Assembly: GCF_014202225.1 (NCBI RefSeq)
Contig: NZ_JACHGE010000002.1
Coordinates: forward strand, 428,636-492,635
Reading direction: 5' to 3'
From: Algibacter amylolyticus
GTDB taxonomy: Bacteria > Bacteroidota > Bacteroidia > Flavobacteriales > Flavobacteriaceae
DNA length: 64,000 bases
Part shown: positions 1 through 64,000 of the stretch, piece by piece
Position numbering within the stretch: the first letter of the stretch is position 1
How the letters are laid out: each line of letters starts with the position of its first letter
Made by a program: the position numbers and the translations under genes
Notes under the pieces: model-generated
The model's database searches: none
Told to the model about the DNA's origin: nothing
Seen by the model: only the letters and a program-made list of their open reading frames with translations

Positions 1-313
1 CAAGTTCGTACAACGTACCTATAACTAAGTTTTCAATGCCAATTAAGTCTTCGTAATTTAAAACAAAACTAACTTGAGGGGCTGGAGTTTCCAAAAGCAT
101 GAGCTGTTCTTGATTGTTGCTATTACAAGTAGTAATTAGTTTATTTATAGAGGTTTCAATATGTTGTAAAAAAGTGAGTAATTCTAAGGCTGTAAAATGC
201 AATGCAGTATTATTAAAAACTAAATTTATTTTTTTGTAATCCTCTACGGCACAGCGCTTCCACCAAAAAACTAAACCAAAATCATTTCTATATATTACTG
301 TAATATCGTCCAT
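1..313 (-). CDS. Small conserved flavobacterial protein, C-terminus outside window
   Basis: An open frame reads leftward from an ATG at 311-313 to the window edge, giving 104 codons without a stop. The protein starts MDDITVIYRN and has a WWKRCAV segment. I recognise no catalytic motif, signal peptide or membrane segment, so it is probably cytosolic. It begins 2 nt after the stop of the next small gene (316-672), which itself follows the PepSY reductase gene by 11 nt, so all three probably share one transcript. The function is unknown. The proximity suggests an accessory role in the same redox or metal process, but that rests on position alone. Confidence 0.6.
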   Translation of the reverse strand, partial: MDDITVIYRNDFGLVFWWKRCAVEDYKKINLVFNNTALHFTALELLTFLQHIETSINKLITTCNSNNQEQLMLLETPAPQVSFVLNYEDLIGIENLVIGTLYEL

Positions 314-315
314 GT

Positions 316-672
316 TTAATTTAAAATTAGCGTATAATCGATATCTTTTGTTGTTAAGTTCTTAGTAAAAACATGGTTTGAAGTAGTGGAAAAAAGGTGT
401 TTTAGTTCTAAAATTTCTTGGCTATTAAACATTAAAACTAGATTGTGCTGCATGGATGGAATAGGGATTTTACGTTTTACTCTAGCCGATGCATATTTAA
501 TTTGCCAGTATTCAATTTCTAGATCTAGTATATAAGATTTAAATTGTTTAAACTCTTTTTTGTTAAGCTCCAGGTATATATTATTAAATTCTAAATGATA
601 AATTTCACATTGGCAACACAGGTATAATTCGCCGCTTTTTACTTTAGAAAGTACTTTTATTTTGGTACACAT
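316..672 (-). CDS. Small cysteine-containing protein, DUF6686-like
   Basis: This 118-residue protein has no signal peptide. Near its N-terminus lies a cysteine cluster C-C-x-C (residues 19-22) followed by an HLEF segment, and Cys2 is also present. This could bind a metal or iron-sulfur cluster, though there are too few cysteines for a classical cluster. The pattern resembles a short conserved protein of Flavobacteriia that I remember as DUF6686; I am unsure of the number. It sits 11 nt downstream of the PepSY-flavodoxin reductase gene and 2 nt upstream of another small gene, so co-transcription is likely. No function can be assigned from sequence. Confidence 0.7.
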   Translation of the reverse strand: MCTKIKVLSKVKSGELYLCCQCEIYHLEFNNIYLELNKKEFKQFKSYILDLEIEYWQIKYASARVKRKIPIPSMQHNLVLMFNSQEILELKHLFSTTSNHVFTKNLTTKDIDYTLILN

Positions 673-683
673 GGTCTTAAATT

Positions 684-2870
684 TTAGTAGCAGTCTGTTT
701 TTATTAAATTCATGTTTAACGGGGCATTAAGCTTGTTTTTGGATATGTTTTCTAGGGTTTTTAAAACACCATTTTGCATAGCTACAGAACCGCAAATCAT
801 TATAGTTCCTTTGTTTTTTAAAACTCTAGATAGTAACTCTTCTTTTTCCATTAATGCATTTTGAACATATTTTTTCTGACTTTCGCCTTGCGAGAAACTT
901 AAATAAACACCAGATAATCTTTTATTATAAAAGGCATCGTCAATATGTTTGGAGTACATCTTGTATGACTCATTTGTGCGTCCGCCCCAAAACAGGTAGT
1001 TTTTAGAATGTTTTAGGTTATCATCGCTAATCATTCCTAAAAAAGGAGCAATTCCGGTACCGTTGGAAATCATAATTACTTCTTTTGCCGATTTTGGAAA
1101 ATGAAAGTCTTTATTCTGTTCTATAGCAGCAGGTAACATATCGTTTAGTTTTAAATCGTTTAAATAGTTTGAGCATATTCCAAACTCATGTTTTTTAATA
1201 CTTAAAAGAATGTTTTTTCCAATTTTGCCAATAGAGTATTGCCTAGGTACTTCGTTTTCTTTGGGTATAATAGAGAGTAAATCGCCAGACCGAAAAGCTC
1301 TTTTCTTAATGGGTTGTAATTCTAGTAAAAATGAATTATCGCTATTTATGGTCGTGCGTTTTACTACTTTAAAAGAGCTTAGTTTTTTTTTGTTATGATT
1401 TGTTGGAGGCTCATTAACATTGAGTGTTAGATTTTTTGTTTTACCCCAGGAATCTATCCAGTTTTTAAACTCGGTAAACGATTGATTGTTAATTTTATGA
1501 AGCGCCATACAAGGCATGTATTTTTGGTGTTGTTGTAACATAGAATCTACCAAAATGGCATATTTGCAAAAGCCTTTATAGGCCAACGAGCCAAACCCAA
1601 CAACTGCATATTTTAAGTTGTTTTGTTGCGGAGTAGTTTGTACGAGTTTTTCAAAATACTTGGCATTAACAGGAGGATCGCCTTCGCCGTAAGTGGAGGT
1701 AAGGACAACAAGGTGAGTTGCTTTTTTATAAGTAGTATATTGGTTTAATTCTGAGATGTAAACCGATTTTCCTTCGGCAATTAAAGCGTTTAGTAATAAT
1801 TTAGCAAAGCCAAAAGTACTGCCTGTTTCCGAGCCAACAAGTATAATGTATTCGGCAGCATCTTTATTAAACTTATTTTTAATGTTTACAGCATTACGTT
1901 TTCGGTTTAAGGTCATAGAAAACCCAGAGAAAACAAAAAACAATATACTAATACTTGTTAATAGTAAAACAAAAGACCATATAATGGAGCCTTCTCCCGT
2001 ATGTAAAAATAAACTCCAACTCGTAGCAAGAGTTATAAAACCATCCGATTTCTCACTTACTATTTTTCCGTTATACTGGTTTACATAGACTTCTTTATCA
2101 TGTAATTTTAAAATAAAGTAATCTTCAATATCATTAGAAAAAGGAAACTCAATACGTTTTATATCACCTAAGGTTAAGCTGTTAAAAATATTCGAATCCG
2201 TAATTTTAGATGGGGTAGAAGTTGTAGTTTTTGTTTTAACGTGTTTGTGTTTTGTTTCGGGTAATAACGAAAACCTTTCCAAGGACAAAAACACGCCCGT
2301 AATGGTAATTATAATTATTGGTATTAAGGTGTATTTACCTAGTATTACATGGTAGTATTGGTTAAAATCTTCTTTAATAGTTTTGGCAAAAAAAGCTTTA
2401 ATACTACCTTGACGTTTTATTATTAAAATAATACCTGTAACCGCCATTAAAAACAGCAAAAAGGATACAATGCCAACAATGGCACGCCCTGTAGATTTTA
2501 AAAATAGAGATCTGTGTAAATTTGTTGCAAAACTAAATATGGGGGCTTTTTCAATAATATCTCCCGTTTTTTTTGCGGTAAACGGATCGATATAAAAGGT
2601 TTCGCTTTCGCCTTGTTTTGTAACTACCGAAGCGGAAATAAAATCATTTTTATCAATGTCCAAATAGATAACCTCATCGTATTCCGTTTTTAGACTTTCT
2701 AATGTTTTAGAAATACTAAGGGATTGAGCATCTTTTACAGCATAAGGTTTTAGCTGATTCGATATGGGTTCGAAAGCCAAAATAGTACCAGTTAAAGCGG
2801 CAAGAATTATAAATAAGGAAGAAGAAATAGCCAAAATAAGATGGCTAAGTCTCCATATAGAAATGGTCAT
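684..2870 (-). CDS. PepSY transmembrane protein fused to flavodoxin and ferredoxin-NADP reductase domains
   Basis: This 728-residue inner-membrane protein probably moves electrons from cytosolic NAD(P)H across the membrane. The first half has PepSY-type architecture with hydrophobic segments near residues 10-32, 130-152, 175-197 and 297-319. A flavodoxin domain follows at about 340-480, with the FMN phosphate-loop motif GSETGST near residue 346. Then comes an FAD/NAD(P) reductase module with RQYSIGK (FAD binding, about 542), SNGTGIAPF (pyridine nucleotide binding, about 600) and ICGS near the end. This layout matches proteins annotated as sulfite reductase flavoprotein-like or siderophore-iron reductases. 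The upstream DUF2271 gene carries a predicted covalent FMN site, so that protein is a plausible periplasmic electron partner. The final acceptor, perhaps ferric iron, is inferred and not shown by the sequence. Confidence 0.88.
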   Translation of the reverse strand: MTISIWRLSHLILAISSSLFIILAALTGTILAFEPISNQLKPYAVKDAQSLSISKTLESLKTEYDEVIYLDIDKNDFISASVVTKQGESETFYIDPFTAKKTGDIIEKAPIFSFATNLHRSLFLKSTGRAIVGIVSFLLFLMAVTGIILIIKRQGSIKAFFAKTIKEDFNQYYHVILGKYTLIPIIIITITGVFLSLERFSLLPETKHKHVKTKTTTSTPSKITDSNIFNSLTLGDIKRIEFPFSNDIEDYFILKLHDKEVYVNQYNGKIVSEKSDGFITLATSWSLFLHTGEGSIIWSFVLLLTSISILFFVFSGFSMTLNRKRNAVNIKNKFNKDAAEYIILVGSETGSTFGFAKLLLNALIAEGKSVYISELNQYTTYKKATHLVVLTSTYGEGDPPVNAKYFEKLVQTTPQQNNLKYAVVGFGSLAYKGFCKYAILVDSMLQQHQKYMPCMALHKINNQSFTEFKNWIDSWGKTKNLTLNVNEPPTNHNKKKLSSFKVVKRTTINSDNSFLLELQPIKKRAFRSGDLLSIIPKENEVPRQYSIGKIGKNILLSIKKHEFGICSNYLNDLKLNDMLPAAIEQNKDFHFPKSAKEVIMISNGTGIAPFLGMISDDNLKHSKNYLFWGGRTNESYKMYSKHIDDAFYNKRLSGVYLSFSQGESQKKYVQNALMEKEELLSRVLKNKGTIMICGSVAMQNGVLKTLENISKNKLNAPLNMNLIKTDCY

Positions 2871-2943
2871 TGGTGCAAAATTTGTAGCGCATTTAACGAG
2901 GTTTCATTAAAACGTTTTATTTGATTGTTGCTATAAGATTTAT

Positions 2944-2983
2944 AATGTCTTGTCTTAACTGCGTTTGGATAAGACAAGACATT
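2944..2983. repeat. Perfect 14-bp inverted repeat between DUF2271 and PepSY reductase genes
   Basis: The arms AATGTCTTGTCTTA (2944-2957) and its exact reverse complement (2970-2983) flank a 12-nt loop. The hairpin lies in the 127-nt gap after the DUF2271 stop and before the PepSY reductase start. No run of T follows on the minus strand, so it is not a standard intrinsic terminator. It could be an attenuator, an RNA-stabilising hairpin or a protein-binding palindrome. Confidence 0.75.
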
Positions 2984-2997
2984 CAAGTGTTTATTTG

Positions 2998-3492
2998 TTA
3001 CTTTTGTGGCATCATTCGAACGTATCGGATGTACCCTTTGCCTTCATGTTTTAGCTTTATGTTTTCGGTAGTTAAAGGAAACTCTACATCTTTAATATAA
3101 TATTCTTTGTCTTCAACAGCGGTTTCAAAACGAAGGCTATAACCAGCATCAATTTTATCCTGGTCTATTTCAATAACATTAATGGCACGCTCGCCACCAC
3201 CAATAGTAGCGCCAGTAATGGCATCAATATCCGTTTTTGTTTTTCCGAAAAAACGCCACCATTCTGCTATATCGTGGTACCATTCATCATCATCACCTTG
3301 TACATAAAGTGTTTGTTCATAGCCCCCTTCCGGATTTATAAGCGAGATAACAACATAAGCGCCTTCACCCGAATAATTAATCATTTGCACCATACATTTA
3401 AAGGTGTTTGGCTTAGGAGAAAAGGCAAATAAAGTCACTACTAAAATGGCAAGAAACGCCATATATTTGGTCTGTTTTAATAAGGTTGTCAT
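2998..3492 (-). CDS. Exported DUF2271 protein with predicted covalent FMN site
   Basis: This 164-residue protein has an N-terminal hydrophobic signal (about residues 10-24) and should act in the periplasm. The rest matches DUF2271, with a tryptophan-rich stretch near 71-80. Residues 90-96 read DAITGAT, which fits the D-x-x-[S/T]-G-A-[S/T] motif where ApbE-type transferases attach FMN to the last threonine, here Thr96. DUF2271 is, from memory, among the domain families linked to extracytosolic flavinylation. It lies 6 nt downstream of the ankyrin gene and upstream of the PepSY reductase, which fits a chain from reductase to flavinylated carrier to a periplasmic acceptor. No apbE gene is visible in the window. 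Confidence 0.85.
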   Translation of the reverse strand: MTTLLKQTKYMAFLAILVVTLFAFSPKPNTFKCMVQMINYSGEGAYVVISLINPEGGYEQTLYVQGDDDEWYHDIAEWWRFFGKTKTDIDAITGATIGGGERAINVIEIDQDKIDAGYSLRFETAVEDKEYYIKDVEFPLTTENIKLKHEGKGYIRYVRMMPQK

Positions 3493-3498
3493 ACTAAA

Positions 3499-4992
3499 TT
3501 ATTTTAAAAAATTAATATCTATGGCGTTGGCTTTAAGAAGCTCGTTTTCTTGTGCTAAATCGTAAACAGATTCTTCAAATTCTGTTAAAGCACTTTTATT
3601 AGCACCTTTAGCAATTAGATATTTTAAAATTGAATCGTCTTTAGATTTCATGGCTGCAATATGTAGTACAGATAGCCCTTCGTTATTGGCCGCATTGATA
3701 TCAATTTTTGTTGGCTCTAAAAATTTAAGTAGCTCTAAATCTAATTTTTCAATGGCAATTTGGTATAGCGTATTATTACCTGCTTGAGTTGCTGTAAAAT
3801 CTACATTTTTGGCTTGTAGTAGTTTTGCTTTTTCATAAAAATCGACCTTATTACGCGGTCTGTAAGCGTTTACTAAATAATATGCTAAATTATTACCATT
3901 ATGATCTACAAGGTTAGCATTTGCGTTTTGTTCAAGTAAATAAGCTACTACTTCTGGTTTATTACGTTCTACGGCAAGCGTTAAAGCAGATTGCCCATCT
4001 TTGTTAACTAAATTTATATTTTTAGTTAGGTTATGCAAATGTTTTACAACCTCTAAACTATTAGCCTGAGCAGCTTTAATAAATGGAGTATTACCGTCTT
4101 TATCGGTAGCATTAGGATCTAATCCTTTGCTAATAAAATAGTCAATTACGGCGGTCTCTTTAGTGCTTCCAGCTACATTTAAAAGCGGGTTTACACCATT
4201 GGTTGTTGTTATGTTTGGATTAATACCTAGGCTTTCTAAATAGTTGTAAACTTCAATACCGTTAGAGTGTCCGCGACCACCTTGACTGGCAAAAATAAAA
4301 GCGTTACCACCGTCTTTATTTATAGTATTGTACTCAATACCTTTAGCTACAAGCTGCTTTAGCATAGCAATGTTACCAGTTTTTGCGGTGTAATTAAATA
4401 CCCCATTACCATAGTTATCTTTACTCTTTAAGCTAATACCTTTAGTTTCAAAGTAATCTACAATCTCAAAATCTGATAATTTAGGAATTAATAATAAAAG
4501 GGCATTAGCGCCATCTTTACTAGTTTCGGTTTTTACATTGGCACCGTGTGCTATAAGCGCATCATAAATTTTTGTATCCGTAACGCCCGCTGCTGCTGTG
4601 AAAATTAATGGAGAACTTCCTTTATCATCAATAATATCAACACGCGCACCAGATTCTAATAAGTGGTTTACTAACTCTAAATTGCCAGAGTAAGCCGCCC
4701 AAAAAATATAGGTTCTGCCATCGTGCGTTAATTTATTAGGGTTGTTTTCTTTAAAACTTAATAGGTATTTTACAATGTCTAAATCTGCCTTTGCAAAAAT
4801 ACTATTGGTAACAGCATCAAAACCAGAGGATGTAAGTTGGGTTGGACTGTGTCCAGCTTTAACGGTTTGTTTAACTGTTTCTAAATTTGGCTTTTTAGCC
4901 CAAAATTTTCTATCTCTTAATAGGTTGCTGTCTTGTGCTATGGCATTTAGACTACAAACTAAAAGCAATACAATTTTCACTAATTTATTCAT
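3499..4992 (-). CDS. Exported ankyrin-repeat protein
   Basis: The 497-residue product begins with a signal peptide (hydrophobic core about 6-18, then AIAQDSN), so it is probably periplasmic. Nearly all of the mature protein consists of ankyrin repeats of about 33 residues with the usual G-x-T/N-x-L-x-x-A-A pattern, for example around residues 98-130 and again at the C-terminus. Ankyrin repeats are protein-binding scaffolds, and no catalytic residues are evident. The gene is first in a minus-strand run, 6 nt before the DUF2271 gene. It may therefore serve as an assembly or docking factor for the flavin/PepSY redox proteins; that role is inferred from position. Confidence 0.85.
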   Translation of the reverse strand: MNKLVKIVLLLVCSLNAIAQDSNLLRDRKFWAKKPNLETVKQTVKAGHSPTQLTSSGFDAVTNSIFAKADLDIVKYLLSFKENNPNKLTHDGRTYIFWAAYSGNLELVNHLLESGARVDIIDDKGSSPLIFTAAAGVTDTKIYDALIAHGANVKTETSKDGANALLLLIPKLSDFEIVDYFETKGISLKSKDNYGNGVFNYTAKTGNIAMLKQLVAKGIEYNTINKDGGNAFIFASQGGRGHSNGIEVYNYLESLGINPNITTTNGVNPLLNVAGSTKETAVIDYFISKGLDPNATDKDGNTPFIKAAQANSLEVVKHLHNLTKNINLVNKDGQSALTLAVERNKPEVVAYLLEQNANANLVDHNGNNLAYYLVNAYRPRNKVDFYEKAKLLQAKNVDFTATQAGNNTLYQIAIEKLDLELLKFLEPTKIDINAANNEGLSVLHIAAMKSKDDSILKYLIAKGANKSALTEFEESVYDLAQENELLKANAIDINFLK

Positions 4993-5527
4993 GGTTTAAA
5001 ATATAAATGGTTTAATCTTTTATTTAGACTTAATAAAAATAATCTGTTATTTTTTGACAAATTTAATCAAGAATCATTCTAAATAAAAAAATTATCACTT
5101 TTATTTTTACTTTTTTTTAAGCATGATACTTTTTGCTAAAACAGAGGAGAGGTATCAAAAGGTTTCTATATGAATTAATTTTTTAGAAGTTGCTATAATT
5201 TTTTGCAACTCGAAATTTGTAAATAATTTAGGGGTATACTTCCTAACGAAAATTATATAAAAACGCAATGAGTTTATGGCTAGTAAGCAGCTAAATCGTT
5301 AATAAAAGTGCTAATTGAGTCATATGTTATAATAGATGAGATATAATTTATACAAAAAAGATAACCGACTTTATATATTTACTCTTTAAAGTTTTTTTTA
5401 ATACGCTTTAATATCTGTCAGATAGCTAACAATGAATTTAAAAACGACAGACGAAGCTAAAATTGAAGAATGCTATTTGTTAAAAGCTATAAAATATAGT
5501 ATTACAAAATAAACGGTTTATTATTTT
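4993..5527. other. Divergent intergenic region between ankyrin and cytochrome genes
   Basis: This very AT-rich 535-bp gap separates two divergent operons and should hold both promoters. I see a short AT hairpin (5035-5054), a 6-bp inverted repeat AGTTGC/GCAACT around 5188-5210, and a perfect 13-bp palindrome at 5412-5424 (listed separately). No convincing Bacteroidota -33/-7 pair, RNA gene or coding frame stands out. A 26-codon ATG frame at about 5432-5512 has no supporting features. Confidence 0.6.
5412..5424. promoter_or_regulatory. Perfect 13-bp palindrome upstream of the cytochrome gene
   Basis: TATCTG-T-CAGATA is an exact palindrome about 104 nt upstream of the ATG at 5528. Its size and place suit an operator for a dimeric regulator. 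I have no regulator to pair with it, and short palindromes do occur by chance in AT-rich DNA. Confidence 0.3.
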
Positions 5528-8500
5528 ATGAAAAACAAACTGATACTTGCTTTTGTATTCACCTTAGTTCTTTTAGGACTGCTCTTAATACCTTTTAATG
5601 GCGATTCAGAAAATACATTTATCTTTTTTCTAGGTCGGTTTCACCCCATAATTTTACACCTACCTATTGGTGCTTTAGTTGTTTTGTTTGTGCTAGAAAT
5701 TATTAATGCAAAACGACCGGAATTACATTTACATTCAGCGTGTAATATTTTGCTATGGTTTTCGGTAGTTAGTGTTCTGCTAACTGTGGTTTTAGGTTTT
5801 TTTCTGGCTTCAAGCGGACATTATAATGAAGATTTATTAAACACCCACCAATGGTTAGGATGGTTCACTGCAATAATTTGTGTGTGGCTTTTGGTTTTAC
5901 GTAATAAAAAATCTGCCGAAGCTTCAAACAAAGTCAGTAAAGCCTATAAGCTATTTCTTTTAGTAAATGTGGTTTTATTGTCTTTTGCTGGGCATTATGG
6001 AGGTTCGTTAACCCATGGAGAAGCATATTTAACTAAGTATATGCCGTCTAAAATGAAAGCGGTTCTGGGCGTTTCAAATCAAGATTCTTACCTAGCAATG
6101 AATCCAAATGATTCTACATCAGAGGCTGCTTTGTATTTTAAAAATAATATTAAACCTGTAATGCAAAAACATTGTTACGATTGTCATGGCCCTGAAAAAG
6201 AAAAGGGCGGTGTACGTTTAGATGTTTTGAATTGGGATATGATAAACGGACCAGATGCCGAAGGTTGGCATTCCGCTTTAGATATGATTAATTCTGGAGA
6301 AATGCCTCCAAAGGAAGAGCCTCAATTAAGTGATCAAGAACGACGTGATGTTGTAGATTGGATGACAACTAACTTAGAAAAAGCGGCTGCTGCAAAACAA
6401 GCTAGTAATAAAGGTGTGATGCGCAGATTAACCAAAAGGCAATACACCAATAGTTTAAACGAGTTACTTGGTGTTAACGTTAACTTTGGCGATGTTTTAC
6501 CAGACGATGGTAAATCTAAAATGGGATTTAGTAACAATGGTAGTGTACTACAAACATCTGCGTTACATATTGATTACTATCAAAAAATAGCCCGAGAGGC
6601 ATTGGATAAGGCTATTGTATTTAGAGATAAGCCAGAATCTAAAAAATATAAAGTTACTATAGGTGCTAATACAGGCGATGGTAAAACGGGTGCGCAGTAT
6701 GGTGGTTACCAAACGGCAGCCATTAATAATAAGGATTTTACTATCGATGTTTTAGACGAAAACGGTAGGCCTCTTTCTAGCGCTTCTATGACTCAAAAAG
6801 ATTCCCTTTTAGCTTTAAAAAACAAAATAGGTATTGGCATGCGCGGTTCGGCAAGTAACAGGTATAGCGTAGAAAAGGAGGGTATGTTACTATATTCTGC
6901 ATTACCAGCTAAAGAAGTGGCGCCTAAGTCGTGGCAAGGGCCTTCACCAAATTTAAAATTATTGGTTAAAGAAGATTTTCCAAGAACTGGAGACTTTGTT
7001 TTTAGAGTCCAAGCATCAAAAGGTTATCTATCTACTTCGGTTGAGCGTCTTATCGATTTAAGAAAAAAAGTACCTGCACGAACAACACCTAAAGCTATTA
7101 AAGTAGTCGCTAAGGATATTAAAAATCCTAAAGGCTTTGTTTTAAAAGACAAACGCTGGTTAATGCCAGATAACGTTGCAAATAATGTAAAAACTAAGTT
7201 TGTGTATAAGGTGCCAAAATCGGGAATCTATCAGGTAGATTTGGTGCATCCTTATAGCTCTGAAGATGCTATGCCATCGTACCAAATTAGTCTTTTTGGA
7301 GGTAGTAAAGAAGGGCGCGTAAGTGAGCGCTTGTACATGGATAAAAGCTTAGAAACCGCAGATCAAGTAGTTACTCCAGTTACTTTAGCGTATTTATCTA
7401 AAGGAACACATAAAGGATATATTGGTGGTAAATTTTTTGTTGGCTTTAGCCATATTGTACTAACACCACTAGCAGAAAACGATCCTTTACCGCAAATATT
7501 AGAGCAAGAAGCTAAATTAAATAGTCAGCAATATGCCGGTGTTAATCCATCCATTCAGGTGTTTTCGGGCACACGAACAGACGATGGTATGGATTATAAA
7601 ACCTTTGATGAATGTGTGGAAGTTAACGTCCCGTTTGGGGAATTAAAAACCTACGAGTTTAAAGGACGATTAGAAAATTTACCCATTCCTTTAGCAGGAA
7701 ATCAAGTAAGTGGAGACCTTGCAAACATGTTAACCGTAGGACTTTGGAATAATCATTTGGTTAAAGAAAATAGTCTTACAGGTCCGCCTTTGCTTATTAA
7801 ATCGGTTGAGTTTGAAGCACCTTACCATCCCGTTTGGCCTCCAAATAGCCATACCGAAATCTTTTTCGATTCGTCTAATAAATCAGATAAAGAAGTCTAT
7901 ACAAAAGAAGTTTTAAATCGTTTTATGACTAAAGCTTTTAGAAGATCTGTTACCGCAGAAGAACTAAATAGGTATGTCGATTTTTGGAACAGTATAAAAC
8001 ATGATTTCGACCGTTATGAAGACGGCGTTAAAGAGGTTTTGGTGGCCGTTTTATGTTCGCCTAATTTTATTTACTTGTTTGAGCCTGAAGATTCTAATTC
8101 ACCAGACAACAAAAAGTCTGAAGATGAATTTTTCCTAGCCTCGCAATTGGCTTATTTTTTATGGAATTCGCCTCCCGATGAAACCTTAACGGCCTTGGCT
8201 GCCGAAGGCGATTTACATGATGAATTACCCGAGCAAATTGAACGTATGGTAAACGACTCTAAAATAGCGCGAATGATTCATTCTTTTACTTACGAATGGT
8301 TGCGATTAGATAGACATAAAACCATGGATACCGATGTAAATGAATATAAAGATTACACTAGGTTTGTTAAAGAAGACATGGCCAATGAAACCTACGAGTT
8401 TATTAGTTATGTACTTAAAAATAACATGAGTATTCTCAATTTTATAGACTCAGATTTTGCTATGCTGAATCAAAATTTAGCAGAGTTTTATGGGGTTGAA

Positions 8501-9157
8501 GGGGTTAAAGGTCATCAGTTTCGTCCTGTGGAGTTACCTAAGGATTTAAACAGAGGCGGTTTGCTTTCTCAAGGGGCGTTTTTAAATGGCCATTCCGATG
8601 GTGTTCAGGCGCATCCTATTAAGCGTGCCGTTTGGTTAAAAGAAAAAATATTGGGCGATACGCCACCGCCACCGCCGCCAAATGTGCCAGAGCTGGATAC
8701 AGACACTCCGGGGTTTGAAGACATGACCTTAAAAGAACAACTGTTTTTACACCGTAATAAAGCAGCGTGTTTGGATTGCCATAAAAAAATAGATCCTTAT
8801 GGTGTTGTTTTTGAAAATTACGATGCCGTTGGTAGGTATCAATTAACATCAAAAGGTAAACCTATCGATACAAAATCTCAACTACCAGATGGCACCGAAG
8901 TTGAAGGCGTGCAAGGAATAAAGGATTATATCATTAGAATGAAAAAGGAAGAGTTTACAAAATCCTTAGTCGAGCATCTTTACGCATACGCCTTAGGACG
9001 CGATGTAAGTTTTGCCGATCAAAAAGAAATAAATAAAATAGTTGAAAACGTTATAGAAGACGATTTCCGTTTTCAAACTGTAATAGAACAAATCGTTTTA
9101 AGTTCTTCATTTTACAAAAAAGAACGGAATTGGTTTAATAAAATATTTGGATCATGA
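5528..9157 (+). CDS. Membrane protein with two haem-c motifs and planctomycete-type PSCyt1/DUF1587/1595/1592/1588/1585 domains
   Basis: This large protein (1209 residues) is anchored by about five N-terminal helices (residues 4-155, DUF2231-like), with the remainder in the periplasm. A first haem-c site, C216-Y-D-C219-H220, lies in a PSCyt1-type domain. DUF1587 (about 298-365, RRLTKRQYTNSLNELLG) and a beta-rich middle follow, then DUF1595 (about 785-850), DUF1592 (about 860-990) and DUF1588 (about 1005-1105) with a second haem site C1081-L-D-C1084-H1085, and a C-terminal DUF1585. These domains were first defined in Planctomycetes and are usually paired with DUF1552 proteins, as here: the next gene overlaps by ATGA. 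The protein probably transfers electrons, perhaps from carbohydrate oxidation, but its biochemistry is not established. It opens a long plus-strand run. Confidence 0.88.
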   Translation: MKNKLILAFVFTLVLLGLLLIPFNGDSENTFIFFLGRFHPIILHLPIGALVVLFVLEIINAKRPELHLHSACNILLWFSVVSVLLTVVLGFFLASSGHYNEDLLNTHQWLGWFTAIICVWLLVLRNKKSAEASNKVSKAYKLFLLVNVVLLSFAGHYGGSLTHGEAYLTKYMPSKMKAVLGVSNQDSYLAMNPNDSTSEAALYFKNNIKPVMQKHCYDCHGPEKEKGGVRLDVLNWDMINGPDAEGWHSALDMINSGEMPPKEEPQLSDQERRDVVDWMTTNLEKAAAAKQASNKGVMRRLTKRQYTNSLNELLGVNVNFGDVLPDDGKSKMGFSNNGSVLQTSALHIDYYQKIAREALDKAIVFRDKPESKKYKVTIGANTGDGKTGAQYGGYQTAAINNKDFTIDVLDENGRPLSSASMTQKDSLLALKNKIGIGMRGSASNRYSVEKEGMLLYSALPAKEVAPKSWQGPSPNLKLLVKEDFPRTGDFVFRVQASKGYLSTSVERLIDLRKKVPARTTPKAIKVVAKDIKNPKGFVLKDKRWLMPDNVANNVKTKFVYKVPKSGIYQVDLVHPYSSEDAMPSYQISLFGGSKEGRVSERLYMDKSLETADQVVTPVTLAYLSKGTHKGYIGGKFFVGFSHIVLTPLAENDPLPQILEQEAKLNSQQYAGVNPSIQVFSGTRTDDGMDYKTFDECVEVNVPFGELKTYEFKGRLENLPIPLAGNQVSGDLANMLTVGLWNNHLVKENSLTGPPLLIKSVEFEAPYHPVWPPNSHTEIFFDSSNKSDKEVYTKEVLNRFMTKAFRRSVTAEELNRYVDFWNSIKHDFDRYEDGVKEVLVAVLCSPNFIYLFEPEDSNSPDNKKSEDEFFLASQLAYFLWNSPPDETLTALAAEGDLHDELPEQIERMVNDSKIARMIHSFTYEWLRLDRHKTMDTDVNEYKDYTRFVKEDMANETYEFISYVLKNNMSILNFIDSDFAMLNQNLAEFYGVEGVKGHQFRPVELPKDLNRGGLLSQGAFLNGHSDGVQAHPIKRAVWLKEKILGDTPPPPPPNVPELDTDTPGFEDMTLKEQLFLHRNKAACLDCHKKIDPYGVVFENYDAVGRYQLTSKGKPIDTKSQLPDGTEVEGVQGIKDYIIRMKKEEFTKSLVEHLYAYALGRDVSFADQKEINKIVENVIEDDFRFQTVIEQIVLSSSFYKKERNWFNKIFGS

Positions 9158-10497
9158 GTAAAAAACCTTGGCATTTAGATCGTCGTACGTTTATTAAAGG
9201 ATTAGGAGTAGCATGTATGCTGCCTTACTTTGAAAGTATGGCCATGAGTGGAGTTTCTAAGTTTCTAGAACCTGTAAAACCTAAACGACTGTGTTTTTTA
9301 TACTTTCCTAATGGTGTGGGCTTGCCACCTAAAGAAAGTGCATTTCATAAAAGTTGGAACTGGTTTCCAGAGGGCGAAGGTTCAAATTATAAACTAACTA
9401 ATTCCTTATCACCTTTACAAGCCTACAGAAACGATATCTCGATTATGGGAGGGTTAAGTCATCCATACAGTCGTAAAGTATTAGGTCATATTGCTGGCGA
9501 TACGTGGTTAACAGGAGGCGATTTACGTGGGGAGTACAAAAATAGTATTTCGGTCGATCAGGTTGCAGCCGAAAAACTTAGTAGATATACACGTTTTCCA
9601 TCATTATCATTATCTACCGATGGTGGCGTAGGTTACAAATCAAGAGTCTCAACTTTGTCTTTTAATTCATCAGGGCGACCAATTCCTTCCGAGCATCGTC
9701 AACGCGAAATTTTTGAACGTTATTTTTCTCCAAACGGAGGAGGTTCTACAAACGAAAGAAGAAAGAGTATTCATCAAGGAAAGAAAATAGTAGACTTGGT
9801 TTTAGAAGATAGTAAAAGTCTTCAAAAACGTTTAGGAGCAAATGATACCATGAAATTGGATGAGTATTTAACGTCTTTAAATCAAGTTGAAGAACAGGTT
9901 AAGCGAAACGAAAAATGGTTGAATGTACCTATGAAAGCATTTGATGCCAGTTTAATTAATATGGATGTCGATCCTACTGATGCACCACAAGATTATGTGC
10001 GTTCCATGATTGATTTAATGGTACTTGGTTTTCAAACGGATGCTACTCGGGTTATGACCTATATGATGGCACGAGAAGACGGCATGGGATTTGGCGATAA
10101 TTTCCCCAAAATAGCCTTAAAACTAAAAGGGCATCACAGTATTTCGCATGATAAAACAAAAGGACATTGGGAAGATTGGGGGCGTTTAGACCAGTGGTAC
10201 GCAAAGCAGTTTGCATATTTTATTGATAAAATGAAAAACACAAAAGATGAGAACGGTTCCCTTTTAGATAATACCTTAATTCTTTACGGTAGTGCTTGTA
10301 GTTCAACCCATAATGCTAGAAATTGTCCATTGGTTTTGGCTGGTGGTTCAAATTTAGGAGTAAATCATGGTAGCTACACAAAATTTAATGAAAAGGAAGT
10401 ACCCATGTCTAATCTATTTGTAAGCATGTTGAATAAAATAGATGTGCCTACCGAGAAATTTTCAGATAGTACCGGAACATTACCTTCAATTCTATAA
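9154..10497 (+). CDS. Tat-exported DUF1552 protein
   Basis: This 447-residue protein starts with a twin-arginine signal, DRRTFIKGLG (residues 9-18), followed by a hydrophobic stretch, so it should be folded before export to the periplasm. The body matches DUF1552, a family related in fold to alkaline-phosphatase or sulfatase-like proteins and almost always encoded next to DUF1592 cytochrome proteins. Its ATG overlaps the stop of the upstream gene by four bases (ATGA), suggesting translational coupling and a shared complex. The catalytic activity of the family is not known. A Tat signal hints at a bound cofactor or metal. Confidence 0.88.
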   Translation: MSKKPWHLDRRTFIKGLGVACMLPYFESMAMSGVSKFLEPVKPKRLCFLYFPNGVGLPPKESAFHKSWNWFPEGEGSNYKLTNSLSPLQAYRNDISIMGGLSHPYSRKVLGHIAGDTWLTGGDLRGEYKNSISVDQVAAEKLSRYTRFPSLSLSTDGGVGYKSRVSTLSFNSSGRPIPSEHRQREIFERYFSPNGGGSTNERRKSIHQGKKIVDLVLEDSKSLQKRLGANDTMKLDEYLTSLNQVEEQVKRNEKWLNVPMKAFDASLINMDVDPTDAPQDYVRSMIDLMVLGFQTDATRVMTYMMAREDGMGFGDNFPKIALKLKGHHSISHDKTKGHWEDWGRLDQWYAKQFAYFIDKMKNTKDENGSLLDNTLILYGSACSSTHNARNCPLVLAGGSNLGVNHGSYTKFNEKEVPMSNLFVSMLNKIDVPTEKFSDSTGTLPSIL

Positions 10498-10520
10498 AAA
10501 TTACAATTAAAACCAACTAA

Positions 10521-11855
10521 ATGACCAACAAGACTAAGATTCCTATAGTTAGCAAAGATTTATTATTTCCTTTTATAATTATAACAACATTATTTGCTTT
10601 ATGGGGTATTGCTAACGATTTAACTAATCCTATGGTATCGGCATTTAAAAAAGTAATGCCCGAATTGTCCAATATTCAAGCATCATTAGTGCAATTTGCT
10701 TTTTATTTTGGCTATTTTTTTATGGCTTTACCGGCAGCTCTATTTATTAGAAAGTTCAGTTATAAATCAGGAATTTTATTGGGTTTGTCGCTTTATGCCA
10801 TTGGTGCATTTTTGTTTTATCCAGCAGCTAAATATGAGGAGTATAATTACTTTTTAGTTTCCTTATGGGTAATAACCTGTGGTTTGGCTTTCTTGGAAAC
10901 TACCGCAAACCCTTTAGTATTAGCGTTAGGCGATAAACGGACAGCTACACAACGTTTAAATTTAGCGCAAGCATTTAACCCTGTGGGATCACTAACAGGA
11001 ATGATTATAGCATAAGTATTTGTGCTAGGTGCGCTACGTTCAGACGATTACACAGCAGAAGCTTATACAGCTTTATCATCAACCGAATTAGCTGCCGTAC
11101 GAGAAAACGATTTAGGCGTAATTAGTATTCCTTATTTAAGTTTAGGTATTTTGGTGCTAATCATTATGGCGGTTATATTTTTTACTAAAATACCAAAAAC
11201 GCCTGTAGAAGATAAAATGAGTTTGTCGGATTCATTTTCAAAATTATTTCAAAACAAAAGCTACGTAATGGGTGTTTTGGCACAAGCGGCTTGTGTAGGT
11301 TCTCAAATTATGTGTTGGACCTATATTTTTCAGTACGTCGATAATTTAAACGATAGCACGGGTTGGAACCTTACAGCAACGAATTACAATGTAGCGGCTA
11401 TGATTTTGTTTTTATCTGGACGATGGATTGGTACCGCTTTAATGAAAAAGGTAAACCCGCCAAAAGTTTTAGGGATTTTTGGAATGGGAGGCGCCATAGC
11501 TAGCATTGGAGCCATAGTGTTACCGGGCATGATGGGCTTATTATCTTTAGTGTCAATTTCAATATTTATGTCCATTATGTTTCCTACTATTTATGGTATA
11601 GCCTTAAAAGATATGGGCGATGAGGCTAAAATAGGTTCTGCGGGATTAGTAATGGCTATTGTTGGAGGCGCGTTTATGCCTATTGCCCAAGCTGCAATTT
11701 TAGATTTAGGTGGCGACGGATTTAACGATTTAAATCTACTAGGATACATACCAGAAGTTAATATGTCTTTTATTTTACCGGCCTTATGTTTGGCTTTTGT
11801 AGGGTATTATGGTTTTAGTTCTTTAAAACGAATGAAAGCTCAAGAAACCAATTGA
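10521..11855 (+). pseudogene. FucP-like sugar MFS transporter interrupted by an in-frame TAA
   Basis: Two pieces in the same frame make one sugar:proton symporter of the FucP type. The first (10521-11015) has the N-terminal helices and motifs such as FALWGIANDLTNPM and LETTANPLVLALG. The second (from 11022) continues with the remaining helices and ends in SFILPALCLAFVGYYG. They are separated only by TAA at 11013-11015 and two sense codons before a GTG. Together they span 445 codons, close to the roughly 440 of FucP proteins. A single base change from AAA or CAA would explain the break. There is no frameshift or loss of sequence, and the downstream part still reads as intact protein, so the mutation is recent, suppressed, or a sequencing error. 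The gene lies 23 nt after the DUF1552 gene. Its likely cargo is a sugar released by the neighbouring enzymes. Confidence 0.85.
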
Positions 11856-11882
11856 ATTTAATACGGGTTAAAGTTAATTTTT

Positions 11883-13361
11883 ATGGTATCAATTTTTAAT
11901 GTAATTAAGTATAGAACCCAAATTTTAGGGGTAATTGCTACTGTTTTATTTCTTTTATCATGTAAAAAACAGGATAATAAAAAAGTTACTCAAAGTAAAG
12001 AACGCTTACCCAATATCATTTATATTCTAGCAGACGATTTAGGATATGGCGATTTAAGTTGCTACGGTCAGGAAAAATTTAATACACCAAACATAGATAA
12101 ATTGGCTTCTAAAGGTTTATTGTTTACTCAGCATTATGCAGGAAGTACCGTATGCGCACCTTCGCGTTCAGCATTGTTAACGGGTTTGCATACAGGGCAT
12201 ACGCCAATTAGAGGGAATAAAGAAGTTAAGCCAGAAGGGCAGCATCCTATTCCAGATGATACTTTTACTTTGGCCGAAGCTTTAAAAAAAGGAGGATATG
12301 TAACGGGTGCATTTGGTAAATGGGGCTTAGGTTATCCGGGTTCCGAAGGCGATCCTTTAAATCAAGGTTTCGATGTGTTTTTTGGTTTTAATTGTCAGCG
12401 ATTAGGGCATCATTATTATCCGTATCATTTATGGTCTAATAAGGATTCTATTGTTTTAAAGGGAAATGTAGGGCATAAAAAGGAAGTTTATGCACCAACC
12501 TTAATTCATAAGCAATCTTTAGAGTTTCTAGAAAGAAATAAGGACACCACATTTTTTATGTACGTACCTACAATTATTCCTCATGCCGAATTAGTGGCGC
12601 CCGATTCTATAATGGCTAAATATAAAAGCAAGTATTTACCCGAAAAGCACTTTAAAGGAACAGATGGTGGAGCAGTTTATAGACAAGGTAGTTACGAATC
12701 TCAACCAGATGCGCATGCTGCATTTGTGGCCATGATTGAGGTTATGGATAATCAGGTGGGCGAAATAATAGATAAGCTTAAAACTTTAGGTATTGAAGAA
12801 AATACTCTTGTTATTTTTACTTCAGATAATGGACCACATACCGAGGGTGGTGCAGATCCTAAATACTTTAATAGTAATGGACCACTTAAAGGAACCAAAA
12901 GAGATTTGTACGAAGGTGGTATTCGCGTACCTATGATAGCCAAATGGCCAGGTAAAATTAAAGCAGGAAGAAAAACAGATTTAGTCTCGGCGTTTTGGGA
13001 TGTGTTTCCAACATTTTCTGAAATAGCAGAATTACCCATACCAAATAATTTAGATGGTATTTCATTTCTTCCAACTTTATTAAACAATCCTGAGCGACAA
13101 AAGCATCATGAGTATTTATATTGGGAGTTTCATGAAAAAGGGGGTAGGCAAGCCGTTAGAAAAGGGGATTGGAAAGCTGTAAAGTATAATGTTTTAAAGC
13201 ATCAAAATGCACCAATTCAGCTTTATAATCTTTCAGAGGATATTGGAGAAGAACATAATGTGGCTAAGAAATACCCAGAGGTTGTTAAAGACATGGAGGG
13301 TATTTTAAAAGAGGCTAGAACCCAGTCGGATGTATATGAATTCGACCAAGTTTCTTTTTAA
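11883..13361 (+). CDS. Family S1 arylsulfatase lipoprotein
   Basis: This 492-residue enzyme hydrolyses sulfate esters, probably on a sulfated glycan. An N-terminal hydrophobic segment ends in the lipobox LLSC (Cys at about residue 27), placing it on a membrane facing the periplasm or surface. The metal-binding opening ILADDLGYGDLSCYG (about 48-62) is present. The sulfatase signature C91-A-P-S-R-S-A-L-L-T-G has its cysteine in position for conversion to formylglycine. A second metal motif, TSDNGPHTEGG, and the substrate-side KGTKRDLYEGGIR motif are also intact. It follows the broken transporter by 27 nt. No sulfatase-maturating radical-SAM enzyme is in the window, so activation must rely on one encoded elsewhere. 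The exact substrate cannot be told from sequence. Confidence 0.92.
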   Translation: MVSIFNVIKYRTQILGVIATVLFLLSCKKQDNKKVTQSKERLPNIIYILADDLGYGDLSCYGQEKFNTPNIDKLASKGLLFTQHYAGSTVCAPSRSALLTGLHTGHTPIRGNKEVKPEGQHPIPDDTFTLAEALKKGGYVTGAFGKWGLGYPGSEGDPLNQGFDVFFGFNCQRLGHHYYPYHLWSNKDSIVLKGNVGHKKEVYAPTLIHKQSLEFLERNKDTTFFMYVPTIIPHAELVAPDSIMAKYKSKYLPEKHFKGTDGGAVYRQGSYESQPDAHAAFVAMIEVMDNQVGEIIDKLKTLGIEENTLVIFTSDNGPHTEGGADPKYFNSNGPLKGTKRDLYEGGIRVPMIAKWPGKIKAGRKTDLVSAFWDVFPTFSEIAELPIPNNLDGISFLPTLLNNPERQKHHEYLYWEFHEKGGRQAVRKGDWKAVKYNVLKHQNAPIQLYNLSEDIGEEHNVAKKYPEVVKDMEGILKEARTQSDVYEFDQVSF

Positions 13362-13532
13362 ATATGAAAAAATGGATTAATTCATATAGTGTAATTTATC
13401 ATTCTGAAATAAATTAAAGCATATGAATTATTGGTCTTATTCCCCATGTTTTTGATTGAAAAATCCGTATCATTAGATGATAAATCATATATTTTTAAAA
13501 AAATTATAACTAAACATTTCTAATACTTTATT

Positions 13533-14903
13533 ATGAAAAAAAGACAGTCGGTAAAACTAATTTTATTAGTGGCTATTCTAGGAATTCTAGGATGTGATAA
13601 TACAAAAAAAGATACCACGCCATGGGTAAGCTTGTTTGATGGTGAAACATTAAGTGGTTGGTCGGTTATAGGAGGAAAGGCCACCTATAAAGTTCAAGAT
13701 GGCGCTATAGTAGGAACTACAGTTAAAAATACGCCAAATACCTTTTTAAGGTCAGATAAACTTTATGGCGATTTTATTTTAGAGTTGGAATATAAGGTAG
13801 ATTCTTCAATGAATTCCGGTATTCAAATAAGGTCAAATAGTTTTCCTTATTACAAAAATGGAAGAGTACATGGCTATCAAATAGAAATAGATCCATCGGA
13901 TCGCGCTTGGAGTGCAGGTATTTATGATGAAGCTCGCAGAGGTTGGCTAAACCCGTTAACCAATAATCCTATTGCTCAAAAAGCGTTTAAACAAAACGAA
14001 TGGAATCACTATCGTATTGAAGCTATTGGCGATACCCTTAAAACGTGGATAAATGGCGTAGAAGCTTCGCATTTAATAGATGATAAAACGGCAAAAGGAT
14101 TTATTGGTTTGCAGGTGCATAGTATTCATAATACTCAAAAAGAAGGCACAGAAATTATTTGGAAAAACATTAATATTCTTACCGAGAATTTAGATAAATA
14201 CTCAAAAAACACATCTTTAAAGCCCGTTGTAACTAAAAACGCCTTAACCATTGATGAACAAAAAAATGGATGGAAATTACTTTGGGATGGTAAAACAACA
14301 ACAGGATGGAAAGGCGCTAAATTAAATGAGTTTCCTAAAGAAGGTTGGGTTATTGAAAATGGCGAATTAACCGTTTTATCTTCTGGAGGAGCCGAATCTA
14401 GAGCAGGTGGCGATATTGTAACCCAAGAGTTGTTTGGCGATTTTGAATTTAAAGTAGATTTTAAAATAACACCTGGTGCCAATAGCGGGATTAAATATTA
14501 TGTAGATACCGAAATTAATAAAGGTCCAGGATCTTCAATAGGATTAGAATTTCAAATTTTAGACGATGACCTTCATCCAGACGCTAAGTTAGGGAATCAT
14601 GAAGGTAGCAGAACGGTTGGTTCATTATACGATTTAATACAAGCCGATCCTAACAAACACATGAACCCGATTGGCGAATGGAATACAGCACATATCAAAT
14701 CAAAAAACAATCATGTAGAACATTGGTTAAATGGTATGAAGGTTTTAGAATACGAACGAAAAAGTGAAGATTATTTAAAACTTGTATCGGAAAGTAAGTA
14801 TGTAAAATGGCCAAAATTTGGTGAGTTAGATAAAGGACAAATCTTATTGCAAGATCATGGTGATAGAGTGTCTTTTAAAAACATTAAAGTAAAATCGTTA
14901 TAA
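13533..14903 (+). CDS. Lipoprotein with two DUF1080 (3-keto-disaccharide hydrolase-type) domains
   Basis: The 456-residue product has a lipoprotein signal (ILGCDN, Cys at about residue 21). Two related jelly-roll domains follow, at about residues 30-225 and 245-456. Each opens with a W-x-x-L-(F/W)-D-G-x-T pattern (WVSLFDGETLSGWS and WKLLWDGKTTTGWK) and includes a NSGI(Q/K) segment and a late W-N-x-(Y/A)-x-I element. DUF1080 proteins include hydrolases that cleave glycosides already oxidised at C3. The next gene, 11 nt downstream, encodes a Gfo/Idh/MocA oxidoreductase, the enzyme type that performs such oxidation. The tandem arrangement could give two specificities or one catalytic and one binding domain. 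A 171-nt gap with a loose inverted repeat (13379-13387 with 13421-13429) precedes it and may hold a secondary promoter. Confidence 0.88.
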   Translation: MKKRQSVKLILLVAILGILGCDNTKKDTTPWVSLFDGETLSGWSVIGGKATYKVQDGAIVGTTVKNTPNTFLRSDKLYGDFILELEYKVDSSMNSGIQIRSNSFPYYKNGRVHGYQIEIDPSDRAWSAGIYDEARRGWLNPLTNNPIAQKAFKQNEWNHYRIEAIGDTLKTWINGVEASHLIDDKTAKGFIGLQVHSIHNTQKEGTEIIWKNINILTENLDKYSKNTSLKPVVTKNALTIDEQKNGWKLLWDGKTTTGWKGAKLNEFPKEGWVIENGELTVLSSGGAESRAGGDIVTQELFGDFEFKVDFKITPGANSGIKYYVDTEINKGPGSSIGLEFQILDDDLHPDAKLGNHEGSRTVGSLYDLIQADPNKHMNPIGEWNTAHIKSKNNHVEHWLNGMKVLEYERKSEDYLKLVSESKYVKWPKFGELDKGQILLQDHGDRVSFKNIKVKSL

Positions 14904-14914
14904 ACTAAAACCAT

Positions 14915-16258
14915 ATGAGCAGTAGAAGAAATTTTATAAAAAAAGCCGCAGCAGGAACAGCTGGAATTGCATTAGGAAGCACAGCAAACGCCATGTCTGC
15001 AAAAAGTTACTCAAAAATCTTAGGGGCTAACGATCGTATTCATGTGGCAATTCAAGGTCTTGGGCGTCGATACCAAGCCTATTTAGGCGCCATTGCAGCA
15101 AAAGATAGTAATGTGGAATTGGTGTACTTATGCGATGTCATGAAAAGCCAAAGAGATAAGGCAGCCCAAGTGGTGTTAAAGGGTTTAAATATTAAACCAA
15201 CGCTAGAAAACGATATTCGAAACGTAATAAACGATAAAAAGGTAGATGCTATTTTCATGGCTACACCAGATCATTGGCATGCACCCGGAGCATGTATGGC
15301 AATGCAAGCAGGTAAACATGTTTATTTAGAAAAACCATGCAGCCATAACCCGAAAGAAGGAGAGTTGTTGGTAGCCTATCAACAAAAATATAACAGAATG
15401 GTGCAAATGGGTAACCAGCAGCGTTCTTCTTTGCAATCGCAAGAAATTATAAAGGATATCCATAATGGTATTATTGGCGATGTTTATGAAGCCACGGCCT
15501 TTTATACTAATAGTCGAGGCGCAGTGCCACACCAAACTAAAACAGCACCGCCAGAAGGTTTAGATTGGGATCTTTTTCAAGGTCCAGCACCTCGAAGAGC
15601 GTATACCGATAATACATGGGATTACAATTGGCATTGGTACGGTTGGGATTATGGAACAGCCGAAATGGGTAATAATGCAACCCACGAATTAGATATTGCA
15701 CGTTGGGCTTTAGATGTTATATATCCAGAGCGTGTTCATGTTAATTCGGGCAAATTTCATTATAAAGATGATGGTTGGGATATGTACGATACCATGGAAG
15801 CTACTTTCGAGTTTTCTGGCAATAGAAGCATTAAATGGGATGGACAAAGTAGAAATGGTTATAGAAAATTTGGAGCCGGCAGAGGTACTATTATTTACGG
15901 ATCGAAAGGCTGTGTCTTTATAGATCGTGATGGTTATAAATTATACGATCAAAAGAATAAAGTTTTAAAAGAAAACATTGTTAAAGGTATTGAGTCTGGA
16001 AATTCCCTTGGTGGCGGTGGTCAACTTTCAACAAACCATACATTAAACTTTTTTGAAGCCATAAGAGGAAAGGCGCCCTTAACGTCTCCAATAGAACAAG
16101 GCGTTATCAGCCAGATGCTTACGCACTATGCAAATATTGCTTCAAGAATTGATGATGCTTTCGAGGTAGACGAAACGACCGGACGTATTTTTAATAGAGA
16201 AGCCATGAAGCTATGGTCTAGAACTTACGAACCAGGTTGGGAAATTAAGCCTGTGTAA
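14915..16258 (+). CDS. Tat-exported Gfo/Idh/MocA family oxidoreductase
   Basis: This 447-residue NAD(P)-dependent sugar oxidoreductase carries a twin-arginine signal, SSRRNFIKKAAAGTAG (residues 2-17), so it is exported folded and with its nucleotide bound. The Rossmann fold starts with AIQGLGRR and an acidic CDV at the end of the second strand. The family EKP motif (LEKPCSHNP) supplies the catalytic lysine, and GNNATHELDIARW supplies the conserved histidine. Exported members with tightly bound cofactor are known from glycosidases that work by redox chemistry and from 3-keto-glycoside pathways. The DUF1080 gene just upstream supports C3 oxidation of a sugar as the role, and the cytochrome-like protein at 5528 could re-oxidise the cofactor. 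Both points are inferences. Confidence 0.88.
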   Translation: MSSRRNFIKKAAAGTAGIALGSTANAMSAKSYSKILGANDRIHVAIQGLGRRYQAYLGAIAAKDSNVELVYLCDVMKSQRDKAAQVVLKGLNIKPTLENDIRNVINDKKVDAIFMATPDHWHAPGACMAMQAGKHVYLEKPCSHNPKEGELLVAYQQKYNRMVQMGNQQRSSLQSQEIIKDIHNGIIGDVYEATAFYTNSRGAVPHQTKTAPPEGLDWDLFQGPAPRRAYTDNTWDYNWHWYGWDYGTAEMGNNATHELDIARWALDVIYPERVHVNSGKFHYKDDGWDMYDTMEATFEFSGNRSIKWDGQSRNGYRKFGAGRGTIIYGSKGCVFIDRDGYKLYDQKNKVLKENIVKGIESGNSLGGGGQLSTNHTLNFFEAIRGKAPLTSPIEQGVISQMLTHYANIASRIDDAFEVDETTGRIFNREAMKLWSRTYEPGWEIKPV

Positions 16259-16530
16259 TTTTAAAACAATAGTTTAAGGTCGCTTGGTATTAATATTTAG
16301 AGGTATTTACTACCAAATTGTAACCTCCTTAGTTTTGCTATAACCTGATAGTATACGCGGTTTATAAGGCTTTTTAAGCGGTAAAAGTCATTTTACAACC
16401 TTATTGCGGTCAATTTTCGCGTCATAAGTAATCTTTTATTTATCTTACTTTGTTTAATTAGAAAACAAGGTTTAAGAGCCAGTTTTTTCAATTTAAACCA
16501 AACATTAAACTAATAAAAGATAATTAAATT
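16259..16530. promoter_or_regulatory. Intergenic region upstream of the uronate genes, with a small palindrome
   Basis: This 272-bp gap separates the oxidoreductase from the mannonate genes and probably holds a new promoter. GTAAAA and TTTTAC flank GTCA at 16381-16396, forming a small inverted repeat. TTACTTTG at about 16447-16454, roughly 75 nt before the ATG, resembles but does not match the Bacteroidota -7 box TAnnTTTG. No terminator with a T-run is obvious. Confidence 0.3.
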
Positions 16531-17349
16531 ATGAATGATATGTTTTTTAACATAAGCAATAAAGTAGCCATAGTTACCGGTGGAGGCGGCGTTTTAGGTG
16601 GCAGTATTTCCAAACATTTAGTAAAAGCAGGCTGTAAAGTAGTTGTATTAGATATACGCGAGGAAAACGTAAATACACGCGTAGCCGAATTGAAAGCATT
16701 AGGAGGAGAAGCTATTGGGTTTGTGTCTAACGTGTTGGATGTAGAAGAGATGAAAAGCACTAGAAAAAAAATTCTTGATGCTTGGGGAAGTATAGATATT
16801 TTAATTAACGCAGCAGGCGGTAATTTACCAGGAGCAACTCTTACCGAAGAGCAAACCGTATTTGATATGAAGATTGAAGATTTTGAAAAAGTAACCAACC
16901 TAAATTTAAATGGTACCGTGTATCCGTGTTTAGTTTTTGGCGAAGCTATGGCAAATAACGGTAAAGGGAGTATTATAAATGTGTCGTCAATGGCTACGCT
17001 GAGTGCTATAACTCGAGTTCCAGGGTATTCGGTTGCAAAAAGCGGTATCGATATTTTTACAAAATGGCTTGCCATGGAATTAGGAACTAAATTTGGCGAA
17101 AAAGTGCGTGTAAATGCAATCTCTCCAGGATTTTTTATTGGCGATCAAAACAGAAAAGTTTTAATTAATGACGATGGCTCTTACACCGAAAGAAGTAAAA
17201 AAGTATTGGCTAGAACCCCAATGAAACGTTTTGGCGATATAAATGAATTAAACGGAATGGTTCACTTTTTATGTTCTGATGCGGCTAGTTTTATAACCGG
17301 AACCATTATTCCTATCGATGGTGGTTTTAGTTCGTTTAGTGGTGTTTAA
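16531..17349 (+). CDS. SDR-family oxidoreductase, probable D-mannonate oxidoreductase
   Basis: This cytosolic 272-residue short-chain dehydrogenase has the cofactor motif TGGGGVLGGS (about residues 14-23), the NAAGG motif, and a catalytic Ser with Y-S-V-A-K (GYSVAKSG, about 170). It ends in the usual GG-F-S segment. The gene for mannonate dehydratase starts 11 nt downstream. In Bacteroidota this SDR type commonly replaces UxuB and interconverts D-fructuronate and D-mannonate, which the dehydratase then turns into 2-keto-3-deoxygluconate. That assignment rests on context, because SDR sequence alone does not give the substrate. With GH115, GH154 and GH105 enzymes nearby, glucuronate from the polysaccharide is the natural source. 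Confidence 0.82.
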   Translation: MNDMFFNISNKVAIVTGGGGVLGGSISKHLVKAGCKVVVLDIREENVNTRVAELKALGGEAIGFVSNVLDVEEMKSTRKKILDAWGSIDILINAAGGNLPGATLTEEQTVFDMKIEDFEKVTNLNLNGTVYPCLVFGEAMANNGKGSIINVSSMATLSAITRVPGYSVAKSGIDIFTKWLAMELGTKFGEKVRVNAISPGFFIGDQNRKVLINDDGSYTERSKKVLARTPMKRFGDINELNGMVHFLCSDAASFITGTIIPIDGGFSSFSGV

Positions 17350-17360
17350 AACTAATTAAC

Positions 17361-18572
17361 ATGGAACTAAAAAAAACATTAAGGTGGTTTGGTGAAAAAG
17401 ACCCCATAAGTTTAGCCCAAATTGCGCAAACGGGCGCTAAAGGTGTGGTTACTGCATTACACCATATTCCTAATGGAGAGGTTTGGACGGTAGAGGAAAT
17501 ATTAAAAACAAAAACCAATATAGAGTCTTACGGACTAACGTGGGATGTTGTGGAAAGTTTACCTGTAAGTGAAGCTATAAAAAAAGGAAAACCAACGCGC
17601 GATGCCATTATAAAAAACTATAAAGAAAGCGTAAAGAATCTTGGTAAATGCGGGATAACGACTATTTGCTATAATTTTATGCCTGTATTAGATTGGGCAC
17701 GAACAAGCTTAAGTTATACCTTGCCAAATGGCACAGAAGCTATGTATTATCAAGCCGATTTGTTTGCAGCCTTTGATATTTATATTTTAAACAGACCACA
17801 AGCTTTAAAGGATTATACCGAAGCCCAAATAGCAGGTGCCGAAGCTATTTACAAAACCTTGAGTAAAAAAGAAATTCAAGACATTGCCTATAATATTATT
17901 GTTGTTACACAAGCTTTTATTGATGGTGCCGTTGGCGAAGATGAAAAAGAACCTGTTAAACTATTTTTAGCGTTATTAGCGGAGTATGATGGTATTGATA
18001 AAGCAAAATTACGAGAACACTTTGCGTATTTTTTAAATGAAGTGATACCAACCGCCGAGGAATACGGTGTAAATTTAGCAGTTCATCCAGATGATCCTCC
18101 ATTTCCGTTGTTAGGATTACCTCGTATTATGAGTATTCCTGAAGATTTTGAGTGGCTAACTAAAGCGTGCCCATCGTTAAATAACGGGATTACCTTTTGC
18201 ACAGGATCCTTAGGTGCTCGTAAAGACAATAACCTCCCTTCAATATTTGAAAAATTTGCAGATCGAGTGCATTTTTTACACCTTAGAAGCACAAAAATAT
18301 TGGATAATGGAGACTTTTATGAAACTGAGCACTTAGATGAAAGTGTAAATCTAGCTGCTGTTATGAAAGAGATAATACAAGAGCAAATACGAAGAAAAGC
18401 AAGTGGAAGGCAAGATTACAACATACCTATTAGGCCAGATCATGGGCATAAAATGTTAGATGATTTTAATAGAAAGTCTAACCCAGGTTACCCGCTAATA
18501 GGAAGGTTAAAAGGACTTGCAGAATTAGCAGGACTAGAAACAGGAATGCGATATTTAATGGGTAACGATTAA
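17361..18572 (+). CDS. uxuA: Mannonate dehydratase
   Basis: This 403-residue cytosolic enzyme removes water from D-mannonate to give 2-keto-3-deoxy-D-gluconate. The opening TLRWFGEKDPISL and the GVVTALHHIPNGEVW segment are typical of UxuA, as are the later metal-site regions AVHPDDPPFPLLGLPRI (about 234-250), FCTGSLGAR and RPDHGH. Its length matches the family. It follows the SDR gene by 11 nt and ends at a hairpin terminator shared with the convergent sensor gene. Glucuronate isomerase (UxaC) and the KDG kinase and aldolase, needed to complete the route, are not in the window. Confidence 0.95.
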   Translation: MELKKTLRWFGEKDPISLAQIAQTGAKGVVTALHHIPNGEVWTVEEILKTKTNIESYGLTWDVVESLPVSEAIKKGKPTRDAIIKNYKESVKNLGKCGITTICYNFMPVLDWARTSLSYTLPNGTEAMYYQADLFAAFDIYILNRPQALKDYTEAQIAGAEAIYKTLSKKEIQDIAYNIIVVTQAFIDGAVGEDEKEPVKLFLALLAEYDGIDKAKLREHFAYFLNEVIPTAEEYGVNLAVHPDDPPFPLLGLPRIMSIPEDFEWLTKACPSLNNGITFCTGSLGARKDNNLPSIFEKFADRVHFLHLRSTKILDNGDFYETEHLDESVNLAAVMKEIIQEQIRRKASGRQDYNIPIRPDHGHKMLDDFNRKSNPGYPLIGRLKGLAELAGLETGMRYLMGND

Positions 18573-18606
18573 AAGATAGTATAAACTTAAACTAGTTTGT
18601 TTATAT

Positions 18607-18638
18607 AAAAAATGCGCACTAATCAATGCGCATTTTTT
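18607..18638. terminator. Bidirectional intrinsic terminator
   Basis: The arms AAAAAATGCGCA (18607-18618) and TGCGCATTTTTT (18627-18638) enclose an 8-nt loop. It lies between the convergent uxuA and HTCS genes, and T-runs exist on both strands. Confidence 0.9.
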
Positions 18639-18652
18639 GTTTTATTAAGTTT

Positions 18653-21600
18653 TTACTTTTTATATTTTGAAGGCACGGTACCAAACTGCTTTTTAAATAA
18701 TTGTCTAAAATATTTCGGACTGTTGTAACCTACCTCAAACGCAGCTTCAGAAATAGTGAAATCTTCGTTTTTTATAAGCGAAGCGGCCTTTTTTAGCTTT
18801 ACCATGGTAATGTATTCATTAATGTTTTTACCGGTTATGGCTTTAATTTTTCTAAAAAGCGGGGTTCTACTCATACCCATTTCATTGGTAATATCCTTTA
18901 CATTGGCTTTCCCAGATTTTATACTATTTAAAATGATAGTTTCTAGTTTTCTTAAAAACTCTTTTTCTTTATCTAGTAATTTCGATTGATCTTTAGAAAT
19001 AGACTGTAACGGTTCTTCTTGTTCTAAAAAGTACTTTCTTAACGATTTACGACTATCAATTAAATTTTTCACCCTAGCCAAAAGAATTTGACTGTTAAAT
19101 GGTTTTATAATATAATCGTCGGCACCAGTTTCATAACCTTCTTTAATGCTTTCTTCGTTACTTTTAGCCGATAATAGTATTATTGGTATATGGGTAGTCG
19201 TGGTTTCGTTTTTTAACACTTCACAAAGGTCTATACCGCTTTTTTTAGGCATCATAATATCAGAAATAATTAAATCTGGAACATATTTTAATGCTTTTTC
19301 AATGCCTTCTTGTCCGTTCTCAGCATAAATGATATCATATGTTTTTTCTAATACACCTTCTAAATATTGAAGAATATCTGGGTTATCATCAATTACTAAT
19401 ACAACGAGTTTGTCCTCGTCTATAGTAACATTAATTTTCTTTTTTTCATCTGTAATTTTTTCCGAAAGTGGTGCCCATGCGTTTACTGGAGACATTTCTA
19501 CTTCTTCTAGTGGTGCATTTATATGCTCGTCTATAGGTTTATTAATAAACACTGTCTCATCTCTTGGTATTTCTAAAGTGAAGGTAGACCCAGAACCAAG
19601 ACTGCTTTCTACTTTTAATTGGCCTTTGTGTAATTCGGCAAAGTTTTTAGATAGTGCTAATCCTATTCCCGAGCCTTTTTTTCTTGGTAAAGATTTAGAC
19701 TGGTAGTACCATTCGAAAATATGACTGAAATCTTCCGGATGAATACCAGAACCATCGTCTTTAACTATAATCTTAAAATTATTTTCATCGTAATTTAAAG
19801 CCACATTTATATTTCCTTTTGCTGCTGAGTGCTTTATGGCATTAGATAGTAAATTGTTTACTATAATTTGAACTTTTTCTAAATCGAACCAAGCTATAAA
19901 ATCTTCGTCTGGTATAGTATGTGTAAGATTGATATCTTTTTTTTGAGCCATTAACACATAGTTATCTACCAATTGTTTTAGTATTGGCGGTAAATTATAC
20001 TTGTTTACAACAAGGTCGCTTAGGCCTATTTCCGATTTTCGGAACTCTAATAATTTATTAATAGATTGAAACAGATATGTAGCATTTTTTTTTATTAAGC
20101 GCATACGGTCCAAATGCTTTTTGTTGTTAAGCTCTTGTAGCATATCGTCAACAGGACCTAATATTAAAGTTAAAGGTGTTCTTAACTCATGCGAGAAACT
20201 TGTAAAAAAACGAATTCTTTCTTTATTAAAATCTTGTTCTAATTGGCGTTGTTTTTTCTCAAAAAGTAAAGAGTTTTTTAGTTTTAAATGGTTGGTGTAG
20301 TACTTTAATGCTAGATAAATAGCGGCAATACTAAACAACAGGTATAGAATATATGCAGGAATGGTTTTCCAAAAAGGTGGTGTAATAGTAACTAATAACT
20401 GATTGTAAACTTCTTTTCCAGAACCTAATTTAGCTTTAACTTTTAGAGTGTAATCACCTGGCGGAATATTACTTAAGTTGGCGGTACCATTACTATTGTT
20501 TTCTATCCAATGGTTATGGTAGCCTTCTAGAATGTAGGAGTAGTTAATGTTATTGGCAATGGGGTATTTTAAAACCGTAAAATTTATAGAGAATAGACTT
20601 TGGTTGTGTGGTAATGTAATACTGTTTTGGTAAGAAATTGATTCTTTTAAAATAGCGCTAGTACTATTAGGATCGACTATAACCTTTTTATTAAGTACAT
20701 GTATGTTTTCAAACACAATAGAGTAGGTGGTAGGCGTGTTATTTTCAAGTTTTTTTGGATTAAACATATTAAAACCCTTGTTACCTCCAAAGTATAAGTC
20801 GTTGTTGTAACTTTTTATAGCAGCTCCAACATTAAATTCGCTACGTTGTATGTTGTTAAAGGTATTAAGGTTTTCAATAGCATCTGTATGAGTATTGTAA
20901 TGACTAATACCGTTAAAGGTTCCTATCCATACGCTATTGTCATTTTCAAATACCATACTACTTACGGTATTATTACTAAGCCCGTCGTATTCTGTAAAGT
21001 TTACCGCCATGTGTGTGTCTGGATTTATCCTTACTAAACCACCAAAACGCGTTCCACATAGCATATCGCCATTATTTAAACGAAGAAAGCAAAAAACAAC
21101 ATCGCTTGTCATGCCTTCGGTATTTTTCATGTTGTATGCTACAGTACTGTCGTTTTTAGGATTGTATTTTAAAACACCATCGCCGTAAGTAGCAAGCCAT
21201 AAAAATCCTTTTTCATCGCAGGTTATATCTCTAATATCTATTTTTCCTAAACTAGAAATGTAATTAAAAGCATCTTGGGCCTCATTATATTTAAATAAGC
21301 CACCACGGTTTGTACCTACCCAAATCTGGCCACTTCCATCTTCGTATATTTTTCTAACATCGTTACCATCTTCTATATTACCTTCTAAATAATGTTTGTA
21401 ATTGCCCGTTAATGGGTTTCTTTTATTTAAACCGCCTCCGTAGGTACCAACCCAAAGTCTGTTTTTCGAGTCGTCTAGTAAAGCAATTATATAATCGTTA
21501 CTAAGGCTTTGTTTGTTATTAGGCTCATGTTTAAAGTTAGAAAATTTACCTGTATTTGGATTATACAAGTTAAGGCCTGCACCATCTGTACCAATCCAAA

Positions 21601-22810
21601 TTTTGCCATCGCTTTTTTGCGCAAAGGCTCCAATTCGGTCGTGAGCTAAACCATCGGGGTTATCAATGTTTTTTTGAAAGCGCTTTATAGGCTCGCCGTT
21701 AGGATTAACAAAATTTAAACCGGTACTTGTTCCTAACCACATGTTACCTTCTCTATCTTTTTTAATAGAGGTTATGGTTCTGTTATAAACGCTAGAACCA
21801 TCGCTTTTTGGTAGAAACCATTTTATGGAAAGTTTTTGTTGCGATATAAAGGACGGTATATCTAATAAATTTAGGCCGCCGTTACGTGTGCCAATCCACA
21901 TTTTGTTGTCGTTGTCTTCTTCAAAAGAAAGGACATTTTCATCACTTAATCCGCGACCGTAATTTAAAGAAGATTTTAAACTTAAAGTATCACCTTTAGG
22001 CGTTATAACTTGTAAACCGTCGGCACCACCTATCCATAAGTTTCCATTGTTATCATTATAAAGTGTATGGATATCTACTGAAGAAATGGTACTGTTTTTT
22101 CCGCTAGGTACTCGAGTAATTTTTTTTGTTTTGTAGCTGTATTTATTTAGCCCAAAATTGCTTGTACCAATCCATAAAATGGAATCGCCTTGTACCAAGA
22201 TTTTTGAAATATAATTTGATGAAATAGAATGTGGATTATTGGGCTCATGACTAACGGTTGTTAATTTTCCGTTTTTATCTATTATCCTTAATCCCCATTC
22301 TTTATTGGAAGATCCTATAATAAGCTCTCTATTGGGACCAATAGCAAAGGAACTAATAGGTTCTACCAACTTTTTGTTATTTACTTTAAAAGCTTCAAAG
22401 GTTTCGTGCTTGGTGCTGTAAGTGTTTAAGCCTTCATCAGAAGAAATTAATATATTACCCTTAAGATCTATTTCTATTTGAGAGATATGATTATTATTTA
22501 AACTACTTTCTGGGTTTTTGTAGTCTTTTTTAAATTTGGAAAATCGAGTACCATCATAGCGGTTTACCCCTTCTATAGTACCTACCCACATAAAACCTAA
22601 AGAATCTTGTTCTATATTGTTTACCACATTATGCGATAGGCCACTTTCAACATCCAATAAATGAAAGGTTAAAATTTCTTCGGTAGCATTAGTTTTTATT
22701 TTTGAATCTTGAGCGAATAATGGAATTAAGCAAAGAAAAAAAGAAACCAAGTTTAAAACTAAATGTCGAATATTTCCATTTATATTTCTCTTAAATAAGA
22801 TTCTATTCAT
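18653..22810 (-). CDS. Hybrid two-component system sensor/regulator (HTCS) of the polysaccharide locus
   Basis: This one-protein signalling system senses a glycan fragment in the periplasm and activates the locus. I chose the ATG at 22810 (1385 residues) because the signal peptide MNRILFKRNI...LIPLFAQ starts there; a start nine codons earlier is possible. A large periplasmic two-component-regulator beta-propeller (about 45-750) has many (M/L)W(V/I)GT repeats. It is followed by a Y_Y_Y domain (about 755-820), one membrane helix (about 820-842), HisKA with phospho-acceptor His874 (SFSHELRTPL), HATPase (NNLLSNAIKHS, GSGIGLALSKN), a receiver with Asp1184 (IISDIMMP), and a C-terminal AraC-type helix-turn-helix (GYNSPKYFRQLFKKQFG). 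It is divergent from susC, the usual arrangement. The repeated 28-bp element at 22978 and 44691 is a candidate binding site. Confidence 0.95.
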   Translation of the reverse strand: MNRILFKRNINGNIRHLVLNLVSFFLCLIPLFAQDSKIKTNATEEILTFHLLDVESGLSHNVVNNIEQDSLGFMWVGTIEGVNRYDGTRFSKFKKDYKNPESSLNNNHISQIEIDLKGNILISSDEGLNTYSTKHETFEAFKVNNKKLVEPISSFAIGPNRELIIGSSNKEWGLRIIDKNGKLTTVSHEPNNPHSISSNYISKILVQGDSILWIGTSNFGLNKYSYKTKKITRVPSGKNSTISSVDIHTLYNDNNGNLWIGGADGLQVITPKGDTLSLKSSLNYGRGLSDENVLSFEEDNDNKMWIGTRNGGLNLLDIPSFISQQKLSIKWFLPKSDGSSVYNRTITSIKKDREGNMWLGTSTGLNFVNPNGEPIKRFQKNIDNPDGLAHDRIGAFAQKSDGKIWIGTDGAGLNLYNPNTGKFSNFKHEPNNKQSLSNDYIIALLDDSKNRLWVGTYGGGLNKRNPLTGNYKHYLEGNIEDGNDVRKIYEDGSGQIWVGTNRGGLFKYNEAQDAFNYISSLGKIDIRDITCDEKGFLWLATYGDGVLKYNPKNDSTVAYNMKNTEGMTSDVVFCFLRLNNGDMLCGTRFGGLVRINPDTHMAVNFTEYDGLSNNTVSSMVFENDNSVWIGTFNGISHYNTHTDAIENLNTFNNIQRSEFNVGAAIKSYNNDLYFGGNKGFNMFNPKKLENNTPTTYSIVFENIHVLNKKVIVDPNSTSAILKESISYQNSITLPHNQSLFSINFTVLKYPIANNINYSYILEGYHNHWIENNSNGTANLSNIPPGDYTLKVKAKLGSGKEVYNQLLVTITPPFWKTIPAYILYLLFSIAAIYLALKYYTNHLKLKNSLLFEKKQRQLEQDFNKERIRFFTSFSHELRTPLTLILGPVDDMLQELNNKKHLDRMRLIKKNATYLFQSINKLLEFRKSEIGLSDLVVNKYNLPPILKQLVDNYVLMAQKKDINLTHTIPDEDFIAWFDLEKVQIIVNNLLSNAIKHSAAKGNINVALNYDENNFKIIVKDDGSGIHPEDFSHIFEWYYQSKSLPRKKGSGIGLALSKNFAELHKGQLKVESSLGSGSTFTLEIPRDETVFINKPIDEHINAPLEEVEMSPVNAWAPLSEKITDEKKKINVTIDEDKLVVLVIDDNPDILQYLEGVLEKTYDIIYAENGQEGIEKALKYVPDLIISDIMMPKKSGIDLCEVLKNETTTTHIPIILLSAKSNEESIKEGYETGADDYIIKPFNSQILLARVKNLIDSRKSLRKYFLEQEEPLQSISKDQSKLLDKEKEFLRKLETIILNSIKSGKANVKDITNEMGMSRTPLFRKIKAITGKNINEYITMVKLKKAASLIKNEDFTISEAAFEVGYNSPKYFRQLFKKQFGTVPSKYKK

Positions 22811-23169
22811 AGTAAAAGGGAATAATTTTGTTATCAAACTTAATGTTTTTTAAATAAGAACCAAAGGAAAGTAGATATATAAAGCGATATTTTTAAGTTA
22901 CGTGAGAAAAATTACAAAAACCCTGTAGTGTGTTGTTATTATTGGGTTTTGGTTTCTTAAAAGAGTCATTTTAAGGGCGTTTTTTAACCGATTTACACCG
23001 CGTTAAGTTGTAATGTAAGTGTTAGTTTTACACTTGTAATGTCATGTTGTTGTGCTATTTTTGGTTCACCACTTTATTAGTACTTAATCTTTTTTTACTA
23101 ATATTAAACCAATTGCTTTGTAACGGCAGAATTACAAAAACCTAATTAAACTAACTAATAATTAAACTT
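22811..23169. promoter_or_regulatory. HTCS-susC divergent control region
   Basis: This 359-bp region must drive both the sensor gene and susC. It contains the 28-bp element at 22978-23005 and two direct copies of TTGTAATGT at 23008-23016 and 23034-23042, 26 nt apart. Between them lies the inverted repeat AAGTGT/ACACTT (23017-23035). TTGCTTTG at 23113-23120, 50 nt before the ATG, is one base off the TAnnTTTG -7 box, and I see no clear -33 TTG partner. The long leader is A/T-rich and ends in AACTAACTAATAATTAAACTT before the ATG. Confidence 0.5.
22978..23005 (+). promoter_or_regulatory. Putative HTCS operator, copy 1
   Basis: This 28-bp stretch has the core parts CGTTTTTTAAC and GATTTACACC. It matches 44691-44718 at 25 of 28 positions and lies 165 nt upstream of the susC start. 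The other copy precedes another secreted protein of the same locus, which supports a shared regulator; the HTCS encoded next door is the obvious candidate. Confidence 0.55.
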
Positions 23170-26100
23170 ATGAAAAAATTATTGAAATGCTTTTCTCTGT
23201 CTAATAAAAAAAGCGTTCTAATTGCGATCTTTTTTGGACTGGGCATTTTTACTGCAATGGGCCAGAATATTACAGTTTCTGGTAAAGTAACCGATGCTAA
23301 TGGACAATCCATACCAGGAGCTACTATAATAGTAAAAGGGACAGCAACCGGAGCAGTAACAGATTTTGATGGTGTTTACAATATACAAGCCAATGGTTCT
23401 AGCACCATTGTAGTATCGTATATTGGTTTTGAGACCCTCGAAATCCCAGTAAACAACCAAAAAACCATAAATATTCAATTAAAAGAAGATATTTCTTTAC
23501 TAGATGAAGTGGTGGTTGTTGGATATGGTACACAAAAGAAAAGCGATGTAACGGGTTCTGTTTCTAGTGCAAATCTTGAGGCTTTTAAAGATTCTCCAAA
23601 CACAAATGCGGTTCAAGCCTTACAAGGTACTGTTCCTGGATTAAATATTGGACAAGTAAATAGTGCAGGTTCCACTCCATCTATAAGTATTCGTGGACAA
23701 GTTTCTATTTCTGGGAATCAAGATGTTTTAATTATTCTTGATGGTATTCAATACAATGGATCTTTATCGTCCATTAATCCAGATGATATTAAATCTGTCG
23801 ATGTCTTAAAAGATGCGAGTTCTACTGCTGTTTATGGAGCACAAGCTGCTAACGGTGTTATTTTAATTACCACCAAAAGCGGTAAAAGAAATCAAACGCC
23901 TAAAATTTCATTTTCAAGTTCATATACTACTCAAACACCATCAGAGGATTTAAGACCTATGAATAGAAATGAATATATAGATCATATTAGGCGTATTAAT
24001 TATCAAGATGCCTATTTAGCTCCAGATTATACTACTTTAGATCCTAATTATGATATAACTACAGGTTTAATTGATCAGATAATATCTGATGGAAATTTAG
24101 TTGATACAGATTTTGATTGGTGGGGAGAAGGAACCAAGCAAGGTAATATAAAAGAAAACCGAGTAAGTGCCACAGGAGGCTCAGAGAAGGTAAGTTATTT
24201 ATTATCTCTTGGGTTAACCGAACAAGAGGGCTATATAATTAATGATAAATTTAAACGTAAAAGTATACGTATAAATGTAGATACCGATGTTAAAGATTGG
24301 TGGACTGTAGGGGTTCAATCTTTTGGTTCGTTTGTTAATAAGGATGGAGATGAACCTTCACTATATAGTTTAGCTATTGCACCTCCATTGTTAGAACCTT
24401 ACGATGAAGAAGGAAATCTTATAGCTAACCCTACAGGTACACTGGATTCAAATCCGTTTTTAACTTATGATGTACAGGATTACGAGCGCCATGATTACTT
24501 ATTCGCTAATGTGTTTTCTGAAATTAAATTCCCTTTCCTACCAGGGTTATCTTATCGTGTAAATTTTGGTAACAATTACAGAATCTCTAAAACTTATGGT
24601 TCTAGTAAATACTCTGCTAGTAACACAGGTGACGCAGGGAAAAATGTAAACTTTTATAAAGATTATACCTTAGATAATATACTTACTTATAAGAGAACTT
24701 TTGGTAAACATAATCTTACGGCAACTTACTTGTATGGTGCTATGGAGCGCGAAGGAGAAGGGACTTCTGCTTATGCGAAAGACTTTGACCGATTAGGATT
24801 AGGATACAATAATTTAGGAATAGGAGGTATACAGGAAACGGGATCATCGGCTTTTAAAGATCAACTAAACTATCAAATGTTTAGAGTTAATTATAAGTTT
24901 GATGAAAAGTATATACTAACAGGAACAATTCGTAAAGATGGGTACTCAGGTTTTGCCGAAAATAATAAAACCGCATATTTCCCAACAGGAGCATTTGCAT
25001 GGGTAATTTCTAACGAAGGATTTTTAAGTAACTCTAATGTAGTAAACAACTTAAAATTAAGAGCAGGTTATGGAATAAATGGAAATCAGACAGGTCGATA
25101 TACATCTTTAGCTAATTTAAAAACCGTAGACTCTTATGTGTTTGGCGATGGTGGTAGTACGGCTTTTGGTCAGGAAGTTACTTCTTTAGCAAATGCAGAT
25201 TTAAAATGGGAAAAAACCAAAGGATTAAATGTTGGTCTTGATTTTGGTTTATTTAGTAATAGGTTAAAAGGTAGTGTTGATGTCTATAAAAACACTACAG
25301 ACGATCTTTTGTTTAGAGTTGCTATACCATACTTAACAGGTTTTGATGGTATCAATACCAACGTTGGTAAAATGGAAAATAAAGGTATTGAAATTGCCTT
25401 AGTAGGCGATATTGTTAAAAATGATAGTTTTAAATGGACATCTACTATTTCATTTTCTAAAAATGAAAACAAAATTTTAGAGCTAACAGGCGAAGATGAA
25501 GATGAGGATGGTATAGAGGATGACTTAATATCTAGTGGGCTATTTATAGGAGAGTCTATTAATGCAATATACGACTATGAAATTGATGGTATCTATCAAC
25601 TTGGAGAAGAAAATATTCCGGATGGATATGGCCCGGGTACCCATAGAATTGTAGATCAAGATGGTGTTGATGGTATTACACCTGCAGGCGACAGAAAAAT
25701 AATAGGAACAACAGACCCTGCTTTTAGAGCCAGTTTATTAAATTCTTTTAGCTATAAACAATTTACACTAAATGTGTTTTTAAACACCATTCAAGGAGGT
25801 AAAAATAAATATTTAGGGGCTAACACTAATGCGCTTTATAGAGACAGTAATACCATTATGCGTAACTACATTAGCGGAATAGATTTCTGGACACCAACTA
25901 ACCCAGATGGCGTAAATCCGGTATCGTATTTTAGACCTGCCGTTGGAGGTACAAGATATGTGGATAGAAGCTTTGTACGTTTACAAGATGTAAATCTTAG
26001 TTATAAATTTAGTAAATCTATAGTTGAAAAATTAGCACTTTCAGATTTAAGTATTTATGTAAGCGGAAAAAACTTAGCAACTTGGACAAAATGGGATGGC

Positions 26101-26187
26101 TGGGATCCAGAAACAGGTCAGGCTATGAATTCAGGAGGAAGACCGGTATTAAAAGGATATTCTTTAGGTGTTAATTTATCTTTCTAA
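23170..26187 (+). CDS. SusC/RagA-type TonB-dependent outer-membrane transporter
   Basis: This 1005-residue beta-barrel imports oligosaccharides across the outer membrane using TonB energy. It begins with a long signal peptide ending near TAMGQ (about residue 34). A CarboxypepD_reg-like domain follows (about 37-110: VSGKVTDANGQSIPGATI), then the SusC hallmark DEVVVVGYGTQKKSDVTGS (about 114-132). Next come the plug domain (SIRGQVSISGNQDVLIILDG) and the barrel, ending in the aromatic LGVNLSF terminus. It lies directly upstream of susD with a 13-nt gap and opposite the HTCS gene. Together with the hydrolases downstream, the cargo is predicted to be arabinogalactan-derived oligosaccharide. Confidence 0.96.
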   Translation: MKKLLKCFSLSNKKSVLIAIFFGLGIFTAMGQNITVSGKVTDANGQSIPGATIIVKGTATGAVTDFDGVYNIQANGSSTIVVSYIGFETLEIPVNNQKTINIQLKEDISLLDEVVVVGYGTQKKSDVTGSVSSANLEAFKDSPNTNAVQALQGTVPGLNIGQVNSAGSTPSISIRGQVSISGNQDVLIILDGIQYNGSLSSINPDDIKSVDVLKDASSTAVYGAQAANGVILITTKSGKRNQTPKISFSSSYTTQTPSEDLRPMNRNEYIDHIRRINYQDAYLAPDYTTLDPNYDITTGLIDQIISDGNLVDTDFDWWGEGTKQGNIKENRVSATGGSEKVSYLLSLGLTEQEGYIINDKFKRKSIRINVDTDVKDWWTVGVQSFGSFVNKDGDEPSLYSLAIAPPLLEPYDEEGNLIANPTGTLDSNPFLTYDVQDYERHDYLFANVFSEIKFPFLPGLSYRVNFGNNYRISKTYGSSKYSASNTGDAGKNVNFYKDYTLDNILTYKRTFGKHNLTATYLYGAMEREGEGTSAYAKDFDRLGLGYNNLGIGGIQETGSSAFKDQLNYQMFRVNYKFDEKYILTGTIRKDGYSGFAENNKTAYFPTGAFAWVISNEGFLSNSNVVNNLKLRAGYGINGNQTGRYTSLANLKTVDSYVFGDGGSTAFGQEVTSLANADLKWEKTKGLNVGLDFGLFSNRLKGSVDVYKNTTDDLLFRVAIPYLTGFDGINTNVGKMENKGIEIALVGDIVKNDSFKWTSTISFSKNENKILELTGEDEDEDGIEDDLISSGLFIGESINAIYDYEIDGIYQLGEENIPDGYGPGTHRIVDQDGVDGITPAGDRKIIGTTDPAFRASLLNSFSYKQFTLNVFLNTIQGGKNKYLGANTNALYRDSNTIMRNYISGIDFWTPTNPDGVNPVSYFRPAVGGTRYVDRSFVRLQDVNLSYKFSKSIVEKLALSDLSIYVSGKNLATWTKWDGWDPETGQAMNSGGRPVLKGYSLGVNLSF

Positions 26188-26200
26188 AAAAAAAACTAAA

Positions 26201-27904
26201 ATGAAAAAAATAATAATATTTACAGCAATAATTTCACTTTTTTGGTCGTGTAATGAAGATTTTTTACAAGAAGAATCATTAGACCAACTAACATCAGAAA
26301 GTGCCTTCATAACTTACGAAGACTTTAATGCGTCTGTTAGTAACTTATACTATCTAGTAAGAAGACAATATTTTAATAGAGATGAAAATCGTCCTTTCGA
26401 TTTCTTATATGGAACAGATATTGTTTACGATGGCGAAAATAATGGATCTCAAAGACATAGTAGAATGGAAGCCGCTTACGACCCTTCTGGACAAATAGCA
26501 ACAGTTCATTGGAATCTATTGTATAAAACCATTTCTGAAGCAAACACAGTTATTAATAGAGTTGGGAGCTCTAACTTGACAGATGAACAAGCCATTGATA
26601 TTTTATCTCAAGCTAGATTTTTTAGAGCCTTTTCTTATCGCTCATTGGTTTATTTGTATGGAGATGTACCTTTAATAACTGAAGAAATAACGGCTCCTAA
26701 AGTAGATTTTACGCGCCAACCAAAATCACAAGTTTTAGACCAAATTATTGAAGATTTTGATTATGCTTCAAAAAATTTACCAAAAATAGCAGAGGCACAA
26801 GATGGTAAACTAAATAATTTAGTTGCTTATCATTATTTAGCAGAAACTTATATATCGACAGGAAAAAATACCGAAGCTATTACAGCAGCATCAGTAGTTA
26901 TTAATGATCCTGCTACAGATTTAATGAAAAGAGGTACACGTTTTGGCTCACGTGCAAACGAACCTGGAAATATTTATTGGGATTTATTTAGAACAAATAA
27001 TCAAAATAGGACTTCTGGAAATACTGAAGGTCTGTGGGTTATTCAATTTGAGTTGGATGTTCTAGGTGGTGGCTTACAATCTGGAAGTAAGGGCGGTTCT
27101 TATATGTTAGAAAGACATCATGGGCCATTAATTAGAGATGTAAGACTTATCGATCCGGCAGACAATAGAAGAAGGCCACCGTTTAATTGGCCTGTAGGTG
27201 ATTATTCAGGAGGAAGAGGTATAGGTTGGATGATTTCTACAACATATTTTAGTAATACAATTTGGGGTGGCGATAGCAGCAATCCAGATTTTGTAAACGA
27301 TATTAGAAACTCTAACGAAAATTTTGTTCGAGAATATGTAGCCAACAGAGCACCTTTTGAAGCTGAAATCGTATCTACTGAAAATCCTCAAGAAGGATAT
27401 ACAGTTCCTAGTAGAGCAATTTACGCATACCAAACTAAGGCAACTACGCCTTTTAATCATCCAGATGGCTTGTATAACAATAGTGATACATTTTCGCTAT
27501 CGGCGGCAGCAGGTGGTACTTATACCGATCAATATATGCTAAGATTGGCAGAAACATACTTATTAAGAGCGGAAGCTTATTTAGCAGATTCTAACCCTGG
27601 TTTAGCTGCTCAAGATATAAATGTAATTAGAGATCGCGCAAATGCATCACCAGTTTCGCCAGGAGATGTAACAATAGATTATATTTTAGATGAACGCATG
27701 CGCGAATTAGGACTAGAAGAAAAAAGAAGGTTAACCTTAATGCGTCTTGGTTTACTATACGATCGTGTGTCTCGATTTAATCCTTATTATGTAGAGCAAG
27801 GCATGAAAGAAACTTATAATCTTTGGCCAATTCCAGCTAATGAGATTGAAAGAAATCGTGGAGCTGTATTAAAACAAAACCCAGGCTATCCTGGAGCTGA
27901 ATAA
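26201..27904 (+). CDS. SusD/RagB-type surface glycan-binding lipoprotein
   Basis: This protein forms the lid of the SusC transporter and captures glycan at the cell surface. I place the start at ATG 26201 (567 residues). An upstream ATG at 26168 lies inside susC and would add residues that spoil the lipoprotein signal FWSCNEDFL, whose Cys is at about residue 17. The helical TPR-like N-terminal half has the typical YFNRDENRPFDF, LYKTISEANTVINRV and ARFFRAFSYRSLVYLYGD segments. The RagB/SusD C-terminal region includes YMLRLAETYLLRAEAYL, INVIRDRA and LDERMRELGLEEKRR, followed by an NPGYP ending. It is 13 nt after susC and is followed by a strong hairpin terminator. Confidence 0.95.
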   Translation: MKKIIIFTAIISLFWSCNEDFLQEESLDQLTSESAFITYEDFNASVSNLYYLVRRQYFNRDENRPFDFLYGTDIVYDGENNGSQRHSRMEAAYDPSGQIATVHWNLLYKTISEANTVINRVGSSNLTDEQAIDILSQARFFRAFSYRSLVYLYGDVPLITEEITAPKVDFTRQPKSQVLDQIIEDFDYASKNLPKIAEAQDGKLNNLVAYHYLAETYISTGKNTEAITAASVVINDPATDLMKRGTRFGSRANEPGNIYWDLFRTNNQNRTSGNTEGLWVIQFELDVLGGGLQSGSKGGSYMLERHHGPLIRDVRLIDPADNRRRPPFNWPVGDYSGGRGIGWMISTTYFSNTIWGGDSSNPDFVNDIRNSNENFVREYVANRAPFEAEIVSTENPQEGYTVPSRAIYAYQTKATTPFNHPDGLYNNSDTFSLSAAAGGTYTDQYMLRLAETYLLRAEAYLADSNPGLAAQDINVIRDRANASPVSPGDVTIDYILDERMRELGLEEKRRLTLMRLGLLYDRVSRFNPYYVEQGMKETYNLWPIPANEIERNRGAVLKQNPGYPGAE

Positions 27905-27915
27905 AACTCAAAAAT

Positions 27916-27957
27916 GCCGTTGTTAATGCATAACAGGCTTAACAACGGCTTTTTTTT
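27916..27957 (+). terminator. Intrinsic terminator between susD and the GH115 gene
   Basis: The arms GCCGTTGTTAA (27916-27926) and TTAACAACGGC (27939-27949) are perfect complements around a 12-nt loop and are followed by eight T. It lies 11 nt after the susD stop and only 36 nt before the next ATG. It therefore probably reduces, but does not stop, expression of the hydrolase genes relative to susCD. Confidence 0.9.
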
Positions 27958-27992
27958 AAAATTACTAAACTAGACTAAACCACTTTTTTTAA

Positions 27993-30878
27993 ATGAAAAC
28001 TAAACCGCTATATCTTTTACTTTTGTTAATGGTGTTAGGCTTTAATGCTGTATATGCACAATTAAACGTAGTCAATGTAAATAATAATCAATCAAGTAGT
28101 TTTTCTATAGTAAACAGCAATTCGAGTGCTACTATTTATTATGATGCTTCCGATTTTGAAGTTGTACGTATTGCATCAAAATTATTATCTAAAGATATAG
28201 AGCGCGTAACAGGTAAATTACCCATAGTTACAACCAACACACCAAAAGCTAAAAATGCCATTATAATTGGTACACTTGGCCAAAGTAAATTAATAGATAA
28301 GTTAGTAAAAACAGGAAAAGTAAATGCTACAAATTTATCAGGTACTTGGGAACAATACGCTTACCAAACCATTAAAAATCCATTACCAGGTATAGATAAA
28401 GCTTTGGTTATTATGGGTAGTGATAGACGAGGTACTGCTTATGGTGTTTTCACACTATCTAAAACCATAGGTGTTTCGCCGTGGTATTATTGGGCAGATG
28501 TGCCTACAGTAAAAAGTAAAGAACTTCATATTGCCGATATTAATTTTACATCTAAAGCACCTTCTGTAAAATATAGAGGTGTATTTATAAACGATGAAGA
28601 TTGGGGATTAAAACCTTGGGCTTCAAAGTTAATGGATCCACAAATAAATGATATTGGTCCAAACACATACGAGAAAGTTTGCGAGTTACTTCTTCGCTTA
28701 AAAGCAAACATGCTAGCTCCTGCTATGCACGAGGTTACGGGTGCCTTTTTTAAATACCCAGAAAATAAAGTAGTTGCAGATAAATTTGCAATCATGATGA
28801 CCAGTAGTCATGCAGAACCATTACTGTACAACAACACTACAGAATGGAATAAAAAAATTAACGGCGCATGGGATTATGTTCGTAATAAAGATGGTGTTTT
28901 AGCCGCTTTAGATAGTCGTGTAAAAGAAGCCGCACCATACGAAAATATTTATACCGTAGGTATACGTGGTATCCACGATACAGGGATGAAAGATGTTCCA
29001 GAAGGCTATACAAAAGCTAATGTTTTAGAGCAGGTTATCGATGCCGAAAGAGATATATTAACCAAGTATATTAAAAAGGAAAGCGATGAAATTCCTCAAA
29101 TATTTGTGCCGTATAAAGAAGTTTTAGACATCTATAAAAGTGGTATGAAATTGGCTGAAGATATTACTATAGTTTGGCCAGATGATAATTTTGGATATAT
29201 TAAAAAACTAAGTAATAAGGATGAAGCTAAGCGTAAAGGTGGCGCTGGTGTTTATTATCATATTTCTTATTTAGGTGAACCTAACGATTACTTGTGGTTA
29301 AACACTACGCCTCCAGCTTTAATGTATGAGGAAATGTTTAAAGCCTACCAAAATGGAGCAGACCGTTATTGGTTGCTAAATGTTGGTGATATTAAACCAG
29401 GCGAATTAGGTATGCAGTTTTTCTTGGACCTTGCTTGGGATATAAACTCGGTTACTTACAATAGCATTCCAGATTATAACAGCACCTTTTTAGCCTCTAT
29501 TTTTGGAGCTGAATACCAAGCCGATTTTAAAGATATTTATAACAGTTATTTCCGTTTAGGGTTCGAGCGTAAACCAGAATATATGGGTTGGGATTGGAGA
29601 TGGAACAGTTTGGATGCTAAAGAGCGCATTTCGGATACCGAGTTTTCTTTAGCTAATTACAACGAAGCAGAAAATCGTTATAACGAATACGAAAGAATTG
29701 CTAAGAAGGCAGAAAACCTGCATAAAGCATTGCCAGAAGCATATAAATCTACTTTTTACCAGTTGGTGTATTATCCAGTAGTTGGTGCGGCTCTAGAAAA
29801 TCAAAAAATGCTTGCAGCGCAAAAAAACCGTTGGTACGCTCAACAGGGCAGAGCGGCTACAAATAATTTGGTTGAAGCGGTTAAAAATTTAGACCAGCGT
29901 TTAACAGATATTACCGCACATTATAATGGTTTAGAAAACGGAAAATGGACGGGTATTATGACGGCTCCAGGAAGGTTACCAGAAATACAATTACCACCAA
30001 CCGAAACAATAGAGGTTCCTAAACAAGCTAAAATGGGCATTTTTATTCCTAGTGGCGCATCTGCAACCCAAGTAAATGTATTACCTAGGTTTAGCAAATT
30101 CACCAAACAATCGCATAGTATTGAGGTTTATAATAAAGGTGAAAACGCTTTAAAATGGGAAGCAAAGGCTATGAATTCTTGGATTCTTTTAAATAAGAAA
30201 AAAGGAAAAACTAACACACAAGAAACCATTCAAGTTAGCATAGATTGGGATAAAGCGCCTAAGGGTGACAATGTAACTGGCGAAATTCTAGTTTCTGCCG
30301 GAGATTATAATGAGAACATTCACCTATCCATTCATAACCCAGATTTAACAGCCCAAGCATTAGATGTTCTTTACGTTGAGGATAATGGTGTGGTGTCTAT
30401 AGATCCATCACAATTCTCTAGAAAAATCGAAAAACATGGCATGAATGTGCAGGTTATCGAAGAACTTGGTTATTCAGGTAACAGTGTTCAACTTGGTACT
30501 ATTGTAGATAAAGGCTGGAGAAATGCAAGTGTAGAATACGATTTTTATTCAGAAAACGCCGGTTACGTTACCGTACATACTTATGCTTTACCTGTTTTTG
30601 GAAAAGATGAGAAAAATGGAACTGCTTATGGCGTGCAAATCGATAATAGTATGGTGAATTGGGAAACCACAGCATCAGAGGAATACTCCTTTAACTGGAA
30701 AGAAAACGTTATTAGAAACGCATCAATTAATACAAGTAAAATATTAGTCTCTAAACCGGGCAAACATACTTTAAAGCTTATTTCTGGTAATCCGGGAATG
30801 GTAATACAAAAGGTTGTTATCGATTTTGGCGGACTAAAATCGTCCTACAAAGGTCCAAAACCAACATTACTAAAATAG
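27993..30878 (+). CDS. GH115 alpha-glucuronidase
   Basis: The 961-residue secreted enzyme (signal peptide ending near VYAQ, about residue 23) removes glucuronic or 4-O-methyl-glucuronic acid from polysaccharide side chains. Family features include an N-terminal GH67-like domain (SKLLSKDIERVTGKLP, about 65-80), then PWYYWADVP and YRGVFINDEDWGLKPWA (about 190-210) opening the barrel. MHEVTGAFFKYPENKVVAD and MTSSHAEPLLYNN follow. A helical domain and a C-terminal GH115_C-like beta domain complete it. GH115 enzymes are known on xylan, and in Bacteroides also on arabinogalactan. The neighbouring GH2, GH30, GH43 and GH154 genes favour arabinogalactan here. It is the first hydrolase gene after the susD terminator. 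Confidence 0.93.
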   Translation: MKTKPLYLLLLLMVLGFNAVYAQLNVVNVNNNQSSSFSIVNSNSSATIYYDASDFEVVRIASKLLSKDIERVTGKLPIVTTNTPKAKNAIIIGTLGQSKLIDKLVKTGKVNATNLSGTWEQYAYQTIKNPLPGIDKALVIMGSDRRGTAYGVFTLSKTIGVSPWYYWADVPTVKSKELHIADINFTSKAPSVKYRGVFINDEDWGLKPWASKLMDPQINDIGPNTYEKVCELLLRLKANMLAPAMHEVTGAFFKYPENKVVADKFAIMMTSSHAEPLLYNNTTEWNKKINGAWDYVRNKDGVLAALDSRVKEAAPYENIYTVGIRGIHDTGMKDVPEGYTKANVLEQVIDAERDILTKYIKKESDEIPQIFVPYKEVLDIYKSGMKLAEDITIVWPDDNFGYIKKLSNKDEAKRKGGAGVYYHISYLGEPNDYLWLNTTPPALMYEEMFKAYQNGADRYWLLNVGDIKPGELGMQFFLDLAWDINSVTYNSIPDYNSTFLASIFGAEYQADFKDIYNSYFRLGFERKPEYMGWDWRWNSLDAKERISDTEFSLANYNEAENRYNEYERIAKKAENLHKALPEAYKSTFYQLVYYPVVGAALENQKMLAAQKNRWYAQQGRAATNNLVEAVKNLDQRLTDITAHYNGLENGKWTGIMTAPGRLPEIQLPPTETIEVPKQAKMGIFIPSGASATQVNVLPRFSKFTKQSHSIEVYNKGENALKWEAKAMNSWILLNKKKGKTNTQETIQVSIDWDKAPKGDNVTGEILVSAGDYNENIHLSIHNPDLTAQALDVLYVEDNGVVSIDPSQFSRKIEKHGMNVQVIEELGYSGNSVQLGTIVDKGWRNASVEYDFYSENAGYVTVHTYALPVFGKDEKNGTAYGVQIDNSMVNWETTASEEYSFNWKENVIRNASINTSKILVSKPGKHTLKLISGNPGMVIQKVVIDFGGLKSSYKGPKPTLLK

Positions 30879-30928
30879 AATTCAGAAAAAATTAAAATAG
30901 TGATTAGTTGTTTGTTTTAGTTTAATGC

Positions 30929-30963
30929 GGGCAAAAAAGAAGTAACATTTTCTTTTTTGTCCC
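30929..30963 (+). terminator. AT-rich hairpin after GH115, possible weak terminator
   Basis: GGGCAAAAAAGAA pairs with TTCTTTTTTGTCCC across an 8-nt loop with one bulged base. It sits 50 nt after the GH115 stop and 61 nt before the GH2 start. There is no long T-run after the stem, so termination would be weak; RNA processing is an alternative. Confidence 0.4.
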
Positions 30964-30997
30964 ATTATTTAAATTTCTAATACTGTTTAGCTCTTAA

Positions 30998-34189
<3,192 letters not shown>

Positions 34190-35212
34190 ATGATGAATAA
34201 AATGAATAAAAATAAAGTTGCATTCCTAATATTAGGATCAATCTTTTTGTTGGGATTAACCGTTATTGGTTGTAAGCAAAAAAAAGAAGATTTAGCGGTA
34301 AAAGCTGAGATTGTTAAAATAGAAAACCCAGTAATTAAAGGGCATTTTGCCGATCCTTCATTAATTAAAAATGATGGTAAATATTACGTTTATGCCACCA
34401 TCGACCCTTGGGGAGGCGATGAACTGGCTGTTTTTGAATCTGAAGATTTTATAAACTGGGAACGCAAAAAAATTAATTGGCCAACTCTAGAGGCTTGTCA
34501 AACAGAATTGTCTACTAGCAGTAGAGTTTGGGCTCCTGGAGTTATAAAAGCCAATAATAAATTTTACATGTATGTTTCTGTAGGAAGCGAAATTTGGGTT
34601 GGCGTTAGCGAGAATCCTTTAGGGCCTTGGAAAAATGCCAAAGCAGACAATTCGCCATTAATTAAAGGCGATATGTTTCCTGAGTATCATATGATTGATG
34701 CCGAAGCTTTTATCGACGACGATGGTACAGCGTATTTATATTGGGGTTCCGGCTTAAACTGGAAGAACGGTCACTGTTTTATTGTGCCTTTAAATAGCGA
34801 TATGGTTTCTTTTGATGAAAAAAATATTAAAGATATTACACCACCACATTATTTTGAAGCGCCTTTTATGCTGAAGAAAAACAATAAGTATTTCTTAATG
34901 TATTCTGAAGGGAAATGTATTGACGAAACGTATATGGTACGTTACTCCGTTGGCGATACACCTTACGGACCATGGACCGAAGGCGAAAATAGCCCGGTGT
35001 TATCCACATCAAAAGACGCTACAACTTTAGGACCAGGGCACCATACTGTGTTTACCGAAAATAATCAAGATTACATTTTATACCACCGCATTAAAGATAA
35101 CGATGATACCCTGTTAAGAGAAATTGCTATAGATAGTTTAAACTTTGATAGTAAGGGAAATAAGCTAACAGTAATTCCTCAGGAAGGGGTTACTAGTTTT
35201 AGTAAAAAGTAA
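34190..35212 (+). CDS. GH43 family glycosidase lipoprotein
   Basis: The 340-residue five-bladed beta-propeller enzyme carries a lipoprotein signal (VIGCKQKK, Cys about 27). The three acidic residues of the family appear in HFADPSLIKNDGKYY (base, about 54), MIDAEAFIDDDG (pKa modulator) and YFEAPFMLKKNNKYF (acid). GH43 members are arabinofuranosidases, xylosidases or exo-beta-1,3-galactanases; I cannot fix the subfamily from sequence alone. The ATG immediately follows the GH2 stop, and two further ATGs at codons 2 and 5 are equally possible starts. In this locus the likely job is arabinose removal or exo-attack on the galactan backbone. Confidence 0.9.
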   Translation: MMNKMNKNKVAFLILGSIFLLGLTVIGCKQKKEDLAVKAEIVKIENPVIKGHFADPSLIKNDGKYYVYATIDPWGGDELAVFESEDFINWERKKINWPTLEACQTELSTSSRVWAPGVIKANNKFYMYVSVGSEIWVGVSENPLGPWKNAKADNSPLIKGDMFPEYHMIDAEAFIDDDGTAYLYWGSGLNWKNGHCFIVPLNSDMVSFDEKNIKDITPPHYFEAPFMLKKNNKYFLMYSEGKCIDETYMVRYSVGDTPYGPWTEGENSPVLSTSKDATTLGPGHHTVFTENNQDYILYHRIKDNDDTLLREIAIDSLNFDSKGNKLTVIPQEGVTSFSKK

Positions 35213-35294
35213 GAAGCTTAGTCATAACTTTTAAATCGGATTTTTATTAAAAGTAACAGCGTTGCTTTATTAAATGTAGTTGTATTTACCAAAA

Positions 35295-36896
35295 ATGAAA
35301 AAATCACATGCACATACAAAGCCAATAACCATATTCTGGTGCATATTTGCATGTTTTATTTTAAGGGGTTTAGAATGTAGAAGTCAAACTACTAATGCCA
35401 ACACTGTTTTAAAAATTGAATTAAATACAAACAAAACGTATCAAACCATTCAAAACTTTGGTGCTTCTGATGCTTGGTCAACGCAATTTGTGGGTAAGCA
35501 CTGGCCCGAAGAAAAAAAGGAACACATCGCTAAACTTTTGTTTGGTACAACAAAAAAAGCAGATGGAAGTCCAGAAGGTATTGGTTTAACCGCGTGGCGC
35601 TTTAATATTGGAGCAGGAAGTGCGGAACAAGGCGATACTAGCAAGATTAAAGATGAGTGGCGTAGAGCAGAATCTTTTTTGCTAGAAAATGGTGGTTATA
35701 ATTGGGATAAACAATCAGGGCAATTATGGTTTTTAAATGCGGCCAAAAAGCATGGTGTTAAAACGTTTATAGGTTTTGTAAATAGTCCACCAGTACATCT
35801 AACTAAAAATGGAAAAGCTTGGTCTGCAGATGGTGTTTCATCAAACTTGGCGAATACAAACTATAAATCCTATGCTAACTTTTTGGTAGAAGTTGTTAAA
35901 GGTGTTTCTAATAAAACGGGAGTAACTTTTAATTATATAAGCCCATTTAATGAGCCACAATGGGAATGGAAATGTTGTAACCAAGAAGGTAGTCCATGGA
36001 ATAATAGTGAGTTGTACCGTGCTACACTAGAAATAGACAAGGCTTTTATAAATAATAATATTTCATCAAAAATAGAGCTTACCGAAGCTGGTAAAATTAA
36101 TGCCTTATACACCGACGGTGAAAATGCCAATAGAGGTAATCAAATAGACTATTTTTTCAATAAAGACTCGAAAGGTTATGTTGGAGATTTAAAATCAATG
36201 GCTCAAAAAATAGCAGGGCATAGTTATTTTTCTACCTATAATTTAGATAACGCCGTTAAAAGCAGAACGCTATTAAATCAAAATAGAATCAATACAAATC
36301 CACATCTAGAATATTGGATGACGGAGTATTGCATACTAGAAAACAACAAACAAATTAAAGGCAACGGTCGCGATTTAGGAATGGATGCAGCGCTTTATAT
36401 GGCACGGGTAATTCATTCAGACCTAGTAATAGCAAATGCTTCGGCATGGCATTGGTGGTTGGCAATAAGTCCGTATAATTATAAAGATGGCTTAATATAT
36501 ATCGATAAAAATAAATATGGAGGTTCGTATTACGAGTCTAAAATGCTTTGGGCTTTAGGTAATTATTCAAGATTTATTTCTCCTAAAATGAAACGTATTG
36601 AAGTTTCTCGTTTGGGTAAATCATCTAAAAAAGAAGATCTTAAAGGTATTTTGGAATCCGCTTATATCTCAGGAAATGAGATTGTAGTTGTACTTGTAAA
36701 TCCGCATGAAAATAACAAAACTATAGCACTTTCTGGTGTGCCAAAAGACTTTAATGTTATGGAACTTTATGTGACATCTGGTGATGAGGGTTTCAACTTA
36801 AAAAAAACGGTATCGATACACCCAAAGCAAGATTTTGTGTTACCAAAAAAAGCTATTACAACCTGTGTTATTAGCCGAAATAATAAAATGAATTAA
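35295..36896 (+). CDS. GH30 hydrolase, probable endo-beta-1,6-galactanase
   Basis: This clan GH-A enzyme (533 residues from ATG 35295; an ATG five codons upstream is possible) has a signal peptide ending near CRSQT. The barrel contains QNFGASDAWSTQF at its start, the acid/base Glu220 in SPFNEPQWEWKCC and the nucleophile Glu344 in WMTEYCIL. A small beta domain closes the C-terminus. The QWEWKCCNQEGSPW stretch resembles the subgroup annotated as endo-beta-1,6-galactanase, not glucocerebrosidase or glucuronoxylanase. Beta-1,6-galactan side chains are the hallmark of type II arabinogalactan, so this gene is a key clue to the substrate. It lies 82 nt after GH43 and 5 nt before GH105. Confidence 0.87.
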   Translation: MKKSHAHTKPITIFWCIFACFILRGLECRSQTTNANTVLKIELNTNKTYQTIQNFGASDAWSTQFVGKHWPEEKKEHIAKLLFGTTKKADGSPEGIGLTAWRFNIGAGSAEQGDTSKIKDEWRRAESFLLENGGYNWDKQSGQLWFLNAAKKHGVKTFIGFVNSPPVHLTKNGKAWSADGVSSNLANTNYKSYANFLVEVVKGVSNKTGVTFNYISPFNEPQWEWKCCNQEGSPWNNSELYRATLEIDKAFINNNISSKIELTEAGKINALYTDGENANRGNQIDYFFNKDSKGYVGDLKSMAQKIAGHSYFSTYNLDNAVKSRTLLNQNRINTNPHLEYWMTEYCILENNKQIKGNGRDLGMDAALYMARVIHSDLVIANASAWHWWLAISPYNYKDGLIYIDKNKYGGSYYESKMLWALGNYSRFISPKMKRIEVSRLGKSSKKEDLKGILESAYISGNEIVVVLVNPHENNKTIALSGVPKDFNVMELYVTSGDEGFNLKKTVSIHPKQDFVLPKKAITTCVISRNNKMN

Positions 36897-36901
36897 ATAA
36901 A

Positions 36902-38062
36902 ATGAATCAAAAACGTATAGCTCTTACAAGTGTGTTTTTAGTGTCTATGTTTTTAGTAGGCTGCAAAAAGAAGTCCAAGGAAGACATGGCGATTAATTTT
37001 AGCAAAATAGAAGTTGTTTCTATGATTAATAAAGTAAACCAAAATTGGCAAAAAACGCATCCCGAACAAGATCGTGCGTTTTGGAATCCCGCGGCTTACC
37101 ACACCGGTAATATAGAGGCTTATAAGGTAACTGGTAATCAAGAGTTTTTAGATTATTCTATAGCTTGGGCCGAAAAAAATGAATATCAAGGTGCTAAATC
37201 TACTAATAAAGAAGCGTGGAAATATAGATATGGGGAAAGTGATGACTATGTGCTTTTTGGCGATTGGCAAATTTGTTTTCAAACATATATAGATATCTAC
37301 AATTTAGAAGGGCAAAAGGATCCAAAAAAAATAAAACGCGCTATCGAAGTTATGGAATACCAAATGAGTACTCCTGCAAACGATTATTGGTGGTGGGCCG
37401 ATGGACTTTATATGGTAATGCCAGTAATGACTAAACTTTACAACGTAACCGGAAATTCCTTGTATTTAGAAAAGCTAAACACATATTTAAGTTATGCAAA
37501 TAGCATTATGTACGATGACACTGCGAAATTATATTTCCGCGATGCAAAGTATGTGTATCCAAAACACAAAAGTGCTAATGGTAAAAAGGATTTTTGGGCA
37601 CGTGGCAACGGATGGGTTTTTGCTGGTTTAGCAAAAGTTATACAAGATTTACCTGCCAATAGTAAATATCGCGACGATTATATAAAGCGTTTTCAGGCTA
37701 TGGCTGAATCTTTAAAAGCATCGCAACAACCAGAAGGATATTGGACACGTAGTATTCTCGATCCAGCGCATGCTCCAGGACCAGAAACTAGCGGAACAGC
37801 CTTTTTTACATATGCTTATTTATGGGGCATTAACAACGGTATTTTAAACGAGAACCTATATGTGCCTGTTGTTAAAAAAAGTTGGGAATATTTAAGTAAA
37901 ACAGCCCTTCAGGCTAACGGAACAGTAGGTTATGTGCAGCCTATTGGTGAACGGGCGATTCCTGGGCAAGTGGTAGATGTTAATTCTACAGCAGATTTTG
38001 GAGTGGGGGCTTTTTTATTAGCGGCTTCAGAACTGTATAGATATATTGAAAGTAACGAGTAA
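36902..38062 (+). CDS. GH105 unsaturated glycuronyl hydrolase lipoprotein
   Basis: This 386-residue alpha/alpha-barrel enzyme has a lipoprotein signal (FLVGCKKK, Cys about 21). Family features are FWNPAAYHTGN (about 60-70), YGESDDYVLFGDWQ, the catalytic-aspartate segment WWWADGLYMVMPVM (about 161-174), FWARGNGWVFAGL and PGPETSGTAFFTYA. GH105 enzymes act by hydration on 4,5-unsaturated uronic acids left at the non-reducing end by lyases. Some act on glucuronyl-galactose units of arabinogalactan. No polysaccharide lyase is present in the window, so the unsaturated substrate would come from a lyase elsewhere, or the enzyme acts on saturated ends. It is 5 nt after GH30 and 47 nt before the double-GH43 gene. 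Confidence 0.9.
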   Translation: MNQKRIALTSVFLVSMFLVGCKKKSKEDMAINFSKIEVVSMINKVNQNWQKTHPEQDRAFWNPAAYHTGNIEAYKVTGNQEFLDYSIAWAEKNEYQGAKSTNKEAWKYRYGESDDYVLFGDWQICFQTYIDIYNLEGQKDPKKIKRAIEVMEYQMSTPANDYWWWADGLYMVMPVMTKLYNVTGNSLYLEKLNTYLSYANSIMYDDTAKLYFRDAKYVYPKHKSANGKKDFWARGNGWVFAGLAKVIQDLPANSKYRDDYIKRFQAMAESLKASQQPEGYWTRSILDPAHAPGPETSGTAFFTYAYLWGINNGILNENLYVPVVKKSWEYLSKTALQANGTVGYVQPIGERAIPGQVVDVNSTADFGVGAFLLAASELYRYIESNE

Positions 38063-38109
38063 TAATAGAAAAATCTGTATTGAATTATAAAATATCAAAG
38101 TATTAAAAC

Positions 38110-40275
38110 ATGAAAAACCAAACTAAAAAAGTGATTACCTACGTATCACTAATCTTAACCATGGCCTGCTTTACATCTTGTAAAAGTGCGGGAAGTTCAA
38201 GCGAGTATAAATCTTACCTATTCACTTATTTTACAGGTAATGGTCCTGGGGAAGAAGCAATTAGGTATGCCTTAAGTTCAGATGGGTATAATTATTACGC
38301 GCTTAACAATAACGAACCCATTGTAGACTCCAAAGTTATAAGTACCTCAGGAGGCGTTAGAGACCCTCATATTTTACGTTGCGAAGATGGCAAAACGTTT
38401 TATATGGTAGTTACAGATTTATACGTTACCGAGCAAGGATGGAGAAATTATGCTATGATATTAATGAAATCTACAGATTTAATTAATTGGACCTCTACCG
38501 TAATAAATATACCAGAAACTTTCCCTGAAGAATTTGGCGATATCCATCGTGTTTGGGCACCTCAAACCATTTATGATAAAGAAACTAAGCAATACATGGT
38601 GTACTGGTCTATGCAAACGGGTAACAACCCAGATATTATTTACTATGCCTATGCAAACGAAGATTTTACAGGCTTAAAAACAACACCAAAACAGCTGTAC
38701 TTTAGTCCTTCAAATGCCGCTTGTATTGATGGTGATATTATTTTTAAAGATGGACAATACCATTTGTTTTTTAAGAATGAAGACGAATCTAAAAAAGGCA
38801 TTATGCAAGCCGTTTCAGATAACCTAACTAGTGGTTACAAAGAATTAGAAGGGTTTATGAATGTTACCAAAAAACCTGTTGAAGGTTCTAGCGTTTTTAA
38901 ATTGATAGATTCTGATGCCTTTATTTTAATGTATGATATGTATAGTTCTGGTAAATATCAATTTACAAAAAGTACAGATTTAAAAAGTTTCTCTGTGGTA
39001 GATGATGCCATTTCAATGAATTTTCATCCGCGTCATGGTACGGTCCTTCCTATAACCGAAAAAGAAGAAAAAGCCCTTTTAAACAAGTGGGGTAAAATAG
39101 GTAAAAGTGCATTTGTGTCTTACAATACAGAGCATGTTAAAAAAAACAATGTGGTTATCGATGATGAAAATCTTAGTGTTTTCCTTCCGCTAAAACTAAA
39201 TGCTAATGTTAAAAGTTTAGATCCTAAATTTGAATTAACACCAGGTATTAGCGTAACTCCCGAAGGTTCGCAAGATTTCTCTGCTGGTCCTTTATCGTAT
39301 ACATTTTCAACAGGTAATCGCACTAAAACGTATAAGGTTTCAGCTGAAAAAAATAACAATCCTGTTCTAGATGGTTTTTATGCCGATCCAGAAATTATCT
39401 ATTCACATAAAACAAAAAAGTATTATTTATACCCAACAAGCGATGGCTTTACGGGGTGGTCTGGTACGTACTTTAAAACATTTTCTTCCCCAGATTTGGT
39501 AAACTGGACCGATGAAGGCGTTATTTTAGATTTAGAAAAAGATGTAGATTGGGCCAATAGAAACGCATGGGCACCGGCAGCTATCGAAAAGAAGATAAAT
39601 GGCGAGTATAAGTACTTTTATTATTTTACCGCGGCTCAAAAAATAGGCGTTGCTGTTTCCGATACTCCAACAGGTCCTTTTAAAGATTCTGGACAACCTT
39701 TAATAGCAGAACGACCAAAAGGTGTAAAGGGCGGTCAAGAAATTGATCCAGATGTATTTACAGATCCAGTTTCGGGTAAAAGTTATTTGTACTGGGGTAA
39801 TAGCTATATGGCTGGTGTAGAGCTTAATCCGGATATGGTTTCGGTTAAAAAAAACACTCTAGTTATATTTAACCCAGGCCGTACGTTTAGAGAAGGAACC
39901 GAAGTGTTTTACCGCAATGGTAAATACTACTTTATGTGGTCTGAGGACGATACAAGAAGTCCAAATTACAGAGTGCGTTACGCTACTTCAAATAGTCCTT
40001 TAGGGCCATTAAATATTCCAGAAAACAATATTGTTTTAGAAAAACGACCAGAAGATGGCCTTTATGGAACAGGGCATAATAGCGTAATACAAACACCAGA
40101 TACAGATATTTGGCATATTGTTTATCATCGTTTTAATCGTCCTAACGGCATTAATATGGGTGATGCGGCAGGCTTTAATCGCGAAGTATGTATTGATAAA
40201 TTAACCTTTAATCCCGATGGCAGTATTATTCCGGTTAAACCAACATTAACAGGAATTAGTACGATTGAAAAATAA
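38110..40275 (+). CDS. Double GH43-type glycosidase lipoprotein
   Basis: The 721-residue lipoprotein (FTSCKSAG, Cys about 22) has two beta-propellers. The first (about 32-325) holds GGVRDPHILRCEDG, RVWAPQTIYD, IDGDIIFKDGQYH and VEGSSVFKL. The second (about 418-712) holds DGFYADPEIIYSHKTKKYY, AWAPAAIEKK, EIDPDVFTDPVSG and REGTEVFYRNGKYYFMW. Each therefore has a full set of acidic residues, and both may be active. Between them (about 335-410) lies a small domain of the PEGS-DFSAGPLSYTF type common in Bacteroidota surface glycan proteins. Such double proteins are mostly arabinofuranosidases or xylosidases. It is in the same run as GH105 upstream and is followed 88 nt later by the large secreted candidate hydrolase. 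Confidence 0.88.
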   Translation: MKNQTKKVITYVSLILTMACFTSCKSAGSSSEYKSYLFTYFTGNGPGEEAIRYALSSDGYNYYALNNNEPIVDSKVISTSGGVRDPHILRCEDGKTFYMVVTDLYVTEQGWRNYAMILMKSTDLINWTSTVINIPETFPEEFGDIHRVWAPQTIYDKETKQYMVYWSMQTGNNPDIIYYAYANEDFTGLKTTPKQLYFSPSNAACIDGDIIFKDGQYHLFFKNEDESKKGIMQAVSDNLTSGYKELEGFMNVTKKPVEGSSVFKLIDSDAFILMYDMYSSGKYQFTKSTDLKSFSVVDDAISMNFHPRHGTVLPITEKEEKALLNKWGKIGKSAFVSYNTEHVKKNNVVIDDENLSVFLPLKLNANVKSLDPKFELTPGISVTPEGSQDFSAGPLSYTFSTGNRTKTYKVSAEKNNNPVLDGFYADPEIIYSHKTKKYYLYPTSDGFTGWSGTYFKTFSSPDLVNWTDEGVILDLEKDVDWANRNAWAPAAIEKKINGEYKYFYYFTAAQKIGVAVSDTPTGPFKDSGQPLIAERPKGVKGGQEIDPDVFTDPVSGKSYLYWGNSYMAGVELNPDMVSVKKNTLVIFNPGRTFREGTEVFYRNGKYYFMWSEDDTRSPNYRVRYATSNSPLGPLNIPENNIVLEKRPEDGLYGTGHNSVIQTPDTDIWHIVYHRFNRPNGINMGDAAGFNREVCIDKLTFNPDGSIIPVKPTLTGISTIEK

Positions 40276-40363
40276 CTATGTAGCCTAATACTTGTTAGGT
40301 TTTAGACACTTTTCATATTAAAAAAACACTACCACAACTAAACTAAAAAAGTACATTAATATT

Positions 40364-43165
40364 ATGATAAAAATCCGCTTTCTAACAGGACTTTTTTTGC
40401 TATTCGCAATGGGAGTTCATAAGGTCAACGCACAAATAAGTACAAGTAGTCATATAGAAGTTCAACCCGATGCCGATAGAAATTTGCTTTATAGCGTAAG
40501 TGCTCCGGGCGATTCTAATTCCATGGTTTGGGGATTAGATACAGCTTGGGCAAGTTTAGAAAACATGAAACGCGGTATTGCTTTTATGGGTGCAGATAAC
40601 GTTGATGTGGTTCGTGTCTCTTATTTTACAGACAAACCTTTGGTTAATGGCGAGCTTCATCCGGATATTAAAGCGCTTATAGATAAGCGTCTGGGATATA
40701 TAGATTTGTTTGGCAGACCCATGCAACTTACCATGAATAGTGTGCGTTTGTCTGTAGATTCTAGTTTTGGAACGCAAGGCAATTATAACCCCGTTACTTG
40801 GGCGGCAAACATAGCGGCAACAATAACATATTATGAAGAAGCGGGACATGAAGTTATTTCGGTTTCACCTTGTAATGAATGCGATTTAGGAAACTCATAC
40901 GGTAATGGTGATAAACAATTTAGTGCCGATTTAAATACAGAATTACGCAAATTACCAGAGCTTGATGGTGTTCGTATTTCGTCTAGTACTTTAAATGCAG
41001 ATCAAGCATTGCCTTGGTATACCTTTTTAAAACCAACATTAGATGAAGGTAATACGCACCAATTAGCAGGGACTTTTAATAGTTATGCCACCTTTTTTCA
41101 AACGGTAAGAACTGATGGTTTATATGCCAGTAACGATGAGTTGCATAACGTTATTGAGTCCATGGTTGGGTTGGAGTACGGCGCACAAATGGGAATTTGG
41201 TGGGGAACACCAGAGTTTGCAGGTGGGCAGTTTGTAAAAGCTTCAGATGGCGATAGGTTAGGGTATGCAGAACACCGTCCTAATTGGACAGCCGCGTCGG
41301 TTTATAGAACTCCCGATGGTAAAGTTGAGGCTTTTCTTGGTGCATCAGAAAGGCAAGCAACGGCTACATCTTACAAATTTATATCTACAGATAGAGCGGT
41401 TTATTATGATGGTTATGGTCCGCAAAGAGAATTTTTTATAGAAGTTCCAGGTGGTACCGGGTATCATCAAAATCAACCTAATGCCGAACGTGTTATTAAT
41501 ATTCAATGGGGCGCTGATATACAACCAGCCATTAGCGGTATGTATAAATTGGTAAATAGAGAAAGCGGAAAGGTGATACAAACTGCTAATGGTTCTGCCA
41601 ATAATGGAGCGAATTTAGAAGTTGCTACAGATAGCGATCAGGGTTATCAGCAATGGGAAATGAGTGCGGTTCCTGCCAATGTTGGTGGCGATTTTAGTTA
41701 TTATAAAATTGGATTAGGAAGCAGTACTAACAAAAAAATGGCTGTTGATGCTTCTAACCTTGAAAATAATGGTAATGTTATTTCTTATGAAGATAGCAGC
41801 AGTTTAAATAGACAATGGTTTATTGAATATGTTGAAGATGGCTGGTTTTATATTGGCAGTCGTATTAGTGGGAAATTCTTAGATGCCGCAGCAACTTCCG
41901 AAAATGCAAATGTTCGCCAATGGGAGAAAAAAACCGGCGTGAATGGTTATAGTCAGCAATGGCGATTTATTCCTATAGACGCACCGGTAGAGTTTAATGC
42001 CCCGGCAGCTCCAGCTAATTTAGTGGCTACTGCACAAGAAGAATCTATTTTATTAAACTGGAATACAAACCCTGAAAATGATGTTACTGGTTACACTGTT
42101 TTTAGAGCAGAAGCATCAGGAGGACCATACAGTACTATTGCTAGAAATGTATTAGCAACCTCGTTTGTAGATAATACAATTACAACAGGTTCTACCTATT
42201 TCTATCAAATTAAAGCGATTGATAAATCGTTAAATCAATCAGAGTATTCCAACCAAGTTTCTGCAATAGCTACAGGAAACGATGCGCTTGTTGCACACTT
42301 TGAGTTTGAGGATACTATTACCGATAAGTCCGCTAATTTAAATCACGCTTCATATACCGGAGCAGTGACTTACAGCGCTGGCGAGGTAGGATCAAAATCA
42401 GTAACTTTAAATGGCTCAGACACATATTTACAATTACCAGCAGAAATTGCAAACCAAAGCGAAATTACTGTGGCTACTTGGTTAAATTGGGGTGGTGGTA
42501 ATGTTTGGCAACGTATTTTCGATTTTGGTAATAATCAAAATGAATTTATGTACATGTCTCCATATTCTGGAACAGGATATTTACGCTTTGGTATTAATAA
42601 TGGTAATGGTTTGCAAACATTAGATGCTACTGAAGCCTTACCAGAAAATGAGTGGGTTCATGTGGCTGTAACCTTAGGGGAAACAGTATCTAGACTTTAT
42701 GTTAATGGGGCTTTAATTGATGAATCAAGCAGTATAACAGCAAGACCAATAGACTTTAAACCACTGTTTAATTATATAGGCAAAAGTCAGTTTAGTAGTA
42801 ATCCTTTATTAAATGGAAGTATCGACGATTTTAGAATTTATAATTACGCCTTAACTCCAGAAGCTATTGCTAATTTGTACAACAAAATATTATCGGTAGA
42901 AGCTTGCAAAAATAATTGTATTGAAGGGCTTTCTGTTTGGCCTATGCCAGCAAACGATGTTTTAAATTTCAGCTTTGCTAAAACCGATAACCAAATAACA
43001 ACGGCTAAATTTTATGATATGAATGGCAGATTGTTATTAAACCAAAGCATTGAAAATACTAAAGGTGCCACTGTTAATATTTCGCAATTACCAACAGGAA
43101 TGTATATGCTTAAGTTGAAGCGGGGAGACCGAGTTACCATAAAAAAACTAGTTATAAAACACTAA
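40364..43165 (+). CDS. T9SS-secreted candidate glycoside hydrolase with RICIN, FN3 and LamG domains
   Basis: This 933-residue protein has a signal peptide (to about residue 24). Its N-terminal domain (about 25-390) I cannot place in a known GH family. It looks like a TIM-barrel hydrolase: SPCNECDLGNSYG contains Glu172 in an N-E context typical of a clan GH-A acid/base, and GLEYGAQMGIWWGTPEF offers a candidate second glutamate. A ricin-type beta-trefoil lectin follows (about 390-543, with three GxxLxxxxxxxxxxQQW-type repeats), then a fibronectin III domain (544-635), a LamG/concanavalin-like domain (638-850) and a T9SS type A sorting domain (855-933, ending in KKLVIKH). It should therefore act outside the cell on polymer. 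It lies amid GH43 and GH154 genes and is followed by a hairpin. Confidence 0.8.
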   Translation: MIKIRFLTGLFLLFAMGVHKVNAQISTSSHIEVQPDADRNLLYSVSAPGDSNSMVWGLDTAWASLENMKRGIAFMGADNVDVVRVSYFTDKPLVNGELHPDIKALIDKRLGYIDLFGRPMQLTMNSVRLSVDSSFGTQGNYNPVTWAANIAATITYYEEAGHEVISVSPCNECDLGNSYGNGDKQFSADLNTELRKLPELDGVRISSSTLNADQALPWYTFLKPTLDEGNTHQLAGTFNSYATFFQTVRTDGLYASNDELHNVIESMVGLEYGAQMGIWWGTPEFAGGQFVKASDGDRLGYAEHRPNWTAASVYRTPDGKVEAFLGASERQATATSYKFISTDRAVYYDGYGPQREFFIEVPGGTGYHQNQPNAERVINIQWGADIQPAISGMYKLVNRESGKVIQTANGSANNGANLEVATDSDQGYQQWEMSAVPANVGGDFSYYKIGLGSSTNKKMAVDASNLENNGNVISYEDSSSLNRQWFIEYVEDGWFYIGSRISGKFLDAAATSENANVRQWEKKTGVNGYSQQWRFIPIDAPVEFNAPAAPANLVATAQEESILLNWNTNPENDVTGYTVFRAEASGGPYSTIARNVLATSFVDNTITTGSTYFYQIKAIDKSLNQSEYSNQVSAIATGNDALVAHFEFEDTITDKSANLNHASYTGAVTYSAGEVGSKSVTLNGSDTYLQLPAEIANQSEITVATWLNWGGGNVWQRIFDFGNNQNEFMYMSPYSGTGYLRFGINNGNGLQTLDATEALPENEWVHVAVTLGETVSRLYVNGALIDESSSITARPIDFKPLFNYIGKSQFSSNPLLNGSIDDFRIYNYALTPEAIANLYNKILSVEACKNNCIEGLSVWPMPANDVLNFSFAKTDNQITTAKFYDMNGRLLLNQSIENTKGATVNISQLPTGMYMLKLKRGDRVTIKKLVIKH

Positions 43166-43183
43166 AGTATTTTTTAATTAACT

Positions 43184-43214
43184 AAAAAGGTTATCGGGTA
43201 TAGATAGCCTTTTT
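43184..43214 (+). terminator. Intrinsic terminator after the secreted candidate hydrolase
   Basis: AAAAAGGTTATC (43184-43195) pairs with GATAGCCTTTTT (43203-43214) with one G-T wobble and a 7-nt loop, ending in a five-T run. It separates the gene at 40364 from the GH154 gene. Confidence 0.7.
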
Positions 43215-43315
43215 GCGTACATGTATTTAATCTTTAACTAAGTTTAATAAAGCTTAAATATTTTAAGTATATCTTGTATTTCAAACAAAAAATAAATCTA
43301 TAAACTTTAATATCG

Positions 43316-44548
43316 ATGAGCTATAAAATAAAATATGCGTTTCTCATTTTCACAATTTCTGTGGTAAGTTTCAACACGAGTTATGCGCAAAAAGAATCGC
43401 CTGAAGAGGTGCGGGAGTTTTTAGTTTCTTCATTAATAAAAATTGGAGATCCGGTTTTAACAGCGTTAAGTAAAAATGAATTAAAAGTAAAAATGCCTGT
43501 TGAAAAATCTCCTGGCGCTTGGGACGACCGCAAACACGTTACCTACCTAGAGGCATTTGGAAGGTTGCTTTCTGGTATGGCACCATGGTTAGAATTAGGA
43601 CCAGATACTACCAAAGAAGGTAAGTTAAGAGCTAAATATATTAAAATGGCTCAGGTTTGTGTTGCAAATGCTACCAATCCAGAATCGCCAGATTTTATGA
43701 ATTTTAATAACGATAAACAGCCTTTAGTGGATGCTGCTTTTTTAGCACAAGCTTTAATTAGAGCACCAAAACAACTGTGGGAACCTTTAGATGAAAAAAC
43801 AAAGGAAAATGTTTTAACAGCTTTTAAATCTACACGCGTTATAAAACCATATTATAGTAATTGGTTGCTTTTTTCTGGAATGATTGAAGCTGCTTTATTA
43901 AAGTTTGATGCGGGTGCAGACATGATGCGTTTAGATTACCCTTTAAATAAACATAAAGAATGGTATCTAGGAGATGGTATGTATGGTGATGGTCCAGACT
44001 TCCATTGGGATTACTACAATAGTTTTGTAATTCAGCCAATGATTTTGGATATTTTAAACGTAGTTATTGAAAAAGATAAACACTACAAAAGAGATTTTGA
44101 TACGGCATTAAATCGAGCAAAACGCTATGCAGCTATACAAGAACGGTTAATTTCTCCCGATGGTACCTATCCGCCAATAGGGCGCTCTTTAGCTTATCGT
44201 TTTGGTGCGTTTCAATTATTATCGCAAGTCGCACTTTGGAATCAACTACCTAAAAACGTAGCACCAGCCCAAGTACGTTCAGCTTTTTATACCATGATTC
44301 ATAATCAAATAAATGCACCTGGTACCTTCGATAAAAAGGGTTGGTTGCAAATTGGTTTGTATGGACATCAACCTAATATTGGAGAAGGTTATATTTCTAC
44401 AGGGAGCTTGTATTTATGTTCCGAAGCTTTTTTAGTACTCGGTTTACCTGCTAACGATGTATTTTGGACAGATGCTTATAAACCATGGACACAAAAGAAA
44501 ATATGGTCTGGTGAAAACATACCCATCGATCATGCTATAAAAAATTAA
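43316..44548 (+). CDS. DUF2264 protein, GH154 beta-glucuronidase type
   Basis: The 410-residue exported protein (signal peptide ending near SYAQKE) matches DUF2264, now counted as glycoside hydrolase family GH154, an alpha/alpha-barrel family. Clear family segments are TYLEAFGRLLSGMAPWLELG (about 75-94), WLLFSGMIEAALL, DYPLNKHKEWYLGDGMYGDGPDFHWDYYNS (split over about 210-240) and SPDGTYPPIGRSLAYRFGAF. A GH154 enzyme of gut Bacteroides acts as a beta-glucuronidase on arabinogalactan, so this gene supports that substrate here. It has its own 100-nt leader after a hairpin and ends at another strong terminator, so it may be a separate transcript or a readthrough product. Confidence 0.85.
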   Translation: MSYKIKYAFLIFTISVVSFNTSYAQKESPEEVREFLVSSLIKIGDPVLTALSKNELKVKMPVEKSPGAWDDRKHVTYLEAFGRLLSGMAPWLELGPDTTKEGKLRAKYIKMAQVCVANATNPESPDFMNFNNDKQPLVDAAFLAQALIRAPKQLWEPLDEKTKENVLTAFKSTRVIKPYYSNWLLFSGMIEAALLKFDAGADMMRLDYPLNKHKEWYLGDGMYGDGPDFHWDYYNSFVIQPMILDILNVVIEKDKHYKRDFDTALNRAKRYAAIQERLISPDGTYPPIGRSLAYRFGAFQLLSQVALWNQLPKNVAPAQVRSAFYTMIHNQINAPGTFDKKGWLQIGLYGHQPNIGEGYISTGSLYLCSEAFLVLGLPANDVFWTDAYKPWTQKKIWSGENIPIDHAIKN

Positions 44549-44554
44549 TTACTT

Positions 44555-44585
44555 AAAAAAGCACCTCCAAAGAGGTGCTTTTTTT
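44555..44585 (+). terminator. Intrinsic terminator after GH154
   Basis: AAAAAAGCACCTC (44555-44567) and GAGGTGC (44572-44578) form a tight stem with a CAAA loop, followed by seven T. It ends the main hydrolase run. Confidence 0.92.
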
Positions 44586-44873
44586 ATGGTTGTAATAAAA
44601 AATTAAGTTTACAAGACAAGTTTTGTCTCGTTCCTTGCTATTACTAGATCTAGCCTAATCAATAAATTTCCTTTTAAGTTGTTTTCAACCCGTTTTTTAA
44701 CTGATTTACACCCCATTATTATAACGCAATGGTGGTTACTTTACAAAACCAACTAAATGTTTTTTTATATAAGCAGGTGTTTTACACCACATAAAAAGCA
44801 CATGTTTTTAGTATTTGTAAAACTATTTAGTTGTCCTAAAAAATTAAGTCTAACTAATTTAAAACTAAAAATC
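44586..44873. promoter_or_regulatory. Control region of the secreted carbohydrate-binding gene
   Basis: This 288-nt leader contains the second copy of the 28-bp element (44691-44718) and a short inverted repeat AGACAA/TTGTCT (44614-44628). An open frame from an ATG at 44757 runs into the gene, but its first 39 codons encode no signal peptide. I therefore treat it as leader. Confidence 0.5.
44691..44718 (+). promoter_or_regulatory. Putative HTCS operator, copy 2
   Basis: It shares CGTTTTTTAAC, GATTTACACC and the final TTA with the element at 22978-23005; three of 28 positions differ. It lies 156 nt before the chosen ATG at 44874. Copy 1 has a similar distance (165 nt) to susC, which supports a common regulatory role. 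Confidence 0.55.
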
Positions 44874-45749
44874 ATGAAAAAAATTACATTAACTATTTAT
44901 TTATTAGCGCTAAGTTTTGCAGCTGTTAATGCTCAAACCACAGAACCATTTCTTGTAGAAGCTGAGTCTGGTACATTAGGAAGCGATTATGCTACAGGAA
45001 CCGATGGATCTATTACTTATGTGTACCCAACAACAGATTTAGCTGCAAGTGGAAGCCCTGGAAACGACACTAAAGTGATTACTTATAGCTTAACTTTTCC
45101 TGAAGCAGATACTTATGATTTATACGTAAAACTTAACGTTGGTGCCGCTGGTAATAACGACGATAGTTTTTTTACCCCTAGAGCCGTTGGAAGTAATGTT
45201 GTAGATGATGGTAGTTATTGGGTAAACATTAATCAACTAGACGTGACGGGACACACTTTATCTACAGATATTGTTACTGGAGATAATGTAGGCGGGCAAA
45301 TTCTTGAAGAATGGAAATGGGTAAATGTATCTAATTATCATGCTACAGGTACAGATTGGAACTACTCTGTAAATCCTGGAGCACTAACTGTTACGTTTCA
45401 AATAGGAGCAAGAGAAAATGGATTATTAATAGACAAATTAGTTTTTGGAAAAACAAGTTCTAGTTATACCGTAGCTGAATTAGAAGCAGCCACGACGTTA
45501 AGTGCAAAAAAACATAACACTTTAAACTCTGTAACATTATATCCAAACCCTTCAAAAGGAGCATTTAATATAAAATCCAACGAGCAATCTGTGTCTTATA
45601 AAATTTACAGCATATTAGGAGCCAAAATAGAAGAAGGTGTGTTTGGTTTAGGATTAAGTAGCTATGGCGAAAATTTAAAATCCGGAACTTACATTTTAGA
45701 TTTACAAGCCAATGGAAAAAGAAGTGTTTCTAAAATTGTGAAACTATAG
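44874..45749 (+). CDS. T9SS-secreted carbohydrate-binding-module protein
   Basis: I start this gene at ATG 44874 (291 residues) because the signal peptide MKKITLTIYLL...AVNAQ begins there. The mature part (about 24-200) opens with EPFLVEAESGTLGSDY, the classic start of a CBM6/CBM35-like beta-sandwich, and contains LTFPEADTYDLYVKL and GLLIDKLVFGK strands. A T9SS type A sorting domain ends it (about 215-291: LYPNPSKGAF, SGTYILDLQANG). No catalytic domain is present, so it is probably a surface or released glycan-binding protein that helps capture substrate. The gene stands alone between two terminators and has its own copy of the putative HTCS element. Confidence 0.85.
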   Translation: MKKITLTIYLLALSFAAVNAQTTEPFLVEAESGTLGSDYATGTDGSITYVYPTTDLAASGSPGNDTKVITYSLTFPEADTYDLYVKLNVGAAGNNDDSFFTPRAVGSNVVDDGSYWVNINQLDVTGHTLSTDIVTGDNVGGQILEEWKWVNVSNYHATGTDWNYSVNPGALTVTFQIGARENGLLIDKLVFGKTSSSYTVAELEAATTLSAKKHNTLNSVTLYPNPSKGAFNIKSNEQSVSYKIYSILGAKIEEGVFGLGLSSYGENLKSGTYILDLQANGKRSVSKIVKL

Positions 45750-45760
45750 AGTAACCTCAT

Positions 45761-45798
45761 TAAAAACCATGTAAACTTAAATCTTTACATGGTTTTTA
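45761..45798 (+). terminator. Intrinsic terminator after the carbohydrate-binding gene
   Basis: TAAAAACCATGTAAA (45761-45775) and its exact reverse complement (45784-45798) enclose an 8-nt loop, with a T-run in the right arm. Confidence 0.88.
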
Positions 45799-46001
45799 AT
45801 GTTATATACATGAATACTAAATTACTAGAGGTCTTAACCAAGCCTCACATATTTAATTGTAGAAAGTAAAAAATATTGGTTTTTAACTACAAGCCTTATT
45901 TACAAACAAACAACAATACCCCAAATTTTTATAACAGTTACTAAAACCTACTTCCTAGTAATGGAATTAAAAATTAAACTAACTAAATTAAACTTTAAAT
46001 A

Positions 46002-49000
46002 ATGTATAAACTAATAAGATTCTTTAGTGTTGTTCTGTTTTTAGCAACAACTCAAGGGTATTCGCAAGAGCCTAATTTAGAACAAAAAAGCAACTTACCA
46101 ACAACACTTCATACAACACAAAACTTTAATGGTTCTGGTGTCGTAGATATCATAAGTCTTCCGGTAGATATGTATGAAAACATGTCTATAGAAATAAAAG
46201 CAACTATTAATACCGCCGATGGTAGAGGATTAGATTTCGATCTTAGAAAAAAGGATTTTACAGGTTTTAGAACCTCATTAAGTACAGATAAATTTCAGTG
46301 GACAGCGCCTTTATCGAGTGCCTATATGATGAATTTTTCTTCAACCGAAGAACAAACCATTCGTTACGCAGTAGAAGGAAATACTGTTCATATATATCAA
46401 AACGGGAGCTATATTGAATCTAAAAGTTTAGAGGTTATTTATGATATAGTTGATGGTGTTGAAAATACAAATCCAGACCTTTCCAATATGACCGAGGGGC
46501 CAAATGTTCTGGAAAATGCATTTGGAGATCTAACCACACAAACCCCTTTACAAGCTGGATGGGATAATAATGGCGCTGGTAATGTACCATGGAATACGCC
46601 AAATAGTAGTTCTGGTGTTCGATTTACAAATACCTTAAATAGTAATTTGTCTTACAATGGCGAAACTTACACAGAAACAAATCATTTTATGATGATGCGT
46701 TGGGAAAGTGGTGTAAGTAATACTTCCTCTTATTATTACCCAGTAACATTGGAAGCTAACACAACTTATAATCTTAGTTCGTTATATACCTATTGGGGAA
46801 ACGGTACTTCTGGTACATTTAAAATAAGCGCTAGCCAGGAAACTACAGGAAACAATATCATTAACCAATTTGTAACAACTATTGGTAATGGCAACCAACG
46901 AAAATTAGCCGATAGCAATTTAGCATTTACTACAACCGAAGCAGGAACCTACTATTTGTTATTTGAAAACGATGGCCAAGGTATTTGGTTAGTGGGCGAT
47001 TTATCGCTTAAGAAATTTGGAGCAGAACCTCGAATCATTATAGGAAAAAACTATCCAGAAGGTGCCGTTAACATGCAAGTAGCTTCGGTAACATTTGATG
47101 CTTCTGGTTCTTACGCGCCAGTATCTTCTGGCGATTATCCTAAAACACCTGTAAGTATTACGGATGAAGACTATAGCATTACGCGTTTTATTAATGCAGA
47201 AGTTACGGTGTCTGGAAAGTCTGAAGTACATATAACAGGCACAGACCCACTTAGAAACAGTACTGTAGATTTAACATCAGATGATTCGTGGTTATATATT
47301 GAAAGAATTAAACCTTCTAAATTTTTAAATGAAGAACTTAGTTGGTTTGATGCTGTTACCATAAACGGACAACCTTTTGATGATACCAAAGATAGAATAG
47401 CCATTTACGCTTCGGGTTGTGTTATTATTCCAAACGGTAAGGTTGCTATGCAAGAAGCACTTACCATTTACACCGAAGAGAATTTTGGTGGCGATGCTAT
47501 GCCTCTTGAAGTTGAGACTTACCATAACGATTTAGGTGCTTTTAATAACAATGTAAAATCTTTTAAACTTAAAAAAGGGTTTGCAGTTACATTGGCTAAT
47601 AATGCTAATGGTACGGGTTACAGTAAAATGTTTATCGCTAGCGATGACGATATGGAAGTATCTATGTTGCCAGAAGGATTTATTGCAACAGCAACAGATC
47701 AAAGTAGTTTTGTGTCCTTTATTAGAGTTTTTAAATGGCAATGGAACTCCAAAAAAGGACTTTCAAATAAATTAGCTGGCGATGCCAATTACCAAGCAAG
47801 TCCAACAATAACCTACAATTGGTCGGCAGGAGGCGACACAGAAAGTGTCGATGCTACCTTCGTACCAATGCGACATAATTTAGGATGGGATTCTTTTACA
47901 AAAATCAACTCATCAACAAATGTATCTCATGTTTTAGGGTATAATGAACCTGCAAGACCAGATCAAGCAAACATGTCGGTGGCTTCTGCTATCAACCAAT
48001 GGCCAGAAATTTTTAAATCGGGCTTAAGAATTGGTTCACCTGCACCTGCAGCAATTGGTAGTTCGTGGCTTAATGAGTTTATAAAAATTTGCGACGAACT
48101 TAATTATCGAGTAGATTTTATTGCTTTTCATGCCTATCAAGATCAACCAACAAGTTGGTGGGGATGGAATATTTCTTCAGCATCTCTTGGAGGAAGACCA
48201 GTATGGATTACAGAATGGAATAATGGTGCAAACTGGACCAATGGGGCAGATGCGTCTAAATGGCCAGATGTTAGCGGACCTAGATTTTACCCTAATGGCG
48301 ATCCTATTTTAGATGAAAACGGTGTTCAAAAAACAGGCTCATTACCACTTACACCTGCTAATGCCGAAAGAAATAAAGTGAAGCTAGAGCAAATATTAAA
48401 TTACTTTGAAACCAACGATTTAGTAGAACATCACTTTTTATACCAATGGGTTAACGATGCTAGAACTTTAGAGCTAGGTGGACAAATTACACCTGCGGGC
48501 GAAATGTTTGGCGAATTTAATTCTGGTACAGGTTTTAAAAAGTCTAACGAATATAATCATCTATGGAAAATTGCGCCGCCTTGGTTAAATCAGGACTTTT
48601 CAGAAGATTATAGCCAAAGTTTTATTTCGTGGTACGACCATAATGGCGAAACGGGTAAAAATTATATTCTAGAAAGAAAAACAGATACCGATGCCGTATT
48701 TGTACCTATTGCAACTTTAGTAAAAGGTGAGGATTATGAAGCCGGAGAAACCGTTAAATTTTACGACAATCTTACGTTTAATTCAGCAAAATATAGAGTA
48801 AGAGCAACGAGTTATAAGGATACGCAATCCATATACTCTAGAGAAGTAGAAGTAACTATCGATCAGCCAGCAGAAGCACCTGTTTTAACAGGTAGTGCCG
48901 TGTCTGGAACTATTATTCAATTAGATTGGAATAATGCAGCCAATGCTAAAAGATATACTTTAAAACGCGCTAATACTGTAGATGGCACCTTTGAAATCAT

Positions 49001-50324
49001 AGCAGAAAACTTAGATGCCTTAACGTATAGAGATGAGAATTTAACAGCAACTACAACGTATTATTATAAAGTTGTTGGTGTAAATAGTTCTGGCGAAGGG
49101 GAATACTCAAATGTTGTGGATGTTACAACATTAGGTATAAATGCTCCTAATGAGATAGAAAACTTGTATATATCTTCTGGAGATGCTGCTAGTATTATAA
49201 CATGGAATTTTGTTTTTGATACGTATTATAATATATCTAAATCATCAAATCCAGAAGGACCATTTACAACTATCGCTACCGAGTTTGATGGTGTACGTTA
49301 TGTTGATGATGTAGATGTTGTAAATGGCAATACATACTATTACAAAGTCCAACCTGTAAATGCCGAAGGTGATGGGCCAGAATCTAATGTGCTTGTAGCT
49401 AAACCAGAAATGGGGCAGCATGCAAAATTCAGGTTTAACGAAAATACAGGATTAATAGCTTATGATGAATGGGGTGGATTTCATGGCGAATTAAAAAACA
49501 ACGCCATGTGGTCTGCCGGTAATGATGGTAGTGCGGTAACACTATCAGAAACCGATGAATCGTATGTGCAATTGGGTGATAATGTGGTGTATGGACTTCA
49601 AGATTTTTCTATTGTATCATGGTTTAAAACACCTGCAGTAACCAATAATTATTTACGTCTTTTCGATTTTGGGTCGGCCGGCGATAAGTACATGCTACTT
49701 ATTCCAAAGGCTAATGAAACAGAGTCTAGATTTATAATATCTCCATTGGAAGGTAACCGATATAATATTTATATGCCTTGCGATTTTCCGGTAGATGAAT
49801 GGGTACATGTTGCTCTAACTTTAGAAGGAACAACGCTTAAATATTTTATTAATGGCGAATTAGTTTTTACAGATAATAACTGTAATCTAACACCATCGGA
49901 TGTTGGTGAAACCCATCAAAATTACTTAGGAAAGTCTCAACAATCTCAAGATAAATACACCAACCAGAGTTACGATGAATTTAGAATTTATAACTACGCA
50001 TTAAGCGATACAGGTATAGCCGAACTTTATAATAATACTGGTCTTTCGGCAGAATCAATAGACCCGATGGGTAACGATGGTCTACAAGTATATCCAAATC
50101 CAATAGGTACCGGTGAAGATTTTAATATGAAATGGAGTAATAACAAAATTCAAATTAATAATGCAACCATATCTATTTACAACATTTTGGGCGAACGTGT
50201 TCAATCGGATAAAATGGATATTACCAATCAAATTAAACTTACGGCTCCAAAAACAAGTGGTATTTATTTTATAGATATCAGAGCTAAAAATTATACAACA
50301 AGAGCAAAAATTGTTGTGAAATAG
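46002..50324 (+). CDS. Giant T9SS-secreted GH128-like (Glyco_hydro_cc) hydrolase with binding domains
   Basis: This 1440-residue extracellular enzyme has a signal peptide (to about residue 22). Beta-rich N-terminal domains follow (about 25-480, one resembling a carbohydrate-binding jelly roll), then a beta/gamma-crystallin-like segment (about 485-563: IYTEENFGGDAM). The catalytic domain (about 570-810) is of the Glyco_hydro_cc type: LGYNEPARPDQANM carries Glu649 and WITEWNNG carries Glu738, the probable acid/base and nucleophile. Two fibronectin III domains (about 957-1045 and 1047-1137), a LamG domain (1138-1350) and a T9SS sorting domain (1361-1440) finish it. GH128 members described so far are mainly endo-beta-1,3-glucanases. 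In this locus an endo-beta-1,3-galactanase role on the backbone is worth considering. It is the only clear candidate endo-enzyme besides GH30. The ara operon follows 60 nt later. Confidence 0.85.
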   Translation: MYKLIRFFSVVLFLATTQGYSQEPNLEQKSNLPTTLHTTQNFNGSGVVDIISLPVDMYENMSIEIKATINTADGRGLDFDLRKKDFTGFRTSLSTDKFQWTAPLSSAYMMNFSSTEEQTIRYAVEGNTVHIYQNGSYIESKSLEVIYDIVDGVENTNPDLSNMTEGPNVLENAFGDLTTQTPLQAGWDNNGAGNVPWNTPNSSSGVRFTNTLNSNLSYNGETYTETNHFMMMRWESGVSNTSSYYYPVTLEANTTYNLSSLYTYWGNGTSGTFKISASQETTGNNIINQFVTTIGNGNQRKLADSNLAFTTTEAGTYYLLFENDGQGIWLVGDLSLKKFGAEPRIIIGKNYPEGAVNMQVASVTFDASGSYAPVSSGDYPKTPVSITDEDYSITRFINAEVTVSGKSEVHITGTDPLRNSTVDLTSDDSWLYIERIKPSKFLNEELSWFDAVTINGQPFDDTKDRIAIYASGCVIIPNGKVAMQEALTIYTEENFGGDAMPLEVETYHNDLGAFNNNVKSFKLKKGFAVTLANNANGTGYSKMFIASDDDMEVSMLPEGFIATATDQSSFVSFIRVFKWQWNSKKGLSNKLAGDANYQASPTITYNWSAGGDTESVDATFVPMRHNLGWDSFTKINSSTNVSHVLGYNEPARPDQANMSVASAINQWPEIFKSGLRIGSPAPAAIGSSWLNEFIKICDELNYRVDFIAFHAYQDQPTSWWGWNISSASLGGRPVWITEWNNGANWTNGADASKWPDVSGPRFYPNGDPILDENGVQKTGSLPLTPANAERNKVKLEQILNYFETNDLVEHHFLYQWVNDARTLELGGQITPAGEMFGEFNSGTGFKKSNEYNHLWKIAPPWLNQDFSEDYSQSFISWYDHNGETGKNYILERKTDTDAVFVPIATLVKGEDYEAGETVKFYDNLTFNSAKYRVRATSYKDTQSIYSREVEVTIDQPAEAPVLTGSAVSGTIIQLDWNNAANAKRYTLKRANTVDGTFEIIAENLDALTYRDENLTATTTYYYKVVGVNSSGEGEYSNVVDVTTLGINAPNEIENLYISSGDAASIITWNFVFDTYYNISKSSNPEGPFTTIATEFDGVRYVDDVDVVNGNTYYYKVQPVNAEGDGPESNVLVAKPEMGQHAKFRFNENTGLIAYDEWGGFHGELKNNAMWSAGNDGSAVTLSETDESYVQLGDNVVYGLQDFSIVSWFKTPAVTNNYLRLFDFGSAGDKYMLLIPKANETESRFIISPLEGNRYNIYMPCDFPVDEWVHVALTLEGTTLKYFINGELVFTDNNCNLTPSDVGETHQNYLGKSQQSQDKYTNQSYDEFRIYNYALSDTGIAELYNNTGLSAESIDPMGNDGLQVYPNPIGTGEDFNMKWSNNKIQINNATISIYNILGERVQSDKMDITNQIKLTAPKTSGIYFIDIRAKNYTTRAKIVVK

Positions 50325-50384
50325 AGCACTTAAAATACAATGTGCTAAGTAAAATAAAACAGTAATAAGATAAAATTTTTTAAA

Positions 50385-52067
50385 ATGAATAATTATGTAA
50401 TTGGTTTAGATTATGGGTCAGATTCGGTTAGGGCTGTATTAATAGATACAGCCACTGGAGCGGAGTTAAAATCGCATGTTCATTATTACCAAAGATGGTT
50501 AAATAGCGAATTTTGTAATGCCTCTATCAACCAATTTCGGCAACATCCTCTAGATCATATCGAAGGTTTAGAAAGCACCATTAAGTCGGTAGTACAAGAT
50601 GTAAATCCAAACGATGTAAAAGGGATTTGTATTGACACCACAGGGTCGTCTCCCATTCCTGTAACTAAAGAAGGAACGCCTTTGGCTCTTGTAGAAGGTT
50701 TTGAAGACAATCCAAATGCGATGATGGTTTTATGGAAAGACCACACAGCTATTAACGAGGCTAATGAAATTAATGAATTAGCAGCAAATTGGGGTGGTGA
50801 AGATTTTACAAAGTATGAAGGTGGTATTTATTCTTCCGAGTGGTTTTGGGCAAAAATATTGCACATTGCTAGAACAGATAAGGCCGTTAAAGATGCCGCA
50901 TATACTTGGATGGAACATTGCGACTTAATGACTTACTTGTTAATAGAAAATAAAAATCTAGAAACATTTAAAAGAAGCAGATGCGCAGCGGGACATAAAG
51001 CCATGTGGCACGAGAGCTGGAATGGATTGCCACCAGAGGAGTTTTTAAATCAACTAGATCCATATTTAGGCGACTTAAGAAAAAATCTATATAACGAAAC
51101 CTATACATCAGATACTGTTGCAGGTTGTTTAAGTGAAACTTGGTCAAAACGCTTAGGTTTAACCACTAACACCGTAATTTCTGTTGGTACATTCGATGCT
51201 CATTCTGGAGCTATTGGCGCCAAAATAGATAAGAACACGTTGGTAAGAGTTATGGGAACGTCTACCTGCGATGTTATGGTTTCTCCAAGCGAAATTATCG
51301 GGAATAATACGGTTAAAGGTATTTGCGGACAAGTAGATGGTTCTGTAATACCTGGACTTATTGGCTTAGAGGCAGGACAATCTGCTTTTGGCGATTTATT
51401 AGCTTGGTTTAAAGATGTGTTGTATTGGCCCATTGATAATTTGGTACTAACATCCAATATTATTTCAGAAGAACAAAAACTGAAGTTAAAGGAAGAAATG
51501 GATGCCAATTTCATTAAAAAATTGAGTGATCAAGCTGAGGGCATACCGTTGTCAGAAAGCATTCCAACAGCATTAGATTGGATTAACGGGCGCAGAACTC
51601 CAGACGCTAATCAAGAATTAAAAGCAGCCATGTCTAATCTTTCTTTAGGAACAAAGGCGCCTCATATTTTTAAGGCCTTAGTAAATGCCATATGTTTTGG
51701 ATCTAAAAAAATAGTTGAGCGTTTTGAAGAAGAAGGTGTTAAAATTGAAAGTGTAATAGGCATTGGTGGCGTTGCTAGAAAATCGCCATTTATTATGCAA
51801 ACATTGGCTAATGTGTTGAATAAACCTATTAAAGTAGCGCAGTCGGACCAAGCACCAGCTTTGGGAGCAGCCATTTATGCGGCAGTTGCTGCGGGTATTT
51901 ATCCAGATGTTATTGAGGCCAGTAAAATAATGGGAAGCGATTTTGAAGCCGAGTATTTTCCGGAAGTAGATAACGTTGAAGATTATAAAAAACTTATGGC
52001 ATCATATTCAGAGTTATGTGTTTTTGTTGAAGGATTAAAAAAAGAAGCGTATGAGCTCTGTGTATAA
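50385..52067 (+). CDS. araB: Ribulokinase
   Basis: This 560-residue FGGY-family kinase phosphorylates L-ribulose to L-ribulose 5-phosphate in the cytosol. The N-terminal phosphate-binding loop is GLDYGSDSVRAVLID (residues 6-20). DTTGSSPIPV, AGHKAMWHESWNGLP and VGTFDAHSGAIGA mark the ribulokinase subgroup, and GIGGVARKSPFIMQTLANVL (about 458-477) forms the ATP-site region. The length matches AraB. Its last 17 nt overlap the start of araD, indicating coupled translation. It follows the giant secreted hydrolase by 60 nt with no terminator between, so the arabinose genes may be read from the same transcript. Confidence 0.96.
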   Translation: MNNYVIGLDYGSDSVRAVLIDTATGAELKSHVHYYQRWLNSEFCNASINQFRQHPLDHIEGLESTIKSVVQDVNPNDVKGICIDTTGSSPIPVTKEGTPLALVEGFEDNPNAMMVLWKDHTAINEANEINELAANWGGEDFTKYEGGIYSSEWFWAKILHIARTDKAVKDAAYTWMEHCDLMTYLLIENKNLETFKRSRCAAGHKAMWHESWNGLPPEEFLNQLDPYLGDLRKNLYNETYTSDTVAGCLSETWSKRLGLTTNTVISVGTFDAHSGAIGAKIDKNTLVRVMGTSTCDVMVSPSEIIGNNTVKGICGQVDGSVIPGLIGLEAGQSAFGDLLAWFKDVLYWPIDNLVLTSNIISEEQKLKLKEEMDANFIKKLSDQAEGIPLSESIPTALDWINGRRTPDANQELKAAMSNLSLGTKAPHIFKALVNAICFGSKKIVERFEEEGVKIESVIGIGGVARKSPFIMQTLANVLNKPIKVAQSDQAPALGAAIYAAVAAGIYPDVIEASKIMGSDFEAEYFPEVDNVEDYKKLMASYSELCVFVEGLKKEAYELCV

Positions 52068-52752
52068 CGATTTAAAACAAGAATGTTACGAAGCCAATAT
52101 GCAATTAAATGCCTTGAATTTGGTGGTGTATACCTTTGGAAATGTGAGTGCTGTAGATAGAGAACACGGTGTTTTTGCAATAAAACCTAGTGGTGTGGCT
52201 TACGAAGTATTAAAACCTGATGATATCGTTATTGTAGACTTTAATAATCAAATTATTGAGGGCAACATGCATCCTTCTTCCGATACTAAAACGCATGCTT
52301 ATTTATATAAACATTGGGATACCATTGGTGGCATAGCGCATACACACGCTACATATTCTGTGGCATGGGCACAAGCACAATTAGATATTCCAATTTTTGG
52401 AACTACACATGCCGATCATTTAACATCAGATATTCCATGTGCAGCACCTATGCACGATAGTTTAATTCAAGGGAATTACGAGCATAATACAGGAGTACAA
52501 ATTTTAGATTGTTTTAAAGACCGCGGTTTATCGCATACCGAGGTAGAAATGATACTAATTGGCAATCACGGTCCTTTTGCATGGGGTAAAAATGCAGATA
52601 AGGCAGTGTACAACAGCAAAGTTTTAGAAGTAGTTGCAGAAATGGCTTATTTAACCAAACAAATAAACCCTAATGCAGCACGATTAAAGGATTCATTAAT
52701 TAAAAAACATTACGAGCGTAAACATGGAGCAAATTCCTATTACGGTCAATAA
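52051..52752 (+). CDS. araD: L-ribulose-5-phosphate 4-epimerase
   Basis: This 233-residue class II aldolase-type enzyme converts L-ribulose 5-phosphate to D-xylulose 5-phosphate, which enters the pentose phosphate pathway. GNVSAVDREHGVFAIKPSG (about 30-48), the zinc-binding pair in GGIAHTHATYSVAWAQ (His at about 95 and 97), GTTHADHL and GNHGPFAWGK are all in place. The ATG at 52051 is inside the 3' end of araB in another frame. The next start upstream is not in this frame, so the overlap is real. araA follows after 21 nt. Confidence 0.96.
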   Translation: MSSVYNDLKQECYEANMQLNALNLVVYTFGNVSAVDREHGVFAIKPSGVAYEVLKPDDIVIVDFNNQIIEGNMHPSSDTKTHAYLYKHWDTIGGIAHTHATYSVAWAQAQLDIPIFGTTHADHLTSDIPCAAPMHDSLIQGNYEHNTGVQILDCFKDRGLSHTEVEMILIGNHGPFAWGKNADKAVYNSKVLEVVAEMAYLTKQINPNAARLKDSLIKKHYERKHGANSYYGQ

Positions 52753-52773
52753 TTTTAAAAAATAGTATTTAAA

Positions 52774-54282
52774 ATGATAGATATTTCAAAAAAGGAAATC
52801 TGGTTTATTACAGGGAGTCAGCATTTATATGGAGAAGAAACCTTAAAGCAAGTCGCATTAAATTCGCAAGACATTGTAAAAGGATTAAATGCATCTTCTC
52901 ATATTCCTGTAAAAATTGTGTTTAAACCAACCGTTAAAACACCAAATGAAATTACAAACATTTGTGTTGCCGCCAACCAATCAAAGGAATGTATTGGTTT
53001 AATATTATGGATGCATACCTTTTCGCCTGCAAAAATGTGGATTAAAGGTTTAAGTATTATCAATAAGCCTATATGCCATTTGCATACACAGTTTAATGCC
53101 GAAATTCCTTGGCGTACTATCGATATGGATTTTATGAATTTAAACCAATCGGCACATGGCGATAGAGAGTTTGGGTTTATAATGTCTAGAATGCGTAAAA
53201 AACGTAAAGTGGTTGTTGGCCATTGGCAAGCAGAACCGGTTCAGAAAAAATTAGGAATTTGGTCGCGTGTTGTATTGGGTTGGGATGAGTTACAAAATCT
53301 TAAAGTAGCAAGAATTGGCGATAATATGCGAGAAGTAGCCGTTACGGAAGGCGATAAGGTAGAAGCGCAAATGCGATTTGGATTTTCTGTAAATGGTTTC
53401 GATTCTTCAGATGTAGTTAAGCATATTGAAAACGTTACAGACAAACAATTAAATGATTTATTAGCGGTTTATGAAGATTCTTATACCTTAACACCATCGT
53501 TATTGAGTGGTGGAAATCAAAGACAATCTTTAATAGATGCCGCAAAAATAGAACTAGGTTTAAGAGCTTTTTTAGATGAAGGTGGCTTTAAAGCGTTTAC
53601 CGATACTTTCGAAAATTTAGGAGATTTAAAGCAACTTCCGGGTATTGCAACGCAAAGATTAATGGCCGATGGTTACGGGTTTGGAGGCGAAGGCGACTGG
53701 AAAACAGCGGCTATGTTAAGAGCTTTAAAAGTGATGAATTACGGACTAGAAGCTGGCACCTCTTTTATGGAAGATTATACCTATCACTTTACGCCAGATA
53801 AATCTTATGTTTTAGGATCTCACATGTTAGAAATTTGTCCGTCTATAGCCAGCGATAAACCTACATGCGAAGTCCATCCTTTAGGAATTGGAGGTAAAGA
53901 CGATCCTGTTCGATTAGTTTTCGATGCTCCAGAAGGCAACGCTATTAATGTATCTTTAGTAGATATGGGAAACAGGTTCAGACTTATTGTAAACGAGGTA
54001 GAAGCGGTAAAACCTATGGGAGAGCTGCCTAATCTTCCTGTTGCTAGGGTATTGTGGGATGCAAAACCAAATTTAGAAGTAGCTGCAACTGCTTGGATTT
54101 TGGCGGGAGGTGCACATCATACGGTTTACAGTCAAGGAATTACTTCAGAATATATGGAAGATTTTGCCGATATTGCTGGTATAGAACTACTCGTTATAGA
54201 TAATACTACTACAGTGAGAGATTTTAAAGATAAAATTAACGCAAACGAAGCCTATTACAATACGTTTCAGCATCGTTTTTAA
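52774..54282 (+). CDS. araA: L-arabinose isomerase
   Basis: This 502-residue cytosolic, metal-dependent isomerase converts L-arabinose to L-ribulose. It starts with [13 protein letters not shown] (about 8-20). The catalytic and metal ligands are visible as Glu in [13 protein letters not shown] (about 306-309), Glu in [10 protein letters not shown] (about 333), His in [12 protein letters not shown] (about 350) and His in [12 protein letters not shown] (about 447-448). These positions agree closely with the E. coli enzyme, as does the length. It is third in the araB-araD-araA order and is followed 29 nt later by the exported mutarotase. No AraR-type repressor is nearby, so control probably lies with the HTCS or a distant regulator. 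Confidence 0.97.
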
Positions 54283-54311
54283 AACATTAATTAACCCTAA
54301 AAGCATAAAGA

Positions 54312-55502
54312 ATGAAAGTAATAAAACATAGCCTGTATTTTATATTAGTGTTTAGTTTTTTTATGGTAAATGTTCAATGTAAGAACAATGAGAAAACCAA
54401 GGAAAATGTAGATTCTGAACCAGTAATTGAAAAGTTAGTAGAGGTTTCTAAAGAAGATTTTGGTGTAACGGCTGATGGTATTTCGGTTGATAAATTCATC
54501 TTGAAAAACAAGAAAGGTATGGAAATTAGTATCATTACCTATGGTGGTATTATTACATCATGGACTGCTCCAGATGCTAGTGGTAACTATCAAGATATTG
54601 TTTTAGGGTTTGATACTTTAGAAGCTTACGAGAAAGAGACACCGTTTTTTGGAGCTTTAATTGGACGTTTTGGTAACAGAATTGCCAAAGGTGAATTTTC
54701 TTTAGATGGAACAAAATATACTCTAGCAACTAATGATGGCGAAAACCATTTACACGGTGGCGACAAAGGGTTCGATAAAGTAGTTTGGACAGCCAAAGAG
54801 ATGCAAACAGATAGTACAGCTTCTATAATACTTAATTATTTAAGTAAAGATATGGAAGAAGGTTATCCAGGAAATTTAGAAACTACAGTAACTTATACAC
54901 TTAACAATAATAACGAATTACAGGTCAGCTATAAAGCAACAACCGATAAAAAGACTATTGTAAATCTTACACAGCACTCTTATTTTAATTTATCGGGAGA
55001 TTTTTCTAAAACCATTTTAGAGCATGAAATTTCTATAAATGCAGATAAATTTATTCCTGTAAATGAAACCTTAATACCAACAGGAGAGTTAAGGTATGTT
55101 GCAAATACACCTTTCGATTTTAGAGAAGCCAAAACCATAGGTATGGATATTAACGCTAAAAATGATCAATTGAAAAAAGGGTTAGGCTATGACCATTGTT
55201 GGGTACTAAACAATCAAAATTCGGGAATAAGATTAGCAGCAATTGCTCACGATGTTAAAAGTGGGAGAGTACTTGAGGTTTTTACAGACGAACCAGGAAT
55301 ACAACTATACTCTGGTAATTTTTTAGATGGTACTTTGCCAAGTAAACAAGGCGGTACTTATGCGCATAGAACTGGGTTTTGTTTAGAAACTCAGCATTAT
55401 CCAGATGCACCTAACCAAAAAAGTTTCCCTTCTGTGGTGTTAAGCCCAGGCCAAACTTATACGAGTAATACATCGTTTAAATTTTCTGTAAAAACAGAAT
55501 AG
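54312..55502 (+). CDS. galM: Exported aldose 1-epimerase (mutarotase) lipoprotein
   Basis: The 396-residue enzyme interconverts alpha and beta anomers of free sugars such as galactose or arabinose. Unlike cytosolic GalM it starts with a lipoprotein signal (FFMVNVQCKNNEK, Cys about 24) and so works in the periplasm. Active-site residues are seen in RFGNRIAKGEF, the histidines of ENHLHGGDKGFDK and LTQHSYFNLSG, the aspartate of GYDHCWVLN, and the general-base glutamate in FCLETQHYPDAPN. It would speed up mutarotation of sugars released by the outer enzymes before uptake through the inner membrane. It is last in the ara run and is followed by a strong terminator. Confidence 0.93.
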   Translation: MKVIKHSLYFILVFSFFMVNVQCKNNEKTKENVDSEPVIEKLVEVSKEDFGVTADGISVDKFILKNKKGMEISIITYGGIITSWTAPDASGNYQDIVLGFDTLEAYEKETPFFGALIGRFGNRIAKGEFSLDGTKYTLATNDGENHLHGGDKGFDKVVWTAKEMQTDSTASIILNYLSKDMEEGYPGNLETTVTYTLNNNNELQVSYKATTDKKTIVNLTQHSYFNLSGDFSKTILEHEISINADKFIPVNETLIPTGELRYVANTPFDFREAKTIGMDINAKNDQLKKGLGYDHCWVLNNQNSGIRLAAIAHDVKSGRVLEVFTDEPGIQLYSGNFLDGTLPSKQGGTYAHRTGFCLETQHYPDAPNQKSFPSVVLSPGQTYTSNTSFKFSVKTE

Positions 55503-55537
55503 ACTAGATAAATAGATTTTGATATAGCAGATAGTTT

Positions 55538-55571
55538 AAAGGCTTCTTATAAATGTTTATAAGAAGCCTTT
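55538..55571 (+). terminator. Intrinsic terminator after galM
   Basis: A perfect 16-bp stem, AAAGGCTTCTTATAAA (55538-55553) with its complement (55556-55571), has only TG left between the arms, and a T-run follows. It ends the ara-galM transcript. Confidence 0.93.
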
Positions 55572-55647
55572 TTTATTAGTTATTGATTAGCAATGCTAGC
55601 CAGCATGATGTTTGATTTTTTTTAAATACTTTAAGAATATATTTAAT

Positions 55648-55677
55648 AAAACCACTCAAGTTATCTTGAGTGGTTTT
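55648..55677 (-). terminator. Intrinsic terminator for the giant surface-protein gene
   Basis: AAAACCACTCAAG (55648-55660) and CTTGAGTGGTTTT (55665-55677) form a 13-bp stem with a TTAT loop, about 55 nt past the stop of the minus-strand gene at 55732. T-runs exist on both strands, so it may stop both transcripts. Confidence 0.85.
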
Positions 55678-55731
55678 CTGTTTTTAAAATGGTATCTCTG
55701 TTTAGGAAACCTCGATCTATTTATAAATTAT

Positions 55732-58700
55732 TTAATTTATAATAAATTTAAAATTGAGTTTTTCCTCTGAATTATGAAGAATCAATATATACATACCTGC
55801 ATTTAGATTAATATCGATATCCTTCATTTTGCTGCTTAAATCAACATTTTTTTCTTGATATATTTGTTTTCCTGTACTGTCATAAATATCGAGAGTACAA
55901 TTATCTATAATCATACTTGTATGAACAGTAAATTTTCCATTATTCGGAATAGGAGCAATAAAGCTTTTTCTTTCATCGTTTTGATTGTCTTCAACATCTA
56001 AGGATTCATTTTTCACAATGACTTCTTTAGAAGCCGTTAAATCACAATTAAGTGGAGTTTTATATCTAAGTATTAATGATTGTAAGTTTAATTTATTCCA
56101 TTTTACGGTTACCTTGTTACCTTCTTTAGATACAATTTCTCCGTTTATTATTATCCAATCGTACTTATTCATGTTAGCATCGGCTGTGTATTCATATAAA
56201 CCGTCTATGTTAGGGTTTTCTTCACCAATAATAGTTACTGCGTAAGTAGCAGAACTTCCTAGTTCTTTAGTTTCTGTTATAAAACCATTTAATCCACTTA
56301 TTTGTTTGGTTATTTTAGTTTTATCAATTTCTAAAGTAATAGAGCCATCATTATCGTTTTGTATGTTTTCTATAACAAAGGCTTTATCAGTTATTTTTCT
56401 TATAGTGACGTCATTTTTCGGAATTTCGACACCCGAAGATTTTAATGTAATGGCATCAATAGTAAACGAGCTCTCATTAATTTCATCTGAAAAAGTTACA
56501 TCAACATAATTAAAATCTGAACAGTCATTACTTACATCATCTACAGGTTGAATATCAGTAATTATATCGGTAAAATCTATATAGGCCGATAAAACCTCAG
56601 CATTACTTCTGTTACCTAAATCATCGTATGCAACTACCTTAAACCTTTTAGCCCCAACATAATCACTTACAGGAACGCCGTATTCACCGCTAGTTTCGGT
56701 AAGTTGTTTATTTATTAAAACTTCACTTGTTCCTAAAAGCTCATAAACTTCAACAGTTATATTATCTATTAAGGTTTCATAAATTAATTGAACATCGCTA
56801 CCAGATGTAATGTTATCTGTACTAGAAATACCTCTGTCTGGTGTTAGTTTTAAGTTTGCAAAAGCGTTTAAAGCATCTAATCTTACCGTCCAGGAAGTTT
56901 CTGCAATACCTTCCCCAAAATTATCATTTTCATCTATAAAAGTAGATTGGTCAATTATTACACGATAGGTTCCATTGTCGGCGGTAAAACTTCCTAAGCC
57001 GTAAATGGTATAATGTAAATCATCTGTTTTTTGAATGATTATAGGAATGTCTAAATCTTGCCCGTTTTTAGTAAACTGAAAAGCAGAAGGTTCCAACTCT
57101 GAAATAATTGCCCTATTTAATTCTATTTCTAATTGGGTAATATTTTGTGTGTTTGTGGCACCTTGACTAGCTGTTTGTATTTCTATAACTTCTGGTAAGT
57201 TAGTATCTACCATCCAATTAAAGGTTTGTACTGCTAGCCCAGAAACACCATCTGTTGCTTTAATATTTGTAACATCTATAGCTATTGTATAGTCGCCATT
57301 ATCTTCATTTAATGGATTAATTCCAGAAATGGTATAGTTGTAATCGTCAACTTTTAGAATGGTAAGTCCACTAACAGGTGTATCATTAATCGTAATTTTA
57401 TCTTCGGTAAATTCTTCTGTGCGAATAGGTTTGTTGAAAATAATATCGATACTATTTAATGGGTTTTTCTTTAATTGATCGGACTCGAATTTGAGAATTC
57501 CTAACTCATTAACAAACTGTAACCAATCTAATTTTTTACCGTTTCTGCCATCATTTCCTGCTAAGTCTTTTATTCCTATGGTGTTTACCGTCAATTCATA
57601 AAATCCAGATTGTGCAGTAAGAGCTTCAATATTTATTGAAAATGTAGTGGCATCAATTTTACCAATCAAGACATTATCTGTTGGCACCGAAGCACCTTGA
57701 TGAATGACTTCGACATCCTCGAATGTAAACGTGTTAAAATCAATTTCTTTATTAAATTCTACTGTAATAAAATCTACCGATGTTGTATTGTATTCCTCTG
57801 GAGGATCAATAAATGCTATAACTTGAGGGATATCTCCATCTATTGGTGTAAAGTACAAGGTGTAGGTTTCTATATTTGAAATCTTATCTAATACATGTAA
57901 TTTGTTTTCATATTTAGGATTTAAACCGTCCTTGAGGGTTACATGGGTTTGCCAAAAGTTCTGTAATGGAATTTCAAAACTATCACTATCTCTAACCACT
58001 CGTGCTAAGGTGTAATTTTTAGCGGCAGGGTTTAAAATGTTACCATAGTTCCATCCTGTTGTACTTGGGTTTATTCTTATTTTAGAAGTTAAAGTTGCCG
58101 GAGTAACAGCTTCTGTAATTTCTATAGCGTCGACTTCTGATACATCTTCGGAAGTTCCATCTGATAAATAAATCATATCAGGTGTATCATAAACATCAGA
58201 TACATCATTAACCAGGAAATCTGAAATATCATCACTATCGGTGCCATAGGATTTAACACTTCTAACCAACTCATGTATAAATGCCCCTTTGATTAAACTT
58301 AAATTTGCATTTCCAAAACTACTTTTATGATTTACTTTAACATCGAATTCAACAAAATGACCAATTAAGGAACTTGTAAAAAACCATTGTCCTACAGCCG
58401 ATGTTTTGGGTTGAATGTCTCCAAAGTCAACATTTAATAATCCGAGTTGCGTTGGCTCGTTATTAAAGTTAGAACCTATCATATTAAAATCTATTAATAG
58501 CCCTTTTTCATTTTCCACAATTTCTGGTTGCATAGATTCTACATTTACATTTGTAGCTAATCCATAACCATCGTTTGTAATCATTAGTGATAATTCTGCT
58601 GGAATAGAAGGCTCTACAATATCTTTAGTAAGTGCATCGTCACCTAAAATATCACGTTGCATAAAATAATGAAGTATTAAATCTGGACTAGGATTAACCT

Positions 58701-61700
58701 CTAAGGTTACCGGATTAAGTGCTATGCTTACTGTTTCGCCAACTTCTGGATCGAAATAAGAGAGTATTCCGCCAAATGCATAAGATTTCACTACTTGTGG
58801 AGCAGCTTCTTTAGTTGGAATAAATGTAACTAAACCTTGTCCGTTTGAATCGGAGTCTACAATGCCCTCACCATTCAAGAATGCTTCTTTGTTAATTTGA
58901 AATAAATGCGATTTGTTTTCGCCAAATTCATCTTTAACAACTAATTCTAAATTAATTTCAGTGATTGCCTTTGCGCTAGAATTGTTTATTTTTAAAGTAC
59001 CTTCAAAAGCTTCACGCGTCATTGTTAACCTTTGAGGAAACTCTATAGTTACCGATGCACAAACGCTTGCTGCGTCTTTACTTTTTTCTTCAACAAACTC
59101 TTCTATAGACTCTATGTCAGAATTATACATGTCTGCTACAGAAACAAAACCTCTTGTAAATGCATGAGTTAATAAATCTGTTTTAATTTTCTTATACTCC
59201 TCAATTTGTACTTTATCTATAATATCTGGATATGAGGTGTTTGGTGATAAAATATCTAAATCCCAAGCCTCGATAGTAGTATTCCATCGGGTAACAAAGC
59301 TATCAATATAAGCTGTGGTTACTGTTGTTTCTGCCATGGCATTTTTAAGAGTAATTACGTCTTCTGGAGTTAATACAGTTTCCGAATCCATGGCATTGCC
59401 GGTAATGCTTAAGAAAAGGGACAAATTATCATTGTCTCCCTCTAAGTCGGGATTTTGAAAATATTCTGATAACATGTTAAGGTGTGCAGTTTCGGCCTCT
59501 GTAATTTTCTCAAAGTCTTCAAAAATATAGTCGAAATTCCCTCCAATTTCATCTAAAGCTGATTTACTATATTGTGTTTTTGAAGATCCACTGCTACCGC
59601 CACCGGAAGGAAAACAATCTTTTAATGTTATTATAGACCATATACAGCCAAAAGGAGAACTTACACAGCCAGCAGCCCCTAATCCCAAATCTGTAAGACT
59701 TGTTGATGTTAAAAGACCAAATGCACAACTAAGGGCAGAAGTATATGGATTACAACTTAATACTGTTGATGTAATACTTTTTGTGCAAGGATCGCAAAAA
59801 TCTGGAAATGATGTTAATGTGCTTGTGCCTGAACCCGGTGAATAACCATAACCGGATCCTGAACCACCTCCAACACCTCCTGGGCCGCAACCCGAGCAAC
59901 CACCGGTAATTATTGGTCCTGCACCACCCGTTGATGCGCATGTGTTAACATAGGCTGTGTATGAAAATAATTCTTTTTCTGTATCGCAAATATAAACAGC
60001 CCTTAAAGTTACAGGAACATTACAACTGCCACCACCGGCTTGTGCTGCCTCACTTTTATTTGATCCAGCAGTTTTACCGCCATCGCTTGTGTTTTTAACT
60101 AAAACAGGTATGGTTACTGCAGATTTTGCATTTAATTCATCTAATGAGGTGATAAGGGGTTGAATGGAATACCCATCTGCTTCTCCCGTATTAATACTAA
60201 CTTTTCTAGCAGCAATTAAACCGTGATTAGTTACTGTTATATAAGTCATTCTAGATTCTCCTGGGTTTAAATCTAATTTAGGATTATCTATTTCCATTAC
60301 AACAACAGGCAAGGGCACATTAGTTTCAAAATCTACTTGTAAGGTAATGTCATATTCATCTAAGATTTCTATGCGTTCTACATCCCAAGAATAGGTAACG
60401 GCTTGGTAAGGTAAAAACGCTGTAACTTTTGTGTCTTTACCAGGATCTACCAATATATTGTTTTGGTAAGGATTATGTTTTTCTGCCGAAATATTTACAA
60501 CATACCAACCTTCATTAATATTAGGAACTTCAAATAAACCTAATTCATTGGTAAGTCCTTCGGCAATTACAACTCCCGTAAACGGATGTTTAACAATTAC
60601 TTTAGCATCTTTTAAATGTGGTGCGCTTGCTGTATTATACGTGTATTCATCGGTAGCATCAACAATTAGATTTCCCGTAGATTCTGATACCGTTTCTAAC
60701 CTAAAAGGAATGGAAATTGATTTTCCCTTTTGTTGTTTTACAACAAAGTTTCCATTAATAGGTACATTAACCTGTTCTTTTACTGTAGGTTTAAATTCTA
60801 AAATGATTTTAACCTCTTCGTTAGGTTTAATTCTTTCAATTACTTTTTGAGAATTTAATCTTAACCATCCTAATTCTGGTAATAATATTTCTACATTTTC
60901 GGCGTCTATTGCTCCTACATTTTTAATTGCAACTTCATAAAGTCTTGCTTGATCCTTAACCATAGTTGTATTAATAGAAATAGGAGTTGCCAGTAATTTA
61001 GCCTCTTGATCTTTGCTGTAATAATAACCTTGCTCGGTATATGTAGCACCTTCGTTTGATTGGATTACTATTTTAAATTCGGTATATTTTAATTCTAAAC
61101 TCGCTACTGTAGATACTAGAGTGTAGGGAAAGTTTATTGTTTCTCCTGGTTCTATATCCATGGGGGTTTGTTCTATAGAAAACTCAGCATCAGCAGGAAG
61201 CTGAATGGAAACACCCGTTAATTTTGTATTGGTTTTGTTTTTAAGAATAAACTCTTTGCCTAAAGGCTCGTTAACAACTGTTTCCCATTTAATGTATTGT
61301 GGTTTATTAATCATATCTAAACCCAATAACTCAAAACTTTCTTGAGGAATAACATCTTCTCCAGGGAAGCTTGCAGCTACGGTGTAAGAACCGTTTTCGT
61401 TTTCGAAGGGAACATATTCAAAAACAAAAGTTCCATTAGCATCAGTTTTTACTGTATAATCTTTTACAAAATCTGCATTTTTTATTTTTAAAGCAATATC
61501 TGCATTTGGCACATTTTCATCTGATGCATTTTTAGCAACTCCAGTAACTTCAACAATTTCGTTAGTTTCATATACCTCTTTATCTAGCGTTAAATCTACA
61601 GAATAGGATGGAAGGAGTTTTATTTGTATTTGGTTCTCATTATTTTCATAATCTAATTCATTTATAGAATAATCAGCGTTTACTTTAACTGTAAGGTAGT

Positions 61701-64000
61701 AATCTCCAGAAAAATTTGGAAGCTGAATATTTTCAATATATTCAAAATTTTCGTCTACCGCAATAACCTTATTTATTATGGAAGACACAAAAGGTTTTGT
61801 ACTACCAATATTAGGTGTTTTAGATAAATAATAATCGATTTTACTTTTTGTTGGATAATCAATATTTCCTTGATTTTTTATAAAGCTAGTTACATCTATT
61901 TTCGTTCCTGCTTCTACACTTATGTTCGTTGATATTTCTGAAATAGAAGCATCGGGTTTATTTTGATTTGAAATTAGTATCCAGCCAAATCCAGAACTAT
62001 AGCCCGCGGCATCCACTTGAATTCTGGCGGTTTCATCGCCATCTTGATTTGGATCTATAATTGTATTGAAGGTAACCTCAACCTCTTTTTGGTTGGCAGG
62101 AATTGTAACTGTATCTGGCAGCTCGATAATGTTTCCTAAATCGCTAGATAGGTTTACAATTACTGTGTTTTGAAGAATGTTTGGGTCTTCAGTGTTTCTT
62201 GAAATAACAAGCGTGTTATTATCTGCACCTGCTTTAATTGTTGACGGCGTTATTTTTATATTTAATGCTAGCCCATCATTATCTAAAATTGTAATATTTC
62301 CATTTACAGAGGCGCTTGGTTCTGTATCATCAACACATGAGCAACTATCAAACTTAATTTTTGAAGTTATGATAACTGTGCGCTCACCTTCAACCTCGGA
62401 ATTATTTACAGCTCCAATATTGAATATTTTCTCAGATTCTCCTATTTGAAATGTAATTTCGGAGGGTAATATTAATTGATTAGCGGTATTTGCGCTAATT
62501 TTTACTGTAACAGGTTTATCTAATTGATCTGTTCTTTTTAAGGTTGCATAAGAAGCTTTGATGCCATCGCCTTCAGAAATTTGAGCAGGGTTTATGCTGA
62601 TAGTGAAATCGGGAAGGTTTATAGCTCCTAATTTAATTTCCTTAACAGCAGTAGTATAACCATCTGCCTTTGCAATAATATTAGCTGTTTCTGCTTTTTC
62701 TATGATTTGAGAATCTAATATTGTGCCATTAAAGGTTATTGTTGTAGAATTGGCTAATAATGTAACTTGGCTAGGTAATTGTAATCTTTGTGGCAAATCT
62801 GTAGACAGTGTAATAGTTCTATCTTCATCTACAGAAAAATTAGCATTTAAAGTAAAGGGTATGTTACTGCCTATTGCAGATTCAAATACCTCTGGATATT
62901 CTAAGCTAAGTACAACATCTTCATCATCTAGCAATGTTAAACTAACACTTTCATCGCTATAAGCAGCGCTTTGGGCGATAATATTAACGGTTCTGTCGCC
63001 TTCGTAAGTTTCATTATCAATCGTGTTTACATAAAGAAATTTTGATGATTCATTTTCACCAATTGTAACCGTACTAGGCAAATTGAAAGCACCTACAGCA
63101 TCAGAAGAAACTGTAAAATCTTCGGCTATACTTGTATCACCACTTCTTACAAGTTTAAGTCTTAATACATCATCTGAGTTTTCAAAAACTTCATTTTTAG
63201 ATAGTGTAAAAATTAATCTTTTTAATAAATTTTGGGTGTCATTTGAAATGGCTGTATTATTTTCTTTAGTATTTGCAGGTTCTCTAACTTCGGCATTTGT
63301 AATTAGAGTAATTTCAATTTTTACTTCGCCATCAAAACCAATAATTCTAGGGATAATAACGTCTATATCTCGTGTTATAGTTTCATTCTCTGTAAGCGGA
63401 TTGGAATAATTTGCATTTCCGATAATATATTTTTTTCCATTGGTTTGAGATACTATTGCTATTTGTTCTCTCCAACCTCCAATTGCAGCAGATAAGCCAA
63501 TGTTTTCAACTTCCCAACTAATGCTGTATGGCGCATTAGGTAAAATATCATTTTGCAGTACGGATATTGCTCCAACTTGTAAATCTGGATTTTCACCTTC
63601 AATAATGGTTAATTCTCCGTTTTGGTGGTTGCTTCCTATATCGACTCCTGCACTAGAACTTACTATGGTTTCTGTGAATGTCATATCATATGTGTCACCA
63701 GTATTATAGGTTAATGGTATTTCTATAGGAATTTCAATAAGGCTACCTGTTTGTCCTGTAAAATTAGCATTGCTTCCAGAGAAACATAAAAACAAATATT
63801 CGCCATTACCCATCCTTTTTGGGTAAATAAGGTGGTCTGTATTTCTACCAGTAAAACTTACCTCTTTTTCTTTAACTATTAAGTTGTTTGGGACTTTTAT
63901 TTTAAATTGAAAACCCGAAATACTTTCAGTGTTATTTAGTGCAATTACTATTTTTGTATCATCTCCAGAAGCAGCCTCCAAGTCTTCTATAATTAGGCTG
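55732..64000 (-). CDS. Giant T9SS-secreted multidomain surface protein, N-terminus outside window
   Basis: The frame is open from the right edge to a stop at 55732-55734, giving about 2755 codons in view. A TTG at 63979-63981 is not a credible start because the frame continues past it in sense codons. Reading from the N-terminal side, a cohesin-like beta domain (GFQFKIKVPNNLIV) comes first. CARDB-like domains, several Calx-beta-like repeats (about 61900-63200) and carboxypeptidase-regulatory-like inserts follow. A glycine-rich stretch with 12 cysteines lies at about 59600-60030, then a helical segment (about 59050-59580), then repeated Ig-like domains of the (V/I)(D/E)F(N/D)(K/R/E)(E/P)I type (about 56400-57800). 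The C-terminal T9SS sorting domain (APIPNNGKF to FKFIIN) is complete. It is probably an adhesin or large surface structure, unrelated by sequence to the glycan locus. No enzyme motif is visible. Confidence 0.85.
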   Translation of the reverse strand, partial: SLIIEDLEAASGDDTKIVIALNNTESISGFQFKIKVPNNLIVKEKEVSFTGRNTDHLIYPKRMGNGEYLFLCFSGSNANFTGQTGSLIEIPIEIPLTYNTGDTYDMTFTETIVSSSAGVDIGSNHQNGELTIIEGENPDLQVGAISVLQNDILPNAPYSISWEVENIGLSAAIGGWREQIAIVSQTNGKKYIIGNANYSNPLTENETITRDIDVIIPRIIGFDGEVKIEITLITNAEVREPANTKENNTAISNDTQNLLKRLIFTLSKNEVFENSDDVLRLKLVRSGDTSIAEDFTVSSDAVGAFNLPSTVTIGENESSKFLYVNTIDNETYEGDRTVNIIAQSAAYSDESVSLTLLDDEDVVLSLEYPEVFESAIGSNIPFTLNANFSVDEDRTITLSTDLPQRLQLPSQVTLLANSTTITFNGTILDSQIIEKAETANIIAKADGYTTAVKEIKLGAINLPDFTISINPAQISEGDGIKASYATLKRTDQLDKPVTVKISANTANQLILPSEITFQIGESEKIFNIGAVNNSEVEGERTVIITSKIKFDSCSCVDDTEPSASVNGNITILDNDGLALNIKITPSTIKAGADNNTLVISRNTEDPNILQNTVIVNLSSDLGNIIELPDTVTIPANQKEVEVTFNTIIDPNQDGDETARIQVDAAGYSSGFGWILISNQNKPDASISEISTNISVEAGTKIDVTSFIKNQGNIDYPTKSKIDYYLSKTPNIGSTKPFVSSIINKVIAVDENFEYIENIQLPNFSGDYYLTVKVNADYSINELDYENNENQIQIKLLPSYSVDLTLDKEVYETNEIVEVTGVAKNASDENVPNADIALKIKNADFVKDYTVKTDANGTFVFEYVPFENENGSYTVAASFPGEDVIPQESFELLGLDMINKPQYIKWETVVNEPLGKEFILKNKTNTKLTGVSIQLPADAEFSIEQTPMDIEPGETINFPYTLVSTVASLELKYTEFKIVIQSNEGATYTEQGYYYSKDQEAKLLATPISINTTMVKDQARLYEVAIKNVGAIDAENVEILLPELGWLRLNSQKVIERIKPNEEVKIILEFKPTVKEQVNVPINGNFVVKQQKGKSISIPFRLETVSESTGNLIVDATDEYTYNTASAPHLKDAKVIVKHPFTGVVIAEGLTNELGLFEVPNINEGWYVVNISAEKHNPYQNNILVDPGKDTKVTAFLPYQAVTYSWDVERIEILDEYDITLQVDFETNVPLPVVVMEIDNPKLDLNPGESRMTYITVTNHGLIAARKVSINTGEADGYSIQPLITSLDELNAKSAVTIPVLVKNTSDGGKTAGSNKSEAAQAGGGSCNVPVTLRAVYICDTEKELFSYTAYVNTCASTGGAGPIITGGCSGCGPGGVGGGSGSGYGYSPGSGTSTLTSFPDFCDPCTKSITSTVLSCNPYTSALSCAFGLLTSTSLTDLGLGAAGCVSSPFGCIWSIITLKDCFPSGGGSSGSSKTQYSKSALDEIGGNFDYIFEDFEKITEAETAHLNMLSEYFQNPDLEGDNDNLSLFLSITGNAMDSETVLTPEDVITLKNAMAETTVTTAYIDSFVTRWNTTIEAWDLDILSPNTSYPDIIDKVQIEEYKKIKTDLLTHAFTRGFVSVADMYNSDIESIEEFVEEKSKDAASVCASVTIEFPQRLTMTREAFEGTLKINNSSAKAITEINLELVVKDEFGENKSHLFQINKEAFLNGEGIVDSDSNGQGLVTFIPTKEAAPQVVKSYAFGGILSYFDPEVGETVSIALNPVTLEVNPSPDLILHYFMQRDILGDDALTKDIVEPSIPAELSLMITNDGYGLATNVNVESMQPEIVENEKGLLIDFNMIGSNFNNEPTQLGLLNVDFGDIQPKTSAVGQWFFTSSLIGHFVEFDVKVNHKSSFGNANLSLIKGAFIHELVRSVKSYGTDSDDISDFLVNDVSDVYDTPDMIYLSDGTSEDVSEVDAIEITEAVTPATLTSKIRINPSTTGWNYGNILNPAAKNYTLARVVRDSDSFEIPLQNFWQTHVTLKDGLNPKYENKLHVLDKISNIETYTLYFTPIDGDIPQVIAFIDPPEEYNTTSVDFITVEFNKEIDFNTFTFEDVEVIHQGASVPTDNVLIGKIDATTFSINIEALTAQSGFYELTVNTIGIKDLAGNDGRNGKKLDWLQFVNELGILKFESDQLKKNPLNSIDIIFNKPIRTEEFTEDKITINDTPVSGLTILKVDDYNYTISGINPLNEDNGDYTIAIDVTNIKATDGVSGLAVQTFNWMVDTNLPEVIEIQTASQGATNTQNITQLEIELNRAIISELEPSAFQFTKNGQDLDIPIIIQKTDDLHYTIYGLGSFTADNGTYRVIIDQSTFIDENDNFGEGIAETSWTVRLDALNAFANLKLTPDRGISSTDNITSGSDVQLIYETLIDNITVEVYELLGTSEVLINKQLTETSGEYGVPVSDYVGAKRFKVVAYDDLGNRSNAEVLSAYIDFTDIITDIQPVDDVSNDCSDFNYVDVTFSDEINESSFTIDAITLKSSGVEIPKNDVTIRKITDKAFVIENIQNDNDGSITLEIDKTKITKQISGLNGFITETKELGSSATYAVTIIGEENPNIDGLYEYTADANMNKYDWIIINGEIVSKEGNKVTVKWNKLNLQSLILRYKTPLNCDLTASKEVIVKNESLDVEDNQNDERKSFIAPIPNNGKFTVHTSMIIDNCTLDIYDSTGKQIYQEKNVDLSSKMKDIDINLNAGMYILILHNSEEKLNFKFIIN

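Follow-up and report, generated by a model that had tools for sequence, protein, structure and literature searches.

An exported ankyrin-repeat protein accompanies a predicted flavin-based iron-reduction operon of Algibacter amylolyticus

The reduction of iron by flavinylated proteins in the periplasm has been widely inferred and little tested. For the 'PepSY-like' flavinylated systems, the available text of Meheust 2021 (PMC8238504) proposes a function in iron reduction and assimilation, and reports flavinylation of DUF2271 in another species, which is abolished by a Thr to Ala replacement; the word 'ankyrin' is absent from its main text. According to the available text of PMC12004947, iron-uptake mutants of Caulobacter show raised levels of a PepSY-DUF2271-DUF4198 locus, in which insertions cut fitness in EDTA. 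The xenosiderophore system XusABC of Bacteroides has been described in PMC13142918, whose main text, as available, contains neither 'ankyrin' nor 'flavin'. In Riemerella, the genes B739_0173-0177, annotated as a TonB receptor, a hypothetical protein, an ankyrin protein, a predicted periplasmic protein and a 'nitric oxide synthase', are up by 1.05-3.64 log2 under iron limitation, a change on which, according to the authors, differing cell density may have had an effect (PMC5429918), and Fur binds and represses at the promoter of the TonB receptor gene B739_0173 (PMC7976709). As for a role of ankyrin proteins in such systems, among the literature matches examined an ankyrin occurs as a row in the Riemerella table and as a host gene in a fish-microbiome paper.

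The operon analysed here lies at the beginning of the window, i.e., the whole stretch of 64,000 nucleotides of A. amylolyticus DNA that was studied. Based on open reading frame calls and Pfam matches, five genes run together on the reverse strand, encoding an exported ankyrin-repeat protein (3499..4992, 497 aa, with a start that by eye resembles a signal peptide), a DUF2271 protein that is a predicted ApbE substrate (2998..3492, 164 aa; PF10029, 139.9 bits), a fusion of PepSY_TM, flavodoxin and NAD(P)H reductase regions (684..2870, 728 aa), a DUF6686 protein (a; 316..672, 118 aa) and a DUF6686-like protein (b; 1..313), the 3' end of which is beyond the window and which is 124 aa long when completed from the adjoining DNA (L003). 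In the same order, the intergenic gaps are 6, 127, 11 and 2 bp. The original prediction of an exported ankyrin protein, a PepSY fusion and a DUF2271 protein whose residues 90-96 read DAITGAT is confirmed; its interval, 684-4992, encloses these three genes and leaves outside the two small genes that its text also named. For comparison, loci with a called DUF2271 gene were scored, comprising 79 named and 47 other loci after 3 of 129 were dropped. The order ankyrin-DUF2271-PepSY is widely kept in the family sample and at the named loci, so that the lack of a conserved neighbourhood, which the original prediction had named as counting against it, is not seen.

The motif DAITGAT (D90-T96; 3205..3225, reverse strand) is, from its sequence and conservation, the predicted FMN attachment motif, with Thr96 as the acceptor. 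Position 96 is Thr or Ser in all 48 aligned DUF2271 proteins and [ST]GA[ST] is kept in 41 of them, so that the motif is unlikely to be there by chance; the other seven (L061, L073, L075, L076, L079, L081 and L082) have GET or GPT instead. The DUF2271 protein of L060, a locus with both ankyrin and PepSY genes, carries SAKTGAS. The operon protein was the sole DUF2271 match found in the genome, and the single ApbE match is encoded near the nqr genes, outside the operon. A search of the DUF2271 protein against solved structures gave three matches, with E-values of 0.46 or worse, none of them credible. Covalent FMN on Thr96 is a prediction. The fusion protein scores 124.4 bits for PepSY_TM (PF03929, cut-off 28.8), 60.1 for Flavodoxin_1 and 41.6 for NAD_binding_1, and has four hydrophobic segments. 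Across 45 sequences, conservation of its His10, His119, His174 and His290 is 90% or higher and, when placed by the hydrophobic segments, two of them lie near each membrane face; these four histidines could ligate two b-hemes. A profile of the fusion matched FoxB (PDB identifier 7abw) with an E-value of 0.005, weakly and over residues 10-113 only.

The ankyrin assignment rests on 159.3 bits for Ank_2, an AlphaFold2 model with a mean pLDDT of 93.4 and 13 helix-pair repeats, and a fold search in which the top matches listed were designed and natural ankyrin-repeat proteins, confirming the fold and indicating no function. NCBIfam models of Dot/Icm effectors were rejected, the best score being 85.8 against a cut-off of 600 bits and reflecting shared repeats. 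A strongly conserved patch is present in repeat 2. In the family sample, the ankyrin protein and a DUF2271 match above the cut-off occurred together in 43 genomes, ankyrin alone in 1, DUF2271 alone in 5 and neither in 100 (Fisher p 1.3e-30), and among 345 genomes of the phylum the corresponding counts were 27, 0, 2 and 316 (Fisher p 3.8e-38); both tests ignore genome kinship, and the ankyrin absences in the phylum are less sure since up to 4 candidates were scored per genome. The two phylum genomes with DUF2271 and no ankyrin encode an ApbE-DUF2271 fusion adjoining a short PepSY protein. The ankyrin gene is immediately upstream of DUF2271 at all 79 named loci and at 42 of the 47 others. L043 and L073 have DUF2271 with neither PepSY nor ankyrin, and L081 and L082 have DUF2271 with a PepSY protein and no ankyrin; L080 has DUF2271 and ankyrin and lacks PepSY. 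The ankyrin protein is a new, near-obligate companion, and no bystander, of an electron-transfer core of known kind. The suggestion that it is a new component is borne out to that extent, its part in the electron chain being putative.

The same suggestion for the two small proteins fares less well. Protein a is found at 29 of the 79 named and 10 of the 47 other DUF2271 loci, and protein b at 12 and 7, respectively; at 6 of 10 examined sites away from DUF2271, a DUF6686 gene is near iron or heme uptake genes. The two small proteins give the impression of accompanying iron loci in general. Protein a matches DUF6686 (PF20391, cut-off 23.9) with 149.3 bits, and protein b falls below the cut-off, with 19.9 bits for the partial and 18.2 bits for the complete sequence. 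In an alignment, C2 and C19-x2-C22 of protein a are common to most of its relatives. Its AlphaFold2 model (mean pLDDT 78.6) found no Foldseek match at an E-value of 0.001, and the best VIA Z-scores of 7.7 (2it9) and 7.2 (PURA) are in a range that may reflect just a common arrangement; no function was drawn from them. A literature search found nothing on DUF6607 or DUF6686.

Upstream of the ankyrin gene, a predicted Fur box was found as two palindromes, one exact and one weak. The first, TTATTTAGAATGATTCTTGATTA (5064..5086, reverse strand), has no mismatches to a 23-base pattern, with an exact core at 5070-5083, and the second, closer to the start codon (5020..5042, reverse strand), has 3 mismatches on either strand and is weak alone. 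The better palindrome is similar to a Fur box predicted in R. anatipestifer, and 16 of 19 positions agree with a published Riemerella Fur box; of two papers on Fur in Riemerella, one gives a different box, GATAATGATAATCATTATC, for the B739_0173 promoter. Among the upstream regions of orthologous operons, 24 of 47 are at most one mismatch from AGAATNATTCT, as against 1.8 expected. Of the eight sites in the genome with up to two mismatches to the long pattern, six, including that of this operon, have iron, heme or respiratory genes as neighbours, and one more adjoins a multiheme cytochrome gene; with three mismatches allowed, the level for which a control count is given, the genome has 60 matches and the control 45, so that the genome is not far above the control. 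One Fur-family gene was found. Expression under iron limitation, which the original prediction had named as a check, has been published for the Riemerella operon introduced above, a putative counterpart judged by gene order and gene names and not by sequence. Iron starvation probably induces the A. amylolyticus operon. Another regulator might act in place of Fur, since a PepSY gene, which may or may not be the counterpart of this one, goes down in a Bizionia mliR mutant according to the available text of PMC9478572.

Based on these observations, we consider it likely that the operon encodes a Fur-repressed, flavin-based inner-membrane ferric reductase with the ankyrin protein as its dedicated periplasmic partner. 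Judging from the domains, cytosolic NAD(P)H would donate electrons to the flavodoxin-reductase part of the fusion, from which, by analogy with FoxB-like proteins, they would cross the membrane via the two b-hemes. They may then pass to FMN covalently attached to Thr96 of the periplasmic DUF2271 protein, the attachment perhaps being made by the ApbE encoded near nqr. The reduced DUF2271 protein, or the PepSY protein itself, would in turn reduce Fe(III) delivered through TonB receptors. Judging by the gene neighbours, the most likely source of this Fe(III) here would be (xeno)siderophores, bound with the help of an XusB-like lipoprotein; in many relatives, heme systems may supply it. The ankyrin solenoid would most likely dock the DUF2271 protein with the PepSY protein or with the incoming iron complex.

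The operons of relatives adjoin TonB receptors, an XusB-like lipoprotein, or an HmuY locus with DUF6607. Given that DUF6607 is present at 76 of the 79 named loci, a receptor of about 710 aa at 44 and HmuY at 43, and that the genome's other perfect operator is flanked by an AraC-type gene and hemA, it could be argued that the module serves heme and not siderophore iron, reducing heme iron or helping to release or move periplasmic heme, and that it really works with the divergent locus of TonB receptor, HmuY and DUF6607. We find this unlikely, as the module is kept in a genome with no DUF6607 or HmuY match, although that absence is likely and not proven, the same searches having matched no control genome either. 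Moreover, a receptor of about 805 aa is found at 10 of the 47 other loci, 9 of them with an XusB-like lipoprotein, L055 among the 10 also having a heme-type set. The present genome has an unlinked receptor and lipoprotein, under two Fur-box-like sites, that are 72% and 79% identical to a pair sitting directly upstream of the ankyrin gene in L063. A profile of 10 sequences of the lipoprotein matched XusB (9hqe) with an E-value of 1.3e-6; as a single query it found neither XusB nor a Pfam family, and Pfam DUF4374 is below the cut-off in the L063 lipoprotein and not listed for that of this genome.

This receptor, lipoprotein and Fur-box context points to iron uptake, and it makes periplasmic redox protection, for example against peroxide and with an AnkB-like ankyrin protein, a very improbable function of the module. 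The thought is prompted by exported ankyrin proteins that are tied to peroxide resistance elsewhere, a periplasmic AnkB reportedly being encoded next to catalase in some of these other bacteria. The models listed for the operon proteins include neither a catalase nor a peroxidase. That the ankyrin gene is an operon passenger outside the electron chain seems similarly far-fetched in view of its 6-bp gap to DUF2271, the conserved patch in repeat 2, and the finding of DUF2271 in all 27 phylum genomes, and in 43 of the 44 family genomes, that have the ankyrin, even though the locus L059, from an 88%-complete genome, retains DUF6607-DUF2271-PepSY-DUF6686a intact without it, so that ankyrin is not strictly obligatory. 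Returning to the ferric reductase with a dedicated ankyrin partner, a more specific and rather speculative version, which we think improbable as it stands, would have the 13-repeat periplasmic solenoid act as a new kind of electron-transfer scaffold, which uses the conserved HDGRTYIFWAAY face of its repeat 2 to hold flavinylated DUF2271 and carries it to iron complexes from TonB receptors. If so, the flavoprotein taking electrons away from the inner membrane would be guided and not freely diffusing. With its near-obligate ankyrin, Fur-box-like operator and testable receptor-lipoprotein pair together, the Bacteroidota variant offers a compact genetic system, suited to asking how electrons reach periplasmic siderophore or heme iron and what an exported ankyrin protein does there.

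Among known systems, the ApbE-DUF2271 fusions of L078, L209 and L210 likewise place DUF2271 beside a PepSY-type membrane protein (PepSY_TM_like_2) in the same phylum, and once in the same family, but there ApbE is fused to DUF2271, the PepSY protein is short (about 196-226 aa) and no ankyrin ortholog was found in the three genomes. FoxB (PDB identifier 7abw) and HiuB are PepSY-type membrane proteins too; the available descriptions give them heme-ligating histidines and a tie to siderophore iron, and name neither a fused flavodoxin-reductase nor a DUF2271 partner. XusABC, as far as the available text of PMC13142918 describes it, combines a TonB receptor, the XusB/DUF4374 surface lipoprotein and a PepSY inner-membrane reductase, to which the receptor, the XusB-like lipoprotein and the PepSY fusion of this genome may correspond; here, in contrast, the receptor-lipoprotein pair is unlinked, although linked in some relatives, the PepSY protein has flavodoxin and reductase domains, and DUF2271 and ankyrin are added. 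The electron-transfer core itself belongs with the known 'PepSY-like' flavinylated systems, and the predicted flavin-based transmembrane electron-transfer module is in this sense supported as one already described. According to the available text of PMC8238504, the two have in common a PepSY_TM protein with DUF2271, the [ST]GA[ST] motif and an NAD-binding domain, which is there found on a subset of PepSY proteins. In those systems apbE, although not required there, and DUF4198 are frequent in the cluster, whereas in the A. amylolyticus operon apbE is elsewhere, no DUF4198 match is listed for the encoded proteins, and an exported ankyrin protein holds a fixed place.

The operon runs on the minus strand from 4992 towards the start of the window and has five genes, with intergenic gaps of 6, 127, 11 and 2 bp. 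The first encodes an exported ankyrin protein, the second a DUF2271 protein and the third a fusion of PepSY_TM, flavodoxin and reductase domains; the fourth product belongs to DUF6686, which the fifth resembles more weakly. The fifth gene is whole in the adjacent DNA, and beyond it lies a transporter gene on the opposite strand. The three best named relatives of the DUF2271 protein are all from Algibacter, viz., A. pectinivorans at 85% identity, A. lectus at 79% and, with a shorter aligned length, A. pacificus at 88%; the A. pectinivorans locus (L116) has the identical five-gene order and, like the window, no adjoining DUF6607 gene. Upstream and divergent lies a 1209-aa gene (5528-9157) with planctomycete-type cytochrome domains (DUF2231, PSCyt1, PSD2-5), and stands at the place that DUF6607 has in most named relatives. 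DUF6607 itself (~301 aa, with a signal-peptide-like start by eye) lies 5' of the ankyrin gene at L068:7504-8409 and in 76 of 79 named loci, and our literature search found no paper on it.

The DAITGAT motif, read in the original prediction as a site of covalent FMN attachment, is present in the DUF2271 protein at the position then given. Position 96 is Thr or Ser in 48 of 48 proteins, and 41 of these carry [ST]GA[ST], the other seven having GET or GPT (L061, L073, L075, L076, L079, L081 and L082). In locus L060, SAKTGAS replaces DAITGAT, though ankyrin and PepSY are both there. For Amantichitinum ursilacus, DUF2271 has been demonstrated to be flavinylated by ApbE, which a Thr to Ala change abolishes (PMC8238504). 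The single ApbE found in the A. amylolyticus genome (L004:9127-10101, contig C10) starts like a lipoprotein, judged by eye, and about 3 kb separate its gene from a series of Nqr-type genes, one of which encodes an FMN_bind protein. In the fusion, His 10, 119, 174 and 290 are at least 90% conserved among 45 sequences; when the Lys/Arg-rich stretches are placed in the cytosol, its four hydrophobic segments put two His near each membrane face, the placement that a transmembrane stack of two bis-His hemes would call for. The PepSY part matches FoxB, a PepSY-type membrane protein (7abw), weakly (E 0.005, residues 10-113), and the C-terminal half is similar to NADPH-reductase flavoproteins.

The conserved neighbourhood that the original prediction called for is borne out for the ankyrin and DUF2271 genes. 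The ankyrin gene is immediately 5' of DUF2271 in 79 of 79 named loci scored (from 80 fetched as the best of 347, a choice favouring close relatives) and in 42 of 47 other loci scored. Among 149 Flavobacteriaceae genomes, 44 have an ankyrin ortholog (E 1e-30 or better), 48 have DUF2271 over the cut-off and 43 have both, with DUF2271 matches under the cut-off in two further genomes. The sole family genome with ankyrin and no DUF2271 (G015, 84% complete) has an ankyrin piece at a contig end. In the phylum sample of 345 genomes, with at most four ankyrin candidates scored per genome, the counts are 27, 29 and 27, and 15 further genomes have DUF2271 under the cut-off and no ankyrin match. By coordinates, the two genes are adjacent on one contig in 26 of the 27 genomes and on different contigs in G396. 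In the two phylum genomes with DUF2271 over the cut-off and no ankyrin (G293, G332), DUF2271 is fused to ApbE and a short PepSY_TM_like_2 protein is encoded alongside; family genome G110 has the same arrangement. Four other family genomes have DUF2271 without ankyrin: G051 (L059) keeps the remaining operon intact, G023 (L043) also lacks PepSY, and G065 and G099 (L081, L082) have shorter PepSY proteins. Thus, two architectures are seen, viz., an ApbE-DUF2271 fusion without ankyrin, and a free DUF2271 nearly always accompanied by ankyrin and mostly by the big PepSY fusion.

The ankyrin and the two small proteins had been put forward together as possible new components. The ankyrin, nearly constant with free DUF2271, retains that standing, whereas the small proteins seem to accompany iron loci generally. 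Of the 149 family genomes, 26 have a DUF6686 match; it is over the cut-off in 23, 11 of them with DUF2271 adjoining by coordinates. With weak or broken matches set aside, six of ten places distant from DUF2271 are close to genes for iron or heme uptake: imelysin and HTTM genes in L196, L199 and L205 (with a TonB receptor in L196 and L205), and genes matched by receptor, HmuY or DUF6607 profiles in L198, L202 and L203. The same profiles, or inspection by eye, found none near DUF6686 in L197, L200, L201 and L204. C2 and the CxxC of the fourth-gene protein point to possible metal or redox accessories. A set similar to that adjoining DUF6686 in L196 is found at C8:24000-36000 (L207), where DUF4856, imelysin, HTTM/vitamin-K gamma-carboxylase-like and TonB receptor genes are consecutive, with two Fur-box-like sites upstream. 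The AlphaFold2 model of the ankyrin protein is an unbroken solenoid (mean pLDDT 93.4). Across 115 distinct sequences, the inner helix of repeat 2 is the most conserved of the tabulated fingers and helices (information 4.16, the mean being 2.42) and W31, W98, R93, R240 and H90 lead the conserved residues; these may mark a binding face. Among the literature matches listed, no paper gives the ankyrin a part in such systems. The neighbourhood is touched on twice in print, in a Riemerella table (PMC5429918) and in Flavobacterium psychrophilum, where a region of 19 kb is iron-responsive (PMC9331221), and the passages concerned do not discuss the ankyrin.

A palindrome near TTATTTAGAATnATTCTAAATAA recurs 5' of the orthologous operons. 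Of 47 upstream regions (46 loci and the window; L042 was dropped for its short upstream region, and L056 and L078 were left out), 24 have at most one mismatch to AGAATNATTCT against 1.8 expected by shuffling, and 23 have two or more; a few of the best matches (for example, L036, L046 and L068) are at other positions and may be due to chance. Upstream of the ankyrin gene the window has two such sites, of which that at 5064-5086 is full and that at 5020-5042 weaker. By hand count, 16 of 19 positions of the full site match the predicted Fur box of Riemerella anatipestifer, ATTTAGAATTATTCTAAAT, reported with gel shifts on chosen promoters (PMC5609570); a different Riemerella box, GATAATGATAATCATTATC, is given elsewhere (PMC7976709). 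Other sites in the genome with at most two mismatches to the 23-base pattern adjoin hemA with an AraC-type gene, nqrA, a TonB receptor gene, sdhC, a DUF4856-imelysin-HTTM-receptor operon and a multiheme cytochrome gene, and one lies between P450 and Fe-S protein genes. Three-mismatch sites occur near feoB and ferritin, but at this level 60 matches against 45 in the control are no clear excess. The genome's second perfect operator (C1:99052-99074; L089, L095) is at the start of the AraC-family gene upstream of hemA, amid more heme-synthesis genes by eye, and the operon may share its regulator with heme synthesis. A one-mismatch site (C10:169569-169591; L097) is flanked by nqrA and the gene of a type 9 secretion plug; together with the ApbE gene near the Nqr-type genes, this site suggests iron control of the sodium pump. 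A two-mismatch site (C1:631035-631057; L099) falls between multiheme cytochrome c and SPOR-domain genes.

As to the iron source, siderophore iron is favoured in A. amylolyticus, the chief rival being heme, and the neighbours differ among relatives. DUF6607, a divergent ~710-aa receptor and HmuY accompany 76, 44 and 43 of the 79 named loci. Another set has a receptor of ~805 aa in 10 of the 47 other loci, joined in 9 by a ~458-aa lipoprotein; among the 79 named loci each of the two occurs once. L055 and L147 have both sets. A third neighbour, an 804-817-aa gene immediately 5' of ankyrin and unlabelled by profiles, occurs in 14 named loci and one other, and all five scanned are TonB receptors. 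The lipoprotein profile matches solved XusB, the surface lipoprotein of the XusABC xenosiderophore system (9hqe), with E 1.3e-6. On contig C1 of A. amylolyticus, a receptor and lipoprotein that share 72% and 79% identity with those adjoining the ankyrin operon in L063 lie under two Fur-box-like sites. Profile searches found no DUF6607 or HmuY in this genome, though control genomes gave no match either. The C1 pair and this lack of matches argue for siderophore iron over heme as the source probably served.

The core of the operon is an already known kind of system. In other phyla too, a PepSY-DUF2271 locus in Caulobacter (PMC12004947) and DUF2271-DUF4198 pairs in Alteromonas (PMC7190382) are reported as iron-linked. 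Expression under iron limitation, proposed as a check in the original prediction, finds a partial answer in R. anatipestifer CH-1, where B739_0173 to 0177 rise by log2 3.31, 3.64, 2.41, 3.06 and 1.05 in samples that, per the authors, differed in cell density (PMC5429918). B739_0173 is bound and repressed by Fur (PMC7976709). The five genes are named, in order, TonB receptor, hypothetical, ankyrin, predicted periplasmic protein and nitric oxide synthase (PMC5429918), and they fit the receptor-lipoprotein-ankyrin-DUF2271-fusion series of L063 by gene order and names.
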